A stretch of DNA of 64,000 nucleotides from Bacteroidota bacterium. Lineage in GTDB: Bacteria > Bacteroidota > Bacteroidia > Flavobacteriales_D > Crocinitomicaceae. The notes below the pieces were generated by a model. That model saw only the letters and a list, made by a program, of their open reading frames with translations, ran no database searches and was not told the origin of the DNA. A program made the position numbers and the translations under genes. The stretch is taken from the NCBI GenBank assembly GCA_030148165.1, contig JASBTZ010000013.1, positions 186,001 to 250,000 of the forward strand, written 5' to 3'. Shown here in pieces: positions 1 to 64,000 of this stretch; the first letter of the stretch is position 1, and each line of letters opens with the position of its first letter.

Positions 1-2157
1 AAACCGTCGAACGGAACAGGAGTCTATTATTGTCCGATGCATTGCGAAGGAGATAAAACTTACCCGGAGCCGGGTGATTGTCCGGTGTGCGGCATGGACC
101 TGGTTGAACAGGTAGGTGTCGGAACCCAACACGATGAGGGTGAATCAGCCGAGAGTAAAACATACCAGCGCTTACTGAAAAAATTCTGGATTGCGGTCAT
201 CTTCACCGTTCCCATCTTTTTGATCTCCATGAGTGAAATGATTCCCGGGAAGCCCCTGTTGGAATGGTTGCCCATGCATGTCTGGAACTGGATTCAGTTC
301 GCCTTGTCCATTCCGGTTGTGTTTTACGCCACCTGGATGTTCTTTCAGCGTGCTTACAGTTCCATTGTTCGCTGGAACCTGAATATGTTCACGTTAATCG
401 GTATCGGTTCAGGCGTTGCCTGGCTATTTAGTGTGGCCGGTTTGCTTTTTCCGGATGTTTTTCCGGATGAATTCAAAACGAAAAGCGATACGGTTCATAT
501 GTACTTTGAGGCTACAACGGTTATCCTTACCCTCGTTCTGCTGGGACAGTTATTGGAAGCAAGAGCCCACAGTCGAACAAACTCTGCAGTTAAAGAACTA
601 CTGAAATTAGCTCCAAATGAAGCCACAAAAATTGTAGACGGTAAGGAAGAAGTTATTAAACTGGATCAGATCGAAGTCGGAGATTTATTACGCGTGAAGC
701 CCGGAGAAAAGATTCCGGTCGACGGAGTTATCACAGAGGGTTCGGGATCCATCGATGAGTCCATGATTACGGGTGAACCGCTACCGGTTGATAAAGTGGT
801 GGACGATAAGGTTACCTCCGGAACCATCAACAGCACTTCTTCATTTGTAATGAAAGCAGAAAAAATTGGTGCAGAGACCTTGTTATCACAGATCATTGAT
901 ATGGTTAACACGGCAAGCAGAAGTCAGGCTCCGATTCAAAAACTAGCTGATAAGATCTCTGCTTACTTTGTTCCGGCAGTGATTATCATCTCCGTGATTA
1001 CCGCAATCGTCTGGATCTTATTCGGTCCGAATCCTGCCTATGTTTATGCCTTAGTGAATGGAATTGCCGTTCTGATTATTGCCTGTCCTTGTGCGCTCGG
1101 TCTGGCTACTCCTATGTCGGTCATGGTTGGAGTCGGCAAAGGAGCTCAATCAGGTGTATTGGTTAAGAATGCTGAAGCACTGGAGAAGCTCGATAAAATT
1201 GACTGTCTGATCATTGATAAAACAGGAACGATCACGGAAGGTAAACCGTCGGTTCAGGATGTTATCGTGGAGGATCAGGATCAAAAGGAACATATTATTT
1301 CCTTGATTGCCGGACTCAACAAACACAGTGAACACCCGCTCGCTCAGGCGGCAGTGGACTTTGCCGAATCGAATGGAATTGATGCCGCTAAGGTAGATGA
1401 CTTCAATTCGATTACCGGTAAGGGGGTTGAAGCCAACTATGAAGGAAAGAAACTATATCTAACGAAGCTCTCCCATCTACAGTCGCTCAATATGTCTATC
1501 TCCGATTCGCTCAAGAACAGGGCGGAGGAAAAGCAACAGGAGGGAAAGACAATATCCTTTATTGCACTGGATGGTTCCATTATTGGTTTCGTGGTGTTCT
1601 TTGATGCCATCAAGCCGACAAGCAAACAAGCTATTCAGGAAATTAAGATAATGGGCGTCGACGTTATTCTTATGACGGGTGACAATGAACATACTGCAGC
1701 GGCTGTTTGTGAAGAAGTCGGAATAACGAATTTTCACGCCAATGCCATGCCGGCTGACAAACAAGACGAAGTTTCCAGGCTTCAGTCGGAAGGTAAAAAG
1801 GTGGCCATGGCAGGAGATGGCATTAATGATGCTCCGGCCTTAGCTCAGGCAGATGTTGGTGTAGCGATGGGTACCGGAACGGATGTGGCAATCGAAACGG
1901 CAAGCATCACTTTACTTAAAGGTGACATCAACGGGATTGTGAAAGCCTTGCACTTAGGAGATCGCGTGATGCGAAATATTAAGCAAAACTTATTCTTTGC
2001 TTTGATTTACAATTCAATTGGTGTTCCTATTGCTGCGGGTGTGTTATTCCCTTTCTTTGGAATATTATTATCTCCTATGATCGCAGCGCTAGCCATGAGC
2101 TTTAGCTCTGTTTCGGTAATTGGCAATGCCTTGCGCCTGAGAAGTGTAAAGCTTTAG
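1..2157 (+). CDS. copA: Copper-translocating P1B-type ATPase, 5' end outside window
   Basis: This is an inner-membrane ATP-driven exporter, most likely of Cu(I). The frame is open from base 1, so the true start lies upstream; about 718 residues are visible. The first visible stretch (YYCPMHC...CPVCGMDL) is the heavy-metal-binding Cys/His domain often found at the N-terminus of these pumps. Next come membrane segments, the actuator motif TGEP, the metal-site CPC in IACPCALG, the phosphorylation motif DKTGT, a TGDN motif and GDGINDAP of the nucleotide/hinge region, and a final helix pair. All catalytic motifs are intact. The CPC motif and the Cys-rich N-terminal domain point to copper or silver rather than zinc; substrate choice is inferred. 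The gene ends three bases before a convergent gene on the other strand. Confidence 0.93.
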
Positions 2158-2160
2158 GAT

Positions 2161-2814
2161 TTAGAAATAAAGCCTGGTTTGATAGAATTTATTTGACCAA
2201 TACGTTTTAATTAAAACGATTTGTCCCGATTTCGTATCGATTGGCATCTGCTTTTCGATCGTTCCATGCGTAATAATCTTACCACTCAGATCACAAATGT
2301 ATAATTCGCCGCCCAACATGACATCGTCAAATAATAATCCTTGTGGGGTAAGCTGAATTAAATGATCATCAAATACTTCCTCTAGACCTACCGGTGAAAC
2401 CACAAATCGATATTCTATCGTCACCACATAGGATGGATTTGCCGGATCGTAAATATCAAAAAAGACTGATGCGGTAGTCGCGACACCATTAAACTCAGCA
2501 CCAATAATCAATTTTTGCGGGAAGGCCAGGCCAGCGAATGCTGTGAATTCTGCGCTGTCTCCGTCATTAATAGTTGCGTAAAAGTTATCCTGATCATCGA
2601 AACTAATATTCCACTGTGCCGGAACATTTGAGAAGGAAGTCTTCCATCTCAAGGTGGTATCAACGCCAACATCATTGAAAACTTCCAGGTACCAGTGTGC
2701 CGGTGACTGCGTCACATCCTTAACCAGTACCGTAACCGTATCATTAAAATGAAAGGCCTGGGCAAATGAAAATGCCGAAGTCAATAAACTAAAGGCTACT
2801 AATAAGCTTCGCAT
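2161..2814 (-). CDS. Secreted protein with T9SS-like C-terminal tail
   Basis: The function is not recognised. I chose the ATG at 2814 because it gives a clean signal peptide (MRSLLVAFSLLTSAFSFAQA); the longer frame to 2853 adds 13 residues that would bury it. The mature part looks all-beta: a middle region with many Asp/Asn and aromatic residues, then a final domain of about 75 residues containing GELYICDLSGKII and ending in short beta strands. That tail resembles the T9SS type A sorting domain, although the usual NPN/YPNP start is replaced (LIQLTPQGLL). It is therefore probably exported across the outer membrane and either anchored or released. The gene is convergent with the copper ATPase. 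Confidence 0.75.
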   Translation of the reverse strand: MRSLLVAFSLLTSAFSFAQAFHFNDTVTVLVKDVTQSPAHWYLEVFNDVGVDTTLRWKTSFSNVPAQWNISFDDQDNFYATINDGDSAEFTAFAGLAFPQKLIIGAEFNGVATTASVFFDIYDPANPSYVVTIEYRFVVSPVGLEEVFDDHLIQLTPQGLLFDDVMLGGELYICDLSGKIITHGTIEKQMPIDTKSGQIVLIKTYWSNKFYQTRLYF

Positions 2815-3003
2815 ATGGGTGTTTTTTGTAAAAATAAAGATATGCTTTTCCATAAAGCTTGAATCAAATCCATCTTAATTGCCTGACTTGAATTCCTAAA
2901 TTTAATAGATCATGTTTGACGAAATGTCCTGCTTATGAGGATTTGAGGCACTCATTCTTATTTTTATTTAGACTGATTATAAATAAATACCACTTTTTAG
3001 GTA

Positions 3004-3034
3004 TTGTCGATTCGTTTCTCCGTCACTTACTTTG
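3004..3034 (+). promoter_or_regulatory. Bacteroidetes-type promoter for the porin/FMN protein operon
   Basis: TTG at 3004-3006 is followed after 20 bases by TTACTTTG at 3027-3034. This is close to the Bacteroidetes TTG-N19/20-TAnnTTTG arrangement, with one deviation (TT instead of TA). Transcription would start near 3041 and leave a leader of about 24 bases before the porin ATG. Confidence 0.55.
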
Positions 3035-3064
3035 TATTAATAATTAATAACGATTGACAAAATC

Positions 3065-4276
3065 ATGAAAATACTTACCTCCTTATTTTTAGTTTTTACC
3101 GTAGGGTGTATATATGGCCAGACCTTTCTTGACTCTACAATAAACAGTTCGACAAAACGAATTTTCTTTTCTGACCCAAATGCTTTTGTTTTCGGTAGTT
3201 ACGGTGAAGCGCATTACAATCAGGACATGGTTAATGGCAGCTATCAAAACGGTAATATGGATTTGCACCGATTGATTATGTTCATGGGCTACAAGTTCAA
3301 TAATAAACTTCAGTTCTTCAGTGAGATCGAGTTTGAGCATGTGAAGGAAGTTTATGTAGAACAGGCATTTCTTAACTATAGCTTTAATAGCTTCTTTAAT
3401 GTGAAGGGTGGTATCATTCTAATTCCTGTGGGATACGTAAACGAATTTCATGAGCCTACGCTATTTAATGGAGTCGAGCGACCAAATGTTGATAAATACG
3501 TCATTCCAACTACCTGGCGTGAAATGGGATTGGGATTACACGGTATATTAAAACGTGCGAATCTTAAATATCAGTTATATCTGGTTAATGGAATGATGGG
3601 ATATAATGGTACTGCAAAGATTAATAGTGGTGGAATTCGTTCTTCTCGTCAAAAAGGAGCTGAAGCAAGTTTCTCATCTCCATCGCTTACAGGAAAATTA
3701 ACTTATTACGGACTTAATGGCTTGCGTTTAGGTGTTTCCGGTTTCTTCGGAAATACGGTAAGTACCATGTACGATGGTCTTGACCGAATGGATGCTGCGG
3801 CAGTTACCATGGCTGATAGTTCTGTCCTGGGTATTGGTATGGTGTGCGCTAACCTTCAGTACAACATCGGTGATTTTCAATTCACAGGTATTGCTAATGT
3901 CACTTCGCTTTCGAATACTAAAGAATACAATGAATTCACTGGATCCAATGCTGCCGAACAGATCATGGGTTACTATGGAGAACTGGCATACAAGTGGTCA
4001 CTTAAAGCGGGAGCAGAATACCCTAAACTAATTCCATTTGTTCGATATGAAAACTACGACACACATTTTGATGTTGGTCGAGATATTACAAAAGACTACG
4101 GCAAGAATAAGCGCATTACTACTGCCGGTCTTGGCTTACAAATTACACCTGGAACGATTGTAAAAATAGATTATCAGTATTATGAAAAAGGCAAAGAGGA
4201 ATTAGTGGGAAGTGGTGAGCCTGGATTTATATATGACAAATCTATGGTTAATGTTGGATTTGGTTATTGGTTTTAA
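3065..4276 (+). CDS. Outer-membrane porin-like beta-barrel protein
   Basis: This 403-residue protein starts with a signal peptide (MKILTSLFLVFTVGCIYGQ). The rest has repeated amphipathic strands with aromatic ends and closes on a C-terminal aromatic strand (NVGFGYWF), as barrels inserted by the BAM complex do. The pattern of HRLIMFMGYKFNNKLQFFSEIEFEH and the conserved block around NEFHEPTLFNGVERPNVDKY matches the phosphate-selective-porin-like family common in Bacteroidota. The substrate cannot be read from sequence. The next gene, an FMN-binding protein, starts inside the stop codon (TAATG), so the two are translationally coupled and probably serve one process. Confidence 0.85.
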   Translation: MKILTSLFLVFTVGCIYGQTFLDSTINSSTKRIFFSDPNAFVFGSYGEAHYNQDMVNGSYQNGNMDLHRLIMFMGYKFNNKLQFFSEIEFEHVKEVYVEQAFLNYSFNSFFNVKGGIILIPVGYVNEFHEPTLFNGVERPNVDKYVIPTTWREMGLGLHGILKRANLKYQLYLVNGMMGYNGTAKINSGGIRSSRQKGAEASFSSPSLTGKLTYYGLNGLRLGVSGFFGNTVSTMYDGLDRMDAAAVTMADSSVLGIGMVCANLQYNIGDFQFTGIANVTSLSNTKEYNEFTGSNAAEQIMGYYGELAYKWSLKAGAEYPKLIPFVRYENYDTHFDVGRDITKDYGKNKRITTAGLGLQITPGTIVKIDYQYYEKGKEELVGSGEPGFIYDKSMVNVGFGYWF

Positions 4277-4830
4277 TGATGAAGAAAATTTTTCAAATAT
4301 CTATTGTTGTAGCACTTGCCGGAATCATTCTGGCATTTGCCACACCTGAAAAAAAGGTTGAAAAGCTCGTTTCCAAGATCTGGAAGAAGCAGACTATTGA
4401 ACTAATTGATGTAGAACTTCCTGATTCACTTAAGAAGGATTTTCAGCAGTTTAAAGAGATTTATGTGGATGGTGTTCCTGAAGGGTATGCTGTTTATACG
4501 ACTGCTTTCGGATGTCGCGTTGGTGGTTGTGCAGCTCCGGGTAATGCTAACGTACAATCGTATGAAACCTTTGATTATATCGTAGTCTACGATAATAACC
4601 TGAACATATTAAAGGTTGATGTGGCCAACTACGGCGGAGATTACGGTTATGAGATTTGTAATCCGAGATGGCTTGCTCAATTCGTTGGTTCCAGCTTTGG
4701 ATTCAAAATAGATGAAAATGTAGATGGTATTGCCGGAGCTACCGTTTCCGCAACGTATCTGATTGAAGATCTGAATCACGTTGGAAACACCGTTCAGGCT
4801 CTTCTCAAACCTGATTTCACCAAGCTATAA
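4276..4830 (+). CDS. FMN-binding domain protein, membrane-anchored, Cys-containing variant
   Basis: The 184-residue protein starts at the ATG overlapping the porin stop codon. Residues 5-22 form one hydrophobic segment, a signal anchor, with the rest in the periplasm. The C-terminal half matches the FMN_bind domain seen in NqrC/RnfG and in small flavobacterial FMN proteins: FDYIVVYDNNLNILKV, then YGGDYGYEI..RWLAQF, then DGIAGATVSA. In this family the Thr of (S/T)GAT carries covalent FMN; here it is Thr156, but the preceding residue is Ala rather than Ser/Thr. Three cysteines (C80 and C85 in FGCRVGGC, and C128 in EICNPRW) are unusual for the family. No ApbE flavin transferase is present nearby. 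Electron transfer linked to the porin is inferred. Confidence 0.82.
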   Translation: MMKKIFQISIVVALAGIILAFATPEKKVEKLVSKIWKKQTIELIDVELPDSLKKDFQQFKEIYVDGVPEGYAVYTTAFGCRVGGCAAPGNANVQSYETFDYIVVYDNNLNILKVDVANYGGDYGYEICNPRWLAQFVGSSFGFKIDENVDGIAGATVSATYLIEDLNHVGNTVQALLKPDFTKL

Positions 4831-4835
4831 AAAAA

Positions 4836-4859
4836 AACGGCGCCCTCTCGGACGCCGTT
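4836..4859 (-). terminator. Rho-independent terminator of recA
   Basis: A seven-base-pair stem (4836-4842 with 4853-4859, AACGGCG/CGCCGTT) has a ten-base loop. Read on the minus strand it is followed by eight T, so it ends transcription coming from recA. It may also stop plus-strand transcripts from the FMN protein gene. Confidence 0.85.
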
Positions 4860-4874
4860 CGCTACGATATGCAG

Positions 4875-5906
4875 TTAGTCCTGCTCCATCATCTCAACCT
4901 CACTTGATGGTGCAAGAGCATCTTTAATCTTCTGCTCCAGTTCTTCCATGAGCTCCGGATTATCCTGTAATATCGACTTAACTGCGTCACGACCCTGACC
5001 AAGTCTTGTTTCACCATAAGAGAACCATGATCCACTTTTGGAAATAATATTTAAGTCAACGCCTAAATCTATAATTTCACCCACTTTGGAGATTCCTCCT
5101 CCATACATGATGTCAAATTCTGCTCGTCTGAACGGTGGTGCTACTTTATTCTTCACCACTTTCACTTTAATGCGGTTACCCATAACTTCATCACCTTCTT
5201 TGATCTGACTTGATCTTCTGATATCAACACGAACCGAAGAATAGAACTTCAATGCATTACCACCGGTAGTAGTCTCCGGATTTCCGAACATCACGCCGAT
5301 CTTATCTCGAAGCTGGTTAATGAAAATACAGCAACAATTAGCTTTGTTAATCGAGCCTGTCAGTTTTCTTAAAGCCTTCGACATTAAGCGTGCCTGAAGG
5401 CCCATCTGAGAATCTCCCATCTCGCCTTCGATCTCCGCCTTTGGAGTAAGTGCTGCTACAGAATCGATAACTAAAAGATCAATTGCTCCTGAACGTATCA
5501 GGTTATCTGCAATCTCCAGTGCCTGCTCACCATTATCCGGTTGCGAAATCAATAGGTTTTCAACGTCAACGCCCAGCTTCTTTGCATAGAACTGATCAAA
5601 TGCATGCTCCGCATCAACAATTGCCGCGATACCACCTTTTTTCTGTGCCTCGGCAATCGCGTGGATTGCAAGTGTTGTTTTTCCTGAAGATTCAGGGCCG
5701 TAAATTTCAACGACTCTTCCCTTTGGAAATCCACCAACACCTAATGCGAGGTCGAGTGTTAAGGATCCTGTAGAAATCACATCAATGGGTTCACTAGGTT
5801 CATCTCCCAATTTCATAACGGCTCCTTTTCCGTAAGTCTTTTCCAACTTGTCCATTGTGAGCTTCAGGGCCTTCAATTTTTCTTCGTTGTGTTCTTTTTC
5901 TGCCAT
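4875..5906 (-). CDS. recA: Recombinase RecA
   Basis: RecA is the DNA-dependent ATPase that pairs homologous strands and triggers LexA-type autocleavage. The 343-residue length is standard. The Walker A loop GPESSGKTT lies near residue 70, and the region [10 protein letters not shown] is the Walker B strand. The L1/L2 region [30 protein letters not shown] is intact. The C-terminus is acidic ([10 protein letters not shown]), as usual. The gene stands alone with its own terminator. The upstream gap to bcp is 88 bases, and no LexA-box-like palindrome was recognised there. Confidence 0.98.
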
Positions 5907-5994
5907 ATCGTAAATTTTAGTTGCGTAATAGTACGCCGGTTTGTTATTGGTTCAAATTTGCACGTGTTAGTTCGTAAAGTATTTACGTTCTACT

Positions 5995-6459
5995 TTAATT
6001 ATTATAAATTTCCATGATCTCACGTGTGTGATCCTTGGTTTTAGGTTTCTCAATAATTCCTCTGATTGTATGATCTTTATTCAGCACAAAGGTCGTTCTG
6101 TGAATTCCATCATATACTCTGCCCATGAATTTCTTTTGACCCCAAACGCCATAATCATTCAGCATCTTTTTATCTGTATCTGCGAGCAAGGTAAATGGCA
6201 AATCGTATTTATCGATAAACTTCTGATGCGATTTTTCGCTGTCAGCACTCACGCCTAAAATGACAATGCCTTCATCCTGTATCTCTTTATAATTGTCGCG
6301 AATATTACACGCCTGCATTGTACAACCGGGTGTGTTGTCCTTTGGGTAAAAGTAAATCACAACCCGTTGACCAGCGTAATCACTAAGCTTTACATCATTC
6401 CCGGATTGATCCTTTAGATTAAAATCAGGTGCCTTATCTCCTACCTTCAAGTGTTTCAT
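5995..6459 (-). CDS. bcp: Thioredoxin-dependent thiol peroxidase (Bcp/PrxQ)
   Basis: This 154-residue peroxiredoxin of the AhpC/TSA fold reduces peroxides in the cytoplasm. The motif PGCTMQACNIRD holds the peroxidatic Cys, with the second (resolving) Cys five residues later as in atypical 2-Cys PrxQ enzymes. The most common form is PGCTxEAC; here Gln replaces Glu. Other family hallmarks are GDKAPDF at the N-terminus, VVIYFYPKDNTPGC and GVSADS. The gene is monocistronic with a well-formed promoter upstream. Confidence 0.95.
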   Translation of the reverse strand: MKHLKVGDKAPDFNLKDQSGNDVKLSDYAGQRVVIYFYPKDNTPGCTMQACNIRDNYKEIQDEGIVILGVSADSEKSHQKFIDKYDLPFTLLADTDKKMLNDYGVWGQKKFMGRVYDGIHRTTFVLNKDHTIRGIIEKPKTKDHTREIMEIYNN

Positions 6460-6498
6460 TTGATAACTTTTTAATCAATATTGTGACGATTAATTAAT

Positions 6499-6528
6499 CA
6501 AATATACATGCAAATAATTAAAAGACAA
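6499..6528 (-). promoter_or_regulatory. Bacteroidetes-type promoter of bcp
   Basis: On the minus strand TTG (6526-6528) is followed after 19 bases by TATATTTG (6499-6506), a perfect TAnnTTTG box. The expected transcription start is near 6492, giving a leader of about 33 bases. Confidence 0.7.
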
Positions 6529-6577
6529 GATTTTTGTCAAAAAAATAATCAACTACCGACTATGAATAAAAAAGCCC

Positions 6578-6613
6578 CACTGCTGCGCAGTAGTTGTACT
6601 ACTGCGGCAATCA
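6578..6613 (+). repeat. REP-like palindromic repeat, copy 1
   Basis: This 36-base unit contains a nine-base-pair stem (6586-6594 with 6598-6606) and a three-base loop. It is repeated 45 bases downstream with only two mismatches over 36 bases. A related inverted copy lies on the other side of the transposase gene. Confidence 0.85.
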
Positions 6614-6622
6614 ACCACTACT

Positions 6623-6658
6623 CACTGCTCCGCAGTAGTTGCACTACTGCGGCAATCA
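6623..6658 (+). repeat. REP-like palindromic repeat, copy 2
   Basis: This is the second direct copy of the unit at 6578-6613. Its stem is 6631-6639 with 6643-6651 around a three-base loop. It lies just beyond the 3' end of the Y1 transposase gene. Confidence 0.85.
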
Positions 6659-6691
6659 TTCCCTGGCCATAGATATTTATCGGAAACCGCC

Positions 6692-7252
6692 TTATCCAAC
6701 AACTTGAAGTATGCGTGGAATACAACACACCTCCGTTAACAACGACTCTTGCTCATGATAATTACTTGCAGATGAATACTTCCAATCTACTGCATCATTC
6801 ACAAAACCCGCGACAACAGGATTATTGTGAATATAATTAATCTTGTTCCAGATAAATCTCTCAGAATACAATTCAATTGCATGACTACCTGATTGCCAGA
6901 ATTGGTAGCCTATTGATTCCTTTTTCTCAAATTCGCGCAACATCCATTCTCTTCTGGATTCAGGTTCATTTTTGATCTGATCGATAATTGATCTTGCAGT
7001 GTGTCGCTTAAAGTCGCGAATTACATCTTTCAATTCAAATGGAGCATCGCAATTGACAATTAAATGTAAATGATTTGTCATTAAACAATATGCATATAGG
7101 TTCAGACCTTTGTGTGTGATGCAATAATTTAGCGAATCTATGATTGCATCTTTATGGTTTTTTCGAGTGAACACATCAATCCAGCCGACTACAGTACAAG
7201 TTATATAATAGGTAGTATTCTTCTTGATTGTTTGTTTTATTCCTGGCCTCAT
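6692..7252 (-). CDS. REP-associated tyrosine transposase (RAYT, Y1/HUH family)
   Basis: This 186-residue single-strand endonuclease/transposase of the IS200-like Y1 family cuts and joins DNA at hairpins. The HUH metal-binding motif is H61-L-H63 (TNHLHLIV). The catalytic tyrosine is most likely Y140 in INYIHNNPVVAG, the usual RAYT context. The region KDVIRDFKRHTAR also matches the family. The gene is flanked by REP-like hairpins: two beyond its 3' end and one inverted copy just upstream of its start. It abuts a truncated surface-protein gene at its 5' side. The reading frame is intact, so the enzyme could be active. RAYTs are often domesticated, and whether this one still moves cannot be told from one copy. 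Confidence 0.93.
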   Translation of the reverse strand: MRPGIKQTIKKNTTYYITCTVVGWIDVFTRKNHKDAIIDSLNYCITHKGLNLYAYCLMTNHLHLIVNCDAPFELKDVIRDFKRHTARSIIDQIKNEPESRREWMLREFEKKESIGYQFWQSGSHAIELYSERFIWNKINYIHNNPVVAGFVNDAVDWKYSSASNYHEQESLLTEVCCIPRILQVVG

Positions 7253-7256
7253 TTAA

Positions 7257-7463
7257 TTAAGTTAGTAAATAGTCCGCAGCAGTACAACTACTGCGGAGCG
7301 GGATTTCCAAAGGTCTTTGACCGCCCGGACCTACACCATTCCATCCAAGAAATGGGTTCGGTGGGAACATTGGTGAATTATTAGTCATACTCGAAACTTG
7401 GCTATAACCGCTTGTAACAAGTAAAATGGAAAAAATAAATAGTAGTAGTGTGGTCTTTTTCAT
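7257..7463 (-). pseudogene. Truncated secreted surface-protein gene, cut by the REP/RAYT unit
   Basis: Sixty-eight residues remain. There is a good signal peptide (MKKTTLLLFIFSILLVTSGYSQ), followed by TNNSPMFPPNPFLGWNGVGPGGQRPLEI. The FLGWN...PLEI segment is the typical opening of long Bacteroidota surface proteins, which normally continue 'PLEIRN' for hundreds of residues. Here the frame runs directly into the REP hairpin (PLRSSCTAADYLLT) and stops. No continuation was found beyond the transposase. This is best read as a 5' fragment left by insertion or deletion at the REP. An alternative is a genuine short secreted peptide, which is less likely. It lies two bases after the T9SS gene upstream. 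Confidence 0.7.
7274..7299 (-). repeat. REP-like palindromic repeat, copy 3 (inverted)
   Basis: The stem CCGCAGCAGT/ACTACTGCGG (7274-7283 with 7287-7296) has one mismatch. It is in the opposite orientation to the copies at 6578 and 6623, so the transposase gene is bracketed by inverted repeats. The repeat supplies the last codons of the truncated frame at 7257-7463. Confidence 0.8.
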
Positions 7464-7465
7464 GG

Positions 7466-8467
7466 CTATTTTTTTTGAATTTTATAGATGTGTTGATTAT
7501 GTTGAGATTGTATTATCACGAATAATAAGCCGCTATCGAAGCTTGATATATCGAGTTCTATATTGTCCGAGTTTAAGTTGAATTCTAAGTAAAGCAGTTG
7601 ACCCAAAGAATTTGTAATTATTAGGTCATAAGATAAGTTCTGTTCGTTTCTAATCGCAATGTAACTTTGAGCTGGATTGGGATATACGTTAAAATGTTCA
7701 GTTAAATCATACTCAGGCACTGATACGTTGCAAGGTAACAAATCAATACCACCATTACAGAGTAATGAATCTGTTGATATGCAAACGTCATCAACGAGAT
7801 TATAGCTGTAGTTATTCATACAATTACCACAGTTAAAGTTCATTGTATCTGTGTTTAAGTCATCATAGAAATTACCTAACGCCAAATATTCGTAGGCTGA
7901 ATCTGCAATTATGCTACCTGAAACTCTGACCCAATTTGCAGTATCATTTATTATTGCTGTTGAAACTAAATGAGCGTAATTATCTATTGGAACTGGGTTG
8001 GCAGAATTGAAAGGAATAGTTGAAAGTCTCATGCCAATATTATTAGAAGCACATTCATAAAAGAAAGTTCCATCATTAGTTCCTCCCATTACTGTATAGA
8101 AGGACAAGAAGTACTTTTGACCCACAACTAAAGGTTGGTTCAATTGAATTCCAATATGCTCCCTAACATTACTTGCGGTAGCTGCCCAAAGTCCCATTCC
8201 TGCAAATGCTCCACAACCCCTCCGGTCTAATTGATATAAAGAGAAACTTTGTGGAACTCCCATTTCGTTCGGAGCCGAACACGAATTGTAATAGTCCGGC
8301 GTTGTAGGAATTGAACTGTATTTGCTCCATCCATCTGCAAATTCTATTTGGTCTCCTAAGGAAGGACAATCAGTGTTAATCTCGAAAGAAAAGTTAGGGA
8401 CAAGATTAACTTGCCCATAAGAAAGGAAGCTCCCCAATAGTAGTAATAGTACTAATAGTTTTTTCAT
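7466..8467 (-). CDS. Secreted protein with T9SS type A sorting domain
   Basis: This 333-residue protein has a signal peptide (MKKLLVLLLLLGSFLSYGQ). The N-terminal domain opens with NLVPNFSFE and continues with Cys-rich beta segments and NWVRVSGSIIAD..YEYLALGNF. This is the jelly-roll, carbohydrate-binding-like domain often found in front of OmpA-like or T9SS proteins. The last 75 residues start at FNVYPNPAQSYIAI and contain a Gly-Leu-Leu-phe strand, which is a canonical T9SS sorting domain. The protein should be exported and attached at the cell surface. Ligand and role are unknown. The truncated gene at 7257-7463 follows at once and was probably co-transcribed. Confidence 0.88.
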   Translation of the reverse strand: MKKLLVLLLLLGSFLSYGQVNLVPNFSFEINTDCPSLGDQIEFADGWSKYSSIPTTPDYYNSCSAPNEMGVPQSFSLYQLDRRGCGAFAGMGLWAATASNVREHIGIQLNQPLVVGQKYFLSFYTVMGGTNDGTFFYECASNNIGMRLSTIPFNSANPVPIDNYAHLVSTAIINDTANWVRVSGSIIADSAYEYLALGNFYDDLNTDTMNFNCGNCMNNYSYNLVDDVCISTDSLLCNGGIDLLPCNVSVPEYDLTEHFNVYPNPAQSYIAIRNEQNLSYDLIITNSLGQLLYLEFNLNSDNIELDISSFDSGLLFVIIQSQHNQHIYKIQKK

Positions 8468-8634
8468 GATTCAGCGACTTTCAATTTACGATTTTATTTT
8501 CAATAAGAGGTTGGAGAAGAGAGAAATAAGTATTTATACTTAAGTCTATTTAGCCTGTTTATTTCTTTGCTCGATTCACCAAGATTTAATCATTTTCATC
8601 ACATCAATACAGCTGAAATCATTTCAATAAAAAA

Positions 8635-8653
8635 GCCCCTTAGAAAAAGGGGC
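8635..8653 (-). terminator. Rho-independent terminator downstream of the M1 peptidase gene
   Basis: The stem GCCCCTT/AAGGGGC (8635-8641 with 8647-8653) has a five-base loop. On the minus strand it is followed by a run of T. A second C/G-rich hairpin (8725-8730 with 8735-8740) lies between it and the peptidase stop codon. Confidence 0.75.
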
Positions 8654-8745
8654 CTTGAATCTTAATTGTGAAAAGTATCGTGTCTCGACACCTCACGATG
8701 TCAGGGTATCTGTCCTCCCCCTACCCCCCTCCGAAGGGGGAAATA

Positions 8746-11415
8746 TTACTCTTCTTCCTCTCCGCCGGTAATTATAATGGATCGATCTCCATTATCTTCT
8801 TCCAGCTTCTGGATGAGTACTCCATACTTTTCTTTCAATTCTTCATAAGCTTTCACCTTTCTTCTCGCCTGATCTGCCAGTGCCACATCATTATTGGCTT
8901 CATGTTCGGCAATCTCCGCTTCCAAATCACCAATTTCACTATCAAAGTGCTGTACCAGGAAACTCAGGTTCTGAGGCATGAACAAGGTCATGTAAAACCC
9001 TCCGTTCTCTGATTGATCCATATATACCTCAAATGCTTTATCAATCAATTCAGGATCCTGACGTCTAATGTATTGCGTAAAAGCTCCAAGTAATCCAAGC
9101 TTGTCAAAGCCCTGAACGATATTTCCGGATAAGGCCTCTGCAATGAAGTCATACTTTTCCGGTCCTGAATGAGACGCATACAATTGCGCAACTCCGGATA
9201 TCATTTTGGACGAGCGTTCCTTCTCCAGATTTTCTGCCAGACCAATTGCCTGTGCTGTGTCAATCTTTGCCAGATATCTTAAAGAGGAAGAAACCACAGA
9301 ATAAGAAGGGTCTGTCTTAATTCGCTCAACATAAATCGTGCGAAGCTCTTCTTCTTCCAATTCTTTTCCCAATCTGTTAAGGGCCGCGGAACGAACCGAA
9401 GACTTCGGATCATTGACGATCATTTCCTTCAAGAGCTCAATTCCCTTCGTTTCATTCTCCTCTTTCAATCTTCCCACTTTACCAATTGCCAGTAGACGAA
9501 TATCCCAGAAAGGATCCTTTAATGCGTCAAGGATCAACTGCTGTCCAGCCTGCGATCGATCTTTACATCCATTCAATAATCCATCGCGTCGTGCAAAGTA
9601 CCGTTCACCATTATAATACTGATGAATATATTGTTCGCGTGTTTTCTTTTCTGATTTCTTCGCAAGTAGCATTTGCTGGTAATCGTAAATGATACTCTTC
9701 AGCTCTCCTTTCAAGGGAAATCTAAATGTCTCTTCCACCTCATCTAATACCACGTCTTCAATGTGCTTTCCATCATTATCGAAATAAGCGATCTGGAACG
9801 GGAGCTTGTATACAGGTGACAATTCGAAGTCCTGTTCTTGCGTAACCGTAACAATCAATTCGCTCGTTGCAGAGTCAAGGTCCTGCCTGAATTTTAGTAC
9901 CGGATGTCCGGATCCTAAAAACCACTGATCAAAGAACCAATTCAAATCTTCTCCGGAAACTTCTTCGAAAGCCAAACGCAAATGATGAAACTCTGCTGCC
10001 TTATACTTATTGTCAGTCAGGTATTTATTTAATCCGGCAAAGAATGCGTCGTCACCCAAATAGTTGCGCAGCATGTGTAAAATTCTGCCTCCCTTATTAT
10101 AGGAGTGTCCGTCGAACATCTGCTCTTTATCATTGTAATCATACCAAATCAGATCATGGTGACCTTGCATGCTTGCACTCTGATAATACCCGTCTGCTTC
10201 CGAATCCGCATGATAATCTGCTTCATCTATTCCATAGCGGTGCTCATCCCATAAGTATTGAGAATAGTTCGCAAATGATTCATTTAATGGAAGATTTGAC
10301 CATGACTCACAAGTTACCAGATCACCAAACCAATGGTGGAACAATTCGTGTGCGATAATGGAAGAGCTGTTTCCATCCAGCAATTCGCGTTCATTCGCAT
10401 AAACAAAATCTCCAAAAACAACTGCTCCTGTATTTTCCATTGCACCGGAAACATAATCGCGAACCACGATTTGGTGGTATTTATCCCACGGGTATTCTAC
10501 ACCCAGTCTTTTTGAGAAGAAGTCGATCATCTTTGGTGTTTCTCCGAAAATCGCTTTTGCAGATGACTCCCATTCAGGCTCCACGTAATAATTCACCGGC
10601 ATTTTTGATCCGTCAGGTCGCTCATAAAAATCCTTGACAACTTTAAATTCTCCAACACCCATCATAAATAGGTAAGGTGCGTGAGGTTGATCCTGCTTCC
10701 AGTGATCCACACGTTTTCCGTTCGGTAATTTCTTGCTGGAAACAAGTTTTCCATTAGACAGGGTCTGGTACTTATCCTCAACCGTGATGAAAATTTCTTG
10801 CGTCGTTTTAGCATTTGGCGCATCGATCGTAGGGAACCAAACCGAACTCGCTTCCGTTTCTCCCTGAGTCCAGATCTGCGGCATTTTTCCATTTGGATCG
10901 CGTTCCGGATTAATGAAGTACAGTCCTTTTGCTTCCGAAATAGCCATACTCCCTTCCGATTCCCTTTCTTCGGGTTTAGCGACATAATCGATTACGACAG
11001 TAAACTTGTCATTCATCGTATAGGTTTTACCGAGTTCTATGGTCAAATAATCATTCTCGTAAGTGTACTTAAGTTCTTTCTCTGCAACTTTAACTGAATT
11101 GATGTCCATTCCCTTCGCATCGAATATTACCTGATCGCTCGCATAAAAGTGTGGCTTCGCCGTAATTGTTGCGATACCGTTCATTCGGGATTCGGGCCAA
11201 TTAAAGTTTACCTCCAATTTCGTGTGAATAAGATCGGTTAGAATCGTCTCAGAAGGATGATAAACCCCTCTCTCAGGAATCTCTTCTACAACTTCAACAA
11301 TTACTTCTTCTACAACTTCCCCGGTAGAATCTGCATATGCTTCTTCTTGATTCCCTTGATGAACGCCACATGCACCCAAGATGAAAAGTGATAATCCTAA
11401 TACGTAATGCTTCAT
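8746..11415 (-). CDS. M1 family zinc aminopeptidase, lipoprotein
   Basis: This 889-residue peptidase removes N-terminal residues from peptides outside the cytoplasm. The N-terminus is a lipoprotein signal (lipobox LGAC, C16), so it is tethered to a membrane. The M1 substrate-binding motif GAMEN is at 324-328. The zinc site HExxH-x18-E is complete (H356, E357, H360, E379). The C-terminal third carries repeated helix pairs with spacing like HEAT repeats (for example DPFWDIRLLAIGKVGRL and DPKSSVRSAALNRLGK), as in other bacterial M1 enzymes. A Glu/Val-rich linker (about residues 24-48) separates the lipid anchor from the catalytic part. The C-terminus is acidic (GGEEEE). The gene has no co-directional partner upstream. 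Confidence 0.95.
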   Translation of the reverse strand: MKHYVLGLSLFILGACGVHQGNQEEAYADSTGEVVEEVIVEVVEEIPERGVYHPSETILTDLIHTKLEVNFNWPESRMNGIATITAKPHFYASDQVIFDAKGMDINSVKVAEKELKYTYENDYLTIELGKTYTMNDKFTVVIDYVAKPEERESEGSMAISEAKGLYFINPERDPNGKMPQIWTQGETEASSVWFPTIDAPNAKTTQEIFITVEDKYQTLSNGKLVSSKKLPNGKRVDHWKQDQPHAPYLFMMGVGEFKVVKDFYERPDGSKMPVNYYVEPEWESSAKAIFGETPKMIDFFSKRLGVEYPWDKYHQIVVRDYVSGAMENTGAVVFGDFVYANERELLDGNSSSIIAHELFHHWFGDLVTCESWSNLPLNESFANYSQYLWDEHRYGIDEADYHADSEADGYYQSASMQGHHDLIWYDYNDKEQMFDGHSYNKGGRILHMLRNYLGDDAFFAGLNKYLTDNKYKAAEFHHLRLAFEEVSGEDLNWFFDQWFLGSGHPVLKFRQDLDSATSELIVTVTQEQDFELSPVYKLPFQIAYFDNDGKHIEDVVLDEVEETFRFPLKGELKSIIYDYQQMLLAKKSEKKTREQYIHQYYNGERYFARRDGLLNGCKDRSQAGQQLILDALKDPFWDIRLLAIGKVGRLKEENETKGIELLKEMIVNDPKSSVRSAALNRLGKELEEEELRTIYVERIKTDPSYSVVSSSLRYLAKIDTAQAIGLAENLEKERSSKMISGVAQLYASHSGPEKYDFIAEALSGNIVQGFDKLGLLGAFTQYIRRQDPELIDKAFEVYMDQSENGGFYMTLFMPQNLSFLVQHFDSEIGDLEAEIAEHEANNDVALADQARRKVKAYEELKEKYGVLIQKLEEDNGDRSIIITGGEEEE

Positions 11416-11500
11416 TTCAATGATTTTAATGCTATATACAAAACTGGCAAATTAATTCGTTTTGATCACCCAAATCTACAGTATCGGACGTCTATTCTGT

Positions 11501-11508
11501 TATTTTTG
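11501..11508 (+). promoter_or_regulatory. Promoter -7 element (TAnnTTTG) for the biotin carrier gene
   Basis: TATTTTTG lies 16 bases upstream of the ATG at 11525, so the transcription start would be near 11515. No clear TTG was found at the expected -33 distance. Confidence 0.45.
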
Positions 11509-11524
11509 TAGAAATAAGTGATAA

Positions 11525-11992
11525 ATGGCAAATCGAATCTGGAACATCGACGGAAATGAAAGCGTTGGAAGTGATGGCGCAGTTGTCAAGTGGGATGACG
11601 AACGTTACTTTACCATCGCTTTTGGCGGAAGTACTTTTCATGGAGAGATCCTCGATGAGCAAACTGAAAGCAATTTCATCAAAGTAAAGATCAACCATCG
11701 TGTTTTTGAAGTCCGAAAGAAAGGCGCGTTGGATGACCTGATCGCAGAGTTAGGATTAGACACACCTAAGATCAAGAAACTCAAAGAGCTTGAAGCTCCG
11801 ATGCCCGGTCGTATTGTAAACGTAGCTGTGGCCATTGGAGACGAAATAAATGTCGGGGACGAAATTCTTTCGCTGGAAGCCATGAAGATGGAAAACGTTC
11901 TTAAAGCAGAGGGGGTAGGTATCGTGAAAACGATCAATGTTCAAAATGAGGACGTTGTAGAGAAGGGAGCCATTCTCATCTCATTCGAATAA
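11525..11992 (+). CDS. Biotin carboxyl carrier protein of an acyl-CoA carboxylase
   Basis: This 155-residue protein carries the swinging biotin of an acyl-CoA carboxylase. The last 70 residues are a biotinyl domain (APMPGRIVNV...EAMKMEN), with the biotinylated lysine at K121. The first 80 residues form a small beta-rich domain, as in carrier subunits of propionyl-CoA or 3-methylcrotonyl-CoA carboxylases rather than AccB. No carboxylase or carboxyltransferase subunit is adjacent, so its partners must lie elsewhere. The MBOAT gene follows after 19 bases but is unlikely to be functionally related. Confidence 0.88.
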   Translation: MANRIWNIDGNESVGSDGAVVKWDDERYFTIAFGGSTFHGEILDEQTESNFIKVKINHRVFEVRKKGALDDLIAELGLDTPKIKKLKELEAPMPGRIVNVAVAIGDEINVGDEILSLEAMKMENVLKAEGVGIVKTINVQNEDVVEKGAILISFE

Positions 11993-12011
11993 AACAATGA
12001 CCGTATAAATA

Positions 12012-13439
12012 ATGGTTTTTAGCAGTGTCATATTCCTGCTTTATTTCTTGCCGGTATTTTTATTGGTCTATCAATTTTGCCCAAAATTTCTGAAGAACTG
12101 GTGGATTCTAATCGCCAGTATAGCTTTCTACACCTGGGGTGCTCCGGAATTCGTTTTCATTTTAATGGGTTCCACCATAATCGATTTTTATCTCGTTCAG
12201 AATATTTATCAAGCTAAAACTACAAAGAAAAAGCGATTATTTCTGACGGTCTCATTAGCGATGAATCTGGGATTACTGGCTTACTTTAAATATGCCAACT
12301 TCTTTGTAGAAAATGTGAACTCGGTGTTGCGATCAATGGAGGTCAATGAGGTAGGATGGACACAAGTTGCTTTGCCGATCGGTATATCCTTTTACACTTT
12401 TCAAACCCTGACCTACGCTATTGATGTCTATCGCGGTACACATGCGCCGTTAAAACAAATTCACAACTATCTACTGTACATTGTGTCCTTCCCGCAAATG
12501 ATTGCAGGACCGATTGTTCGCTTTAACCTCATTGCAGATCAAATCACCGAACGTCGCGAAGTGATCGACGATAAAATTTTTGGCTTTTATCGGTTTTGTA
12601 TAGGTCTGGCGAAGAAGGTGCTCATTGCGAATGTACTTGGCGAATTTGCATCGGGAATATTTGAAGTCCCGGTCGCACAACTGAACCCCGCTACTGCCTG
12701 GGCAGGTATCCTTGCCTATACTTTCCAAATCTATTTTGACTTCGCAGGATACTCCGATATGGCCATAGGTCTGGGGAAAATGATGGGCTTTACATTCCCG
12801 GAAAACTTCGACAACCCATATAATTCACGAAGCATTACTGAATTCTGGAGAAGATGGCACATGACGCTGGGACTCTGGATGAGAGACTATCTTTACATCC
12901 CTCTTGGCGGGAGCAAGGTAGATAGTAAGGCGCGTTTATATTTCAACCTTTGGTTTGTGTTCCTGGTGTCTGGCTTGTGGCATGGTGCCAGTTGGAATTT
13001 TGTGTTTTGGGGAGCCTTCCATGGTGCTTTCCTCATATTGGATCGATTATTCCTTAAAAAATTCCTGGATCGCATCGGGAAACTTCCGAGCGTTATTATC
13101 ACATTCACGATCGTTGTTATTGGATGGGTGTTCTTTGCCATCGAAGATTTTGATCATTCAAGCGCCTACTTTGTGTCGATGTTTGACTTTGGTACCGTTG
13201 GAGGACGCGATCTGCTAATTGGATCCGAGGTCTTGCTTACAGCAGTGATTGCAGCGGTCATTTCTTTTGCCAGGTTAACAAAGGTCGGAGCAAACCTGGA
13301 AACAAGCATCTATCGATCAGAAAACCTGAGTAATTCAAGATCGCTGATAATGATACTTACTTCGATTGTGTTTTTCGTCGTATGTCTTTCATATATAACA
13401 GCCTCCGACTTTAACCCTTTCATTTATTTCCGATTCTGA
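12012..13439 (+). CDS. MBOAT family O-acyltransferase (AlgI/DltB-like), copy 1
   Basis: This 475-residue polytopic inner-membrane protein is expected to move an acyl group (usually acetyl) across the membrane to a polysaccharide or other envelope polymer. Family blocks are LPVGISFYTF-type (ALPIGISFYTFQTLTYAIDVYRG), FPQMIAGPIVRF, FAGYSDMAIG, ITEFWRRWHMTLGLWMRDYLYIPLGG and the active-site His in LWHGASWNFVFWG (H324). The gene's stop overlaps the start of the next one (TGATG), and that partner is an AlgJ/AlgX-like SGNH protein, the usual second half of such systems. A second, distinct pair lies at 35133-37580. The acceptor is not known. Confidence 0.94.
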   Translation: MVFSSVIFLLYFLPVFLLVYQFCPKFLKNWWILIASIAFYTWGAPEFVFILMGSTIIDFYLVQNIYQAKTTKKKRLFLTVSLAMNLGLLAYFKYANFFVENVNSVLRSMEVNEVGWTQVALPIGISFYTFQTLTYAIDVYRGTHAPLKQIHNYLLYIVSFPQMIAGPIVRFNLIADQITERREVIDDKIFGFYRFCIGLAKKVLIANVLGEFASGIFEVPVAQLNPATAWAGILAYTFQIYFDFAGYSDMAIGLGKMMGFTFPENFDNPYNSRSITEFWRRWHMTLGLWMRDYLYIPLGGSKVDSKARLYFNLWFVFLVSGLWHGASWNFVFWGAFHGAFLILDRLFLKKFLDRIGKLPSVIITFTIVVIGWVFFAIEDFDHSSAYFVSMFDFGTVGGRDLLIGSEVLLTAVIAAVISFARLTKVGANLETSIYRSENLSNSRSLIMILTSIVFFVVCLSYITASDFNPFIYFRF

Positions 13440-14563
13440 TGAAGTCAAATCGATTAAAGAACATATTATTCTATATCGTGCTTCTGGGAATGTTGATTCC
13501 GATGATTCAGCATATGACTCATTTTGCAAATGAAAAAGGATTAAAGGGTGCCGTCAAAGATCCGAAAGCTCCTGTCATATCAATTGACGCATGGAGAAAT
13601 GGCACTTATCAGGACAGCATGGATACTTACCTCAACGAAGCGTTTGGATTCCGCCCTGATTTCGTTCGAATCCACAATCAGATTCAATACTCATTATATG
13701 GAAAAGCTCAGGCAAGAGGTGTGATTATCGGCAAAGAATGGTATTTGTACGAGTACAATTATATACGAGCCTATTACGGTCTGGACTTCGTGGGAGATTC
13801 AACGGTGAATTCTAAAATTGAAAAGCTCGAATTTATTCAGGATACATTGGAGAAAATGAACAAGCAAATACTGGTTGTTCTCGCTCCGGGTAAAGGGTCA
13901 TATCTGCCAGAGTATTTTCCGGACTCCTCCAAACATGAGAAAGGACGAACGAATTATGAAGCCTATTCCGAAAGGCTTAAGGAATCTCGTGTAAATTTTG
14001 TCGACTTTCATCATTGGTTCAGAACCATGAAAGATGAAACGCCTTACCCACTCTATCCAAAAGGTGGAATTCACTGGAGTAAATACGGTGAGATACTTGC
14101 TGCTGATTCCATGATTAAGTACATAGAAAAGATCGGTGATTTCGATCTCCCTGATTTAGTGATCGATGAATTTGAAACATCATCAACTAATAAGGAGGGC
14201 GACTATGATATCGGTGAAGGAATGAACATTTTATTTCAGACACCTACCTATCCAATGGCCTATCCGAAGTTTCATATCGAACATCCCGAGAAGAACACGA
14301 CGAAAGGATTATTCATTGCAGATAGCTATTATTGGGGAATGTTCAATTACGGTTTCTCAAACAGCATTTTTGGTGAAGGACAGTTTTGGTTTTATAACAA
14401 CGAAATTTACCCGGATAGCTTCGATGAACAAAAACTGGTTGGCGGCATCGACATACGAAAAGAAGTTGAGTCTAACGATTTCATTGTTCTGATGTCAACA
14501 GATGCAAATCTCTATAAATTCGCTTTTGGCTTTATTGACAGACTTTACGAAGCTTACAAATAG
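13439..14563 (+). CDS. AlgJ/AlgX-like SGNH acyltransferase partner, copy 1
   Basis: This 374-residue protein has one N-terminal membrane segment (NILFYIVLLGMLIPMIQHM) and a periplasmic domain. The pattern W..GTYQDSMDTYLNEAFGFRPDFVRIHNQI followed by GVIIGKEWYLYEYNYI is typical of the AlgJ/AlgX/DHHW family. Candidate catalytic elements are the His in GGIHWSKYGE and the Ser in LFIADSYYWGMFNYG. With the overlapping MBOAT gene it should transfer acyl groups to an exported polymer. Confidence in the family is high; the acceptor (exopolysaccharide, capsule or LPS) is open. No alginate-type polymerase is nearby. Confidence 0.88.
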   Translation: MKSNRLKNILFYIVLLGMLIPMIQHMTHFANEKGLKGAVKDPKAPVISIDAWRNGTYQDSMDTYLNEAFGFRPDFVRIHNQIQYSLYGKAQARGVIIGKEWYLYEYNYIRAYYGLDFVGDSTVNSKIEKLEFIQDTLEKMNKQILVVLAPGKGSYLPEYFPDSSKHEKGRTNYEAYSERLKESRVNFVDFHHWFRTMKDETPYPLYPKGGIHWSKYGEILAADSMIKYIEKIGDFDLPDLVIDEFETSSTNKEGDYDIGEGMNILFQTPTYPMAYPKFHIEHPEKNTTKGLFIADSYYWGMFNYGFSNSIFGEGQFWFYNNEIYPDSFDEQKLVGGIDIRKEVESNDFIVLMSTDANLYKFAFGFIDRLYEAYK

Positions 14564-14620
14564 ATCCTGCTGCGTGTTTATTACACGAAAAATAAGTATC
14601 TTTTCGTTCACAATTTGAAC

Positions 14621-16243
14621 ATGCTAAGCTCAGTGAAACTATTATTTCTCACATTTTTTGTGTTGTGCCAATTTACAGTATTGGCTCAATTCACGGACTC
14701 GAATTTACCAATCGTTGTGATCAACACGGCTGGTGGTGTTCCTGTTCCAGATAACCCAAAAGTGGATGCGACCATGGGAATCATCTACAATGGAGAAGGA
14801 GTTCGAAATTATATGACCGACCCATTCAATGAGTATTATGGCAACATCGGTATTGAAACTCGTGGATCCTCCTCACAGGGCTTTCCCAAAAAGCAATATG
14901 GCGTGGAGACTCGGGATGGATTTGGCGTCAAACAAGATGTCAGCATTTTTAACATGGCTATCGATAACGACTGGGTTTTATTTGCGCCTTATTCAGATAA
15001 ATCTCTGATGCGAAATGCTCTTGCTTACGAAATGGGGTGGCAGACCGGGCAATACGCGCCTCGCACACAGTTTGTTGAGGTCGTGCTAAACGGAAGCTAT
15101 GACGGCGTATATATCTTCACAGAAAAGATCAAGCGTAAGGATGGTAAGGTCGGAACTGATGATGTCGATCCAAACGACAATACCTTCAATCAAATCTCAG
15201 GTGATTATATTTTCAAAGTAGACAAAACCACCGCCGGAGGTGTTATTGCGTGGACCTCTCCTTTTCCTCACTATTCGGGGGCTTCTACCTATACGAAATT
15301 TCAATTACACGATCCGGATCTGGACAGTTTAAGCTCTGCTCAATTCAATTATTTAAAAGATTACGTTACCGATTTTGAAACAGCTTTGATGGGTCCGAAT
15401 TTTACAGATCCTGTTTTAGGCTATGCACCTTATATAGACGTTGAATCATTCGCTGATTTTATGCTGGTCAACGAAGTCAGTAAAAATGTTGACGGATATC
15501 GCATCAGTACCTTCCTTCATAAATTAAGACTGAGCGAAGGGGGCAAACTTTGGGCTGGTCCATTGTGGGATTTTAACCTGGCTTTTGGAAATGCGAATTA
15601 CTGTCAGGGGGGATGGACCACAGGCTGGGAAATTTATTTCTATCAGGTTTGTCCCGGAGGATCTTTGCAGAACCCCCCATGGTGGGAACGCTTAGTCCAG
15701 GACCCTGAATTCACGCATTTGTTGAATTGTCGATACCAGGAATTACGACTGGGACCATGGCATACAGACACCTTAATGAATCGAATAGATGAAATTGCTC
15801 TGTATCTCGAAGAGTCACAAATAAGAAACTTTCAGCGATGGCCAATCCTCGGAACCTTTGTCTGGCCGAATAATTTTGTTGGAAGTACATACGCTCAGGA
15901 AGTAGGTTATTTAAAATCGTGGTTATTTGATCGCTTAAACTGGATGGATAACAATATGTTTGGAAGCTGTAACGATCTGGGTGTTCAAAATGAAGAAAAA
16001 CTCATTTCCAGTCTTATCCCGAATCCTGCCTCGAACAAGGTGCAGTTCACATTCTCAGGCACCTTAACCAATGGAAGCATTCATCTTTACGAAAGCAGTG
16101 GGAAAATAGTGCGATCACTAACAGATATAAATTCAGCAATTATAACCCTCGATGTGTCAAATCTTGAAGCCGGAATTTACTTCTACATGGTTGAGCACGA
16201 AACAGGAACAGCCTCGAGTGGTAAACTAAGTATCATAAAATAA
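14621..16243 (+). CDS. CotH-family protein with T9SS sorting domain
   Basis: This 540-residue exported protein starts at the ATG at 14621; the longer frame begins at a TTG and would only add two residues. The signal peptide is MLSSVKLLFLTFFVLCQFTVLAQ. The central domain is CotH-like, an atypical protein-kinase fold: IETRGSSSQGFPKKQYGVETRD, then DNDWVLFAPYSDKSLMRNALAYE, GVYIFTEKIKRKDGKV, GDYIFKVDK and GPLWDFNLAFGN. The final 80 residues (SLIPNPASNKVQFTFSG...) form a T9SS type A domain. It begins a three-gene operon with a lipoprotein and a DUF2490 protein. CotH proteins phosphorylate spore-coat proteins in Bacillus, but the role in Bacteroidota is unknown. Confidence 0.92.
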   Translation: MLSSVKLLFLTFFVLCQFTVLAQFTDSNLPIVVINTAGGVPVPDNPKVDATMGIIYNGEGVRNYMTDPFNEYYGNIGIETRGSSSQGFPKKQYGVETRDGFGVKQDVSIFNMAIDNDWVLFAPYSDKSLMRNALAYEMGWQTGQYAPRTQFVEVVLNGSYDGVYIFTEKIKRKDGKVGTDDVDPNDNTFNQISGDYIFKVDKTTAGGVIAWTSPFPHYSGASTYTKFQLHDPDLDSLSSAQFNYLKDYVTDFETALMGPNFTDPVLGYAPYIDVESFADFMLVNEVSKNVDGYRISTFLHKLRLSEGGKLWAGPLWDFNLAFGNANYCQGGWTTGWEIYFYQVCPGGSLQNPPWWERLVQDPEFTHLLNCRYQELRLGPWHTDTLMNRIDEIALYLEESQIRNFQRWPILGTFVWPNNFVGSTYAQEVGYLKSWLFDRLNWMDNNMFGSCNDLGVQNEEKLISSLIPNPASNKVQFTFSGTLTNGSIHLYESSGKIVRSLTDINSAIITLDVSNLEAGIYFYMVEHETGTASSGKLSIIK

Positions 16244-16247
16244 AAAG

Positions 16248-17012
16248 ATGAAAAAATCATTGATGACGTTATTTGTGGTAGCAGCGCTGCTATCATGTAA
16301 CAAGGAACCCGGATCTGGCGGGAACTCATCTATAACAGGAAAATTAAACGGTATGGTTACTAATTCGGAGGATCCTGAATATGAAGTTACCACTGTTATT
16401 GTACCGATTCAGACTGGTGAAACAGCTATTGACGATGGTGACTTTTGGGTGATCAATGCTGCGGGTGGTAATCAGTATTATGTTTGGTATGATAATACCA
16501 ACAATCCACTTTCTACCGATCCGATGATTCCTGGAAGAATTGGCATCGACGTGGAATTCAACTTTTCACAATCAAGCGCAACTATTGCTTCGAATACGGC
16601 TTTGCGATTTCAACAGATTGCCGCTGCTGATTTCACGGTTACAGTGGACAATGATATTCTGACTATCACAAATACCGAATTTGGTCAGGTGGCCGATGCA
16701 GATAATATGAATTCCCCTTTTGCCATTGATGTTCAGAATCAAGGTGCCGGCGGTTCATCGGGGGGAACGGAAGGTCCAATTGTTGAAGAACGCGTCTATT
16801 TGATTTATGGAGGTGAAGATTTTTATTCGGAAGATGTACGAACCGACGATCAGGGTAGATATCAGTTCAGAGGACTTCGAAAGGGGAACTATACGATCTA
16901 TTCTTTTTCTAAAAATGCAAGTTCTGGAATACTCGAGCGCGTAGAAGTTGAAGCTGAGATCACAAAAAACAAAACGGTAGTAGAAGCACCTGAACTTTAC
17001 GTCATTAAATGA
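16248..17012 (+). CDS. Lipoprotein with carboxypeptidase-regulatory-like C-terminal domain
   Basis: The 254 residues start with a lipoprotein signal (MKKSLMTLFVVAALLSCNKE, lipobox LLSC). The middle is rich in Thr, Asn and Asp and predicted beta. The C-terminal section (GKLNG... and DDQGRYQFRGLRKGNYTIYSFSKN) looks like the beta-sandwich regulatory domain that often follows carboxypeptidases or sits in TonB-linked proteins. The spacer contains a Gly/Ser stretch (GAGGSSGGTEG). It lies four bases after the CotH gene and overlaps the DUF2490 gene by ATGA, so the three are expressed together. Confidence 0.8.
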   Translation: MKKSLMTLFVVAALLSCNKEPGSGGNSSITGKLNGMVTNSEDPEYEVTTVIVPIQTGETAIDDGDFWVINAAGGNQYYVWYDNTNNPLSTDPMIPGRIGIDVEFNFSQSSATIASNTALRFQQIAAADFTVTVDNDILTITNTEFGQVADADNMNSPFAIDVQNQGAGGSSGGTEGPIVEERVYLIYGGEDFYSEDVRTDDQGRYQFRGLRKGNYTIYSFSKNASSGILERVEVEAEITKNKTVVEAPELYVIK

Positions 17013-17701
17013 TTCGGGCAAAATATATTGGCTTTTTTCTCTTTGCGCTTCCTGTAATTGGTTTCGGACAAGAAACTGATCTAGGTGCATGGAACAGCAT
17101 TACTATAGAATCAGACCTCTCCAAAGATTTCAAAGTTGGTCTCGAAACCGAGTTGCGTTTGGATAATAACATGACCATTCCTTACTTGTTTTTTTTCAGC
17201 CCCTATGGTGAATATGACCTCAATAAGCACATCAGGTTTGGTGCAGGATATCGTTATTCATACCATCTTACTGACAGCGATAGAAGTCACAGGGCTACTG
17301 CTGAGATTGTATTCAGGAATTTAACGGAGTTCTTTATGAAGAAACCTCGTTTGGATGCTTCTATCCGATTAAGAGGAACGCGAGAAGCTTTCAATTTAGC
17401 CCGGACAGAATCTACACTTCGTACCAAGTTGTCTCTCAGTTACAACTTACCCAAAACTAAACTTGAGCCTAAAGCCGCTGTCGAATTTTTCTATGAATTC
17501 GACCAGCAGTTGGTCTATACATTTGAAGATGTGAAAGGTGTAAGCGGGTGGGATAAATACCGAATCCGCATTGGAGTGAGCTATCCATTTAAGAAGCGTC
17601 ATGAGCTATTTCCCTTTTACCAGTTCCAGTCTGGATTTAATGAAGCTTCGATCGGCAATACTCTTGGGCTAGCTTATGTCTATGACTTTAAGTGGAAATA
17701 A
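17009..17701 (+). CDS. DUF2490 family outer-membrane beta-barrel protein
   Basis: This 230-residue protein has a signal peptide (MIRAKYIGFFLFALPVIGFGQ). Its amphipathic strands (LGAWNSITIESDLSKDFKVGLETELRLDN, HIRFGAGYRYSYHLTDSDRSHRATAEIVFR) and terminal aromatic strand (GLAYVYDFKWK) match DUF2490, a small predicted barrel of the outer membrane. It is the third gene of the CotH operon; this gene combination recurs in Bacteroidota. A terminator follows at once. Confidence 0.85.
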   Translation: MIRAKYIGFFLFALPVIGFGQETDLGAWNSITIESDLSKDFKVGLETELRLDNNMTIPYLFFFSPYGEYDLNKHIRFGAGYRYSYHLTDSDRSHRATAEIVFRNLTEFFMKKPRLDASIRLRGTREAFNLARTESTLRTKLSLSYNLPKTKLEPKAAVEFFYEFDQQLVYTFEDVKGVSGWDKYRIRIGVSYPFKKRHELFPFYQFQSGFNEASIGNTLGLAYVYDFKWK

Positions 17702-17726
17702 AAAAGGAGACTATCAGCCTCCTTTT
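17702..17726 (+). terminator. Rho-independent terminator of the CotH operon
   Basis: The stem AAAAGGAG/CTCCTTTT (17702-17709 with 17719-17726) has a nine-base loop. The 3' half ends in T, and the hairpin is symmetrical. It probably also serves the convergent small gene at 17734. Confidence 0.75.
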
Positions 17727-17733
17727 ATTCTGT

Positions 17734-17931
17734 TTAACTTGTTGTTGTTTGGGCAAATGCCTTCCGTATAATTGCGGGGTATTTGCTCCCAAATTCTACG
17801 ATACACCATTCGTGAAACTTCCGAACCTCTTCAGCATCATTGATCCATTTCAAAGCTTTATAAAGCTCTTTTTGAAATAACTGAGGATCGAAGCTTACAC
17901 TGGTGAGGATTTTTTTTGTGAATTCAAGCAT
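17734..17931 (-). CDS. Small conserved cytoplasmic protein (65 aa), unknown function
   Basis: This 65-residue protein has no signal or membrane segment. The pattern MLEFTKKIL..VSFDPQLFQKELYKALKWI..AEEVRKFHEWCIVEFG resembles a small helical family that I recall as widespread in Flavobacteriales. It is a convincing gene because of that resemblance and because it occupies the gap between two terminators. It stands alone. Confidence 0.7.
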   Translation of the reverse strand: MLEFTKKILTSVSFDPQLFQKELYKALKWINDAEEVRKFHEWCIVEFGSKYPAIIRKAFAQTTTS

Positions 17932-18013
17932 GATGTTGTGGTTTGTTTTAAGAGTTCTTTGAATATAACAAAATTATTCCTGTCATATTGTTCTTCGAAT
18001 CGTTAAAAAATGA

Positions 18014-18044
18014 AAAACCCGCTAATTTCACATCAGCGGGTTTT
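18014..18044 (-). terminator. Rho-independent terminator of the Omp28 operon
   Basis: The stem AAAACCCGCT/AGCGGGTTTT (18014-18023 with 18035-18044) has an eleven-base loop. On the minus strand it is followed by T-rich sequence. It lies 22 bases after the Omp28 stop codon. Confidence 0.85.
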
Positions 18045-18065
18045 GAATGTATTAAATTCTAACGT

Positions 18066-19064
18066 CTAATTAAAGTCGTGTTTAATCACTTGATATATTT
18101 CTTCTGTCACAGCATCCCGGACATAGATCAGGAGATGTAAGTTTGTGTCATCGTACAAATGACCATCCGATGTATACTCCGGTCCGGCTGGTAATGCATA
18201 ACTATAATTAAAATAGTACTTGCCGTTTTGCATATGGGCGGCATCAAGTTTTTGACCCAGGAATCTGCCATCAATACAACCTCTCATTACATTGTGGTGA
18301 AGATAATTCAGGGAATCAACACTACTTGGGAACTTCTGCGGTTTAATAATGGAATCTTCCAGCAGATAAACGACCGTATACAGATCATTGGTTAATGTTG
18401 GGTCAATAATCTCGATTTCCGTGTGTAGAAATAAACCGCTTGTAGAAGGGTAATAATTCGAGGCCGCCTGAATATTCACTTTGAGATCATTTGCTGCTAA
18501 TGCACTAGCAACTGCCGATGACCAATTAGCTGGTGAAATAGTAATTTGATTAGACCCATCTTTTATACGGCTCACTGTTCCTTGCGGATTGCCAAAGAAT
18601 TGCGAGGAGGGATCAACTCCATTCGGTCCCATCCGATCTCCGATTTGCAATGCTTCCGCATTGGCAAAATTATGTATGTATGTCGGTGGAACGACGGTTT
18701 GAAAATCTCCTGGTGCTATATGTGTGGCGTTCCAGTTCGTTTCATTAAACGGTTCTGGGCCCGTGTGAACCGCGGCGGAAAACACCGTTCCGGGGTTGTT
18801 GCTTTCCAATTGTTTAGCAAGTTCTGCCGCAGGTGGGCAAAAAACACACCGATGACCAGTATAGTCCTCAACGAGTAAATTTCTCTGGGTGTTCGTGTTT
18901 TGAGTAAATGTGGGCCACTCATTGTTAGCATAATCTGCTGAATCTCCTCCTGGATATAGGTCATAATTCAATTCAGTGCTCACAACTTTTGGGTAAATAT
19001 TATCAACCTTATCACATGCCAAAAGTGCAGTTGCTAAAAGTCCTATCAATAAAATTCTTTTCAT
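18066..19064 (-). CDS. Omp28-related lipoprotein
   Basis: This 332-residue lipoprotein (lipobox LLAC) has the Omp28 family signature VEDYTGHRCVFCPPAAELAKQLE. That is a thioredoxin-like N-terminal domain with a CxxC pair (C-V-F-C). A long beta-rich C-terminal part follows (YTVVYLLEDSIIKPQ, YLHHNVMRGCIDG), also typical of Omp28 proteins. It is the last gene of an operon with a TlpA-like thioredoxin and a DUF6029 protein. A role in thiol chemistry at the outer membrane is inferred. Confidence 0.88.
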   Translation of the reverse strand: MKRILLIGLLATALLACDKVDNIYPKVVSTELNYDLYPGGDSADYANNEWPTFTQNTNTQRNLLVEDYTGHRCVFCPPAAELAKQLESNNPGTVFSAAVHTGPEPFNETNWNATHIAPGDFQTVVPPTYIHNFANAEALQIGDRMGPNGVDPSSQFFGNPQGTVSRIKDGSNQITISPANWSSAVASALAANDLKVNIQAASNYYPSTSGLFLHTEIEIIDPTLTNDLYTVVYLLEDSIIKPQKFPSSVDSLNYLHHNVMRGCIDGRFLGQKLDAAHMQNGKYYFNYSYALPAGPEYTSDGHLYDDTNLHLLIYVRDAVTEEIYQVIKHDFN

Positions 19065-19075
19065 CTCTAATCAAT

Positions 19076-20938
19076 TTAGAAGCTATGTGTAAAGCTCATT
19101 GTTAAACCATATGATGCCGGTACATTTCGACAGATTCCGCCGACACAGAATAGTCCGGCACGTTGTTTACCGTATCCGATCGTCAGTCTTGTCGCCCCTC
19201 TAATATATCCTGCGGATACATAGACGTGGTGAACTCCTGTCTTTCCACCTTGCGTAGAATAGTAAGAGAAGGTTCCTTTGCCTTCTGATATGCTTTCTCT
19301 ACTCTTCAGGTTATATTGATCCATTATACTAAAGAACCAATGTGGAGAGAAATTGTATTCAACAAGCGCTGTTATCCAGTTTCCTTTGTCATTCCAGACA
19401 TCTCCTTCATATGTTAACGTATCTCCTGCCTCCGTGATTTCTTCGAAGTACCCGTATACTTTATTTATAAGCAAGCCCTGTAATTCAGCCCGAACAGAAT
19501 GCTTCCTGTTAATCTTATAGCCAACCTCTATTACGCCAATTTGTGATCTGATCACTCCTTTTGCAAAGCTTGCTACTTTATTAACGTCATTATTCATCAT
19601 CATGTTGAAATAACTCAGCTTTAAATTGAATTTCTTAGAGAATTTGCGATAAATGCTCACGTTAATATCCTGCCAGAAGAAATTTGGATTGTTGTAATAC
19701 TTTGTGGTGTCGTAGTGGACTTCAGAAGGGTTTGTGATATAACTGAAATCAGATAAGTCTGAATGGCTAAAAACACCTGATTCGTAATAAATCCCTGTAG
19801 TATCACCCGGCACATAATTCGATAAGTCCCTTTTCGGACTCATAGCAAAAGATCCATTCAGGTTGATCGAAGTCCCATACTTACCACCTAGTTTTGATCC
19901 TCTTTTAATCGTGTATAACACTTCTCCTTGATAAGCTATTTCCCCTAATGGTTGAGTAGCCCATGGATAGAGCGAGGAAACCAGGTTGTACGTATGTACC
20001 TTATTCATGGCGGGCAAATAATTAATCAATAGATTTTGAAGCTTTGCAGTTCTATCTGAACGATAGCTCATATTATCAACCGACTTCGCCGATAAAAGAA
20101 TTCCCAAGCCTTTCTGTGAATAACCAAAATTAATTACTGCTGCATGTCCATTGTTATAGATCACTCGTCCATATGCATCATATTGATCTTCACTGGGGTC
20201 CTGACCTTTAAAAATATACTCACCGTCCAGTGTATACTTTCCATATCGCAGTTTCAGTCTACCACCATAAGCACCTACATTTTCCGGTAGAATTATAGAG
20301 TCAATATCTTCTGATTGGTATTTACTGACCAGAGATCCTCCAATTGCAACATTCAGCTTTTTGTCTTTTAATGCCTTAATTGCCTGGTTTAAATTAATTT
20401 CTCCGTCAACACCTCTCACAATTCCATCGCCATGCTCTATTCGGTTATTAAATTCTTCACGCTGATAGCCATAAACTCCTTTGATCGTAACTCCGGTAAG
20501 TGGTCTGAGGATTAATCTGGCGCCATCCATCATGTTATCATAACCAAGGGTGCGATCTTCATATGCACGGAATGCCAATCCTGATCCGAATTGCTCGTAA
20601 AATGACCCCATTGTCACGTCTACAAAATCGTTCTCATAACCGACATAGCGCATTCCGATTCCGGTTCCGTTAAAGTTTACAGGATATCCTTGAATGGATG
20701 GAAGGTAAGATTCCATCCTCAAACCGGCTTTAAAATTCCCTTGAGTATAAAATACATTCATATAGGAATTCAGTAAACTTATTTGATCCGGTTGATTCGC
20801 CCCAATAGTCTGATCTTCCAGTAAATACTGAAATATACTTTCAACATTACCGGTAATATTAGCGGCATTATTTTCCTGCTGACCAAAGACAGCGATTGGT
20901 AAGACAGCCGTCGAAACGACTAAAAGAAGTTTTTTCAT
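19076..20938 (-). CDS. DUF6029 family outer-membrane protein
   Basis: The 620 residues begin at the ATG at 20938, one codon inside a TTG-started frame. There is a signal peptide (MKKLLLVVSTAVLPIAVFGQ). The rest is a large predicted beta-barrel with a conserved opening (NITGNVESIFQYL, FKAGLRMESYLPSIQGYP, SFYEQFGSGLAFRAYEDRTLGYDN) and an aromatic last strand (GLTMSFTHSF). This matches DUF6029, which in Bacteroidota sits between a TlpA-like protein and an Omp28-like lipoprotein, as here. It probably forms an outer-membrane channel or receptor; the cargo is unknown. Confidence 0.88.
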   Translation of the reverse strand: MKKLLLVVSTAVLPIAVFGQQENNAANITGNVESIFQYLLEDQTIGANQPDQISLLNSYMNVFYTQGNFKAGLRMESYLPSIQGYPVNFNGTGIGMRYVGYENDFVDVTMGSFYEQFGSGLAFRAYEDRTLGYDNMMDGARLILRPLTGVTIKGVYGYQREEFNNRIEHGDGIVRGVDGEINLNQAIKALKDKKLNVAIGGSLVSKYQSEDIDSIILPENVGAYGGRLKLRYGKYTLDGEYIFKGQDPSEDQYDAYGRVIYNNGHAAVINFGYSQKGLGILLSAKSVDNMSYRSDRTAKLQNLLINYLPAMNKVHTYNLVSSLYPWATQPLGEIAYQGEVLYTIKRGSKLGGKYGTSINLNGSFAMSPKRDLSNYVPGDTTGIYYESGVFSHSDLSDFSYITNPSEVHYDTTKYYNNPNFFWQDINVSIYRKFSKKFNLKLSYFNMMMNNDVNKVASFAKGVIRSQIGVIEVGYKINRKHSVRAELQGLLINKVYGYFEEITEAGDTLTYEGDVWNDKGNWITALVEYNFSPHWFFSIMDQYNLKSRESISEGKGTFSYYSTQGGKTGVHHVYVSAGYIRGATRLTIGYGKQRAGLFCVGGICRNVPASYGLTMSFTHSF

Positions 20939-20959
20939 CAAGTAAAGTAGTAATCCAAA

Positions 20960-21472
20960 TTATTCAGCAACCAACTCCAATAGGTGATCATAGAGTTCGT
21001 CTTCATCACCAGGAGCATAGTTGTTATGAGAATAAACAACATTCCCATCCTTGTCAAGCAAGAATGTATGAGGTACATTGTTTACACCCATCGCACGTTT
21101 AAAGTCACCATTAGGGTCCAATAAAACTAAATATTCCCATCCTCTTCCATTCACATAAACAGGTACGGAATTTTTTGTTCGTTCATCATCAATTGAAACA
21201 GCAACAAGGTTAACTCCCGTTTCGTCCTGCCAATCTATATACAGATCGTGAATGGTATTCAATTCCCTTTTACAAGGAGAACACCAGGTTGCCCAAAAGC
21301 TAATAATAACCGGGCCATCAAATCCCAGCTCTGCCGTATTAACCGCGTTTCCCTCCATGTCCTTCAACTGAACTGAAGCAACCTTTTTCTCAATTTTTGA
21401 ATGTTCTTCCTGACCAAATGAAATTAGGGTAAAAGAAACAGCAGCTAGTAATAAAAATATTTTATTCATCAT
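20960..21472 (-). CDS. TlpA/ResA-like thioredoxin-family protein
   Basis: The 170 residues start at 21472 (a second ATG follows directly); the longer frame would precede the signal peptide MNKIFLLLAAVSFTLISFGQ. The redox motif is FWATWCSPCKRE, a CxxC of the TlpA/ResA group, with the cis-Pro region VNNVPHTFLLDKDGNVV. It acts in the periplasm, reducing or oxidising thiols. As first gene of the TlpA-DUF6029-Omp28 operon it may service the CxxC of Omp28 or of the barrel protein. Confidence 0.92.
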   Translation of the reverse strand: MMNKIFLLLAAVSFTLISFGQEEHSKIEKKVASVQLKDMEGNAVNTAELGFDGPVIISFWATWCSPCKRELNTIHDLYIDWQDETGVNLVAVSIDDERTKNSVPVYVNGRGWEYLVLLDPNGDFKRAMGVNNVPHTFLLDKDGNVVYSHNNYAPGDEDELYDHLLELVAE

Positions 21473-21518
21473 TGTTAGTTTAAATTCGAGCAGGTAATTC
21501 AAAAATCCTGCCGACTCT

Positions 21519-21526
21519 CAAAATTA
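21519..21526 (-). promoter_or_regulatory. Promoter -7 element of the TlpA-DUF6029-Omp28 operon
   Basis: TAATTTTG on the minus strand fits TAnnTTTG. It lies 46 bases upstream of the TlpA start. No good -33 TTG was seen. Confidence 0.4.
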
Positions 21527-21678
21527 ATCGAATTTCATTTGTAATGAGTCTAGATTATCCAATATATTCTTGAATTCCTAAATTAGTGACTTCTTTTCCA
21601 ATTTCAAGTATAAGGTCTATTTTAGGATTTCAATATAACAAAGGCTTTGATTTTTAATTTTTGGTTCAGACTTTGATA

Positions 21679-21713
21679 TTTGTTGTCAAGTACCGGCTTT
21701 ATGCCTATATTTG
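21679..21713 (+). promoter_or_regulatory. Bacteroidetes-type promoter of the T9SS protein gene
   Basis: TTTG (21679-21682) and TTG (21683-21685) are followed after 20 bases by TATATTTG (21706-21713), the complete consensus. Transcription should start near 21720, 15 bases before the ATG at 21735. This rules out the longer TTG-started frame at 21711, which would begin inside the promoter. Confidence 0.8.
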
Positions 21714-21734
21714 GTTAGTAACACAGATAAGACT

Positions 21735-22490
21735 ATGAAAAGAATTTTACTTACTTCATTATTAAGTTTTGGGATTGTGGCATTTTCAAATGCTCAGATC
21801 GAGATGTACCTGGACGGTGGATCTACAGATGTTTCCGGAACAACAATACAACTAGGACCTGACTATCCGGGAGACGAAATAGTATCTGATATCCATATCG
21901 TAAATAACGTAGGAAACCCTGGGGATTCTGTTTACTGGACGATTACAAGAGTTCGTGTTAATGAGCAGGCATCATGGGTAGATTACTTATGTTGGGGACA
22001 TGAAACTGATCCTTTCGGAGGGATTTGCTACTCAGCAGGCTCAATGGACTTCACATCATGGACAACGCCTACCGGAGTATGGGTTGATGCAGGAGAAGGA
22101 GGAATTCTTCAAACGTATATTACGCCAGAAGAAAGTGCACCTGCAACGGTTACCTACAGATATTTTGTCTCAAAAGATAACGGTCAGACATATGATGACT
22201 CAGTTGATATTGAGGTTTCTTTTTCTGCAGGAATCGAAGATATAAAACCTGAGTTAACAATGGGTGTTAGCCCAAATCCGGCGAGTGAAAACCTAACGGT
22301 TTATACCAATGGAATTGACAACACTACTGTTAAAATGGTTGACGTTCTTGGAAATGTAGTTTTAAAAGAAACAATCATTGAAGAATCAAAATCAATTAAC
22401 GTTTCAAAATTCAGAAACGGTATTTACTTTGTAATGGTGGAAGCGCCAAATGCAAAATCAATCAATAGAAAAGTTATTATCAGACATTAA
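21735..22490 (+). CDS. Small secreted protein with T9SS type A sorting domain
   Basis: This 251-residue protein starts at 21735 with a signal peptide (MKRILLTSLLSFGIVAFSNAQ). The mature N-terminal part is one beta-sandwich-like domain (IEMYLDGGSTDVSGTTIQLGP, then NVGNPGDSVYWTITRVRVNE, ending APATVTYRYFVSKDNGQTYDDSVDIEVSF). The C-terminal T9SS domain begins MGVSPNPASENLTVY and ends with the usual GIYFVMVE...KVIIRH. It is a single-gene unit with its own strong promoter and terminator, suggesting high and independent expression. Function is unknown; an adhesin or structural surface role is a guess. Confidence 0.88.
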   Translation: MKRILLTSLLSFGIVAFSNAQIEMYLDGGSTDVSGTTIQLGPDYPGDEIVSDIHIVNNVGNPGDSVYWTITRVRVNEQASWVDYLCWGHETDPFGGICYSAGSMDFTSWTTPTGVWVDAGEGGILQTYITPEESAPATVTYRYFVSKDNGQTYDDSVDIEVSFSAGIEDIKPELTMGVSPNPASENLTVYTNGIDNTTVKMVDVLGNVVLKETIIEESKSINVSKFRNGIYFVMVEAPNAKSINRKVIIRH

Positions 22491-22511
22491 TCCTGATAAG
22501 ACACGATATGA

Positions 22512-22539
22512 AAGGCCGCTTTATAGCGGTCTTTTTTTT
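22512..22539 (+). terminator. Rho-independent terminator of the T9SS protein gene
   Basis: The stem AAGGCCGCT/AGCGGTCTT contains one G-U pair, has a TTAT loop, and is followed by eight or nine T. It cleanly separates the upstream T9SS gene from cysQ. Confidence 0.9.
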
Positions 22540-22564
22540 GCAAAATAAATCTTGATTCGTTTCG

Positions 22565-22572
22565 TATATTTG
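22565..22572 (+). promoter_or_regulatory. Promoter -7 element (TATATTTG) of the cysQ operon
   Basis: A perfect TAnnTTTG box lies just before the proposed cysQ start. The nearest upstream TTTG (22537-22540) is 24 bases away, slightly long. It implies transcription from about 22579, almost at the start codon. Confidence 0.45.
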
Positions 22573-22581
22573 AATGTAAAA

Positions 22582-23385
22582 TTGAGCGAATTACCTTTAA
22601 TATATAAGACTGCTATTGAGGCATCCATGGAAGCCTCAGATGCCATTGTCAAAATATATAATCAGGACTTCAAGGCAGTTTACAAAGAAGATGGATCTCC
22701 CGTTACGGAGGCAGATATAGAATCTTCAAAGATCATTCATCAATACCTTGCAAAAACTAATATTCCGGCTATAGGCGAAGAAATTGAAGAGCTGGATTAT
22801 AGCGAACGATCGAAATGGAGTGAAAACTGGCTTATCGACCCGCTTGACGGTACAAAGATGTTTTTGCGTCGCAATGACGAGTTCTCAGTTAATATTGCTC
22901 ATATCGTTCAGGGGAAGGCTACCTTTGGAATAATTACAAGCCCTACGGAACGAGAAATTTTATTTGGTAATAGTGAATACGGAGTTCATATATCAACTTT
23001 CGCTGATTTTTCTAAACCGGATCAATGGAAAAAAGTCACACCAATGACCAGCATGAATAACCCATTGACCGTTATTTGCTCAAGAGACTATACACATGGG
23101 TCCGCTTTCAATTACATGCAGGTACTCGAACGGGAGTTCGGAGAATTGAATTATTCGAAAAAAGGTAGTGCATTGAAGTTCTTTGATCTTGTTCGTGGAA
23201 GCGCAGATATATACGCCAGGTTTGCGCCAACTATGGAATGGGACATCGCTCCGGGCCAGGCTATTTTAGAAGCACTTGGAGGTCAGGTTGTTGATGTACG
23301 TAATAATAACCCGCTTAGGTACAACAAGAAAAGCTTATATAACCCACACTTTATTGCAATGTCGAAGGCATTCGCTAAAAGATGA
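22582..23385 (+). CDS. cysQ: 3'(2'),5'-bisphosphate nucleotidase CysQ
   Basis: This inositol-monophosphatase-family enzyme hydrolyses 3'-phosphoadenosine 5'-phosphate, the by-product of sulfate assimilation and sulfation. The metal-site motifs are GEEIEE, DPLDGT (residues 86-91) and WDIAPGQAILEALGG. No ATG lies near the N-terminus. A TTG at 22582 gives about 267 residues and a normal family length, while the longer frame (TTG at 22552) starts before the -7 box. The start is therefore uncertain by about ten codons. The stop overlaps the next gene (ATGA), so cysQ is transcribed with the two RemB-like barrels. In Flavobacteria these functions are otherwise unrelated. Confidence 0.9.
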   Translation: MSELPLIYKTAIEASMEASDAIVKIYNQDFKAVYKEDGSPVTEADIESSKIIHQYLAKTNIPAIGEEIEELDYSERSKWSENWLIDPLDGTKMFLRRNDEFSVNIAHIVQGKATFGIITSPTEREILFGNSEYGVHISTFADFSKPDQWKKVTPMTSMNNPLTVICSRDYTHGSAFNYMQVLEREFGELNYSKKGSALKFFDLVRGSADIYARFAPTMEWDIAPGQAILEALGGQVVDVRNNNPLRYNKKSLYNPHFIAMSKAFAKR

Positions 23386-24932
23386 GACACCTACTGACAT
23401 ATGGCTTCATTCTGCTTGTCGGAATCTCATTCGGGCAACAAAACCTGATTCCTATTGGTAGCTTTTATAAAGACCAGGTGTTTGCTAATAAATTGAATAA
23501 GCCGTATAACGAAGGTTCCTTTTTCCCCGTAGTTGAAGCGGATTACAACTTAATTAATGCCATCGTTGATTCGAGTAAACAGTACTATGAGTTCACTCAG
23601 ACATTGTTTAAAAAACATCTGTTTGAGATCGAAGCTAAAGATTGTCAGATCAACATTTCACCGGTGATTGATTTCTCATTGGGAAGAGATTTGGCAGACA
23701 CGAATGATCGTAAGTTGTTTCAAAATACACGTGGTGTTTATATGGAGGTTGACCTGTTTAAGAACTTCTCGTTCTCTACCGCATTTTTTGAAAATCAAGG
23801 CCGATACACAAGATACGAAAGCAACTTTTACGAGAGTGCCGGGGAAAGATATCCCCAACCGGATTCCACTTATCAGAGACAAAATGCTGTCATTCCAGGA
23901 GCGGCAAGAACAAAGTACTTCAAGGATGATGGCTTCGATTATGCGTACGCGATAGGATCATTTTGCTACCGGCCAGTTGAAAAAATTTTGATTGCCGCAG
24001 GTAACAATCAGCAATTTATCGGAGAAGGCCACCGTTCGCTACTGCTTTCTGATAATTCAGCAGGCATTCCGTATCTCAGGATAACATATAAAATGTCAGA
24101 AAAGTTCACCTTTTCTTATATGCGGGCGAGAGCATTGAATCTACTTCGAAGACCCTATACAAACACGGCTGAAGCATATTATGAAACAAAGGGGCTTGCC
24201 GTAAACTATCTTACTTATAAGCCAACCGAAAATATTAATATCAGTTTATTCGAGGGAACACTTTGGAACCAGGGCGATTCAATTAGCAGCCAATCATTAC
24301 ACCCATTATATTATAACCCAATCACATTAGTTTCTTCATTTGCTGTGGATGAACCGGGCGAAATCAACCCGTTGATCGGCCTGAATGCAGGCGCACAAAT
24401 TTTACCTAAACATCGGGTCTATGGCCAAGTAGCTTTTAGCAACCTCGAATTTAGTTCAACCGCTTTCCAAATAGGTTATCGCGGATACAACTTCTTTGGG
24501 TTGAATGATTTCATGATTCAGCTGGAGTATAACGCTGTGCCCGAAAATTTCTATGAGAGTGAGAACCCTCGTTTAAACTATAGTAACTATAACCTACCAC
24601 TGGCCCATGCGAGATCTAATTCCTTTAATGAGTTTCTAGTTAGAATTAATTACGAATGGAATCGAGTATATTTTGAACAGGCATATCATTATTATGACCT
24701 GAAGAATCATTCAGGGTCAGCCTTGTTACCCATTTATCAAAATGCGGGTGAAGAAACCTATAGTATCAATTATTCGAATTCAGAAATCGGATATCGTTTC
24801 AATAGAAAAATGAATCTCTGTCTATTCGGTGCTTTTACATATCGAATCGATGGTTCAATAGACGGCACAGAAACGCAATTCGTCAGCATTGGTTTGCGCA
24901 CAGCAATTCTTAATCATTACAAAGATTTTTAA
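23382..24932 (+). CDS. RemB/Wzi-like outer-membrane protein, copy A
   Basis: The 516 residues begin with a signal peptide (MRHLLTYGFILLVGISFGQ). The signature GNNQQFIGEGHRSLLLSD (207-224), followed by PYLRITYKM, is typical of the capsule-assembly Wzi family that includes gliding-motility protein RemB. The remaining sequence is a predicted beta-barrel with many aromatic residues (YNAVPENFYESENPRLNYSN, FEQAYHYYDLKN), closing on GLRTAILNHYKDF. RemB is a surface or outer-membrane component that affects gliding and colony spreading in Flavobacterium johnsoniae. Assigning gliding here is inference. The gene overlaps cysQ upstream and the second paralogue downstream (TAATG). Confidence 0.82.
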   Translation: MRHLLTYGFILLVGISFGQQNLIPIGSFYKDQVFANKLNKPYNEGSFFPVVEADYNLINAIVDSSKQYYEFTQTLFKKHLFEIEAKDCQINISPVIDFSLGRDLADTNDRKLFQNTRGVYMEVDLFKNFSFSTAFFENQGRYTRYESNFYESAGERYPQPDSTYQRQNAVIPGAARTKYFKDDGFDYAYAIGSFCYRPVEKILIAAGNNQQFIGEGHRSLLLSDNSAGIPYLRITYKMSEKFTFSYMRARALNLLRRPYTNTAEAYYETKGLAVNYLTYKPTENINISLFEGTLWNQGDSISSQSLHPLYYNPITLVSSFAVDEPGEINPLIGLNAGAQILPKHRVYGQVAFSNLEFSSTAFQIGYRGYNFFGLNDFMIQLEYNAVPENFYESENPRLNYSNYNLPLAHARSNSFNEFLVRINYEWNRVYFEQAYHYYDLKNHSGSALLPIYQNAGEETYSINYSNSEIGYRFNRKMNLCLFGAFTYRIDGSIDGTETQFVSIGLRTAILNHYKDF

Positions 24933-26344
24933 TGAAGCGATCTGTGTACATAGTATTAGTAATTATGCTGAGTGGTAACATGGCTGCCGGTCAGGTTGAG
25001 GTGTCACACCTATTTGAAGAATTGCCAGTTGACACTATTCAAAAAAGATCTTTTGACAATCACAATAGCCTCAAGCCATTTATACGTCAAGCTAATTCAA
25101 CCGACTCAAGTTCATATATCAAATTAGCCGGTTTAAGCGATCTAAATTACATGCAACAAACTAATGCGCATTATAAGACGGGAGCTGGTATATCGGTGGA
25201 GTCCGGGGTAAAGAACTGGTACTTTCGTCTTGCCGGTGTCCAGGGGATTTCTTCTTTCAATATGCCCTTTGAGCCCAAAGCATTTTATGTGGGTGATTCT
25301 GTCAATGGTGGGCTTTTATACACAGATATCCGATCCAGAATTTCGTATACACCAAATCACATATTTAATTTTCAGGCAGGAGTAGACCATAACTTCTTGG
25401 GAGAGGGTAGTCGGTCGCTATTATTAGGGGATTATGGAAAGCCATATCCATTCGCTCAGATCAGAACGAAGTTTTGGCATTTTGAATATTCCGTACTTTA
25501 TCAGTTCCTGAATGAGGATAATTTTGATAGAAATAAATTTGCTGCTAGTCATCATATTTCATTCAATGCAACAGACAATCTCAACATTGGAATATTTGAA
25601 TCCGTTGTGTTTCAGCCGAAGGATAGCACTCTGAATAGAGGTTTTGACGTAGAGTATTTAAATCCATTCATTTTTTATCGGCCACAGGAATATGCGCTGG
25701 GGTCTTCTGACAATGTTATTCTTGGTCTGGACCTGTCCTGGTCATGGAGGAGTCATGTAGCCTATGGTCAGTTAGTGCTGGACGAATTTTATTTGTCAGA
25801 GATTAAAGCTAAATCCGGATGGTGGGCAAATAAGTATGGTGCACAGCTGGGTGTAAAGGGAAGATTTAAAAATTGGGGCGATTGGTTCTATCGATTAGAA
25901 TACAATTTTATCCGACCATACACATTTTCACATATTAGCGATGTTGTAAATTACGGAAACAATGGATATTCACTTGGACATCCTTACGGTGCTAACTTTA
26001 TGGAAATTCTAGGTGAACTCAAGTACCAGAAGAATAAATGGCTCATTAAATTATTCTCCAACTATTTTCTGACAGGAGAGAACAAGGATGGTTTCAATTA
26101 TGGAACCAACATTTACGATTCCTACGTAAATCGGCCTTTTGAATATGATCACCGAATTGGTCAGGGAACTCAGGTGAATGGCACAAATGTGATGCTCACC
26201 ATTTCATACGAACTTCTTAAACATGGAAAAATGAACGTATTCGTGGAAAATCATGTTCGCAATCGCTATCAATTGGCCAGAACTGATTTCTACCTTGTAG
26301 CAGGGATCCGGTCTATGCTTTGGAATGACTATCGAAATTACTAA
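24932..26344 (+). CDS. RemB/Wzi-like outer-membrane protein, copy B
   Basis: The 470-residue paralogue of the preceding gene has a signal peptide (MKRSVYIVLVIMLSGNMAAGQ). The shared signature is at 150-167 (GVDHNFLGEGSRSLLLGD) followed by PYPFAQI. The barrel ends on GIRSMLWNDYRNY, the same kind of terminus as copy A (aromatic, with N-x-Y near the end). Overall the two are distant, so the duplication is old. They overlap by one base and must be co-translated. They may form a hetero-oligomer or act on two different surface polymers; the sequence does not decide. Confidence 0.82.
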   Translation: MKRSVYIVLVIMLSGNMAAGQVEVSHLFEELPVDTIQKRSFDNHNSLKPFIRQANSTDSSSYIKLAGLSDLNYMQQTNAHYKTGAGISVESGVKNWYFRLAGVQGISSFNMPFEPKAFYVGDSVNGGLLYTDIRSRISYTPNHIFNFQAGVDHNFLGEGSRSLLLGDYGKPYPFAQIRTKFWHFEYSVLYQFLNEDNFDRNKFAASHHISFNATDNLNIGIFESVVFQPKDSTLNRGFDVEYLNPFIFYRPQEYALGSSDNVILGLDLSWSWRSHVAYGQLVLDEFYLSEIKAKSGWWANKYGAQLGVKGRFKNWGDWFYRLEYNFIRPYTFSHISDVVNYGNNGYSLGHPYGANFMEILGELKYQKNKWLIKLFSNYFLTGENKDGFNYGTNIYDSYVNRPFEYDHRIGQGTQVNGTNVMLTISYELLKHGKMNVFVENHVRNRYQLARTDFYLVAGIRSMLWNDYRNY

Positions 26345-26351
26345 ATAAAAA

Positions 26352-26375
26352 AAGGTGGCCCCGAGGGACCACCTT
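26352..26375 (-). terminator. Rho-independent terminator of the ssb cluster
   Basis: The stem AAGGTGG/CCACCTT (26352-26358 with 26369-26375) has a ten-base loop and is followed on the minus strand by seven T. It also lies just after the RemB-like gene on the plus strand and may act in both directions. Confidence 0.85.
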
Positions 26376-26403
26376 AGCACATCGCAGTTGTAGGTTAGGT
26401 AGG

Positions 26404-26709
26404 TTATAGTCCGATGATGTGCTTCACTTCAACTTCCGTTATGTCCTTAGTTGACCCGGACTTGTCAACATAAGTTCTTTTAACTAGTCGGCCATGGATG
26501 GCTAATTGCCTGCCTTTTTCACCATAATTTTCTATGAAGCTGGCCATGTTGCCCCATGCAAATACTCTATGCCATTGAGCTTTTTTGTCATGAAATTTAT
26601 TCGTCGCGAAACTAAAGCGCGCAATTTTACTGCCGTTTTCAAAATTTGTGATTTTGGCTGGTGAACCCATGTTACCAACGAGCGTGATATTATTTCTTAA
26701 TGTTTGCAT
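26404..26709 (-). CDS. ssb: Single-stranded DNA-binding protein, short paralogue 3
   Basis: This 101-residue OB-fold protein has the SSB core: NNITLVGNMGSPAKITNFENGSKIARFSFATN, then WHRVFAWGNMASFIENYGEKGRQLAIHGRLVKRTY. It ends straight after the fold (VEVKHIIGL), so it lacks the flexible linker and the acidic DDDIPF-type tip that recruits repair and replication proteins in standard SSB. It is the last of three tandem ssb genes. Such short forms could modulate a longer SSB or serve DNA uptake; the role is not shown by sequence. Confidence 0.88.
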   Translation of the reverse strand: MQTLRNNITLVGNMGSPAKITNFENGSKIARFSFATNKFHDKKAQWHRVFAWGNMASFIENYGEKGRQLAIHGRLVKRTYVDKSGSTKDITEVEVKHIIGL

Positions 26710-26718
26710 AAGTGTTAA

Positions 26719-27030
26719 TTATAAGATGATTAAATCGTTTACCTCTACTTCGGAAATAAACTGTTTTACTCCTTGTTTGTGATAGAATCTGGTTTTCAAC
26801 TTTCCTTCGATCGCCAGCTCTATTCCAACGTCTCCCAGTTCTTCCAGAACTCGGACCCATTTCCCCCACGCAGCAATTCGATGCCAGTGATTGCGACGCT
26901 TAGTCTTGCCTTGCTGATCGAGATACACTTCGTTGGTTGACATAGTAAACTGTGCAACTTTACGGCCTCCGGGTAATTCATAATAGCGAGGCACTGAAGT
27001 CATTTTTCCAATTAAGTTCACGTGATTCAT
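26719..27030 (-). CDS. ssb: Single-stranded DNA-binding protein, short paralogue 2
   Basis: The 103 residues start at 27030 (MNHVNLIGKM). The frame can be extended to 27105, but that region holds a C/G-rich hairpin and overlaps the end of the next ssb, so the extension is not credible. It has the full OB core (RKVAQFTMSTNEVYLDQQGKTKRRNHWHRIAAWGKWVRVLEE, IEGKLKTRFY) and ends with VEVNDLIIL, without an acidic tail. It differs clearly from its two neighbours, so the cluster is not a recent duplication. Confidence 0.86.
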   Translation of the reverse strand: MNHVNLIGKMTSVPRYYELPGGRKVAQFTMSTNEVYLDQQGKTKRRNHWHRIAAWGKWVRVLEELGDVGIELAIEGKLKTRFYHKQGVKQFISEVEVNDLIIL

Positions 27031-27057
27031 TTTTATTTCTTTGTGGTTAAAGAAAAT

Positions 27058-27078
27058 GGAACCGGCTTGGCCGGCCCC
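27058..27078 (-). other. C/G-rich hairpin between the first and second ssb genes
   Basis: CCGGC/GCCGG (27062-27066 with 27070-27074) with a three-base loop, plus two outer G-C pairs after a two-base mismatch. On the minus strand it is followed by T-rich sequence. It may be a weak terminator or attenuator that lowers expression of the two distal ssb genes. Confidence 0.4.
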
Positions 27079-27094
27079 ACTCTCAGCGGTTAGG

Positions 27095-27445
27095 TTATTT
27101 TTCATCTTTGGACTTCGTGTTAATCAAAAGGAATTCACTCGCCTCTATAACCGTGCTATATCTGCGCTCTCCCTCTTTTGTTTCGTAGGAGTTGTTAACC
27201 AGACGACCTTCAACGATGACCTCTTGTCCTTTATTCAAAAGCTTCGCCATCAGGTCAGCTGTCTTTCCCCAGGCGGAGATGTTGTGCCATTGCGTAACAT
27301 CCTGCCACTCGCCATCTTTATTCTTGTATCCTTCGTTTGTGGCCAGGGAAAAACGTGTGAGTGTTCTTCCACTATCAAACTTCACTACTTCAGGTTGCGC
27401 TCCAAGGCGACCTATCAAACTCACTTTGTTTCTTAATGCGTTCAT
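27095..27445 (-). CDS. ssb: Single-stranded DNA-binding protein, paralogue 1
   Basis: This 116-residue protein is the closest of the three to a canonical SSB core: NKVSLIGRLGAQPEVVKFDSGRTLTRFSLATNEGYKNKDGEW, then QWHNISAWGKTADLMAKLLNKGQEVIVEGRLVNNSY. A short charged tail (NTKSKDEK) takes the place of the long linker and acidic tip, so partner recruitment through the usual C-terminus is not expected. It is the first gene of the cluster. The other two follow on the same strand after 64 and 9 bases. Confidence 0.9.
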   Translation of the reverse strand: MNALRNKVSLIGRLGAQPEVVKFDSGRTLTRFSLATNEGYKNKDGEWQDVTQWHNISAWGKTADLMAKLLNKGQEVIVEGRLVNNSYETKEGERRYSTVIEASEFLLINTKSKDEK

Positions 27446-27654
27446 ACTTTTAATTTTTAGAACATTAATAATTGAATTGAATCAAGCCGAAACCATATCG
27501 ACATTGACACTGCAAAGTTGAAAGGGGGTCTAAATTTTATTCGGTTCTTTGTCGTTTTCTTTCGATTATTTTTCGTTTGTTGTCGGTTTTATTATTGTTT
27601 ATCAATGATTTAAGTAGTTTTTTCTCTTTCTAAAAAAATCATCTTTAGAATGAC

Positions 27655-27662
27655 TAATTTTG
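27655..27662 (+). promoter_or_regulatory. Promoter -7 element of the acyl-CoA hydrolase/transferase gene
   Basis: TAATTTTG fits TAnnTTTG. It overlaps the TTG that opens the longest frame (27660), so the true start is probably the next ATG at 27687. Confidence 0.45.
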
Positions 27663-27686
27663 CCGACAACATCAATTTTACACTGT

Positions 27687-28943
27687 ATGACTGCCCAGGA
27701 AGCCGTTAAAAACATAAAATCCGGAGACAGGATTTTCATACATACCGGAGCTGCCATTCCACAGTCGCTCGCTCAAGCTTTGGCTGACAGTAAAGATGAA
27801 TTGAAAGGCGTTGAGATTTATCAATTACACACAGAAGGAGATGCTCCTTATGCAAAAGCTGATTGTGCAGGTTCATTTCATATCAAAGCGTTCTTCGTCG
27901 GCAAGAGTACGCGTGAAGCAGTTCAATCCGATCGAGGAAGTTATATCCCTATTTTTCTAAGTGAAATCCCATACCTGTTTAAAAGTGGGACCATCCCTCT
28001 GGATGTGGCTTTAATTTCAGTTTCAACTCCTGATAAGCACGGATATTGCTCACTTGGCCCGTCTGTTGACGTAACTCTTGAAGCAATGAAACAGGCGAAA
28101 TTGGTGATCGCTCAAGTGAACAGTCATTTACCAAGAACACATGGTGACGGAATAATTCATATTAACGACATTGATCATTGTGTTTACCATGATCAACCAT
28201 TGCCACAGTCACCCGTACCGGATCCTTCCGATATCGAGCAGGCTATTGGCAAAAACATTGTTGAATTAATTGATGATGGCTCAACATTACAAATGGGCAT
28301 TGGCGCCATACCTAATGCCGTTCTAGGCGCTTTAACAAATCACAAAGATCTTGGAGTACACACGGAAATGTTCTCCGATGGCATACTGCCTCTTGTTGAG
28401 CGAGGGGTAATTAATGGCAATCTGAAAAAAGAACACCCGGGAATAATAATCGGTTCTTTTGCTATCGGTTCTCACCTTCTTTATGATTTTATCGACGACA
28501 ATCCCCTGGTTCACCTCATGGATTCAAATTATGTCAACAATACGGATGTAATTCGTAAAAATCCTAAAGTCATCGCCATCAATAGTGCATTGGAAATAGA
28601 CCTTACAGGACAAGTGTGTGCGGATTCCATTGGTAGCACTATTTACTCCGGAGTCGGAGGTCAGATGGATTTTATTCGCGGAGCTTCGCTTTCCAGAGGT
28701 GGAAAACCAATAATTGCCCTTCCTTCAACTACTAAAACAGGGGCATCTAAGATCGTTCCTTACCTTAAGCAAGGAGCTGGTGTAGTAACTACTCGCGCGC
28801 ATGTTCACTGGGTTGTGACAGAATTTGGTGCGGTTAACCTATATGGACGTTCAATCGAAGATCGTATGAAATTGCTTTCCAATATTGCCCACCCAAATCA
28901 TCGGGAAGAGCTGGATAGAATAGCGCATAAAATGAAGAACTAG
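27687..28943 (+). CDS. Acetyl-CoA hydrolase/CoA-transferase family protein
   Basis: This 418-residue family-I-type CoA-transferase is related to 4-hydroxybutyrate CoA-transferase and acetyl-CoA hydrolase. With the start at 27687 the N-terminus (MTAQEAVKNIKSGDRIFIHTGAA) aligns with the family. Conserved blocks include DVALISVSTPDKHGYCSLGPSVDVT, LQMGIGAIPNAVLGAL, HTEMFSDGILPLVERGVING and GVGGQMDFIRGASLSRGGKPIIALPST. The active-site Glu should be the one in the HTEMFSDG block. The physiological acyl donor cannot be told. A different, two-subunit CoA-transferase lies at 56632-57994. Confidence 0.9.
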   Translation: MTAQEAVKNIKSGDRIFIHTGAAIPQSLAQALADSKDELKGVEIYQLHTEGDAPYAKADCAGSFHIKAFFVGKSTREAVQSDRGSYIPIFLSEIPYLFKSGTIPLDVALISVSTPDKHGYCSLGPSVDVTLEAMKQAKLVIAQVNSHLPRTHGDGIIHINDIDHCVYHDQPLPQSPVPDPSDIEQAIGKNIVELIDDGSTLQMGIGAIPNAVLGALTNHKDLGVHTEMFSDGILPLVERGVINGNLKKEHPGIIIGSFAIGSHLLYDFIDDNPLVHLMDSNYVNNTDVIRKNPKVIAINSALEIDLTGQVCADSIGSTIYSGVGGQMDFIRGASLSRGGKPIIALPSTTKTGASKIVPYLKQGAGVVTTRAHVHWVVTEFGAVNLYGRSIEDRMKLLSNIAHPNHREELDRIAHKMKN

Positions 28944-28956
28944 TTGTCAGTAATCA

Positions 28957-28964
28957 TATCTTTG
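28957..28964 (+). promoter_or_regulatory. Promoter -7 element of the 140-aa protein gene
   Basis: TATCTTTG fits TAnnTTTG and lies 22 bases before the ATG at 28987. No -33 TTG at the right distance was found, but the box is in the short gap after the CoA-transferase stop, where a promoter is expected. Confidence 0.4.
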
Positions 28965-28986
28965 TCGCCTAGATTAAATAACTATA

Positions 28987-29409
28987 ATGAAACGTGACTA
29001 CTGGTCTTATCCTGAATCCAATCTGTTCGTTGAACGGTACTCGAATGTAGTAAACAAAGAACATTTTGACACTCTTGACGGTTCATTGATTGCGCAGATG
29101 GATAAATCGAAAGAAATTAACGCAATCATTGATATGAGTGATGCTACGCTTTTCAATATCCAGTATGGAGAAATCTCGGGTTTATTTAAAGGATTCATCT
29201 CTAGATTGGGCGGAAGCAGCCAATCGATCAAAGTAGCCATTTTTTGCGGGGCGAATTCTAAGGATGATTTTCTGAAGATCAGCACCTTTACAAAATACGC
29301 AACCGATAAGATTAAAATCGAGTGTTATTCAGAGTGGCTACCGCTTTTCAACTGGCTTGAAATTGAAAATAAGCAAAGAGACCAGATAAGGGCTACATTG
29401 GTTCCTTGA
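28987..29409 (+). CDS. Conserved cytoplasmic protein, possibly STAS/SpoIIAA-like
   Basis: This 140-residue protein has no signal peptide or membrane segment. The alternating strands and helices (NAIIDMSDATLFNIQYGEISGL, SIKVAIFCGANSKDDFLKISTFTKYA, KIKIECYSEWLPLFNWL) look like a small alpha/beta domain of the SpoIIAA/STAS kind found in many Bacteroidota single-domain proteins. The assignment is by pattern only. It sits alone between the CoA-transferase and fdhD, with its own -7 box and an 86-base gap after it. Confidence 0.65.
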   Translation: MKRDYWSYPESNLFVERYSNVVNKEHFDTLDGSLIAQMDKSKEINAIIDMSDATLFNIQYGEISGLFKGFISRLGGSSQSIKVAIFCGANSKDDFLKISTFTKYATDKIKIECYSEWLPLFNWLEIENKQRDQIRATLVP

Positions 29410-29495
29410 TGAATCAAATACCTTTCTCATAGCTTTCCCACGCTGTAACGCGAAGAATTCCTTATATTTATTAGTAGATTGCTAGTTATATTGGG

Positions 29496-30311
29496 ATGAC
29501 AACACGTAATTATCAGGGAAGAAAATATCATTTTGGCACGGTTGAGAAAACCGATGACTCGCTTACCGTTGAAGGAGCGCTTCAGATTAACATCAATGAG
29601 GAGCCTTTTACGATAACGATGCGAACTCCCGGTAATGATGATTCGCTCATAAGAGGGCTGCTTCATTCAGAAGGGGTAATTAACAATGTAAATTTCACTC
29701 CGGAAATAACATTTGCAGATGAAGAAGAGAAAGGAATGATTGTGGCTAACGTTACTGTCCCAGCCTCAGAATTGGCCGAGGGGTTTAGCAACAGCCGTAA
29801 TTTGCTTTCCGTCGCTTCTTGTGGCGTATGTGGCAAAACTGAATTGGAAGATCTATCTTACAAACAATTAGTTGACCATGTACAAATCCATCCGGAAACA
29901 TTGGATCAGATGTTTGTACAAATGGAACCATTTCAGAAAGCCTTCAAAGAATCAGGAGGTTCTCACGCAGCTGCAGCATTTGACGAAAATGGTAAAATGA
30001 TTTACGCATTGGAAGATATCGGCAGGCATAATGCGGTTGACAAGGTCATTGGTAAGTTAATCTTAACCAATGATTATAAGAAAGCGGTCTGCATGACTGT
30101 TAGTGGAAGAATTTCGTATGAGATCGTCGTTAAATGCTTCAAGGCACGGATTCCAATTTTAGCTGCGGTTTCGGCTCCTTCTTCTTTAGCGGTTGACTTT
30201 GCGAAAGAATTGGGCATAACATTATTAGCGTTCTGTCGTAATAATAGATCAACGTGTTACGCGAACACGCATCGAATTAAGAATCATAACCTGAAAAACC
30301 AGGCAGGATAA
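29496..30311 (+). CDS. fdhD: Formate dehydrogenase accessory sulfurtransferase FdhD
   Basis: FdhD passes sulfur from a cysteine desulfurase to the molybdenum cofactor of formate dehydrogenase, which is needed for activity. The 271-residue protein shows the Cys pair in ASCGVCGK (C109, C112), PGNDDSLIRGLLHSEGVI and DIGRHNAVDKVIG, all family hallmarks, and SGRISYEIVVKC near the C-terminus. The formate dehydrogenase subunits follow on the same strand after 7 and 6 bases, so this is one maturation-plus-enzyme operon. Confidence 0.97.
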   Translation: MTTRNYQGRKYHFGTVEKTDDSLTVEGALQININEEPFTITMRTPGNDDSLIRGLLHSEGVINNVNFTPEITFADEEEKGMIVANVTVPASELAEGFSNSRNLLSVASCGVCGKTELEDLSYKQLVDHVQIHPETLDQMFVQMEPFQKAFKESGGSHAAAAFDENGKMIYALEDIGRHNAVDKVIGKLILTNDYKKAVCMTVSGRISYEIVVKCFKARIPILAAVSAPSSLAVDFAKELGITLLAFCRNNRSTCYANTHRIKNHNLKNQAG

Positions 30312-30318
30312 TAGATAT

Positions 30319-31968
30319 ATGGGAAAGAACTTAAGTGAATTATCAGGAAGAAAAGGACTCGGCGATAACTTATTTGATCGCATGGGTAAACTTGCACAGC
30401 AGGAAGGTACGCCAGACAAAGAAGAACTTGCAAAGCTTGCAGATGAATTCCTAATCGGATCAGCAAGTACATATGGAACAACGACATTCTACGATTTCCT
30501 AAAGCCAGAAAACAAGGGTAAGAAAGCATATGTATGTAATGGAACGGCTTGTGTCTGTGCGGGCACACAAGATGATGTAAAGCAAACGCTTGGCAAGCAT
30601 TTCTCCGAAGATGAAATAGGACACATGACCTGTTTAGGGCGTTGTCACGAAAATTCAGCATTTAACTACAATGGACAAAATTACAGCGGCAACGCTATAG
30701 CCGAATTGGAATCTATTGTGGCCAGTAAAGAGCCTCTTCAGGACAAGTATAATGTACAGGCGCATCAACAAGCGATCCTCACCAAAGATTTTACCTCAAT
30801 CGACGAATACTATAGCTCATTTGTGGATGCCCTTCAAAAAGATTCTGCTGACATTTTAAACGAAATTAAGGTCTCCAATGTACGTGGTCGCGGGGGAGCC
30901 GGATTCCCCATGGGAATGAAACTCGAGTTTTGTAGAAATACAGAAAATGAGACCAAGTTCATCATATGTAACGCCGATGAAGGTGATCCGGGAGCATACT
31001 CTGATCGATATTTACTTGAGCAAAGACCTCATTCAGTATTATACGGTATGTTGATTGCCGGATATGTTACACATGCAAACTGGGGAGTTCTCTATATCCG
31101 GGCAGAATATCCGGACTCATCAGAAATTATTGAACGGGAAATTGAAAATCTTCGATCAGCCGGACTAATCGGGGAAAATATAAAAGGCTCTGGGTTTAAT
31201 TTTGATTTTAAAGTAATTCGCGCGCAAGGTTCATACATATGCGGGGAAGAAACTGCATTGATTAATTCGATCGAAGGACAACGACCAGAGGTTCGTGTTC
31301 GACCGCCATACCCTGCTCAGGAAGGACTCTTTAACAAACCGACAATCGTGAACAACGTGGAAACCCTAGCGAGCCTTAATTTTATTATTGAGAATGGAGG
31401 AGCTGCATGGAAGGCTATCGGAACTGAACGGTCCTCCGGGACAAAACTGGTTTGCTTGGATAGTTTCTTCAACAATCCAGGAATCTATGAAGTTGACATG
31501 GGAACCTCACTGAGTACGGTCGTCAATCAACTTGGTGGAGGATTCAAAGAACCCGTAAAGGCTATGCAAATTGGAGGGCCTTTAGGTGGTCTTGTTCCCG
31601 TATCTAAATTGGACAATTTGGCGATTGATTTCGAATCATTTGCAGATAATGGATTTCTGTTAGGTCACGCTTCGATAATATGCGTGCCGGAAAGCATGCC
31701 TATAATTGATTTTCTGGAACATTTGTTTGACTTCGCAGCCTACGAAAGCTGTGGTAAATGTTTCCCTTGTAGATTGGGAACTAAACGCGGCCATGAAATG
31801 CTGAAAAAAGCAAATGAATCTGATTATAAGATCAGTAAAAAGTTGTTTGACGATCTGCTCAATACTTTGGAACAAGGATCATTATGTGCCCATGGTGGTG
31901 GTATTCCGCTTCCTGTAAAAAATGCACTTCAATATTTTGAAAACGAATTATCGAACCATTTCGAATAA
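30319..31968 (+). CDS. NAD-dependent formate dehydrogenase, NuoE-NuoF fused subunit (FdsB-type)
   Basis: This 549-residue subunit passes electrons from formate oxidation to NAD+. Residues about 1-130 are a NuoE-like thioredoxin-fold [2Fe-2S] domain with cysteines C73, C78, C105 and C109. The remainder is NuoF-like: NADH/FMN site VRGRGGAGFPMGMK and NADEGDPGAYSDRYLLEQ, then the [4Fe-4S] ligands C478, C481, C484 (SCGKCFPCR) and C523 (GSLCAHGGG). Keeping a complete NuoE cluster in the fused domain explains why no separate NuoE-type (FdsG) gene is seen. The pattern also fits hydrogenase HoxF, but the molybdopterin subunit next door settles it as formate dehydrogenase. Confidence 0.94.
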   Translation: MGKNLSELSGRKGLGDNLFDRMGKLAQQEGTPDKEELAKLADEFLIGSASTYGTTTFYDFLKPENKGKKAYVCNGTACVCAGTQDDVKQTLGKHFSEDEIGHMTCLGRCHENSAFNYNGQNYSGNAIAELESIVASKEPLQDKYNVQAHQQAILTKDFTSIDEYYSSFVDALQKDSADILNEIKVSNVRGRGGAGFPMGMKLEFCRNTENETKFIICNADEGDPGAYSDRYLLEQRPHSVLYGMLIAGYVTHANWGVLYIRAEYPDSSEIIEREIENLRSAGLIGENIKGSGFNFDFKVIRAQGSYICGEETALINSIEGQRPEVRVRPPYPAQEGLFNKPTIVNNVETLASLNFIIENGGAAWKAIGTERSSGTKLVCLDSFFNNPGIYEVDMGTSLSTVVNQLGGGFKEPVKAMQIGGPLGGLVPVSKLDNLAIDFESFADNGFLLGHASIICVPESMPIIDFLEHLFDFAAYESCGKCFPCRLGTKRGHEMLKKANESDYKISKKLFDDLLNTLEQGSLCAHGGGIPLPVKNALQYFENELSNHFE

Positions 31969-31974
31969 GATATT

Positions 31975-34710
31975 ATGGAAAACATTGCATATATAGATAA
32001 CGTAGCACATCCCTTTAAATCAGGTGAAACCATTCTGAGCTTCATCAGACGAATCGAGGGTGAGAAGTTAGTCCCTACTCTTTGTGACGCTCCAAACCTG
32101 GATCCTTTTGGCTCATGCAGGGTCTGTAGCGTTGATGTTGCACTCGAAGAAAACGGAAAGACGAAAGTAATGGCTTCGTGCCACACGCCCATTAGTAATG
32201 GTATGTACATCTACCCAAGTACAGAAACCATTAAAGAGCTGCGAAAAAATATTCTGGAATTGGTGTTGACAGACCATCCGCTTGACTGTTTGACCTGTGA
32301 AGTGAATGGAAATTGTGAACTACAAACAGTAGCCGCTCAGGTTGGAATCAGGGAAGTCAGATATCCGGAAGGAGAAAATCATCTGGATTACCAAAAGGAT
32401 TTGAGTCATCCGTATATGACATCGGATCTGTCTAAATGTATCAATTGCTATCGATGTGTTCGCGCTTGCGATGAGGTACAAGGTGAATTTGTACTAAACA
32501 TGGCTGGTCGTGGTTTTGACTCGCATATTATCAAAGGCAATGATGAATCTTTTATGGATTCCGATTGTGTAAGTTGTGGTGCATGCTCACAAGCTTGTCC
32601 AACATCGGCTATATCGGATGTATTCCAGTCGAAATCAATAACAGAAACAGAGAAGACCCGTACTGTTTGCACCTATTGTGGTGTAGGATGTAACCTGGAG
32701 GTTTCGACTAGCAATGGTGAAATCCTCAGTATTCAGGCACCTTATGATGCTCCGGCTAACTTAGGCCATACATGCCTGAAAGGACGTTACGCATTCAAAT
32801 TTTATAATCATCCGGATAGATTGAAAAGTCCAATGATTAAAAAGAATGGCAAGTTAGAAGAGGTAACGTGGGATGAAGCGTACGACTACATTGAGTCAGA
32901 ATTTAAGCGTATCCTTTCTGAACATGGTTCAGATGCAATAGCGGGAATTTCTTCAGCGAGAACTCCAAACGAGGAGAACTACCTGATGCAAAAGTTCATG
33001 CGAGCAGTTATAGGAACAAATAATATTGACTGCTGTGCTCGTGTTTGTCACTCACCAACAGCACTCGGGATGCAGCGAGCATTTGGAACAGGTGCTGCGA
33101 CGAATTCGATCGAAGACCTTGATCACACAAGTTTCATTCTTGTAATTGGTGCTAATCCAACGGATGCACACCCAGTCACCGGCGCGCGTATCAAACAAAA
33201 GATGATGAAAGGTGTTCCTTCGATTGTGATCGACCCAAGAAAGATCGAGCTAGCGCGGTATGCAACATATCACTTACAATTGAAGCCTGGAACCAATGTC
33301 GCATTATTAAACATGATGCTCTATTACATCATTTCAGAGAAAGCAGTTGATGAGGCATTTGTTGCTGCAAGAACCGAAGGATTTGACGAAATGAAAGAAG
33401 AAATCCTGAGACTTGATATGGATGAGCTGTCAAATGTCACTGGCGTAGAAAAAGAATTGGTGAAAGAAGCAGCACTTGCTTATGCAAATGCTGAAGCGGC
33501 AATGGAGTTTCACGGATTAGGAGTTACGGAACACCTGCAAGGAACATTCACGGTACAATTGATTGCTGATTTAGCAATGATCACAGGAAATATCGGCAAG
33601 AAAGGAGCCGGAGTAAATCCACTTCGCGGTCAGAACAATGTGCAGGGAGCTGCCGATATGGGGGCTCAGCCGCACCAGGGAGCAGGATACCTTGATGTTA
33701 CAGATCCTCAGGTTAATCAACTGTATAACACATTTTATGGAGCCGAAGTGCCAAGTCATATCGGATTTAAAATCCCTGAAATGTTCGATGCAGCTATTGA
33801 CGGCAAGCTTAAAGCTTTGTGGATCATTGGAGAAGACGTTGTTCAAACTGACCCGAATACAAACAAGGTTATCGAAGCAATGGAAAGCCTGGATATGTTG
33901 ATCGTTCAGGAACTATTCATGACTGAAACAGCAAAAAAAGCTACAGTAATTTTACCGGGAGCATCTTTCCTAGAAAAAGACGGAACCTTTACCAATGGTG
34001 AAAGAAGAGTTCAACGAGTTAATCGAGTGGTAGAGCCATTAAAAGGAACTAAAGTCGATGGTCAAATTATCGTAGACGTGATGAGACGTATGGGTTACGA
34101 TCAACCTGACTATTCCGGAGCCGGTGTACTCGAAGAGGTTTCGCAAATAGTTCCTTTCTTCAAAGGTGCAACCTGGGAAGGACTGGGTGATAACGGCAAA
34201 CAATGGCCAATTCTCGAAGATGGTTCGGATACGCAAATGCTCCATATCGAACAATTCAAACGAGGCTTAGGAAAATTCTCGTTCTTCAACTATGAGAAAT
34301 CGCACGAAGTTGAAAGACACGAGAAGGATTTCCCTTATATCATTACAACAAACAGAGAGCTGGAACACTATAACTGTGGTGCCATGACAAGGCGTACCGG
34401 AAATGTCGAGATTCTGACAGAAGACGTCTTATTGATACACCCGGATGATGCCGCTAAGGAAGGAATTGTCGATGGTGATTTTGTATGTGTTGAAAGCCCA
34501 CGAGGTAAAGTAGATATCCGGGCAGTTCTCACAGATGAAATGAAACCGGGTATTCTCAGTTCCACATTCCACTTCCCGGAGATCATGTTGAATATCATTA
34601 CCTCAGACGAGCATTGCTCAGAGGCTATGTGTCCTGAATACAAAGTTGTAAGTTGTCGTATCAGAAAGAGTAAAGGGAAGCCAAAAGCGATGGCAGAAAG
34701 CTTAGTCTAA
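31975..34710 (+). CDS. Formate dehydrogenase catalytic (molybdopterin) subunit, FdsA-type
   Basis: This 911-residue Mo/W-bis-MGD enzyme oxidises formate to CO2. The N-terminus carries a [2Fe-2S] cluster (C37, C48, C51, C69), then the His-Cys3 cluster (H101, C105, C108, C114), two ferredoxin clusters (C155/158/161/165 and C198/201/204/208) and the proximal [4Fe-4S] (C232, C235, C239, C267). The catalytic residue is a cysteine, not selenocysteine: C358 in CARVCHSPTALG. The C-terminal molybdopterin-dinucleotide-binding domain is present (NRELEHYNCGAMTRRTGN). The electron-carrying cluster chain leads to the fused NuoE-NuoF subunit just upstream, so the pair is a soluble NAD-linked enzyme. No membrane-bound cytochrome subunit is visible. 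Confidence 0.96.
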   Translation: MENIAYIDNVAHPFKSGETILSFIRRIEGEKLVPTLCDAPNLDPFGSCRVCSVDVALEENGKTKVMASCHTPISNGMYIYPSTETIKELRKNILELVLTDHPLDCLTCEVNGNCELQTVAAQVGIREVRYPEGENHLDYQKDLSHPYMTSDLSKCINCYRCVRACDEVQGEFVLNMAGRGFDSHIIKGNDESFMDSDCVSCGACSQACPTSAISDVFQSKSITETEKTRTVCTYCGVGCNLEVSTSNGEILSIQAPYDAPANLGHTCLKGRYAFKFYNHPDRLKSPMIKKNGKLEEVTWDEAYDYIESEFKRILSEHGSDAIAGISSARTPNEENYLMQKFMRAVIGTNNIDCCARVCHSPTALGMQRAFGTGAATNSIEDLDHTSFILVIGANPTDAHPVTGARIKQKMMKGVPSIVIDPRKIELARYATYHLQLKPGTNVALLNMMLYYIISEKAVDEAFVAARTEGFDEMKEEILRLDMDELSNVTGVEKELVKEAALAYANAEAAMEFHGLGVTEHLQGTFTVQLIADLAMITGNIGKKGAGVNPLRGQNNVQGAADMGAQPHQGAGYLDVTDPQVNQLYNTFYGAEVPSHIGFKIPEMFDAAIDGKLKALWIIGEDVVQTDPNTNKVIEAMESLDMLIVQELFMTETAKKATVILPGASFLEKDGTFTNGERRVQRVNRVVEPLKGTKVDGQIIVDVMRRMGYDQPDYSGAGVLEEVSQIVPFFKGATWEGLGDNGKQWPILEDGSDTQMLHIEQFKRGLGKFSFFNYEKSHEVERHEKDFPYIITTNRELEHYNCGAMTRRTGNVEILTEDVLLIHPDDAAKEGIVDGDFVCVESPRGKVDIRAVLTDEMKPGILSSTFHFPEIMLNIITSDEHCSEAMCPEYKVVSCRIRKSKGKPKAMAESLV

Positions 34711-35102
34711 TGAAGACATTTCTGGCAACTATAATAGGTATTGTTGTTGCGATCGCAGCCACGAAAGGGTTAGAGATTCTTGGTCACAACATCTTCCCGG
34801 TGAAATTGGATATCGATCCAAACAACATAGAGGAATTAAAGTTGATTATGTTTAAGATTCCAGTTTATTTACTGGTAGTAATTGTGTTCGCACACACCTT
34901 GGGCTTGTTTCTTGGTTTCATCGTTAGCAGGTTGATCGAACGGAAATCAATACTTCCTCTATACTATATCAGTGGTTTAATGATTCTATTGGCAGTAATT
35001 AATCTCATATTAATTAAGCATCCGACATGGTTCATAATATCAGATCTGCTCGCTTTGTTGCTCGTATCGATTGCCTATATTGGAACAAGAAAGAAAGCCT
35101 AA
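34710..35102 (+). CDS. Small four-helix integral membrane protein, unknown function
   Basis: The 130 residues contain about four hydrophobic segments (near 3-22, 48-73, 80-100 and 105-126). There is a polar loop (PVKLDIDPNNIEELK) after the first. The start overlaps the stop of the formate dehydrogenase catalytic subunit (TAATG), so it is translated with it. No motif is recognised. It could localise the dehydrogenase or carry formate, but the coupling may be incidental, and the MBOAT gene follows after 30 bases. Confidence 0.75.
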   Translation: MKTFLATIIGIVVAIAATKGLEILGHNIFPVKLDIDPNNIEELKLIMFKIPVYLLVVIVFAHTLGLFLGFIVSRLIERKSILPLYYISGLMILLAVINLILIKHPTWFIISDLLALLLVSIAYIGTRKKA

Positions 35103-35132
35103 TAGAAATTTTTATCCCGGGCAAGGCCAAAC

Positions 35133-36548
35133 ATGCTTTTTAATACAATTGACTATATCATATTTCTTCCCGTAGTCATCATAGGCTATTATCTTATTGC
35201 TCCTAAATACCGATGGGTTTTATTGCTTGCTGCTAGCTATTACTTCTATATGTGCTGGAAACTCGAGTACATTTTTCTCATCTTAATTTCAACATTAATA
35301 GACTATTTGTGTGGGATTCAGATGTCTAAACATGAATCGAAAAAGAAAAGAAGGCCTTATTTAATTCTCAGTCTGGTTTCCAATCTTGGAATTCTCGTTG
35401 GTTTTAAATACTTCAATTTCTTCTCCGAAAACATCAGACTGCTCTTTGAGAAATTTGACGTGTCAGTAGACCTCCCAATCTTGGAATTCCTGCTGCCCGT
35501 GGGTATTTCGTTTTATACCTTTCAAACACTTAGTTATTCCATTGATGTGTATAAGGGTAAGCAAAAAGCAGAAAGACACTTGGGAATCTTTGCATTATAC
35601 GTAGCGTATTTCCCACAACTCGTTGCTGGTCCGATCGAAAGATTTAGTCGCCTGGCCCCTCAGCTTAAACAACATCACAAACTGGAATACGATAATCTTG
35701 CGAACGGATTCCGACTGATTATCTTCGGATTGTTTGCAAAAATGGTGATCGCTGACAATCTCGGGCTATACGTCAATCAAATCTATGAGCAACCCGAAAT
35801 CTATCATAGCTTTAGCATTGGCTGTGGGCTCATTTTTTATTCATTTCAAATATATGGTGACTTTTTTGGGTATTCTCTGATTGCAATTGGAAGTGCGAAA
35901 CTTATGGGGGTAAACATCATGGACAATTTCAATACCCCCTACCTATCCAGAAACATTGCAGAATTTTGGCAGCGCTGGCACATATCTCTTTCAACCTGGT
36001 TTCGAGACTATCTATATTATCCGCTGGGTGGAAATCGAGTAAAAGTGTTACGTTGGATTTTTAATATCCTGATTGTCTTTGTCATTAGTGGATTCTGGCA
36101 TGGAGCTAATTTAACTTTTCTATTTTGGGGTCTGGTCTTCGCTTTGGCCTATATTATAGAAAAAGGAGTGAATCATTTTCTCTCTCTCCCTAAACCCGAA
36201 AACAGTTTGACGTTAGCCCGATTATTACTTTCGGTTAAGACATTTATTATCGTCACTATCGCCTGGGTCTTCTTTCGAAGTCAGACTATTGAAACTGCCT
36301 TTGACATGTTCTATTATTTGGGCAACAATAATTCCGGGGACTATCAAAATTTGCCCGCTGGAACAATCATGTGGGTGGTTTTAAGTCTATTTCTTCTAAC
36401 AGATTTACTACTATTCAATACTCGCTTTGATAAGTGGATTCAATCAAAAAGTTTATTTGTCAGATGGTTTATTTACTTCCTCTTAATTTTTACAATAATC
36501 GTGTTTGCAGGAGTCGAAGAATTCGCGTTCATCTATTTTCAGTTTTAA
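35133..36548 (+). CDS. MBOAT family O-acyltransferase, copy 2
   Basis: This 471-residue polytopic membrane acyltransferase has the family blocks FLLPVGISFYTFQTLSYSIDVYKG, FPQLVAGPIERFSRL, IYGDFFGYSLIAIG and IAEFWQRWHISLSTWFRDYLYYPLGG, and the active-site His in FWHGANLTFLFWG (H323). It differs widely from copy 1 (12012-13439) in the N-terminal third, so the two come from different lineages. A SGNH-type partner follows after three bases. Its acceptor polymer is unknown. Confidence 0.94.
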   Translation: MLFNTIDYIIFLPVVIIGYYLIAPKYRWVLLLAASYYFYMCWKLEYIFLILISTLIDYLCGIQMSKHESKKKRRPYLILSLVSNLGILVGFKYFNFFSENIRLLFEKFDVSVDLPILEFLLPVGISFYTFQTLSYSIDVYKGKQKAERHLGIFALYVAYFPQLVAGPIERFSRLAPQLKQHHKLEYDNLANGFRLIIFGLFAKMVIADNLGLYVNQIYEQPEIYHSFSIGCGLIFYSFQIYGDFFGYSLIAIGSAKLMGVNIMDNFNTPYLSRNIAEFWQRWHISLSTWFRDYLYYPLGGNRVKVLRWIFNILIVFVISGFWHGANLTFLFWGLVFALAYIIEKGVNHFLSLPKPENSLTLARLLLSVKTFIIVTIAWVFFRSQTIETAFDMFYYLGNNNSGDYQNLPAGTIMWVVLSLFLLTDLLLFNTRFDKWIQSKSLFVRWFIYFLLIFTIIVFAGVEEFAFIYFQF

Positions 36549-36551
36549 GCA

Positions 36552-37580
36552 ATGATCTGGACTAAAATTACATATCGGTTATTAGCGCTTATCACAGGAT
36601 TAATTGCGATGAATTTTATTTATGAACGTTGGTTCCATGAATCGGATCTTCAATTACATTCCTCTGTCATCAATAAAATTAGGGCCGTTTCAGAAGAAAC
36701 AAAAGTTCTGTATCTGGGAGAATCTTCTAATAATACATTCAGATCGGGCGAATCAGATGAGCGCTCAATAAGCACGATGATCGATAGTCTTTTGCCAAAG
36801 GTTAAAGTATCGGGAATTACAAACGAGGCTTCTCATTCAGGAATATACAAAACCCTACTTAAAAATATTGACGAAGACATCGATGTTGTTGTTATCACAT
36901 TGAATAGCCGATCCTTTGGTGCCGGGTGGAAGTACTCCTCACTTGAAACTCCTCTTCAAAAAAGCATGGTTATGCTCCAGAATTATCCACCTTTATTGAA
37001 TCGCTTGTTGCTTTCATTTAAAAACTACGACATAAAATCAGCAGAGGAAAGGTCGAAGCAAGTGTTAGCTGCCTGGTCGGAAGAATATTTATCCTTTGAG
37101 GGCGCCCGGCCGTATTCTACTACGAATAGCTGGGATTATCACATGGCTATTACGGGTATTAAAGATTCTTCCGGACAACGGAATCAGGCCAAAACGGAAT
37201 TAGCATGTCATTACATTAAATCTTATGCTTTTGAGTTGGATACAGTAAATGATATCCGAATCAAAGATTTTGATGAAATCATTCGTTTCGCCCGGTCGAA
37301 GAAATGGAAAGTTGTGTTGAACTTGCTCGCGGAAAACACGGATAAAGCAGATTTGTTAGTTGGCTCGGATCTATTAGCAATTATGGAGCGTAATCGGAAA
37401 AAGATAGTTGATTACTTTCAATCAAGGAATGTAGCAGTAGTGGATAACTACTATGAGGTCCGTGATAGCAGCTTCATTGATCAAAACTGGACGACGGAAC
37501 ACTATGATCAATTCGGACGGATGACCATCGCTCAAAATGTTGCGGACGAGATACGCAGGCAATTCTATTCAAAACATTAA
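36552..37580 (+). CDS. SGNH/DltD-like acyltransferase partner, copy 2
   Basis: This 342-residue protein has one N-terminal membrane segment (TYRLLALITGLIAMNFIYERWF), followed by an extracytoplasmic SGNH-hydrolase-like domain. Block I is KVLYLGESSNNTFRS (the Ser of GES is the likely nucleophile). The C-terminal catalytic pair appears in WTTEHYDQFGRMTIAQNVAD. The layout (membrane anchor plus SGNH domain next to an MBOAT) resembles DltD more than AlgJ. With the preceding gene it should esterify an exported polymer. Confidence 0.82.
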   Translation: MIWTKITYRLLALITGLIAMNFIYERWFHESDLQLHSSVINKIRAVSEETKVLYLGESSNNTFRSGESDERSISTMIDSLLPKVKVSGITNEASHSGIYKTLLKNIDEDIDVVVITLNSRSFGAGWKYSSLETPLQKSMVMLQNYPPLLNRLLLSFKNYDIKSAEERSKQVLAAWSEEYLSFEGARPYSTTNSWDYHMAITGIKDSSGQRNQAKTELACHYIKSYAFELDTVNDIRIKDFDEIIRFARSKKWKVVLNLLAENTDKADLLVGSDLLAIMERNRKKIVDYFQSRNVAVVDNYYEVRDSSFIDQNWTTEHYDQFGRMTIAQNVADEIRRQFYSKH

Positions 37581-37586
37581 TTGAAT

Positions 37587-37594
37587 TATCTTTG
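37587..37594 (+). promoter_or_regulatory. Promoter -7 element of ribE
   Basis: TATCTTTG fits TAnnTTTG and lies 14 bases before the riboflavin synthase ATG. The leader would be under ten bases, leaving no room for an FMN riboswitch. Confidence 0.5.
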
Positions 37595-37608
37595 ATTCAA
37601 ATTCGGGT

Positions 37609-38193
37609 ATGTTTACAGGAATAATTGAAACCATCGGTAATGTTCGATCAATTGAAAAGATTGATTCAAATATTCAATTCGAGATCGAAGCAGACATTGC
37701 GAACGAACTAAAAGTAGATCAAAGTGTCGCGCATAACGGATGCTGCCTAACCGTGGTTAGTATAGAAGATGACTCATACAAAGTGGTAGCTATTGAAGAA
37801 ACCCTGAATAAAACGAATCTTGGTCAACTTGAAGTCAATGACAAAGTAAATTTGGAACGCTGTATGGTAATGAATGGACGCTTGGATGGCCACATCGTCC
37901 AGGGTCATGTCGATACAACGGCAACATGTACGGATATAGCTGAGCGAGATGGAAGCCATGTTTTTACTTTTAATTACACCAGTGATAATGTAACTGTCGA
38001 AAAAGGAAGTATAACTGTGAATGGGGTAAGTTTAACCGTTGTGGATTCAAAGAAAGGGCAATTTTCAGTTCATATTATTCCTTATACCTTTGAAAACACA
38101 AATTTTTGTAATATTCAAAAAGGTGACCGTGTCAACATTGAGTTTGATATAATCGGTAAATATGTCGAACGCCTAATGAATGCTAAATTGTGA
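37609..38193 (+). CDS. ribE: Riboflavin synthase, alpha chain
   Basis: The enzyme dismutates two 6,7-dimethyl-8-ribityllumazine molecules to riboflavin. The 194-residue length is normal. Two tandem lumazine-binding barrels are visible: the first begins MFTGIIETIG and contains VAHNGCCLTVVSI, the second begins HIVQGHVDTTATC and contains KGSITVNGVSLTVVDSK. The C-terminal helix is ECVERL-like (GKYVERLMNAKL). The gene is not linked to the other rib genes here and has its own promoter. Confidence 0.97.
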   Translation: MFTGIIETIGNVRSIEKIDSNIQFEIEADIANELKVDQSVAHNGCCLTVVSIEDDSYKVVAIEETLNKTNLGQLEVNDKVNLERCMVMNGRLDGHIVQGHVDTTATCTDIAERDGSHVFTFNYTSDNVTVEKGSITVNGVSLTVVDSKKGQFSVHIIPYTFENTNFCNIQKGDRVNIEFDIIGKYVERLMNAKL

Positions 38194-38261
38194 CCAATCT
38201 CATGTTTTCTATATGAAAATGTTGTTACTTTGGTCAACTCAAACCTTAATAAAACAAGACG

Positions 38262-38561
38262 ATGAACGCAGAAATTCAATTTGTAGATCTAGATAGAAGT
38301 GAAAGCCTGGAAAATCATGTTCAGGAAAAATTAAATAAACTCGGGACGAAATACGAGTGGGTTGTTTATGCACATGTATTCTTCAAGAAAGAACCTCATG
38401 ACGGACTTAAAGAATGTGTTTGTGAAATTCGACTTAGTGCTCCGGGACCGAGAATATTTGCTCAGGATAACCAGGAGAATTTTGAAAAGGCCGTAGCTGA
38501 AGTAATTGGTAAATTGGAAGTACAGCTAAGCAAAAGAAAAGATGAAATGCATCAGCACTAA
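38262..38561 (+). CDS. hpf: Ribosome hibernation promoting factor (HPF/RaiA family, short form)
   Basis: This 99-residue protein binds the 30S subunit and silences ribosomes during stationary phase. It has the beta-alpha-beta-beta-beta-alpha pattern of the family (AEIQFVDLDRSESLENHVQEKLNKLGTKY, CVCEIRLSAPGPRIFAQDNQENFEKAVAEVIGKLEVQLSKRKDE). The short form lacks the dimerisation domain of long HPF. A weak promoter-like box (TTACTTTG at 38225) lies 29 bases upstream of the start. Confidence 0.88.
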   Translation: MNAEIQFVDLDRSESLENHVQEKLNKLGTKYEWVVYAHVFFKKEPHDGLKECVCEIRLSAPGPRIFAQDNQENFEKAVAEVIGKLEVQLSKRKDEMHQH

Positions 38562-38565
38562 TTGA

Positions 38566-39123
38566 TTAACTCCATTTCTTATCAATTAGCTTCTTCATCT
38601 TCTTTCTGAATTTTTTAACGACGCTTTCTCTGTCTCCAACACCACCGCACTTGACTATTTGTGTGTGGACACAAGTACCATTTCGATAGAATTTTACTTC
38701 AAAGGAAACGGACACAACGTCCATTTGATACATTTTGTACAAGTTCCCCGCCTCCAGTGCTTCTGCAAAACTCGGCTGACTTGGTGATACTTTGTATCGC
38801 TTATCATACCCTCTGACGCTTACCAGCATGTACGTGTCGAATCCTTTCTCCTTAATGCTGTTTTGAAGTGAATCCGAAGCCAATACCCGGGAGTCTTCAC
38901 CTAGCTTAATGATGTTGAGTGAAGGTAGGGCTTTGATTCCCCTACTGGTTAACAGTTCCGTTAAATTGATCTCAATCGAATAACGCTCATTCTGATCATC
39001 CATCATTCCGATGATCACGGCGTTCGTCAATTTAAATTCATCTTTTTTCTTTCGCTGTGCATCAGCTTGAAATACAACCAAGCTGCATACTATAACAAGA
39101 ACCAGACTTTTAAAATAATTCAT
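38566..39123 (-). CDS. Exported protein, unknown function
   Basis: The 185 residues start at the ATG at 39123; the TTG at 39129 adds two residues. The signal peptide is MNYFKSLVLVIVCSLVVFQADAQ. The mature part is alternating strand/helix (LTNAVIIGMMDDQNERYSIEINLTELL, YMLVSVRGYDKRYKVSP) and ends in a strongly basic stretch (VVKKFRKKMKKLIDKKW). The general appearance is like small periplasmic DUF4136-type proteins, but I could not name the family. It overlaps the end of metF by 14 bases, so it is translated from the metF message. Confidence 0.72.
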   Translation of the reverse strand: MNYFKSLVLVIVCSLVVFQADAQRKKKDEFKLTNAVIIGMMDDQNERYSIEINLTELLTSRGIKALPSLNIIKLGEDSRVLASDSLQNSIKEKGFDTYMLVSVRGYDKRYKVSPSQPSFAEALEAGNLYKMYQMDVVSVSFEVKFYRNGTCVHTQIVKCGGVGDRESVVKKFRKKMKKLIDKKWS

Positions 39124-40060
39124 TTGCAATCTTTTTTACTTGGGTACTGTTCGACATGGTATAATAGTGTATACATGGAACACCGGCATCTTTCAACTCT
39201 TTCGATTGTTTGATCCCCCATTCAACGCCAAGCTCTGCAACCTGTTCGTTTGTTTTACATTTTAATAACTCCCGAGAAAGTTCTTCAGGATAATCGATGT
39301 GAAAAAATTTCGGGAGAAAAGAAATGTGGTTGAGGTTCTTGATCGGCTTCAATCCCGGAATAATTGGAACTGTAATTCCAACTTTTCTACATGCCTCAAC
39401 AAAATCAAAATATTTTTTGTTGTCAAAGAACATCTGTGTAACAATGTATTCTGCGCCAGCGTCAACTTTTGCTTTTAAATATTCCAGATCCGTTTGAAGG
39501 TTCATTGCTTCAAAGTGTTTTTCCGGATAACCAGCCGCCCCGATACAAAAATCGGTTGGTTCCAATTGTATGTCATCAACCAAATAATTCCCGCTATTCA
39601 TTTCACCGATCTGTTTTATCAGATCAACAGCAAAATGATGTCCATGCAAGTGAGGTCTGAATGTCGACTCTGTTTTAATTGGGTCTCCACGTAAGGCCAG
39701 CACATTGTCTATTCCTAAAAACTGTAGGTCGATCAATGCATTTTCTGTTTCCTCTCTGCTAAAACCACCGCAGATCAAATGAGGTACGGCATCGATATCA
39801 TATTTGTTCATAATTGCCGCACAAATACCAACTGTACCGGGCCGTTTACGAATGGCTATTTTTTCCAACAATCCGTTTTCCCGCTCCTTGTATATAAACT
39901 CTTCCCGATGATAGGTCACATTCACAAACTTTGGTTTGAATTCCATTAACGGATCAATACCATCATAAATTGACTGAATACTCTTTCCCTTTAACGGGGG
40001 CAAGATCTCAAACGAGAATAATGTGCCTTTCGCTTCTTCCAGATGTTGGGTAACCTTCAT
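39110..40060 (-). CDS. metF: 5,10-methylenetetrahydrofolate reductase
   Basis: This FAD enzyme makes 5-methyltetrahydrofolate for methionine synthesis. The 316-residue length is right. Key features are SFEILPPLKG (N-terminal active-site Glu), FVNVTYHREE, DNVLALRGDP, IGAAGYPEKH, YIVTQMFFDNKKYFDF and PIIPGLKPI. It is followed by an overlapping exported-protein gene. No methionine synthase is nearby. Confidence 0.97.
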   Translation of the reverse strand: MKVTQHLEEAKGTLFSFEILPPLKGKSIQSIYDGIDPLMEFKPKFVNVTYHREEFIYKERENGLLEKIAIRKRPGTVGICAAIMNKYDIDAVPHLICGGFSREETENALIDLQFLGIDNVLALRGDPIKTESTFRPHLHGHHFAVDLIKQIGEMNSGNYLVDDIQLEPTDFCIGAAGYPEKHFEAMNLQTDLEYLKAKVDAGAEYIVTQMFFDNKKYFDFVEACRKVGITVPIIPGLKPIKNLNHISFLPKFFHIDYPEELSRELLKCKTNEQVAELGVEWGIKQSKELKDAGVPCIHYYTMSNSTQVKKIANELF

Positions 40061-40119
40061 ACATGCAATAAATTCGGCTCAAAGATACATTTATTGATAA
40101 ATCCTCATGCCAAAAAAAG

Positions 40120-40782
40120 TTATTTCAAAAGATGTTCTGAATATGCCAGATCCGCCTGGTTCGTGATCTTAATGTTCTCCTCATTACCACTAACCGTTGT
40201 AATGGTTACCCCTAACTTTTCCACCAAAGTCGCATCATCAGTAATATCGTGGCTAAATTCCTGATCGTACGCTTTCTGTAAGACCTCTTTTTTAAAACAC
40301 TGAGGGGTTTGAACCAATACGTATTTTTCTCTATCAACAGCTTTGGTTGAATTATCCTCAAGTATTCGAAGGCTTTCTGAAATGGGAACAATTGGGATCA
40401 CCGCGTCACTTTGCTTTACTTCCTTATAACATCGCTCGAGTGTTTCAGTAGATACCAAAGGTCGGACGCCGTCATGCACAACTACATAGTCGCCTATGCA
40501 ATACTCCAGTGCATTTTGAATGGAATGATATCGTTCTGCTCCTCCTGATACCACGCGATGCGGAATTCGGAAATCACTTTCGGATATAATTCCTTCCCAA
40601 TAGGATTTCCATTCCTCCGGTAATGTAATGATCAGTTGCGACTTCGGATTGAAGTGGTAGAACCTTTCAATCGTGTGCATAAGGATCGGTTTCCCTTTTA
40701 CCATTATGAATTGCTTCGGCAACGATGAACCCATCCGTTTACCAAATCCTCCCGCGGTTATTATTACAGAGTACTTGCCCAT
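40120..40782 (-). CDS. ispD: 2-C-methyl-D-erythritol 4-phosphate cytidylyltransferase
   Basis: IspD activates MEP with CTP in the non-mevalonate isoprenoid pathway. The 220 residues start at the ATG at 40782; the frame to 40833 would begin inside the terminator of the gene upstream. The nucleotide-binding loop is ITAGGFGKRMGSSLPKQF (normally AAGxGxRMG, here AGG). The substrate region is VVHDGVRPLVS, with DDATLVEKLG near the end. Length is slightly short but within the family range. It stands alone. Confidence 0.95.
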   Translation of the reverse strand: MGKYSVIITAGGFGKRMGSSLPKQFIMVKGKPILMHTIERFYHFNPKSQLIITLPEEWKSYWEGIISESDFRIPHRVVSGGAERYHSIQNALEYCIGDYVVVHDGVRPLVSTETLERCYKEVKQSDAVIPIVPISESLRILEDNSTKAVDREKYVLVQTPQCFKKEVLQKAYDQEFSHDITDDATLVEKLGVTITTVSGNEENIKITNQADLAYSEHLLK

Positions 40783-40804
40783 CTTGGAATAAAGATCATA
40801 AAAA

Positions 40805-40827
40805 AAGGTTGCCCAAAGGACAACCTT
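40805..40827 (-). terminator. Rho-independent terminator of the DUF6341-like gene
   Basis: The stem AAGGTTG/CAACCTT (40805-40811 with 40821-40827) has a nine-base loop. On the minus strand it is followed by T-rich sequence. It lies between the small membrane-protein gene and ispD, which supports the downstream ispD start. Confidence 0.8.
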
Positions 40828-40847
40828 CTCCAAATATCTTCACAGTC

Positions 40848-41045
40848 TTATTTCAGTTGTTCCGAATTTCCTTCAGCTTCATTGTTGAATTTCTTTTGCC
40901 AGTTGAGCCAATAAAGTAACCCTACAAATCCAAGAATTAGCAATCCATAATTCATGATTGCAGTAATTCCCATATCAGCTTCCAACAAATTGAAGCTTAG
41001 CTGAAACAAATCTCCTATTTCTCTGAAAAAGCCGTCTAGTGTCAT
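40848..41045 (-). CDS. Small membrane protein, DUF6341-like
   Basis: This 65-residue protein has one transmembrane helix (IMNYGLLILGFVGLLYWLNWQKKF). It starts with FFREIGDLFQLSFNLLEAD and ends in a charged tail. Its layout (short amphipathic N-terminus, one helix with a YW pair, polar C-terminus) matches the small DUF6341 family of Bacteroidota, sometimes mis-annotated as uracil phosphoribosyltransferase. It has its own terminator. Confidence 0.72.
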   Translation of the reverse strand: MTLDGFFREIGDLFQLSFNLLEADMGITAIMNYGLLILGFVGLLYWLNWQKKFNNEAEGNSEQLK

Positions 41046-41126
41046 AATTCAAATTATTGTTACACAAATAAAACTAATTTTTATCAAATAAGCACCATTT
41101 GATGGCGAATAAATGGTGATACAGAA

Positions 41127-41912
41127 TCATTCTAAATTCGCTAGTCTTTCTTCGATCATGCAGGTTAATTCAATAAATTCTTCCACGGACATTGTCTCTG
41201 GTCGTCTTGTCATGAAATCATGATCCAATTGACTACCCTGCATCAGCCCTTTTAGTGAATTTCGCATTGTTTTTCTACGCTGATTAAATGCTGCCTTTAT
41301 AATTGCTTTATAAAAGGCCTCATCGCACGGGAGTTGATTCCGGTTATTCCTGGTACACCTAATGACACCTGAATCTACCTTCGGGGGTGGATTGAAAACC
41401 CCTTTGCCAACTGTAAAACAGTAGGAAATGTCGTAATAGGTTTGCAGTAGCACACTAAGAATCCCATATTGCTTTGATCCCGGTCCTTCAGCAACACGCT
41501 CAGCAACTTCTTTTTGAAACATTCCCATGATTTCAGGGATTTGATTTCTGTACTCCAAACAACGAAACAGGATCTGAGATGAAATGTTATAAGGAAAGTT
41601 ACCTACTACACCAAACGGTTCCGATCCAAAAATCTTTGACAAATCCATTTTGAGAAAATCGTCATGTATTATCTTTCCTTTGAGGGACGGGAAGTGGTTT
41701 TGAAGGTAATCGACGCTTTCTTTATCAACATCCATGACCCAAACCTCCAGATTCTTTTCCAACAAAAAACTGGTTAGCGCTCCGGTACCGGGACCAATTT
41801 CCAGTACTTTCTTACAACCATTAAACGATCCATATTGTGAGGCAATACGATCACATGTGTTTTTATCTGTCAGGAAATGCTGACCCAGATGTTTCTTTGG
41901 GCGAACTGTCAT
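41127..41912 (-). CDS. rsmA: 16S rRNA dimethyladenosine transferase (RsmA/KsgA)
   Basis: This SAM-dependent enzyme dimethylates two adjacent adenosines near the 3' end of 16S rRNA. The 261 residues include the opening KKHLGQHFL, the SAM loop EIGPGTGALTSFLLE, the acidic strand (VWVMDVD) and the catalytic NFPYNIS (N-x-P-Y). The substrate loop RRKTMRNSLKGL is present. The start overlaps the stop of the DUF4286 gene upstream (ATGA). Confidence 0.97.
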   Translation of the reverse strand: MTVRPKKHLGQHFLTDKNTCDRIASQYGSFNGCKKVLEIGPGTGALTSFLLEKNLEVWVMDVDKESVDYLQNHFPSLKGKIIHDDFLKMDLSKIFGSEPFGVVGNFPYNISSQILFRCLEYRNQIPEIMGMFQKEVAERVAEGPGSKQYGILSVLLQTYYDISYCFTVGKGVFNPPPKVDSGVIRCTRNNRNQLPCDEAFYKAIIKAAFNQRRKTMRNSLKGLMQGSQLDHDFMTRRPETMSVEEFIELTCMIEERLANLE

Positions 41913-42223
41913 GACTTAAACTCGTCGATAACAGAAAGCATGGTTCTGAAAGCCGCAAACTTTCCTTCATATCGATCTGTATGTTCCTTCTGTAACGCTT
42001 CTGCGTGTTCATCACGATATTTGTTAAACAAATCTTCAGATGCGCAGACGTAGGCTATGGCATAGGTAAATCCACCTTCTTCTTCACCGTGTACTTTCGA
42101 AATTCGGCATTCTTTAAAACATCCGGTATTCATCACATCCGGAATGTGTTTTGCACGCATCCAGTTCAACCATTCTTCACGAACGTTCTCATCAATGCTT
42201 ACCGTTACATTATATATGATCAT
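41909..42223 (-). CDS. DUF4286 family protein
   Basis: This 104-residue cytoplasmic protein has a dimeric alpha/beta-barrel-like pattern: MIIYNVTVSIDENVREEWLNWMRAKHIPDVMNTGCF, then FTYAIAYVCASEDLFNKYRDEHAEALQKEH. This is the DUF4286 signature seen next to rsmA across Bacteroidota. The function is unknown. It is coupled to rsmA by a four-base overlap and lies nine bases after the 528-residue gene. Confidence 0.88.
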   Translation of the reverse strand: MIIYNVTVSIDENVREEWLNWMRAKHIPDVMNTGCFKECRISKVHGEEEGGFTYAIAYVCASEDLFNKYRDEHAEALQKEHTDRYEGKFAAFRTMLSVIDEFKS

Positions 42224-42232
42224 AAGTCTAAG

Positions 42233-43819
42233 TTAGTAATCTGACAGCACACCAAAAAGATCTACAAGCCTGACATAAGTCGATTTCGTTCCTGTAATCA
42301 TAAACTTCGTTTTTGTTCTGGTAAGATCCGAATATTTATATGCCGTATTCATGGTTTCTTCATATGCTCCATCCGTCACACAGAAATGGTGCGTAAAATG
42401 CTGAGAAGGCAGCTCTTCTGCTTTCGCTTGAGGATGCTTCGTGAACTTCGTATAATGCTCTCCAGCTACAACTAAAATTGCATCACCATAATCAACAGGT
42501 AGCACAACAGTTTTGCCCTGTTCCAGTAGTGTAGATGTGACTACTCCACTGCTCTTATCTTCTGCGATATAGATGATTACCTGATAATCAGACTCATTTC
42601 TGAAAACTGCACTAACCGGCTCATTTCGCTTAGAAGGATCAGTTACTCCCTGATATCTGGTAAAGGGTTCAACCCGAGCAGCGCACGAGTCTTTCGAATA
42701 ATTGGATTTGATGTTCTCATCCTTAGAAAGATCCTGATATATTGCTTCAAGTTTTTTGTTTCTAAAGGGTTTTCGAATTGATAAACTGATTCCACCGCCG
42801 TTCATATTACCAGGGTCGATTACCAGCTCTTCATTTTCCATCTGTGTATCCATGGTCTGTACAAGTGAATCGATCAATCGTCGCTCATCAGGCGTGAACT
42901 CTTTAAACGAAGAACCATCTTCGAATTCGTGCTCGTTTACCTGACTGAATGGTTTGTAGTAAAGAATATAGGATACCGATCCTGCTACCAGCAGAAAAGA
43001 AATAAGCAGCAAAATATCTTTTCGTCGCAATGATGTTGAACCCTTACCATGATTCTTCACTCGAAAATGACCTTCTCTCAATGCACGTCTGAGGTCGTTT
43101 ATTTTATACTCGTGCTCCTTGTTGAGTTGAACAAGTTCCATTGATTTTAGGACCCAATTAGCAAGGCGAACCGTGCATGCTTTGGATCTTAAACTAGCCA
43201 ATATGGTGTCAACATAAGTCAATTTTGCTGCATAGGATGACTTCGACAGTTCATTAACGATTGCAATATGATCGTCCGTGCAAAGTGGTTTGACAAGTTC
43301 AATGAGTTCCTGCTCATCTACAACTCTTTTTGCTGCCACACTCATCTCTTCAAGTGCAGTCTTAATCGGCTTAAATAGTTGATCTTCTACTAAGATTCTA
43401 CTCTCTTCATCCAATAGACGAACGTAAGAAAAAACTGATTTGCGATCAGTGAGGTCTTTTAAAGAAACTGTTAGAACGCGCTCTGTTAAATATGGACTCA
43501 CAAAAGACTGAAAAGCTGAAAACAGTTTGTGTTTAGTTATGCCTTGTCGATCCTCAAATGCTTCCAGTTCTCCTTTTATTAATAAACGTGACAGACTATC
43601 ATTCGCTGATATCCATTGGTGAAACAGAATTTTATCCGGACTGGAAACCGACAGCTTAAAGGCCGCCAATTCTTCTGAATTCATCGCGCCATCTGCAATT
43701 AATTCGGCGCCTCTTTGATCTATTTTTTCATGAAATGATTGAAGCCCTTCGTCCGTAAACAACTCATCAATTTTATCGTAACATGAGCTGAATATATTTA
43801 AAGGAATAAAGCGCGGCAT
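42233..43819 (-). CDS. Conserved protein with one central transmembrane helix, unknown function
   Basis: This 528-residue protein has no signal peptide. About 255 mostly helical, charged residues are followed by one helix (near 268-287, DILLLISFLLVAGSVSYILYY) and a second domain of about 240 residues. The C-terminal part has beta-rich stretches (AVFRNESDYQVIIYIAEDKSSGVVTSTLLEQGKTVVLPVDYGDAILVVAGEHYTKF). The N-terminal half has no membrane signal and the helix is followed by K/Q/E, so I expect a cytoplasmic N-domain and a periplasmic C-domain. It lies between the S41 protease and DUF4286 genes with short gaps, suggesting co-expression. I do not recognise a family. Confidence 0.8.
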   Translation of the reverse strand: MPRFIPLNIFSSCYDKIDELFTDEGLQSFHEKIDQRGAELIADGAMNSEELAAFKLSVSSPDKILFHQWISANDSLSRLLIKGELEAFEDRQGITKHKLFSAFQSFVSPYLTERVLTVSLKDLTDRKSVFSYVRLLDEESRILVEDQLFKPIKTALEEMSVAAKRVVDEQELIELVKPLCTDDHIAIVNELSKSSYAAKLTYVDTILASLRSKACTVRLANWVLKSMELVQLNKEHEYKINDLRRALREGHFRVKNHGKGSTSLRRKDILLLISFLLVAGSVSYILYYKPFSQVNEHEFEDGSSFKEFTPDERRLIDSLVQTMDTQMENEELVIDPGNMNGGGISLSIRKPFRNKKLEAIYQDLSKDENIKSNYSKDSCAARVEPFTRYQGVTDPSKRNEPVSAVFRNESDYQVIIYIAEDKSSGVVTSTLLEQGKTVVLPVDYGDAILVVAGEHYTKFTKHPQAKAEELPSQHFTHHFCVTDGAYEETMNTAYKYSDLTRTKTKFMITGTKSTYVRLVDLFGVLSDY

Positions 43820-43830
43820 TTTGCTAATGA

Positions 43831-45405
43831 TTAACGTAGATGTTCAATTGCTCTGATCACCTCTTTGTCACTCTTATTGTTGACTTCATAAAACCCCTGC
43901 TCCATCCAAAGCTGTCTCGCAATTTCACTTTTGAGGAGTTTTTTAAGCAGTGTTTTACTTTGACGAAGTCCGTTTTCATCAAGCTTCACATCGTAAAATT
44001 TCGCTGCGTAGGTCGTAAATCGATCAAGAAGATCATCACTGACATTAAATGATGCTGCGTAATTTTTTGGCGTAGACCATTTATTCCTATTGGAGGAGGC
44101 GTAATCAAAACTAAATGCATTGATCGCAGCGGTGTACCTCAACTGCGACAAATACCAGCTCGAACCTAATGTGTCAAGCGGTACAAATATGTCCGGCATT
44201 ATACCACCACCACCATAAACAATCTTTCCTCCCGGCGTCACGAATTTTAACGAGTCTACAAACAAACTCGAATCCGGGCTGTATAATTCGCCGTTGTCAT
44301 ACCGCTCCATCTGGTCCCCGTAATATTCTTCAATATCCCCATTATACGGTTTTTGAATACATCTACCTGTTGGTGTGTAATAGCGTGCAACCGTTAACCT
44401 CAGAGTACTGCCATCCCTAAGTACCATATCTTCCTGAACAAGTCCCTTTCCGAATGACCTTCTACCGATTATGGTTCCCCGATCATTGTCCTGAATAGCT
44501 CCTGCTAATATTTCTGAAGCGGATGCACTGTTGGAATTGATTAAAATGGCAACCTCTACGTCTTTTAATGAACCATTTGGAGTTGATCGAATGACCTCTT
44601 TTTGAGAGTGAACTCCTCGAGTCTCTACTATCGGAACATTATTTCTCAGAAATTCATCAGCAATATCCGTCGCAGCAGATAATACTCCCCCGCCATTATT
44701 CCGTAAATCAACGATTAACTTCTTGAGCCCATTGTCTTTCAATACTCTAACCGCCTTTCTGAACTCACTTGCAGTGTTCAATGAGAATCGGTCGATACGA
44801 ACAAAACCGATTTCGTCGTCAATCATATAATATGCTGTCACGGATTCAACAGGTATGGTGCCCCGACGAACTTGTTTTTTATATGTTTTCCCATTACGTA
44901 AAACAGTGATGTCGACAAAGGTTCCTGCTTCTCCTTTTAGCATACCCATGATTCGCTCATTCGTTATGTCGCCTGTAACTTCCTCATCATCAACAACAAT
45001 AATTTTATCCCCTGCTTTGAGTCCGGCTGCCATAGAAGGAGAATCATTTAAAACATTCGTTATACAAACTGTATCGCGAATAATGAAAAACCTAATCCCC
45101 ACTCCACCAAAATTTCCACGGATTTCTTCATTCATGGCTTCAATCTCCGATGCGGGGATGTAATTGCTATGAGGATCCAGGGTATGTAGCATGTTGCCAA
45201 TAGTTTCCTCAAAAAGCCTTTCGCTGTTAACAGAATCTACATACTTGCGATCAAGTATTTGAAGGATGTCCTGAATTTTTTGGTATTTCGAATCGGTATT
45301 AATCGCAACCGGTTCAGTTTTATCAGCAAGCACATTTCCCAGGTATAATCCTGATGCCATGCTTACCGCAATAAAAAGTGGTATGAGAAAGCCGCTATTC
45401 TTCAT
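43831..45405 (-). CDS. S41 family C-terminal processing protease
   Basis: The 524-residue Ctp/Tsp-type serine protease is anchored to the envelope by an N-terminal segment (FLIPLFIAVSMASGLYLG). It degrades or trims exported proteins. After an N-terminal helical region comes a PDZ domain (FGGVGIRFFI...LNDSPSMAAGLKAGDKIIVVDD). The catalytic Ser/Lys pair is within SNSASASEILAGA (about 293-297) and SFGKGLVQ (K320). The start was set to the ATG one codon inside the TTG frame. It overlaps the end of the dCMP deaminase gene by 11 bases. Confidence 0.95.
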   Translation of the reverse strand: MKNSGFLIPLFIAVSMASGLYLGNVLADKTEPVAINTDSKYQKIQDILQILDRKYVDSVNSERLFEETIGNMLHTLDPHSNYIPASEIEAMNEEIRGNFGGVGIRFFIIRDTVCITNVLNDSPSMAAGLKAGDKIIVVDDEEVTGDITNERIMGMLKGEAGTFVDITVLRNGKTYKKQVRRGTIPVESVTAYYMIDDEIGFVRIDRFSLNTASEFRKAVRVLKDNGLKKLIVDLRNNGGGVLSAATDIADEFLRNNVPIVETRGVHSQKEVIRSTPNGSLKDVEVAILINSNSASASEILAGAIQDNDRGTIIGRRSFGKGLVQEDMVLRDGSTLRLTVARYYTPTGRCIQKPYNGDIEEYYGDQMERYDNGELYSPDSSLFVDSLKFVTPGGKIVYGGGGIMPDIFVPLDTLGSSWYLSQLRYTAAINAFSFDYASSNRNKWSTPKNYAASFNVSDDLLDRFTTYAAKFYDVKLDENGLRQSKTLLKKLLKSEIARQLWMEQGFYEVNNKSDKEVIRAIEHLR

Positions 45406-45838
45406 CAAATGGATTTTCTATTTGTACAATATCTACACCTGCACTTTCGAGAAACTTCAACCCGCTGTCGTCTTTGTATGATCGGCTGAATACCACTTTT
45501 GAAATCCCGGCCTGGACAACTAATTTACTGCATTCCTTGCAAGGGGACAGGGTTAAATAAAGTGTGGCGCCACCACAGTCATGTGTTGATTTGGCAACTT
45601 TTAATATAGCATTGGCTTCCGCATGAAGAACGTACCATAGTGTTTCACCCGCATCATCTTCACAGCAATTGTCAAAACCACTCGGTGCACCATTAAATCC
45701 ATCCGAAATGATCATCCGGTCTTTAACGATTAATGCCCCTACTTTTTTGCGATTACAATGTGAAAGTTGCGCCCACGTTTCCGCCATCCTCAAATAGGCT
45801 TTATCGTATCGAAGTTGTTTGGCGTGTTCTTTAGTCAT
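45395..45838 (-). CDS. dCMP deaminase (ComEB-like)
   Basis: This zinc enzyme turns dCMP into dUMP for thymidylate synthesis. The 147 residues start at the ATG at 45838; the longer frame overlaps the response-regulator gene and adds no family sequence. The zinc and catalytic motifs are HAEANAI (His, Glu) and LSPCKECSK (two Cys). The substrate-binding NGAPSGFDNC is also present. Flavobacterial dCMP deaminases often precede an S41 protease gene, as here. Confidence 0.94.
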   Translation of the reverse strand: MTKEHAKQLRYDKAYLRMAETWAQLSHCNRKKVGALIVKDRMIISDGFNGAPSGFDNCCEDDAGETLWYVLHAEANAILKVAKSTHDCGGATLYLTLSPCKECSKLVVQAGISKVVFSRSYKDDSGLKFLESAGVDIVQIENPFDEE

Positions 45839-45896
45839 GCGAGTATCAAAAGTAGTGTTTATCTGAGTGATTCGTTTAAATGAGGTCAAGTTTAAC

Positions 45897-46577
45897 TTAA
45901 CTTGTGAATTTGTATCCAACCCCTCTTACTGAATGAAAATGCTTTGGGTCTTTTGGGTTATCTTCAAAGTATTTCCTTAGCTGAAGAATAAAGTTGTCAA
46001 TCGTACGAGTCGTTGGAAACTGGTCTTTACCCCAAACCCGGTCTAAGATTTCCGAACGGGAAACAACCTCGTTTTCCTTTTCCTTAAACAACTTGATTAA
46101 CTCAATCTCCTTTCTGGATAATGTTAGATTAGAGCCGGAAGTGTTGTTACTGGCCTCATAACTTTTGAAGTTAATTATCCAGTCACCAATAGACACTTCG
46201 TCTTCTGTCGTCTGGAGTTTAGAATTGGTTAATACCCGAACGCGAAGCAAAAGTTCTTCCAGGTCAAATGGTTTCGGGAGATAATCATTCCCTCCTGCCT
46301 TTAGACCTTCTATTCGGTCCGTTGTGGTGCCTTTTGCTGACAAAAACAAAACGGGAACATTTGATTCTTCACGCACTCTTCTGCATATTTCCACCCCGTT
46401 CATACCCGGTAACATCACATCCAATATCAATAAAGCATACGAAGGATCGTTACGTATGGCTTCGTAGGCTTCTTGTCCATTCGCAAAATGATCAACCTCA
46501 AAACCATCCAGTTTCAAGTTCAATTGGATCATCTCTGCGAGACTCTCCTCATCTTCTACTACGCAAATCCTCGTCAT
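45897..46577 (-). CDS. OmpR/PhoB-family response regulator
   Basis: This 226-residue DNA-binding regulator has a receiver domain (phosphorylated Asp D53 in LLILDVMLPG, conserved Lys in YLPKPFDLEE) and a winged-helix domain (TRTIDNFILQLRKYFEDNPKDPKHFHSVRGVGYKFTS). No histidine kinase is in the window, so it is an orphan here and its partner must be encoded elsewhere. It is transcribed divergently from purH; the 172-base gap between them should hold both promoters. It is first in an operon-like run leading to dCMP deaminase and S41 protease. Confidence 0.95.
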   Translation of the reverse strand: MTRICVVEDEESLAEMIQLNLKLDGFEVDHFANGQEAYEAIRNDPSYALLILDVMLPGMNGVEICRRVREESNVPVLFLSAKGTTTDRIEGLKAGGNDYLPKPFDLEELLLRVRVLTNSKLQTTEDEVSIGDWIINFKSYEASNNTSGSNLTLSRKEIELIKLFKEKENEVVSRSEILDRVWGKDQFPTTRTIDNFILQLRKYFEDNPKDPKHFHSVRGVGYKFTS

Positions 46578-46716
46578 GAAATAAATTTATCAGGATAAAA
46601 ATAAGGATTCGATGCAAAAGCACATAGATTTTTCTGGAACTTCGAATAACTAACAAATCGTTAATAACTAATTGAAATTATCAATTGCCGGTCATGCGAA
46701 AATGGCTTATTTGAAG

Positions 46717-46724
46717 TAGTTTTG
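46717..46724 (+). promoter_or_regulatory. Promoter -7 element of purH
   Basis: TAGTTTTG fits TAnnTTTG and lies 26 bases before the ATG. The -33 side is not convincing. No purine operator was recognised in the gap. Confidence 0.45.
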
Positions 46725-46750
46725 CACTTTGTTAAAATTGATCCGATAAC

Positions 46751-48274
46751 ATGCGAAAAGAAATCAAATCAGCCCTTATTTCTGTGTTTAATAAAGACGG
46801 GCTGGAGTCTATTGTTAAAGAACTTCATAAGAACAATGTTGTAATTTATTCTACGGGAGGAACCCAGGCTTTCATAGAAGATCTTGGTGTTCCGGTAGAA
46901 CGTGTTGAAGACCTTACATCCTATCCTTCGATTTTAGGTGGACGTGTAAAGACGCTTCACCCAAAAGTTTTTGGAGGAATTTTATCGAGACGGGATTTGA
47001 AAGATGATCAGCTTCAAATAGCTGAATACGATATTCCGGAAATTGATCTGGTAATCGTTGATCTATATCCTTTCGAGGATACGGTGGCTTCCGGTGCGGA
47101 TCATGCTGCTATTATTGAAAAAATAGATATCGGTGGAATTTCATTGATTCGCGCTGCGGCTAAAAATTACAAGGATGTGGTCATTATTCCTTCAAAAGAT
47201 CAATATGGTACACTACTTGAAATTTTACAATCGAACGGAAACACGACCTCAATAGAAGAAAGAAAGGTGTTCGCACGTGATGCTTTTGACGTTTCATCCA
47301 ATTACGACACGCACATATTTAATTATTTCGACGACAATTCTGGAAGCTCGTTCAAGCAAAGCCAGATGCAGTCACAATCGCTTCGTTACGGAGAAAATCC
47401 ACACCAAAAAGGAACCTTCTTCGGCAATCTGAATGAAATGTTTGATAAGCTACACGGTAAGGAGTTATCCTATAATAATTTACTCGATGTAGATGCCGCA
47501 GTTAATCTTATTTCTGAATTCAAAAATGACGAGCCAACTTTTGCGATTCTGAAACATAATAACGCATGTGGTCTTGCAACGAGATCAAGCATTGAGGAAG
47601 CATACAAAGACGCACTTGCAGGGGATCCGGTCAGTGCCTTCGGTGGTATACTTATCAGTAACTCGAAGATTAACCTCGCATGTGCTAATGACATCAATGA
47701 ATTATTCTGTGAAGTTGTAATTGCCCCGGAATACGATGCTGAAGCACTAGAACTTTTGAAAAGTAAAAAGAACAGAATTATCCTTGTTCAAAAGAATATT
47801 GATTTACCTGAGACTCAATTCCGATCTATTCTGAACGGGGTCCTTGCTCAGGACAAAGATCTGAAACAAGAAGTGAAAACAGACCTTGAATGCAAAACGA
47901 AGGCCGCTCCATCTGATTCAGACATCGAAGATCTTCTCTTCGCAAATAAATTGGTTAAACATACGAAGTCGAATACGATCGTGCTAGCAAAAAATAAACA
48001 GTTATTGGCAAGCGGAACTGGTCAGACATCTCGTGTAGATGCATTAAGACAAGCTATCGTGAAGGCTAATGCTTTCAACTTTGATCTCAACGGGGCTGTC
48101 ATGGCGTCGGATGCGTTCTTTCCATTTCCTGATTGCGTTGAAATCGCCTATGAAGCGGGTGTTCGATCAGTGATTCAACCGGGAGGTTCAATTAAGGATG
48201 AACTGTCGATCAACTATTGTGATGAACATGGAATGGCTATGGTATTTACGGGCACAAGACATTTTAAGCATTAA
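46751..48274 (+). CDS. purH: Bifunctional AICAR transformylase/IMP cyclohydrolase
   Basis: PurH carries out the last two steps of IMP synthesis. The N-terminal MGS-like cyclohydrolase shows YSTGGTQAF and LGGRVKTLHPKVFGGILSRR. The C-terminal transformylase shows RYGENPHQKG, LSYNNLLDVDAA, AILKHNNACGLA (often KHxNPCG; here Ala for Pro) and QTSRVDALRQA. The C-terminus GTRHFKH is typical. The 507-residue length is normal. Confidence 0.97.
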   Translation: MRKEIKSALISVFNKDGLESIVKELHKNNVVIYSTGGTQAFIEDLGVPVERVEDLTSYPSILGGRVKTLHPKVFGGILSRRDLKDDQLQIAEYDIPEIDLVIVDLYPFEDTVASGADHAAIIEKIDIGGISLIRAAAKNYKDVVIIPSKDQYGTLLEILQSNGNTTSIEERKVFARDAFDVSSNYDTHIFNYFDDNSGSSFKQSQMQSQSLRYGENPHQKGTFFGNLNEMFDKLHGKELSYNNLLDVDAAVNLISEFKNDEPTFAILKHNNACGLATRSSIEEAYKDALAGDPVSAFGGILISNSKINLACANDINELFCEVVIAPEYDAEALELLKSKKNRIILVQKNIDLPETQFRSILNGVLAQDKDLKQEVKTDLECKTKAAPSDSDIEDLLFANKLVKHTKSNTIVLAKNKQLLASGTGQTSRVDALRQAIVKANAFNFDLNGAVMASDAFFPFPDCVEIAYEAGVRSVIQPGGSIKDELSINYCDEHGMAMVFTGTRHFKH

Positions 48275-48349
48275 TTATTCGATGTTAAATAAAATAAAGG
48301 TATATTCACTATATAAATTACTCTCCAAACAAGCGCCACTGTAAGGAAA

Positions 48350-49375
48350 ATGGGATTATTTAGCTTTTTAACTCAAGAAATTGCAATTGATCTGGGTACA
48401 GCAAACACCTTGATCATTATGAACGACAAAGTTGTTGTCGACGAACCTAGTATTGTCGCAAAAGACATTCAATCAGGCAAAATAGTTGCCATTGGAAAGA
48501 AAGCACAGCAAATGCATGGAAAGACCCACCGTCTAATAGAAACGGTTCGTCCACTGCGCGATGGTGTAATTGCTGACTTCCAGGCTGCCGAGCAAATGAT
48601 TCGCGGAATGATCAAAATGATCGGAAATTCACGAAGTCTTTTTAACCCTTCCTTGCGAATGGTAATCTGTATTCCATCAGGCATTACCGAAGTAGAAAAA
48701 AGAGCGGTTCGAGATTCGGCTGAACATGCAGGTGCAAAAGAAGTATACTTGATTCACGAACCTATGGCAGCTGCAATTGGTATCGGTATCGATGTGGAAG
48801 AGCCAATGGGTAACATGATCATTGATATAGGTGGAGGTACTTCTGAGATTGCCGTTATTGCATTGGGTGGAATCGTATGTGACAAGTCAATTCGCGTTGC
48901 AGGAGATGATTTCACGCAAGATATTGAGGAATATATGCGTCGTCAGCACAACATACTTGTTGGTGAGAGAACAGCTGAAGAAATTAAGATTAATGTGGGT
49001 GCGGCATTGCCTGAACTAGATAATCCGCCAGAAGACTACCCGGTTCAGGGACGTGATCTAATGACGGGTATCCCGAAAGAAATTGTGATCTCTTATACCG
49101 AAGTTGCACATGCGCTGGATAAAACGATCTCGAAAATTGAGGAAGCAATATTATCAGCACTCGAGATGACACCACCTGAATTATCAGCAGATATCTATAA
49201 GACAGGTATCTATCTGGCTGGTGGAGGATCCATGTTAAGAGGATTGGATAAGCGAATTTCACTCAAAACGAAATTGCCTGTGCATATTGCTGAAGACCCC
49301 TTAAGAGCTGTTGCCAGGGGCACAAGTATTGCCTTGAAAAACATCGACAGATTCCAGTTCTTGATCCGGGATTAA
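48350..49375 (+). CDS. mreB: Rod shape-determining protein MreB
   Basis: MreB is the bacterial actin that directs lateral cell-wall synthesis. The 341 residues contain the phosphate-1 loop AIDLGTANTLI, the phosphate-2 motif IDIGGGTSEIAVIALGG and the adenosine motif YLAGGGSMLRGLD. It opens the mreB-mreC-mreD-pbp2-rodA cluster, all on the plus strand with short gaps or overlaps. Confidence 0.98.
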   Translation: MGLFSFLTQEIAIDLGTANTLIIMNDKVVVDEPSIVAKDIQSGKIVAIGKKAQQMHGKTHRLIETVRPLRDGVIADFQAAEQMIRGMIKMIGNSRSLFNPSLRMVICIPSGITEVEKRAVRDSAEHAGAKEVYLIHEPMAAAIGIGIDVEEPMGNMIIDIGGGTSEIAVIALGGIVCDKSIRVAGDDFTQDIEEYMRRQHNILVGERTAEEIKINVGAALPELDNPPEDYPVQGRDLMTGIPKEIVISYTEVAHALDKTISKIEEAILSALEMTPPELSADIYKTGIYLAGGGSMLRGLDKRISLKTKLPVHIAEDPLRAVARGTSIALKNIDRFQFLIRD

Positions 49376-49436
49376 TTCCGTAAAATCTAATCGATAACAT
49401 AAGGATTAAAGCAAATGCTTTTTCCTATTTTTGTAT

Positions 49437-50294
49437 ATGCGCAACTTCCTTGCATTTATTCAACGATTTAGAGTGTTTCTCGTGTTCGCGGGACTGCAGA
49501 TTGTAGCGCTTACATTATACTTCACATTTCTTTCTTATCCGCGAACTCAATTTCTGACTACAGCGTCCTATGTGAACGGCTCCTTACTGTCGGTGAGACA
49601 CCAGGTGTCAAAACACTTCGCACTCGAAGAAAACAACAGACTCCTTCAGGAGGAAAATATTGCTCTTCGTTCACAACTTCCTCAAAGTTATGTCCAGCTT
49701 GAAAAAGAACATTTGAAGGACAGTATGCTCGCGGAAATTGATGATACCTTGTATCAACAACAGTACAGCTATATTCCGGCCACAGTTATTAATTCAACAC
49801 ATGATAAAAGAAATAATTACCTCACGCTAAATGTCGGCAAACTACACGGAGTTGAGCGAGGAATGGGCGTTTTTTCCAGTGAAGGCATCGTAGGTGTAAT
49901 TCATAATTCAAATGATTATTATTCTGTTGTAAAGTCCTGCTTGACTGAAAACATCAACGTGGACATCATGATCGCCTCATCGGGTCAGTTCGGTTTGCTT
50001 AAGTGGAATGGTGTGAGTCCGAATAAAGGTACCATGTGGGGTGTGTCAAACGACTTAGACATTAAGTTATGGTCAAAAGTCGTCACAAGAGGCGGAGGTG
50101 GAATCTTTCCAAGAGGGCTGCCTGTAGGAAAGATCAGTAAGAAAACTCCGGTAGAGGGGAAGCCTTTATGGGAGTTGACCATTAATTACGCTGTTGATTA
50201 TAAATCGCTTCAACGCGTTTATGTCATTAAAAACCTCTTGCGCGTAGAGCAAGAAAAAATAGAAGCGAGCATACCGCCAGAACTGGATGAATAG
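49437..50294 (+). CDS. mreC: Rod shape-determining protein MreC
   Basis: MreC is a bitopic scaffold with an N-terminal membrane helix (VFLVFAGLQIVALTLYFTFLSY), a coiled coil (about residues 60-90, rich in Leu/Glu) and a periplasmic double beta-barrel (RGMGVFSSEGIVGVIHNSNDYYSVVKSCL, then RGGGGIFPRGLPVGKI). The start was placed at the ATG two codons inside a TTG-started frame. It overlaps the mreD start by eight bases. The length (285) is normal. Confidence 0.95.
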   Translation: MRNFLAFIQRFRVFLVFAGLQIVALTLYFTFLSYPRTQFLTTASYVNGSLLSVRHQVSKHFALEENNRLLQEENIALRSQLPQSYVQLEKEHLKDSMLAEIDDTLYQQQYSYIPATVINSTHDKRNNYLTLNVGKLHGVERGMGVFSSEGIVGVIHNSNDYYSVVKSCLTENINVDIMIASSGQFGLLKWNGVSPNKGTMWGVSNDLDIKLWSKVVTRGGGGIFPRGLPVGKISKKTPVEGKPLWELTINYAVDYKSLQRVYVIKNLLRVEQEKIEASIPPELDE

Positions 50295-50808
50295 TCTTGT
50301 TAAACATATTGCTCGTTTCATCGGATTAATTCTGATACAAACTCTTGTTCTTAATCAGATCGAAATAGGTCTTGGAATTCAAATCATGGTCTATCCATTA
50401 TTTGTGCTTTTACTTCCTGTTGAAATGAAAGTAATACCATTAATGCTTGTTGCTTTCGCCATGGGACTTCTGATCGATTCAATGTCAAACACTTATGGCT
50501 TACATGCATCATCCTTGTTGCTGTTTGCCTATACAAGGCCCATGATTTTTAAAATGTTCGCCCCGCGAGATGATTATGACCCGCTTTTAGAAACACACAT
50601 CTTCGACATGGGAAGGGCGTGGTTTATTCGCGTATTTGGAATACTATTGTTGATTCATCACTTCTGGTTTTTCCTACTCGAAATGTTCCGATTTGATGAG
50701 ATTTTCTATATCCTGCAAAAAACAGCTTTAAGCGTTATAATCTCCTTCATTTTCTGTATTTTATTACAGTACCTCTTTATTCGAAACAGAAAAGAAAATG
50801 CAATTTGA
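50287..50808 (+). CDS. mreD: Rod shape-determining protein MreD
   Basis: This 173-residue polytopic membrane protein has about five segments (for example FIGLILIQTLVLNQIEIGLG, VIPLMLVAFAMGLLIDSMSNTYGLHASSLLLFAYTRP, ALSVIISFIFCILLQYLFI). MreD is poorly conserved, and the position between mreC and pbp2 supports the name. It overlaps both neighbours. Confidence 0.88.
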   Translation: MNSLVKHIARFIGLILIQTLVLNQIEIGLGIQIMVYPLFVLLLPVEMKVIPLMLVAFAMGLLIDSMSNTYGLHASSLLLFAYTRPMIFKMFAPRDDYDPLLETHIFDMGRAWFIRVFGILLLIHHFWFFLLEMFRFDEIFYILQKTALSVIISFIFCILLQYLFIRNRKENAI

Positions 50809-52675
50809 TTCCCGTAAATATGTAATTATTACATTTTTCATCCTCATTGGGATCATTTACGTTTTCAAACTCTTTTACATGCAGGTTGTTGATGACAGCT
50901 GGAAGCTAAGAGCTCAGCAACTGGCAGAAAAGCGTATTGAGATCACCCCTCCGCGTGCGGTTGTATTTGACCGGAACGGTAAAAAGATTGTCTCCAATAA
51001 GACGTACTATAACTTAATGATGGTAGAAGACAATATCGTTGATCTGGATACTGTAGCTTTTGCCAAATTAATCGGTTGGTCAGTTCAGGAAGTCCGTGAT
51101 CGCTTCGTTGAAATCGTTGAGGGCGAAGGGGTATACACCAGCCCGCACACTGGCAAAACAACCCCAAACTACCAATCCATTCGGGCATATCCTTTTATTA
51201 AGGAATTGACAGCAGATGAGATGTCCAAAATTGCACCGCATCTTGACAAATATCCGGGTTTCTACGAGGATGTTACAAGTATGCGAAACTATCCGTATGC
51301 AAGTGGGGCTAATATACTTGGATATCTTGCAGAAGTTACACGCGAAGAGGTAGATAGAGATGAATTTTACAGGCCCGGACAGGTTATTGGTCGCGCCGGA
51401 ATTGAAGCTTTTTATGAAAAACAATTTCGGGGAAAGAAAGGTGTTCATTACATCGTTTCGTCCGCCATGAACAACACCGTAGGTGCCTTTGAGGATGGTA
51501 AATACGACACCGTTGCCATACAGGCCCCAGCACTTTACATGGGTCTCGATGTCGATCTTCAAGCATATGGAGAAAAACTACTTCAAAACAAACGAGGCTG
51601 TATTGTCGCTATCGAACCGGCTACGGGTGAGATACTGGCCCTTGTATCATCTCCAAGTTATGATCCAAACTTGCTGGTAGGTAATCGAAATATTCGCGAA
51701 AACTATCCGAAACTATTACAGAATCCGGACAAACCGCTTTTTCCTAGACCATTGGCCTCGGAATATATGCCCGGATCGACGTTTAAACTTTTGCAATCAC
51801 TTATTGGTTTGCAGGAGGGTGTTATTCATGAAAACACAGGTTTTCCTTGTAATAAAAGTGTTGTTGGTTGTCACAACCATCCATCTGCTCAATCTGTCAC
51901 TCAGGCTGTTCAGATGTCTTGCAATCCTTATTACTATGCTGTAACGCGACGAATCATTCACCAGAATAAATCCAAAGACATTTACGAAGATGCCGAGATT
52001 GGTCTCGGAATTTGGGCAAAATACATGCATAGTTTTGGACTCGGTCAGCGACTTGAAACTGACATTACAGGCTTAAGACCTGGCGTCATTCCCGATCCTG
52101 CCTATTACGATAAATGGTATGGTCATCACCAATGGAAGTTCTCAACGATCAGATCCATTTCGATTGGACAGGGAGAAGTGCAATTAACTCCGCTTCAGTT
52201 AGCGAATGTTGCGGCTATAATGGCGAATCGGGGTTGGTATTATACCCCTCACTTTGTGTCATCTATTGGCGAGGATGGGCCGCTCCCTCAGTACAGGAAG
52301 AAGCATTACACGATGGTTGACAGAAAAAACTTCGACCCGGTAATAGAAGGAATGCGAAGGGTTGTCTGGGAACCCGGAGGCACTGCACGAAGGGCTCGTA
52401 TTGATGGCATTACAGTCTGTGGTAAAACCGGAACCGTTGAGAATTATATTGGTCAGGTAAAACAAAAAAATCATTCGGTTTTTATTGCTTTTGCACCTAT
52501 GAATGACCCAAAAATTGCCATTGCAGTATTCATTGAAAATGCCGGTGGCGGTGGAGGAACCTGGGCTGCTCCCACAGCCAGTCTGATGATCGAGAAGTAC
52601 ATCAACGGCGAGGTTAAAAGTACAGCTAAGGAAGAGCGTATCATGAACGCAGTATTAAAAGGTGGCCCTAAATGA
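50798..52675 (+). CDS. mrdA: Penicillin-binding protein 2, elongation transpeptidase
   Basis: This class B PBP crosslinks peptidoglycan during rod elongation. There is an N-terminal membrane helix (VIITFFILIGIIYVFKLFYMQVV), a dimerisation domain and a C-terminal transpeptidase. Motifs are SxxK (S327, GSTFK), SxN (MSCNP) and KTG (CGKTGTVEN). The N-terminal ITPPRAVVFDRNGKKIVSN is typical. The 625-residue length is normal. It overlaps mreD and shares ATGA with rodA. Confidence 0.97.
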   Translation: MQFDSRKYVIITFFILIGIIYVFKLFYMQVVDDSWKLRAQQLAEKRIEITPPRAVVFDRNGKKIVSNKTYYNLMMVEDNIVDLDTVAFAKLIGWSVQEVRDRFVEIVEGEGVYTSPHTGKTTPNYQSIRAYPFIKELTADEMSKIAPHLDKYPGFYEDVTSMRNYPYASGANILGYLAEVTREEVDRDEFYRPGQVIGRAGIEAFYEKQFRGKKGVHYIVSSAMNNTVGAFEDGKYDTVAIQAPALYMGLDVDLQAYGEKLLQNKRGCIVAIEPATGEILALVSSPSYDPNLLVGNRNIRENYPKLLQNPDKPLFPRPLASEYMPGSTFKLLQSLIGLQEGVIHENTGFPCNKSVVGCHNHPSAQSVTQAVQMSCNPYYYAVTRRIIHQNKSKDIYEDAEIGLGIWAKYMHSFGLGQRLETDITGLRPGVIPDPAYYDKWYGHHQWKFSTIRSISIGQGEVQLTPLQLANVAAIMANRGWYYTPHFVSSIGEDGPLPQYRKKHYTMVDRKNFDPVIEGMRRVVWEPGGTARRARIDGITVCGKTGTVENYIGQVKQKNHSVFIAFAPMNDPKIAIAVFIENAGGGGGTWAAPTASLMIEKYINGEVKSTAKEERIMNAVLKGGPK

Positions 52676-54069
52676 GAAAGAATCAATCCATAACAGGAAA
52701 TTTTGATTGGATTCTGTTCATTGTGTACATAATCTTAATTGGAATGGGGCTGGCAACCGTTTACTCAGTTGCTTATGACCCTGAATATCCAAGTATCTTC
52801 GCCTTTTCCAAGGTATACGGCCGTCAGGTTATGTGGATCGCCGTCTCCTTATTCCTGGGGCTTCTCGTGTTTTTGATTGACTCCGACATCTATCGAAAAT
52901 TCTCAGTTCCCATATATGTATTCACCATCACCTTACTCGTGATCGTATTATTCATGCCTGAAAAGAACGGTGCCCGTGCCTGGCTCGGCATCGGATCTTT
53001 TGGAATACAACCAGCTGAATTTGCCAAAATAGGAACCGCAATTTTACTGGCCCGTTTCCTCAGTTCATTGAATCTGAAACAACAAAACATCCGAACGGTC
53101 TTAATCGCCAATAGCATCATTCTTGTTCCAATGGTGCTGATCCTGCTACAACCTGATGCCGGAACTTTCGTTGTTTTCACCGCCTTTCTTTTTGTTATGT
53201 ACCGTGAGGGCGTTACCTATGATCCGCTCGTGTTACGACTGGTTAATATCATTCCGGGTATCAAATTCAAACAAACCTGGGTGGGAAGTCACTTTATTCC
53301 CATACTATTCGTCATCGTCTTCCTTAGTGTGGTTACTTTGCTTGTAAGTAATCAAACCATCACGTTCGAGTCTTTTCCTGACGTTGAATTGCCCGGCTAT
53401 TACGGTGTGCTGTTTTTTATCTTTATTATCGTTCTGGTAGGCTATCTTATCATGCGATGGTTGTTTTCTAAAAGAGAGCGAAAAAGGGCATTGATCATTG
53501 CGATAATGGCTTTTGTAATGTCAGCCGGTATCATTAAAGTTGTGAGTTTTACCTTCGATAAACTGGCAGATCACCAAAAAGAACGGATAGAACTTGTACT
53601 AAAGCTGAAAGAAGACCCTGACGGAGATGATTATAACCGAAATCGAGCTATGGCAGCTGTTGGTTCAGGAGGCTTATTTGGTAAAGGATACCGTAAAGCA
53701 TCCGTATCCAGTGTCAGAACTAATCACGTTCCCGAAAGTGAAACTGATTTCATTTTTTGTCCATTTGCGGAAGAATGGGGTTTTGCCGGATCGTTAATAC
53801 TCGTATTTCTATATATGTTCATGATGATACGGATTATCATGATAGCCGAACGACAGCGGTCATCATTCAATCGCATTTACGCCTATTCTGTGGCAATGAT
53901 CTTGTTTTATCATTTCGCCATCAACATCGGAATGAACATTGAATTCGCACCGGTTATCGGGATTCCTTTGCCCTTTTTTAGCTATGGAGGTTCTTCTATG
54001 ATGTCTTTTTCGATTATGATGTTCATTCTTCTAAAGCTGGATAGTCAAAGAAAAGATGTGTTAAATTGA
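52672..54069 (+). CDS. rodA: Rod shape-determining glycosyltransferase RodA
   Basis: RodA is a SEDS-family peptidoglycan polymerase that works with PBP2. The 465 residues contain about ten membrane segments. SEDS hallmarks are GARAWLGIGSFGIQPAEFAK, LLQPDAGTFVVF, VPESETDFIFCPFAEEWGF and GIPLPFFSYGGSSM. The long central insertion (about 205-285, with QTWVGSHFIPILFVIVF and a charged loop before it) is common in Bacteroidota RodA. The start overlaps the pbp2 stop by ATGA. Confidence 0.96.
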   Translation: MRKNQSITGNFDWILFIVYIILIGMGLATVYSVAYDPEYPSIFAFSKVYGRQVMWIAVSLFLGLLVFLIDSDIYRKFSVPIYVFTITLLVIVLFMPEKNGARAWLGIGSFGIQPAEFAKIGTAILLARFLSSLNLKQQNIRTVLIANSIILVPMVLILLQPDAGTFVVFTAFLFVMYREGVTYDPLVLRLVNIIPGIKFKQTWVGSHFIPILFVIVFLSVVTLLVSNQTITFESFPDVELPGYYGVLFFIFIIVLVGYLIMRWLFSKRERKRALIIAIMAFVMSAGIIKVVSFTFDKLADHQKERIELVLKLKEDPDGDDYNRNRAMAAVGSGGLFGKGYRKASVSSVRTNHVPESETDFIFCPFAEEWGFAGSLILVFLYMFMMIRIIMIAERQRSSFNRIYAYSVAMILFYHFAINIGMNIEFAPVIGIPLPFFSYGGSSMMSFSIMMFILLKLDSQRKDVLN

Positions 54070-54130
54070 CTTAAATCAAATACTTTGATCGTACGATATT
54101 CGTTATTTTTACAATGAATCGCACAGCTCC

Positions 54131-56623
54131 ATGGAAAAGAACCAGAACAAACTCAAATTCACAAAGCGAACCACAAGGATTATATACGTAGTTCTTTGGT
54201 TTTTCGCAATGCTTCCTGTAATCACACTCGGCTATCTCATTTATTCTCAACCGGAAGATGAATTGCCTTCTATTGAAATGTTGGAGAATCCTCCTGAATT
54301 ATTGGCCTCAGTTGTGCTGGCCGATGACGGCGAAACCGAGCTGGGTAGATATTGGAAAGTAAACCGAACTACAGTCGAATACAAAGACATTTCACCCAAT
54401 GTAATAAATGCTCTGATAGCAACCGAGGATGAACGATTTATGGATCATTCAGGGATTGATTTCAGAGCACTGGGAAGAGCCGTTGTGAATTTCGGTAAAG
54501 CGGGAGGCGCTTCAACAATAACACAGCAGTTAGCGAAACTCCTATTTACCTTGCAGGAACGAGATCGAATTGCACGATTAAAAGCGGAAGGTAAAGAAGT
54601 TCCTGATACAGGTTCCGGTCTTTCAAAGCGATTGAATGAAAAAATTAAAGAAAATATCATCGCGGTCAGACTTGAAGAACGATATACCAAAGAAGAGATC
54701 ATCACGATGTATCTCAATCAATTTGATTTTCTTCACAATGCAGTTGGAATTGAAAATGCAGCTAAAGTATATTTCAATAAGAAACCGATTGATCTAGATA
54801 AAAATGAGGCAGCCATTCTGGTGGGAATGTGTAAGAACCCTTCCCGTATTAACCCATACACTTACCAGGTGAAAAATTATCGCCTCAAAGTATCGGCGCG
54901 AGAGAATATTCCGGCGGAACAAGTAACGGATGCTCAAATCAACGAACTGCGCTCAAAGGATAGTTTGATCGCCATTCGAAGAAGGAATACTGTTTTGGAC
55001 CAGTGGTTAAAAAATAGTGAAAAGGACAATGCCAACATCGATGTCAAAATCACTCAAGAAGAGTGTGACTCGCTCAAACAACTGCCTATTCTAACTGATT
55101 ATCAGGTAGTGGATCACAAGCAGGGAATTGCTCCTTATTTCAGGGAATCACTTCGTGCTGAATTGAGTGCTTTATTCAAAGAAAAGGACGAAAATGGCAA
55201 ACTCAAATACGCTAAAGAAGATGGCTCTGCTTATGATATTTATCGTGACGGATTAAAGATCTATACAACGATCAACGTCAATTTGCAAAAGTATGCTGAA
55301 GCTGCGGTCGAAAAACACCTGAAAGAAGACCTTCAGCCAGAGTTCACCAAGAACAACCTGAAGATGAAGCGTTTCCCGTTCAATGATGTTCTTGATCAGC
55401 GAAGATTCTCAGATGAAAGTGTAGAAAGACTAATGAACTCAGGTAGAAAAAATTCAGATAGATACCGGAATCTGAAAAAGCAAGGTATGAGTGAAAAGGA
55501 GATCATTAAGACCTTCGAAATCAAAACCCCTATGCGCGTATTCTCATGGGATGGTGAAATCGACACGGTAATGACTCCGAATGATTCCATTCGTTATTAC
55601 AAGAATTTACTACGCGCTGGACTGATGTCGATGGATCCTTCAACCGGGTTTATTAAAGCCTGGGTCGGTGGAACGAATTTTAATCACTTTGCATTTGATC
55701 ATGTTAAAACCGGAAAACGCCAGGTTGGATCAACGATCAAGCCTTTTGTTTATTCAACAGCTATAGCGATGGGCGTTGTTAAACCATGCACGAAATTTGA
55801 ACCGGGAACGTCCTATTGCGTTGATGTGATCGGAGAAAACAACAAGCTTACCAAGCAGTGGTGCCCACGAGGAGATATTCCAAAGAAAAACCCAACCGTT
55901 GCAAATGGCTTGGCTAATTCGAGTAACCCAATAACCGTAGCGGTAATGTCCAGAATGGGTGGATATGCAGGACCTAAGAATATTTCCAAATTGTTAAAAG
56001 ATCTCAAGATTAACTTAAGGCCGGAAGATGAGGTGCCGTCTATGTGTTTGGGAGTAATGGACCTGTCATTATACGAAATGGTTGGTGCACAGGCCATGTT
56101 CGTTAATCAGGGAATTTATATAGAGCCCACAACAGTATTGCGAATCGAAGATCGAAATGGAAACGTCATATACAGTGCTGACCCATATGCCAAAGAAGTG
56201 ATGAATTCGCACGTAGCCTACACCACTTTGGACATGATGAAGGGTGTAGTTGGATGGGGAACTAGTCATAGCTTAAAATGGCATCCTAAATGGGGTGGTC
56301 TTTCTGATATCCCAATGGCAGGTAAAACGGGAACGACCCAAAACAACTCAGATGGCTGGTACATGGGACTGACTCCAGATTTGGTTACCGGAATTTGGGT
56401 AGGAGCAGAAGATCGAGCAGTGCGTTTCAGGTTGATGGCCTGGGGACAGGGTGCCCGGATGGCGCTGCCTATATGGGGATATTATATGCAACAAGTATAC
56501 AAAGACAGTGAACTTGGAATCTCCAAAGAGGATTTTGAAGTGCCGATCGGATATGATCCGGAAATGTTCTCATGTGATGGTGACGGTCAATCCAGCGATA
56601 TCCCTAACTTTGGTGTCAAGTAA
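54131..56623 (+). CDS. Penicillin-binding protein 1A (bifunctional glycosyltransferase/transpeptidase)
   Basis: This 830-residue class A PBP has an N-terminal helix ([23 protein letters not shown]), then a GT51 glycosyltransferase ([37 protein letters not shown], and [30 protein letters not shown]). The transpeptidase has SxxK (S534, GSTIK), SSN (NSSNP) and KTGT (GKTGTTQN). The C-terminus is short. It follows rodA after about 60 bases and belongs functionally to the same elongation set. Confidence 0.96.
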
Positions 56624-56631
56624 ATCATATT

Positions 56632-57330
56632 ATGAATAAGGTAGTTAAAGATGTTGAGCAGGCACTAGAGGGTGTAGAAAGCGGTATGACACTAATGCTT
56701 GGAGGATTCGGGCTTTGTGGAATACCCGAGAATTCAATCGCTCAATTAGTTAAGATGGGAGTAAGCGACCTAACTTGTATTTCGAATAATGCAGGGGTCG
56801 ATGATTTTGGATTAGGCTTATTACTTCAAGGCAAACAGATCAAAAAAATGATCTCTTCCTACGTGGGAGAAAACGATGAGTTTGAGCGACAAATGCTTTC
56901 TGGTGAATTAGAGGTTGACCTCATCCCTCAAGGGTCGCTTGCAGAAAGATGTCGCGCAGGTGGTGCAGGTGTTCCAGCCTTCTTCACTCCGGCTGGTTTT
57001 GGTACAGAAATCGCTGAAGGAAAAGAAGTACGAGAGTACAATGGCAAACCTCACATTCTGGAATCAGCCCTAACGGCTGACTTCGCTATCGTCAAAGCAT
57101 GGAAAGGAGATACGGAAGGGAATCTGATCTACAAAGCTACAGCAAGAAATTTTAATCCATTAATGGCTATGGCCGGAAAAATTACGATTGCTGAAGTGGA
57201 AGAATTGGTTCCGGCAGGAGAGCTGGACCCCAATTTTATTCATACACCCGGAATCTTCGTTCAGCGAATTTTCCAAGGAGAAAAGTTTGAAAAGCGAATT
57301 GAGCAAAGAACAGTTCGACCAAAAGAATAA
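56632..57330 (+). CDS. scoA: Succinyl-CoA:3-ketoacid CoA-transferase, subunit A
   Basis: This subunit and the next transfer CoA from succinyl-CoA to acetoacetate. The 232 residues include [16 protein letters not shown], the motif [41 protein letters not shown] and [10 protein letters not shown]. It lies eight bases after PBP1A and four bases before subunit B. A ketone-body or polyhydroxybutyrate breakdown role is inferred. Confidence 0.96.
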
Positions 57331-57334
57331 GACA

Positions 57335-57994
57335 ATGGCACTAGATAAAAACGGAATAGCAAAAAGAATCGCTCAGGAACTGCGCGACGGATATTATGTA
57401 AATCTTGGTATTGGAATTCCAACCCTTGTTGCCAACTATATCCCTGAAGGAATTGAGGTAGAATTTCAATCCGAAAACGGAATCCTCGGAATGGGACCAT
57501 TTCCATTCGAAGGAGAAGAGGATGCAGATCTGATCAATGCCGGTAAGCAGACTATTACTGCACGCAATGGTGCCGTGTTCTTTGATTCGGCGACATCATT
57601 TGCAATGATACGAGGACAGCATGTACAGCTTACCGTATTGGGAGCAATGGAGGTTGCACAAAATGGTGATATCGCCAATTGGAAAATTCCAGGTAAGATG
57701 GTAAAAGGAATGGGGGGTGCCATGGATCTTGTTGCGTCAGCAGATAACATAATTGTTGCCATGATGCACACCAACCGTGCAGGAGAATCCAAACTTTTGA
57801 AGGAGTGCACACTTCCACTGACAGGTGTAAACTGTGTGAGTAAAGTTGTTACGAATCTTGCCGTTCTTGAAATCAGAGACAATCAGTTTCATTTAGTAGA
57901 GCGCGCACCGGGCGTTTCTGTTGAAGAAATTCAGGCGGCAACCTCCGGCGATCTAGTTATTCCGGATCATGTCCCTGAGATGAATCTCGATTAA
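57335..57994 (+). CDS. scoB: Succinyl-CoA:3-ketoacid CoA-transferase, subunit B
   Basis: The 219 residues start at the ATG at 57335; the frame can be opened to 57188 but that overlaps subunit A. The catalytic glutamate is in QSENGILGMGPFP (S-E-N-G). Other motifs are YVNLGIGIPTLVANY, GAMEVAQNGDIANWKIPGKMVKGMGGAMDL and a VISKVVTNLAV-like block (CVSKVVTNLAVLEI). Together with the preceding gene it forms the heterotetrameric enzyme. Confidence 0.96.
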   Translation: MALDKNGIAKRIAQELRDGYYVNLGIGIPTLVANYIPEGIEVEFQSENGILGMGPFPFEGEEDADLINAGKQTITARNGAVFFDSATSFAMIRGQHVQLTVLGAMEVAQNGDIANWKIPGKMVKGMGGAMDLVASADNIIVAMMHTNRAGESKLLKECTLPLTGVNCVSKVVTNLAVLEIRDNQFHLVERAPGVSVEEIQAATSGDLVIPDHVPEMNLD

Positions 57995-58003
57995 TTTTAT
58001 CGC

Positions 58004-58549
58004 ATGTCGGAAAGTCTTCAGGTTGAGCTTGCTGATCTGAACAAGTTAAATGGTCAGGAGGTAAAAAAGCTTTTTGATATCATGATACATGGCTATGCAA
58101 CTACCGAAGCAGAAGTCTGGGGACCTAACTACATGCGAATGCCTTTCGAAGAATTTAACGAAGTGATCACCAGTGGTCAGTTATTTATTGCGCGATTGAA
58201 TAACGAGCTTGTCGGAAGCATTCAAGTAAAACCACTAACCGAAGACACTTATGTATTTGGACTACTTTCTGCGGACTTTAATCAAAAAGGAAAAGGTATT
58301 GGGCGTAAACTAATTGAAACAGCTGAAGATCATGCCCGACAGGCAGGCGCAAATTATATGCAACTCGAAATTCTAAGACCTCTGGATATCGATGTCCCTT
58401 TTAAGACTGTGCTAAAAGATTGGTATGAAGGAATGGGGTACAAACTTGAGTCTACCATGACATTCATTGAGCGTAAGCCTCACAGAACAGAAAAAGCTAA
58501 GCAACTAATAAGGCCATCTGTTTTTGACTGCTACTTGAAGGAACTCTAA
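58004..58549 (+). CDS. GNAT family N-acetyltransferase
   Basis: This 181-residue protein has a GNAT acetyl-CoA fold: FIARLNNELVGSIQVKPL, then YVFGLLSADFNQKGKGIGRKLIETAEDHARQAGANYMQLEIL, where QKGKGIG is the pyrophosphate-binding loop. The substrate is unknown. It lies nine bases after scoB and is convergent with nadD, one base away. Confidence 0.88.
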   Translation: MSESLQVELADLNKLNGQEVKKLFDIMIHGYATTEAEVWGPNYMRMPFEEFNEVITSGQLFIARLNNELVGSIQVKPLTEDTYVFGLLSADFNQKGKGIGRKLIETAEDHARQAGANYMQLEILRPLDIDVPFKTVLKDWYEGMGYKLESTMTFIERKPHRTEKAKQLIRPSVFDCYLKEL

Positions 58550-59161
58550 TTACTTATAGAAGTTCATTTCATCAATGTAGTTGAAGACTGCCTCCGTCAA
58601 TAGGTAACGCACAGACCTTCCCTCTTTGATTGACTGACGAATATGACTGGCCGATATCTTCATGACGGGTCCGTTTTCGAGAAATGAAATATTCGGATGA
58701 TCATATAATTCACTGCTTTTATTCGGTTCGTTCATTAAACGCTCGTGGTAGGTAACCGGTCTTGGGTAAATGTAAATCTGATAATTCTCCAAGATGTGCT
58801 CGTAGTTCTTCCATTTGTGAAAGGTATACATGTTGTCTTCGCCAAAGATCAGCGCAAAAGCTGTATCAGGATGTTTCTCCTTCAAGTAGGCAAGGGTGTT
58901 TACCGTGTAGCTCGGCTGAGACAGATTAAACTCGATGTCTGAGGCTTTTAATTTTGGATTGTCCAGAATTGCTTCGCGAACCAGTGCCATGCGATGATAA
59001 TCTTCCAGTAATGATTTCTTTTCCTTGTGCGGGTTATGAGGGCTGACAACAAACCAAACCTCATCCAGTTCGGTGTGATCTGCCATGTGTTCAGCGATAA
59101 TCAGATGACCGACGTGAATGGGATTGAATGATCCAAAAAATAAACCAACCTTTTTCATCAT
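58550..59161 (-). CDS. nadD: Nicotinate-nucleotide adenylyltransferase
   Basis: NadD adenylates nicotinate mononucleotide in NAD synthesis. The 203-residue protein has the nucleotidyltransferase motif GLFFGSFNPIHVGHL and the C-terminal ISASHIRQSIKEG (ISxxxIR type). The start was set at 59161, where ATG overlaps the gmk stop (ATGA); a second ATG follows directly. It is the last gene of the minus-strand run from kmo. Confidence 0.96.
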   Translation of the reverse strand: MMKKVGLFFGSFNPIHVGHLIIAEHMADHTELDEVWFVVSPHNPHKEKKSLLEDYHRMALVREAILDNPKLKASDIEFNLSQPSYTVNTLAYLKEKHPDTAFALIFGEDNMYTFHKWKNYEHILENYQIYIYPRPVTYHERLMNEPNKSSELYDHPNISFLENGPVMKISASHIRQSIKEGRSVRYLLTEAVFNYIDEMNFYK

Positions 59162-59736
59162 TTCTCAAGAAATTCAGCTACTAGTTCTTCCGCTTTTGTA
59201 AAAGCTTGTTCCAAATCATCATTCACCAATACATAATCGAATTCCGAAGCAAATGCCAGCTCTTTGGTCGCTTTATCCATTCGTTGCCTGATCTTGTCTT
59301 CGGATTCAGTGCTCCGTTTTCTCAATCTAACCTCAAGCTCTTCATAACTCGGTGGCTGAACAAATATAGCGAAGGCATTATCCTTGAATTGTTTTTTCAA
59401 ATTCAATCCACCTATAACATCTACATCAAAAATGACTGCCTTTCCTTCGCTCCATATTCTTTCAATCTCAGATTTCAATGTTCCGTAGAAATTATTTGTG
59501 TAAACTTCTTCCCACTCAATAAAAGCATCCTCTTTAATTTTCTCTTTGAAGCCTTCCAGACCTAAAAAATGATAATCCACCCCATCACGCTCATTCTCTC
59601 TTGGCTCACGACTACACGCCGAAACGGAAAATTCAAGTCCAAGACCCGTCTTCAGTAGATGATGAACGATGGTAGTCTTCCCGGCTCCGGAAGGGGCAGA
59701 AAAAATGATGCATTTTCCATTGTTCTTCAAATCCAT
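59158..59736 (-). CDS. gmk: Guanylate kinase
   Basis: This enzyme phosphorylates GMP to GDP. The 192 residues contain the P-loop SAPSGAGKTTIVHHLL and SREPRENERDGVDYHFL for GMP binding, then FIEWEEVYTNNFYGT. It is co-transcribed with yicC (12 bases upstream) and nadD (overlap), a common Bacteroidota arrangement. Confidence 0.97.
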   Translation of the reverse strand: MDLKNNGKCIIFSAPSGAGKTTIVHHLLKTGLGLEFSVSACSREPRENERDGVDYHFLGLEGFKEKIKEDAFIEWEEVYTNNFYGTLKSEIERIWSEGKAVIFDVDVIGGLNLKKQFKDNAFAIFVQPPSYEELEVRLRKRSTESEDKIRQRMDKATKELAFASEFDYVLVNDDLEQAFTKAEELVAEFLEK

Positions 59737-59748
59737 TTTCGTCCTTGA

Positions 59749-60612
59749 TTAAAGGGTGTTTAAAATTTGTTCTTTGATTTTTTCAAGTGCATCCTTCATT
59801 CCGATGACAATCTTCTGCATGTCCGCTTGATTACTCTTGCTGCCAAGAGTGTTGACCTCACGACCGATTTCCTGACAAATGAAACCTAATTTCTTGCCTG
59901 AATGTTCATTTCGCATCGTTTCTTCAAAATAATCCAGGTGATTACTCAATCTCATTTTTTCCTCCGAAATATCCAGCTTCTCCAGATAATAGATCATTTC
60001 CTGCTCAAAGCGATTTTCGTCATATGCTCCTTCTACTTCCTCCAGACCCTTTTTCATTCGCTCGCGAATGACCTGCACACGTTGCTCTTCGTATTGTGGT
60101 ACCTCATTAAGAAGATTTCGAATTTCATCGATTCTGCTTTTAAACTCCCCTTCGAGTTCCGACCCTTCTTTTCTTCTGAATTGGTTCAATTGATCAAGGG
60201 CTTCTTTAATCAGACTAAACACCCAGCTTTTTTCATCTTCATCGAGCTCCTCTTTCGTGGTCTCATAAATGTCGGGCATACGCATCACCAATGGAAGAAG
60301 GTCGCTAGTAGAGTCTCCCAACTGATCACGTAATGATTTTAATTCGTTATAATATGACTGAGCCAGGCTTTTGTTAATGGAAACGTTACTTTCTTCACCA
60401 ACACTGTCAATAGATAAGTTGAAGTCTACTTTTCCTCTTTCCAGTTCGACAGAAATCAGCTTTCTTACGTCGCCGTCAAGCTCCTTATACTGGAGCGGTA
60501 GTCTTGCGTTAAGGTCAAGCGACTTACTATTAAGAGAACGAATCTCAACAGAAACCTTTTTAGTTCCCTTACTACCACTTGCCTTGCCGAAGCCTGTCAT
60601 TGATCTGAGCAT
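59749..60612 (-). CDS. YicC/YloC-family endoribonuclease
   Basis: YicC proteins are endoribonucleases that affect small-RNA and mRNA decay. The 287-residue protein has the family start MLRSMTGFGKA, the segment SVEIRSLNSKSLDLNARLP and the C-terminal GFICQEIGREVNTLGSKSNQADMQKIVIGMKDALEKIKEQ. Two acidic helices around EEQRVQVIRERMKKGLEEVEGAYDENRFEQEM also match. It lies directly upstream of gmk, as in many bacteria. Confidence 0.95.
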   Translation of the reverse strand: MLRSMTGFGKASGSKGTKKVSVEIRSLNSKSLDLNARLPLQYKELDGDVRKLISVELERGKVDFNLSIDSVGEESNVSINKSLAQSYYNELKSLRDQLGDSTSDLLPLVMRMPDIYETTKEELDEDEKSWVFSLIKEALDQLNQFRRKEGSELEGEFKSRIDEIRNLLNEVPQYEEQRVQVIRERMKKGLEEVEGAYDENRFEQEMIYYLEKLDISEEKMRLSNHLDYFEETMRNEHSGKKLGFICQEIGREVNTLGSKSNQADMQKIVIGMKDALEKIKEQILNTL

Positions 60613-60645
60613 ACCGATCTTTTTTTTGTAAAAGTAAGCAGAAAT

Positions 60646-61587
60646 CTAGTTTCCTACCGAACTCTTGCGTTTTAAACGTATGAATGAGCTTGAAGAGGTG
60701 AGATATACCCCGGTAAATATTAACAGCATATAGAGTACCTTTTCTAAGGTAATGGTATCGGTGTAGTCTTCTGCTAGTCCCACTGAACTTAATAGATATG
60801 CAAATAACATAACAAGAACAGGCTGTAGATAAATGTAGGCACTTGAAACAGAAGGAGTAAGAAACTTCAAGCCATAAACGGTAAGTAAATAAGTAAGGAA
60901 CGTCACTCCAAGGATTACAAAAAGAATTACATAGATGATGTCTGCGGGTATTGAGGCGAAATCTGTCATTGACAATTCAGCCAAAGTTGGAGGGTAACAC
61001 ACGACAAATGTCAAGCCGAACGAAAAAACATAAGTAATGACTGTAAGCGGTGCATATTTTTTCATAAGCGGTTTAACAAGCACCAGGTACATCGCATAGC
61101 TCATCGCGTTGATAAAAATAAATATGTCTCCCAAGGTCGAATCTCCGTGGCCGGTTCCAGCGGTGAGCGTCAAAAAAATAGCCCCTATTGCACCCAATAT
61201 GATTCCGAGTGACTTTCTCCAGGTAATTGCCTCCTTGAGGATTAAATACGATAGAAAAACCACCAGAATCGGATTGATCGTCATAATAATTCCCGAGTTA
61301 ATGGATGAGGTCAGACTTAATCCGTGGAAAAAGAACAGTTGATTGATTGTGACACCAAATAATCCACAAGCTGCCAATAAGAAAAAATCCTTTCGATCAA
61401 TTTTTTCCCTAACAAAAAGAAGGTTTATAATCCAGAACAGAAGGGTTGCTCCAGCCGCTCGCAAGAAAATAAATACGCTTGGAGTCAGGTGTTCGGGCAT
61501 CACTCCCTTTGCCACGACATGATTTGCACCATAAAGGGCATTCACAGCAAAGAGTGCCAGGTGTGCCTTAAATAAATTTGACCTCAA
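60646..61587 (-). CDS. DMT superfamily (EamA-type) transporter
   Basis: This 313-residue inner-membrane protein has ten hydrophobic segments in two EamA repeats. The first repeat contains NALYGANHVVAKGVMPEHLTPSVFIFLRAAGATLLFW; the second, ILGVTFLTYLLTVYGLKFLTPSVSSAYIYLQPVLVML. The substrate is unknown; members export amino acids, nucleobases or metabolites. It lies one base after the ArsC-like gene on the same strand. Confidence 0.92.
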   Translation of the reverse strand: MRSNLFKAHLALFAVNALYGANHVVAKGVMPEHLTPSVFIFLRAAGATLLFWIINLLFVREKIDRKDFFLLAACGLFGVTINQLFFFHGLSLTSSINSGIIMTINPILVVFLSYLILKEAITWRKSLGIILGAIGAIFLTLTAGTGHGDSTLGDIFIFINAMSYAMYLVLVKPLMKKYAPLTVITYVFSFGLTFVVCYPPTLAELSMTDFASIPADIIYVILFVILGVTFLTYLLTVYGLKFLTPSVSSAYIYLQPVLVMLFAYLLSSVGLAEDYTDTITLEKVLYMLLIFTGVYLTSSSSFIRLKRKSSVGN

Positions 61588-61944
61588 TCAGCTACGCTTA
61601 AAGGATTCAACGGCAGCCTCTACAACATTCTTCGAATTCCCGACAAATACCTCATCACCGTTGATTATAAACGGTCGTTTCAAAAAGGTATATTCCTCCA
61701 ACATGTATTTCTTGTAATCCTCTTCAGATAAATTCATTTCATTCAAACCCATCGATCGGTACTTCATTGCCTTTTTCGAGAAAAGAGCTTCATAGGAGCC
61801 AACTTTCTCTTTAAGAAAGTCTAGCGTTTCTTCATCGATGTTTTGTTCCTTGATGTTTTGCAGCTCAACATCAGCGCCCGGGTCAAGTTCCTTTAGAATC
61901 CGCTGATTAGTGCTGCAGGTTTTAAGATGAAAGATTTTCTTCAT
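61588..61944 (-). CDS. ArsC/Spx-family protein (arsenate reductase-like)
   Basis: This 118-residue thioredoxin-fold protein has FHLKTCSTNQRILKEL as its redox region, with the single N-terminal Cys of the ArsC/YffB family but no CxxC. The late segment FLKRPFIINGDEVFVGNS fits the family's RPxxxxxxxxxxG end. Lack of arsenic resistance genes nearby argues against a true arsenate reductase; a glutathione-type reductase or an Spx-like role is equally possible. It overlaps the outer-membrane protein gene upstream by one base. Confidence 0.82.
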   Translation of the reverse strand: MKKIFHLKTCSTNQRILKELDPGADVELQNIKEQNIDEETLDFLKEKVGSYEALFSKKAMKYRSMGLNEMNLSEEDYKKYMLEEYTFLKRPFIINGDEVFVGNSKNVVEAAVESFKRS

Positions 61945-62885
61945 TATCTGCCCTTTTGCGTATTCTTATCTTGTTCATTCGTAATACCTGTCTTACATCC
62001 TTTTTGACGTTTAGGTAGGGCAAACATAAATTTCACATGAAACAAAATAGGCCAATATCTGGATGAGAACCAGTGCATGGAAGGATTTCCGAAATAGTTT
62101 GATTTATCTCCACTACCATCAATCCCTGTAGTCGCCGTGTGGTATCCAAGGATAGGAAGTCTTACACCTGGAATAATGAACATTCCTCGTCGTGGGCTAA
62201 ATCCAAATCCCAAACCATAATGTAACTGAGCATGGAATGGCTTGTAGAATTGTGACTCACTTGCAACGATCGGATATGCTCCACCGGTGTAATCTTCTGA
62301 ATCCGTTAAAATGCGATAGTCAAAATTGAAGCCAAGTGAATGATCTAAAAAGAAAGGTAGCTTCTTATCCCTTTTCTTTGGATGGAAATATTGGTTTTTA
62401 TGCAATGAGAATCTACCGTAAATATTACCGTTTGCGAATTGATAAGCTTGTTCATCGGAGGTTGTTGGGGTGCCAAGCGCATCCGTAAAATTTATTTCAA
62501 TGTCTTCCTGACCTCGAAAGTATTTAAAGCCGAGTCCCCAATCGAAATAGCTCAGAAGAATAATATTCTTATCCTTGATCCTGATCTTTGGAAATCGTTT
62601 AGGGAAATGAAACATGCCAACTTCTGCATAAGCCCCTAATTTTCCTTGAGGGTCGTGTAGGTAATTCCCTCTAAAACCACCCGTAGTCATATCAACTTCC
62701 TTTGTTTCATTTTTTCCGGAAGTCATTAAATAGGTCGCCCCCAATTGAAATTGTATCCCATAAGGATTATAGTCCTTGAAACTTCGCGCTCCTCCGAAAG
62801 CTTTTCGCTTCGAATCCGGAGTTAAATCCCTCTGTGCGAAAGAAAATCCTGCCCAGAGAAACACTAATATTAAACCATACTTCAT
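61944..62885 (-). CDS. Outer-membrane beta-barrel protein, unknown function
   Basis: The 313 residues start at the ATG at 62885, giving the signal peptide MKYGLILVFLWAGFSFAQ; the frame to 62912 overlaps the kmo stop. The body has barrel-like strands (GIQFQLGATYLMTSGKN, LSYFDWGLGFKYFRG, LGFNFDYRILTDSEDY, HAQLHYGLGFGFSPRRGMF, WPILFHVKFMFALPKR) and a polar C-terminal tail. I recognise no family. It is translated from the kmo message (five-base gap). Confidence 0.75.
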   Translation of the reverse strand: MKYGLILVFLWAGFSFAQRDLTPDSKRKAFGGARSFKDYNPYGIQFQLGATYLMTSGKNETKEVDMTTGGFRGNYLHDPQGKLGAYAEVGMFHFPKRFPKIRIKDKNIILLSYFDWGLGFKYFRGQEDIEINFTDALGTPTTSDEQAYQFANGNIYGRFSLHKNQYFHPKKRDKKLPFFLDHSLGFNFDYRILTDSEDYTGGAYPIVASESQFYKPFHAQLHYGLGFGFSPRRGMFIIPGVRLPILGYHTATTGIDGSGDKSNYFGNPSMHWFSSRYWPILFHVKFMFALPKRQKGCKTGITNEQDKNTQKGR

Positions 62886-62889
62886 CCCA

Positions 62890-64000
62890 CTATATTTTTT
62901 CCAGAATTGCATTCATGATTTCATCCGATTCCCAAACAGATTCTATGTCCGGTCTATCCATTACTTCTTTCATGATCATATCCTGATGTTTTCCATTTTT
63001 GTAAGCCTCACTGTAGCGAATATCACTAAACGTCACCTGTGAATATAACGGCATCCACTTGTCAGGGTACAATTTAGAGAATTTCGCTTCAATCTTTTTC
63101 TGCAAGAGAAATTTTGGATCTGCTACATAATCCCGCATTACGTAATAATTTTCCAAAGAAAGATTCTGCAAAGCGTCACCATCCGGTTTTCTAATAACGC
63201 TAAATTCTTCAAATATCTTATCCCAATCCTGGTTGTATTTCTGCATTAATTCCCACATAACTGTGCAATCTTCGAATCCAGCATTCATCCCTTGTCCATA
63301 AAATGGAACCGTCGCATGAGCTGCATCGCCCATTAGGACAGCCTTTCCACTGTGCCATGGATAAGATCTCATTATAGCCAATGCCGATAGGGGGTGGTCT
63401 TCCCAGGCATGAGCTATGTTCGGCATCATTTCGTAGAAATCCGGAAAGGTATTTTTGAAAAATGAATCGACCTGCTCTTTGGATTGTAGTTGGTCAAATG
63501 AATTGGCTTCTCCCTCATGCGGCATGAATAAGGTACAGGTGAATGATCCATCTTCATTAGCCAGTGCAATCAGCATAAATCGACCACGTGGCCATATATG
63601 TAATGCATTTTTGTCAAGTTTATATGATCCATCCTCATTAGCGGGAAGAAGAATCTCCCGATATCCATCGCTGATATAAAACTGACTAAAATTAAACAGT
63701 TCCTGCTTCTGAAACTCATGATAACGTACGGCACTAAAGGCGCCGTCAGCAGCGAATATTACATCCGCACTATCTGACATTTTTTCTCCCGTTATATTGT
63801 CTTCGAGATATACAATTCCCTTTTTGGAATCTACATCGATGCATTCTTTATTGTAGAAGATCTCAGCGTCACCATACTCTTCAGCGATATCCATCATTTT
63901 AGCATTGACCCCGCCTCTTGATACAGAAAAAATAGCCTGCCCTTCCTGTCCGTAAGGCTGATAGGTCAAGTTACCTTCCATATCGTGCATCGTTCTTCCA
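62890..64000 (-). CDS. kmo: Kynurenine 3-monooxygenase-like FAD enzyme, 5' end outside window
   Basis: This flavoprotein hydroxylates kynurenine in tryptophan breakdown. About 370 C-terminal residues are visible and the frame continues past base 64000. Typical features are the G-R-x-MHD block at the edge (GRTMHDMEGNLTYQPYGQEG), SVSRGGVNAKMM, the FAD motif GDAAHATVPFYGQGMNAGFEDC and the helical ending (EKI). The Rossmann GxGxxG of the N-terminus is cut off. It is the first visible gene of the long minus-strand run to nadD. No other tryptophan-degradation gene is in the window. Confidence 0.9.
   Translation of the reverse strand, partial: GRTMHDMEGNLTYQPYGQEGQAIFSVSRGGVNAKMMDIAEEYGDAEIFYNKECIDVDSKKGIVYLEDNITGEKMSDSADVIFAADGAFSAVRYHEFQKQELFNFSQFYISDGYREILLPANEDGSYKLDKNALHIWPRGRFMLIALANEDGSFTCTLFMPHEGEANSFDQLQSKEQVDSFFKNTFPDFYEMMPNIAHAWEDHPLSALAIMRSYPWHSGKAVLMGDAAHATVPFYGQGMNAGFEDCTVMWELMQKYNQDWDKIFEEFSVIRKPDGDALQNLSLENYYVMRDYVADPKFLLQKKIEAKFSKLYPDKWMPLYSQVTFSDIRYSEAYKNGKHQDMIMKEVMDRPDIESVWESDEIMNAILEKI

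Follow-up and report, generated by a model that had tools for sequence, protein, structure and literature searches.

The window, by which we mean the whole 64,000-nt stretch of DNA that was analysed, contains an intact RAYT gene that lies between palindromic repeats, and next to it a two-gene pair for secreted proteins whose second gene appears to be cut short, all within the interval between bcp and a peptidase gene (Table 1).

Table 1. Positions of the unit, its repeats and the neighbouring genes in the window, and of short copies in a relative
Feature	Position	Strand	Remarks
14-nt direct repeat AATAAAAAAGCCCC	6565..6578	+	adjoins 3' end; half a terminator
Terminator-like hairpin, outer repeat end and flank, then GGCTTTTTTA	6577..6593	-	pattern match only
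36-nt direct repeats	6578-6613, 6623-6658		3' side of RAYT; 94% alike
Outer second copy of 3' terminal repeat	6582..6607	+	45-nt spacing; lengthens unit to 718 nt
Inner 3' terminal repeat	6627..6652	+	inverted relative to 5' end; unit then 6627-7299, 673 nt
RAYT gene	6692..7252	-	intact, 186 aa; ORF, protein models and motifs (see text)
ORF of putatively truncated secreted protein	7257..7463	-	native 5' stump about 7303-7463
Inverted repeat copy, arm	7274-7299		5' side of RAYT; 26 nt in common with direct repeats (92%)
5' end of unit, CCCGCTCCGC head and palindromic repeat	7274..7302	-	repeat comparison
333-aa protein with T9SS sorting tail	7466..8467	-	upstream gene of pair; stop 2 nt before stump ATG
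14-nt direct repeat, second copy	8626..8639	+	in terminator-like hairpin on peptidase-gene side
Short copies in G034	L128 874-1153, 2058-2327; L129 5667-5934, 6401-6679		same ends

The RAYT gene and its flanking repeats

The RAYT carries the motifs NHLH, WQ (at 119) and YIHNNP, with H61, H63 and Y140, as a sequence-only reading of this DNA had described for a Y1 (HUH) transposase. The NCBIfam model for REP-associated tyrosine transposases (NF047646) matched it with 95.1 bits, above the curated cut-off of 80, and Pfam Y1_Tnp with 34.7 bits (cut-off 23), whereas the IS200/IS605 transposase model NF033573 (NCBIfam) reached 28.7 bits, below its cut-off of 55. Searching the PDB by sequence returned four transposase entries with E-values of 0.09-0.44, including 4er8 (TnpAREP). 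A phage search gave no match, and a plasmid search gave matches in 5 of 72,556 records with a best identity of 45.5%.

The available text of PMC6006769 equates TnpAREP subclass 2.6 with RAYT group 5 and reports it from Bacteroidetes, whereas the sequence-only reading had described RAYT/REP units as known mainly from proteobacteria. Compared with Table 1 of that paper, the window RAYT has the subclass motifs NH[LIV]H, WQ and YIH[QN]NP, a length of 186 aa against a median of 179 aa, and a HuH-Y distance of 79 (H61 to Y140) against a median of 82, with a way of counting that possibly differs from that of PMC6006769. The flanking hairpins are likewise of the atypical kind without a GT[AG]G tag at the foot. 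Judged by the sequence features examined, the RAYT fits the description of subclass 2.6, which supplies the named group to which the sequence-only reading had wished to align it. The point of difference is that the same source describes hairpin copies elsewhere in the host genome for this subclass, whereas the genome of the window has none beyond the unit.

Comparison of the repeats gave a unit with the head GCTCCGC whose inverted ends measure 26 nt and form imperfect palindromes, each with a 3-nt loop. The pair of direct 36-base repeats had been recognised correctly from the sequence, but the inverted copy shares 26 nt with them and not 36. Because the short copies in the relative G034 start with CCCGCTCCGC, we assigned the CCC at 7300-7302 to the 5' end, and the outer 3' copy looks like a tandem duplication. 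The chance expectation of the 23-nt repeat core in the window was 0.00 (100 shuffles), and folding of the three repeats as single-stranded DNA gave z-scores of -3.6, -4.4 and -4.2, with 2 of 200 shuffles folding as well as the third repeat. A terminator-like hairpin, formed by the outer repeat end and its flank, precedes a run of T, so a terminator may have been rebuilt by the insertion.

Within the 3.5-Mb assembly (98.84% complete), which has a single RAYT, the repeat core was found at up to 3 mismatches only in the three copies of the window, and a relaxed pattern with 2 mismatches gave three extra sites, as many as its reversed control did. Because further copies are missing and the extra sites are at control level, we discarded the idea that this genome harbours a REP population, and the term 'repetitive' is not earned here; nor does the genome hold the abundant dispersed copies with a GTAG tag that mark canonical REPs. 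The whole-genome search that the sequence-only reading had proposed thus did not support a REPtron-like unit serving a REP population: of the two findings that it had named as jointly refuting it, no further repeat copies and the same short gene in relatives lacking the RAYT, the first was obtained. The repeats of the window resemble the termini of a compact unit and not dispersed REPs.

The shortened secreted-protein gene

The ORF at 7257-7463 is present and terminates in the inverted repeat, as had been read from the sequence. It has a signal-peptide-like start, FLGWN...PLEI, and the repeat together with the DNA past it codes for its last 14 residues. Residues 1-54 align with residues 1-52 of an intact 494-aa protein of the relative G180 (E 5e-6 in a single comparison), and this alignment stops at PLEI, where the repeat head begins. 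By this comparison, the ORF is the 5' stump of a gene cut at the repeat.

We inspected 20 loci that carry a 333-aa gene homologue, one of them the window's own, and fetched further DNA afterwards. An intact second gene of the stump's type lay directly downstream in one of the 19 other loci (G180 contig 142, the 494-aa protein), while the pair on G180 contig 52 has a second ORF of only 100 aa. A further intact pair is found on contig 16 of the window's own genome, where a T9SS-tagged homologue is followed by a 722-aa second protein. Both intact second proteins (494 and 722 aa) carry Peptidase_S74, and their T9SS-tail scores are 20.8 and 23.5, below the Pfam cut-off of 27.

The stop codon and the signal-peptide-like start of the ORF would also suit a small gene that is complete, or an ORF that arose by chance, as would the rarity of intact second genes at the neighbour-homologue loci. 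A search at E 0.01 for short genes like the stump had no match in the 98 other genomes of the 99 covered, a weak test with a 55-aa query; this too is compatible with a complete or chance ORF, and it means that the same short gene in relatives without the RAYT, the second finding named above, did not appear. We nevertheless regard this explanation as very improbable, given that the final 14 residues derive from the repeat and beyond and that the match to the 494-aa protein occurs in the same gene order.

Insertion by itself does not account for the lesion, since the far side of the unit does not carry the 3' part of the gene; of the earlier proposal, an insertion in or deletion of a long secreted-protein gene, the stump cut at the repeat stands and insertion as the sole event does not. 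With one query the missing part was not recognised elsewhere, and the same query found two other S74-like genes in this genome, each with its own signal-peptide-like start. Among the 28 other genomes of the genus with a bcp match, the peptidase gene is directly beside bcp in 13 and one gene away in 2, 11 have other neighbours, and in 2 the contig ends too soon. Because bcp adjoins the peptidase gene in 13 of these 28, the gene pair and the unit look like an extra 2-kb block, although the interval is variable.

An unlikely alternative that would account for the absent 3' part is one-ended capture, in which the unit inserted in a secreted-protein gene elsewhere and came to the bcp-peptidase interval together with the stump and the 333-aa gene as a 2.05-kb block. 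The direct contact of bcp and peptidase gene in same-genus genomes agrees with this, and capture may be hinted at by the 14-nt repeat, which occurs 6 times in the genome with two copies bounding the block (simulated chance of 0.009 for a same-strand neighbour pair of the 14-mer within 2.1 kb). However, the other five copies of the 14-mer sit in terminator-like hairpins, so that its recurrence without duplication is plausible; moreover, the single query recognised no donor site, and in the relatives inspected we noticed no capture of this kind. Our preferred order for the lesion is insertion followed by deletion.

RAYT units and their ends in related genomes

Among 299 genomes searched, including the window's own, a RAYT homologue (threshold E 1e-10) was present in 77 and the repeat pattern CCGCWGNNNNTGNNNNNCTGCGG in 60, the reversed control pattern being found in 4. 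Both occurred in 35 genomes, the pattern only in 25, the RAYT only in 42 and neither in 197 (Fisher p 1.2e-9, kinship not corrected). Four inner stem pairs that are left free in the pattern paired perfectly in 20 of 39 distinct sequences, compared with a shuffled mean of 3.9 and a maximum of 11 in 10,000 shuffles (kinship not corrected); this test drew on 93 genome-by-variant rows, copied by hand and covering 46 of the 60 genomes, with each variant counted once per genome.

We surveyed the ends at the 30 best-ranked RAYT loci for which DNA was available, of which one is the window's own and 4 belong to another family of the order. A loose pattern allowing 2 substitutions found inverted ends on both sides in 25 of the 30 loci, and in the opposite orientation in 12, a fit to the wrong orientation that arises because the ends are palindromic. 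With the strict pattern, ends were found on both sides in 15 loci and in the opposite orientation in 3. Shuffled flanks gave 0. One or both ends are absent at 5 of the 30 loci.

The inner-stem type of the ends follows the RAYT tree, with 5 changes compared with a shuffled mean of 12.8 and 0 of 200 shuffles as low; the labels were set by hand for 28 of the 30 loci, leaving out L023 and L030, which lack recognised repeats. Many of the comparators are fragmented assemblies, and five named relatives are metagenome assemblies labelled Flavobacteriales (two), Flavobacteriia, Crocinitomicaceae and Chitinophaga pinensis.

Several known systems share parts of this architecture. REPtrons and REPINs of Proteobacteria, as described in the available texts of PMC2817692 and PMC3116915, also have a RAYT gene between inverted palindromic repeats, but here there is no GTAG tag, the repeats look like the ends of a whole unit, and there are at most 15 pattern matches per genome among the matches listed, whereas over 100 are usual in REPtron/REPIN systems (PMC2817692). 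In TIRtrons (TIRYT), a RAYT-like gene is enclosed by terminal inverted repeats, some of which are double palindromes; the common motif GGGGWSAS given in the accessible part of PMC3733652 differs from the head of the window unit, as judged by eye against that motif only. At one locus of G008 (C162, L010 963-2576), repeats of 240-450 nt that are 85-89% alike flank the RAYT on both sides, and the hairpin foot is different (CGAAGGATT).

Probable mobility of RAYT units

Two species, G121 and G076, have units that are 95.8% identical over 769 nt, exactly from GCTCCGC to GCGGAGC, with unrelated flanks on contigs of 3.2 and 3.4 kb. At an intergenic site in genus g22, the unit is present in G071 and G143 (88% identical over 3.5 kb), and the site is empty in G332, G111, G351, G333 and G171, each with one match across the junction at 70-82% identity. 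The site appears to be empty in G177 and G321 as well (two-piece matches), G320 carries a unit whose RAYT match is shortened, and a remnant is present in G343. A stretch of 23 nt that is single in the empty site of G332 is doubled around the unit.

At the place corresponding to the unit of G110, G069 has repeats, does not align in the RAYT part and has no RAYT match. The unit of G112 starts inside a ParE-like ORF that continues in G084 (PF05016, 26.5 bits in G084, cut-off 23); G095 is 97% identical to G084 at this ORF, and past its unit G112 aligns to neither. Unit copies within one genome are 90.7% identical over 734 nt in G193 and, in tandem, 97.9% over 863 nt in G059. The single-contig genome G037 has two copies of the RAYT region (L014 114-797 and 1428-2107) that are about 1.3 kb apart and 97.1% identical over 684 nt, the second with a stop codon; this pair reads as a local duplication followed by decay.

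Shorter copies that have the same ends and leave no room for a RAYT were found three times in G076 (about 195 nt, 89-97% alike) and four times in G034 (about 270 nt, CCCGCTCCGC...GCGGAGC). Among the six pairs of G034 copies, five are 86-96% alike; the remaining pair is 81.5% alike over a longer stretch. Relatives also contain the repeat as inverted doublets (G076).

Direct repeats flanking the element scored at least 19 in 8 of 27 elements, compared with a null of 700 cross pairs with its 99% point at 13 and a maximum of 26. Two of these eight are copies of the end repeat and two represent one locus (G143, G071); those in G145 and G008 may belong to repeat arrays. Because 19 of the 27 elements have no flanking direct repeat above a score of 9, there is no fixed target duplication, and we rejected a general one.

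Together, the unit-exact copies, the empty site and the ends shared by the short copies make whole-unit movement likely in this RAYT group. This goes against the printed view: the available text of PMC8266576 states 'no evidence of tnpAREP mobility' and describes RAYTs as mostly single copy, that of PMC8049555 describes them as vertically inherited and domesticated, and a search of the literature, as far as the texts were available, found no report of unit mobility in RAYT group 5. A Y1 HUH transposase and hairpins near the ends are shared with IS200/IS605 elements, and whole-element movement, which empty sites show for a relative's unit at the one g22 site, would be a further likeness. The inverted-repeat ends set the unit apart, as does the 23-nt duplication at that site, since IS200/IS605 elements lack larger target duplications (PMC2817692, available text).

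For the window itself, we consider it probable that the compact RAYT unit at 6582-7302 moves as a whole and at this junction cut the second gene of the secreted-protein pair. Comparison established the ends, the agreement of end type with RAYT clade, and the unit-exact copies and empty site in relatives. The RAYT would bind the hairpin ends in single-stranded DNA, cut with Y140 and move the whole unit, and the short related elements, which have the same ends and no room for the gene, could be moved in trans. The unit would have inserted in or beside the second gene of the pair, after which a deletion on the bcp side of the unit would have removed the 3' part of that gene. Speaking against this explanation are the presence of only one unit in this genome, the missing pattern in 42 of the 77 RAYT genomes and the missing RAYT match in 25 of the 60 pattern genomes; the relatives compared yielded no empty site for the unit of the window.

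The single copy would also fit an immobile, domesticated RAYT of vertical inheritance, as portrayed in the parts of PMC8049555 and PMC8266576 consulted, next to a gene lost by an unrelated deletion. We hold this to be improbable, since it is at odds with the unit-exact copies and the empty site in relatives, with the meeting of stump and unit at the repeat head, and with a tree in which the four same-genus RAYTs do not form one clade and that of G030 groups with two of another genus (95/84).

Beyond the preferred reading of whole-unit movement and a cut second gene, it is conceivable, though we are doubtful, that these flavobacteria harbour group-5 RAYT units which have remained autonomous transposons and form an undomesticated branch lying between the IS200/IS605 elements and the immobile RAYTs. 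Such units would move whole, mobilise short non-autonomous copies, produce target duplications that vary in length and be able to take neighbouring genes along at one end, of which the 2.05-kb block in the window might be an example. RAYTs are cited as domesticated bacterial transposases; a mobile RAYT group, if real, would permit a direct comparison of mobile and immobile RAYTs through unit presence and absence among sisters, and would offer defined ends for tests in vitro. The window unit lends itself to such tests, being small and intact and having defined limits.

As a separate observation, G112 (C152, L127 3-1225) has the 3' half of the RAYT together with the end repeat in three partial copies, which are arranged in tandem and about 94% identical.
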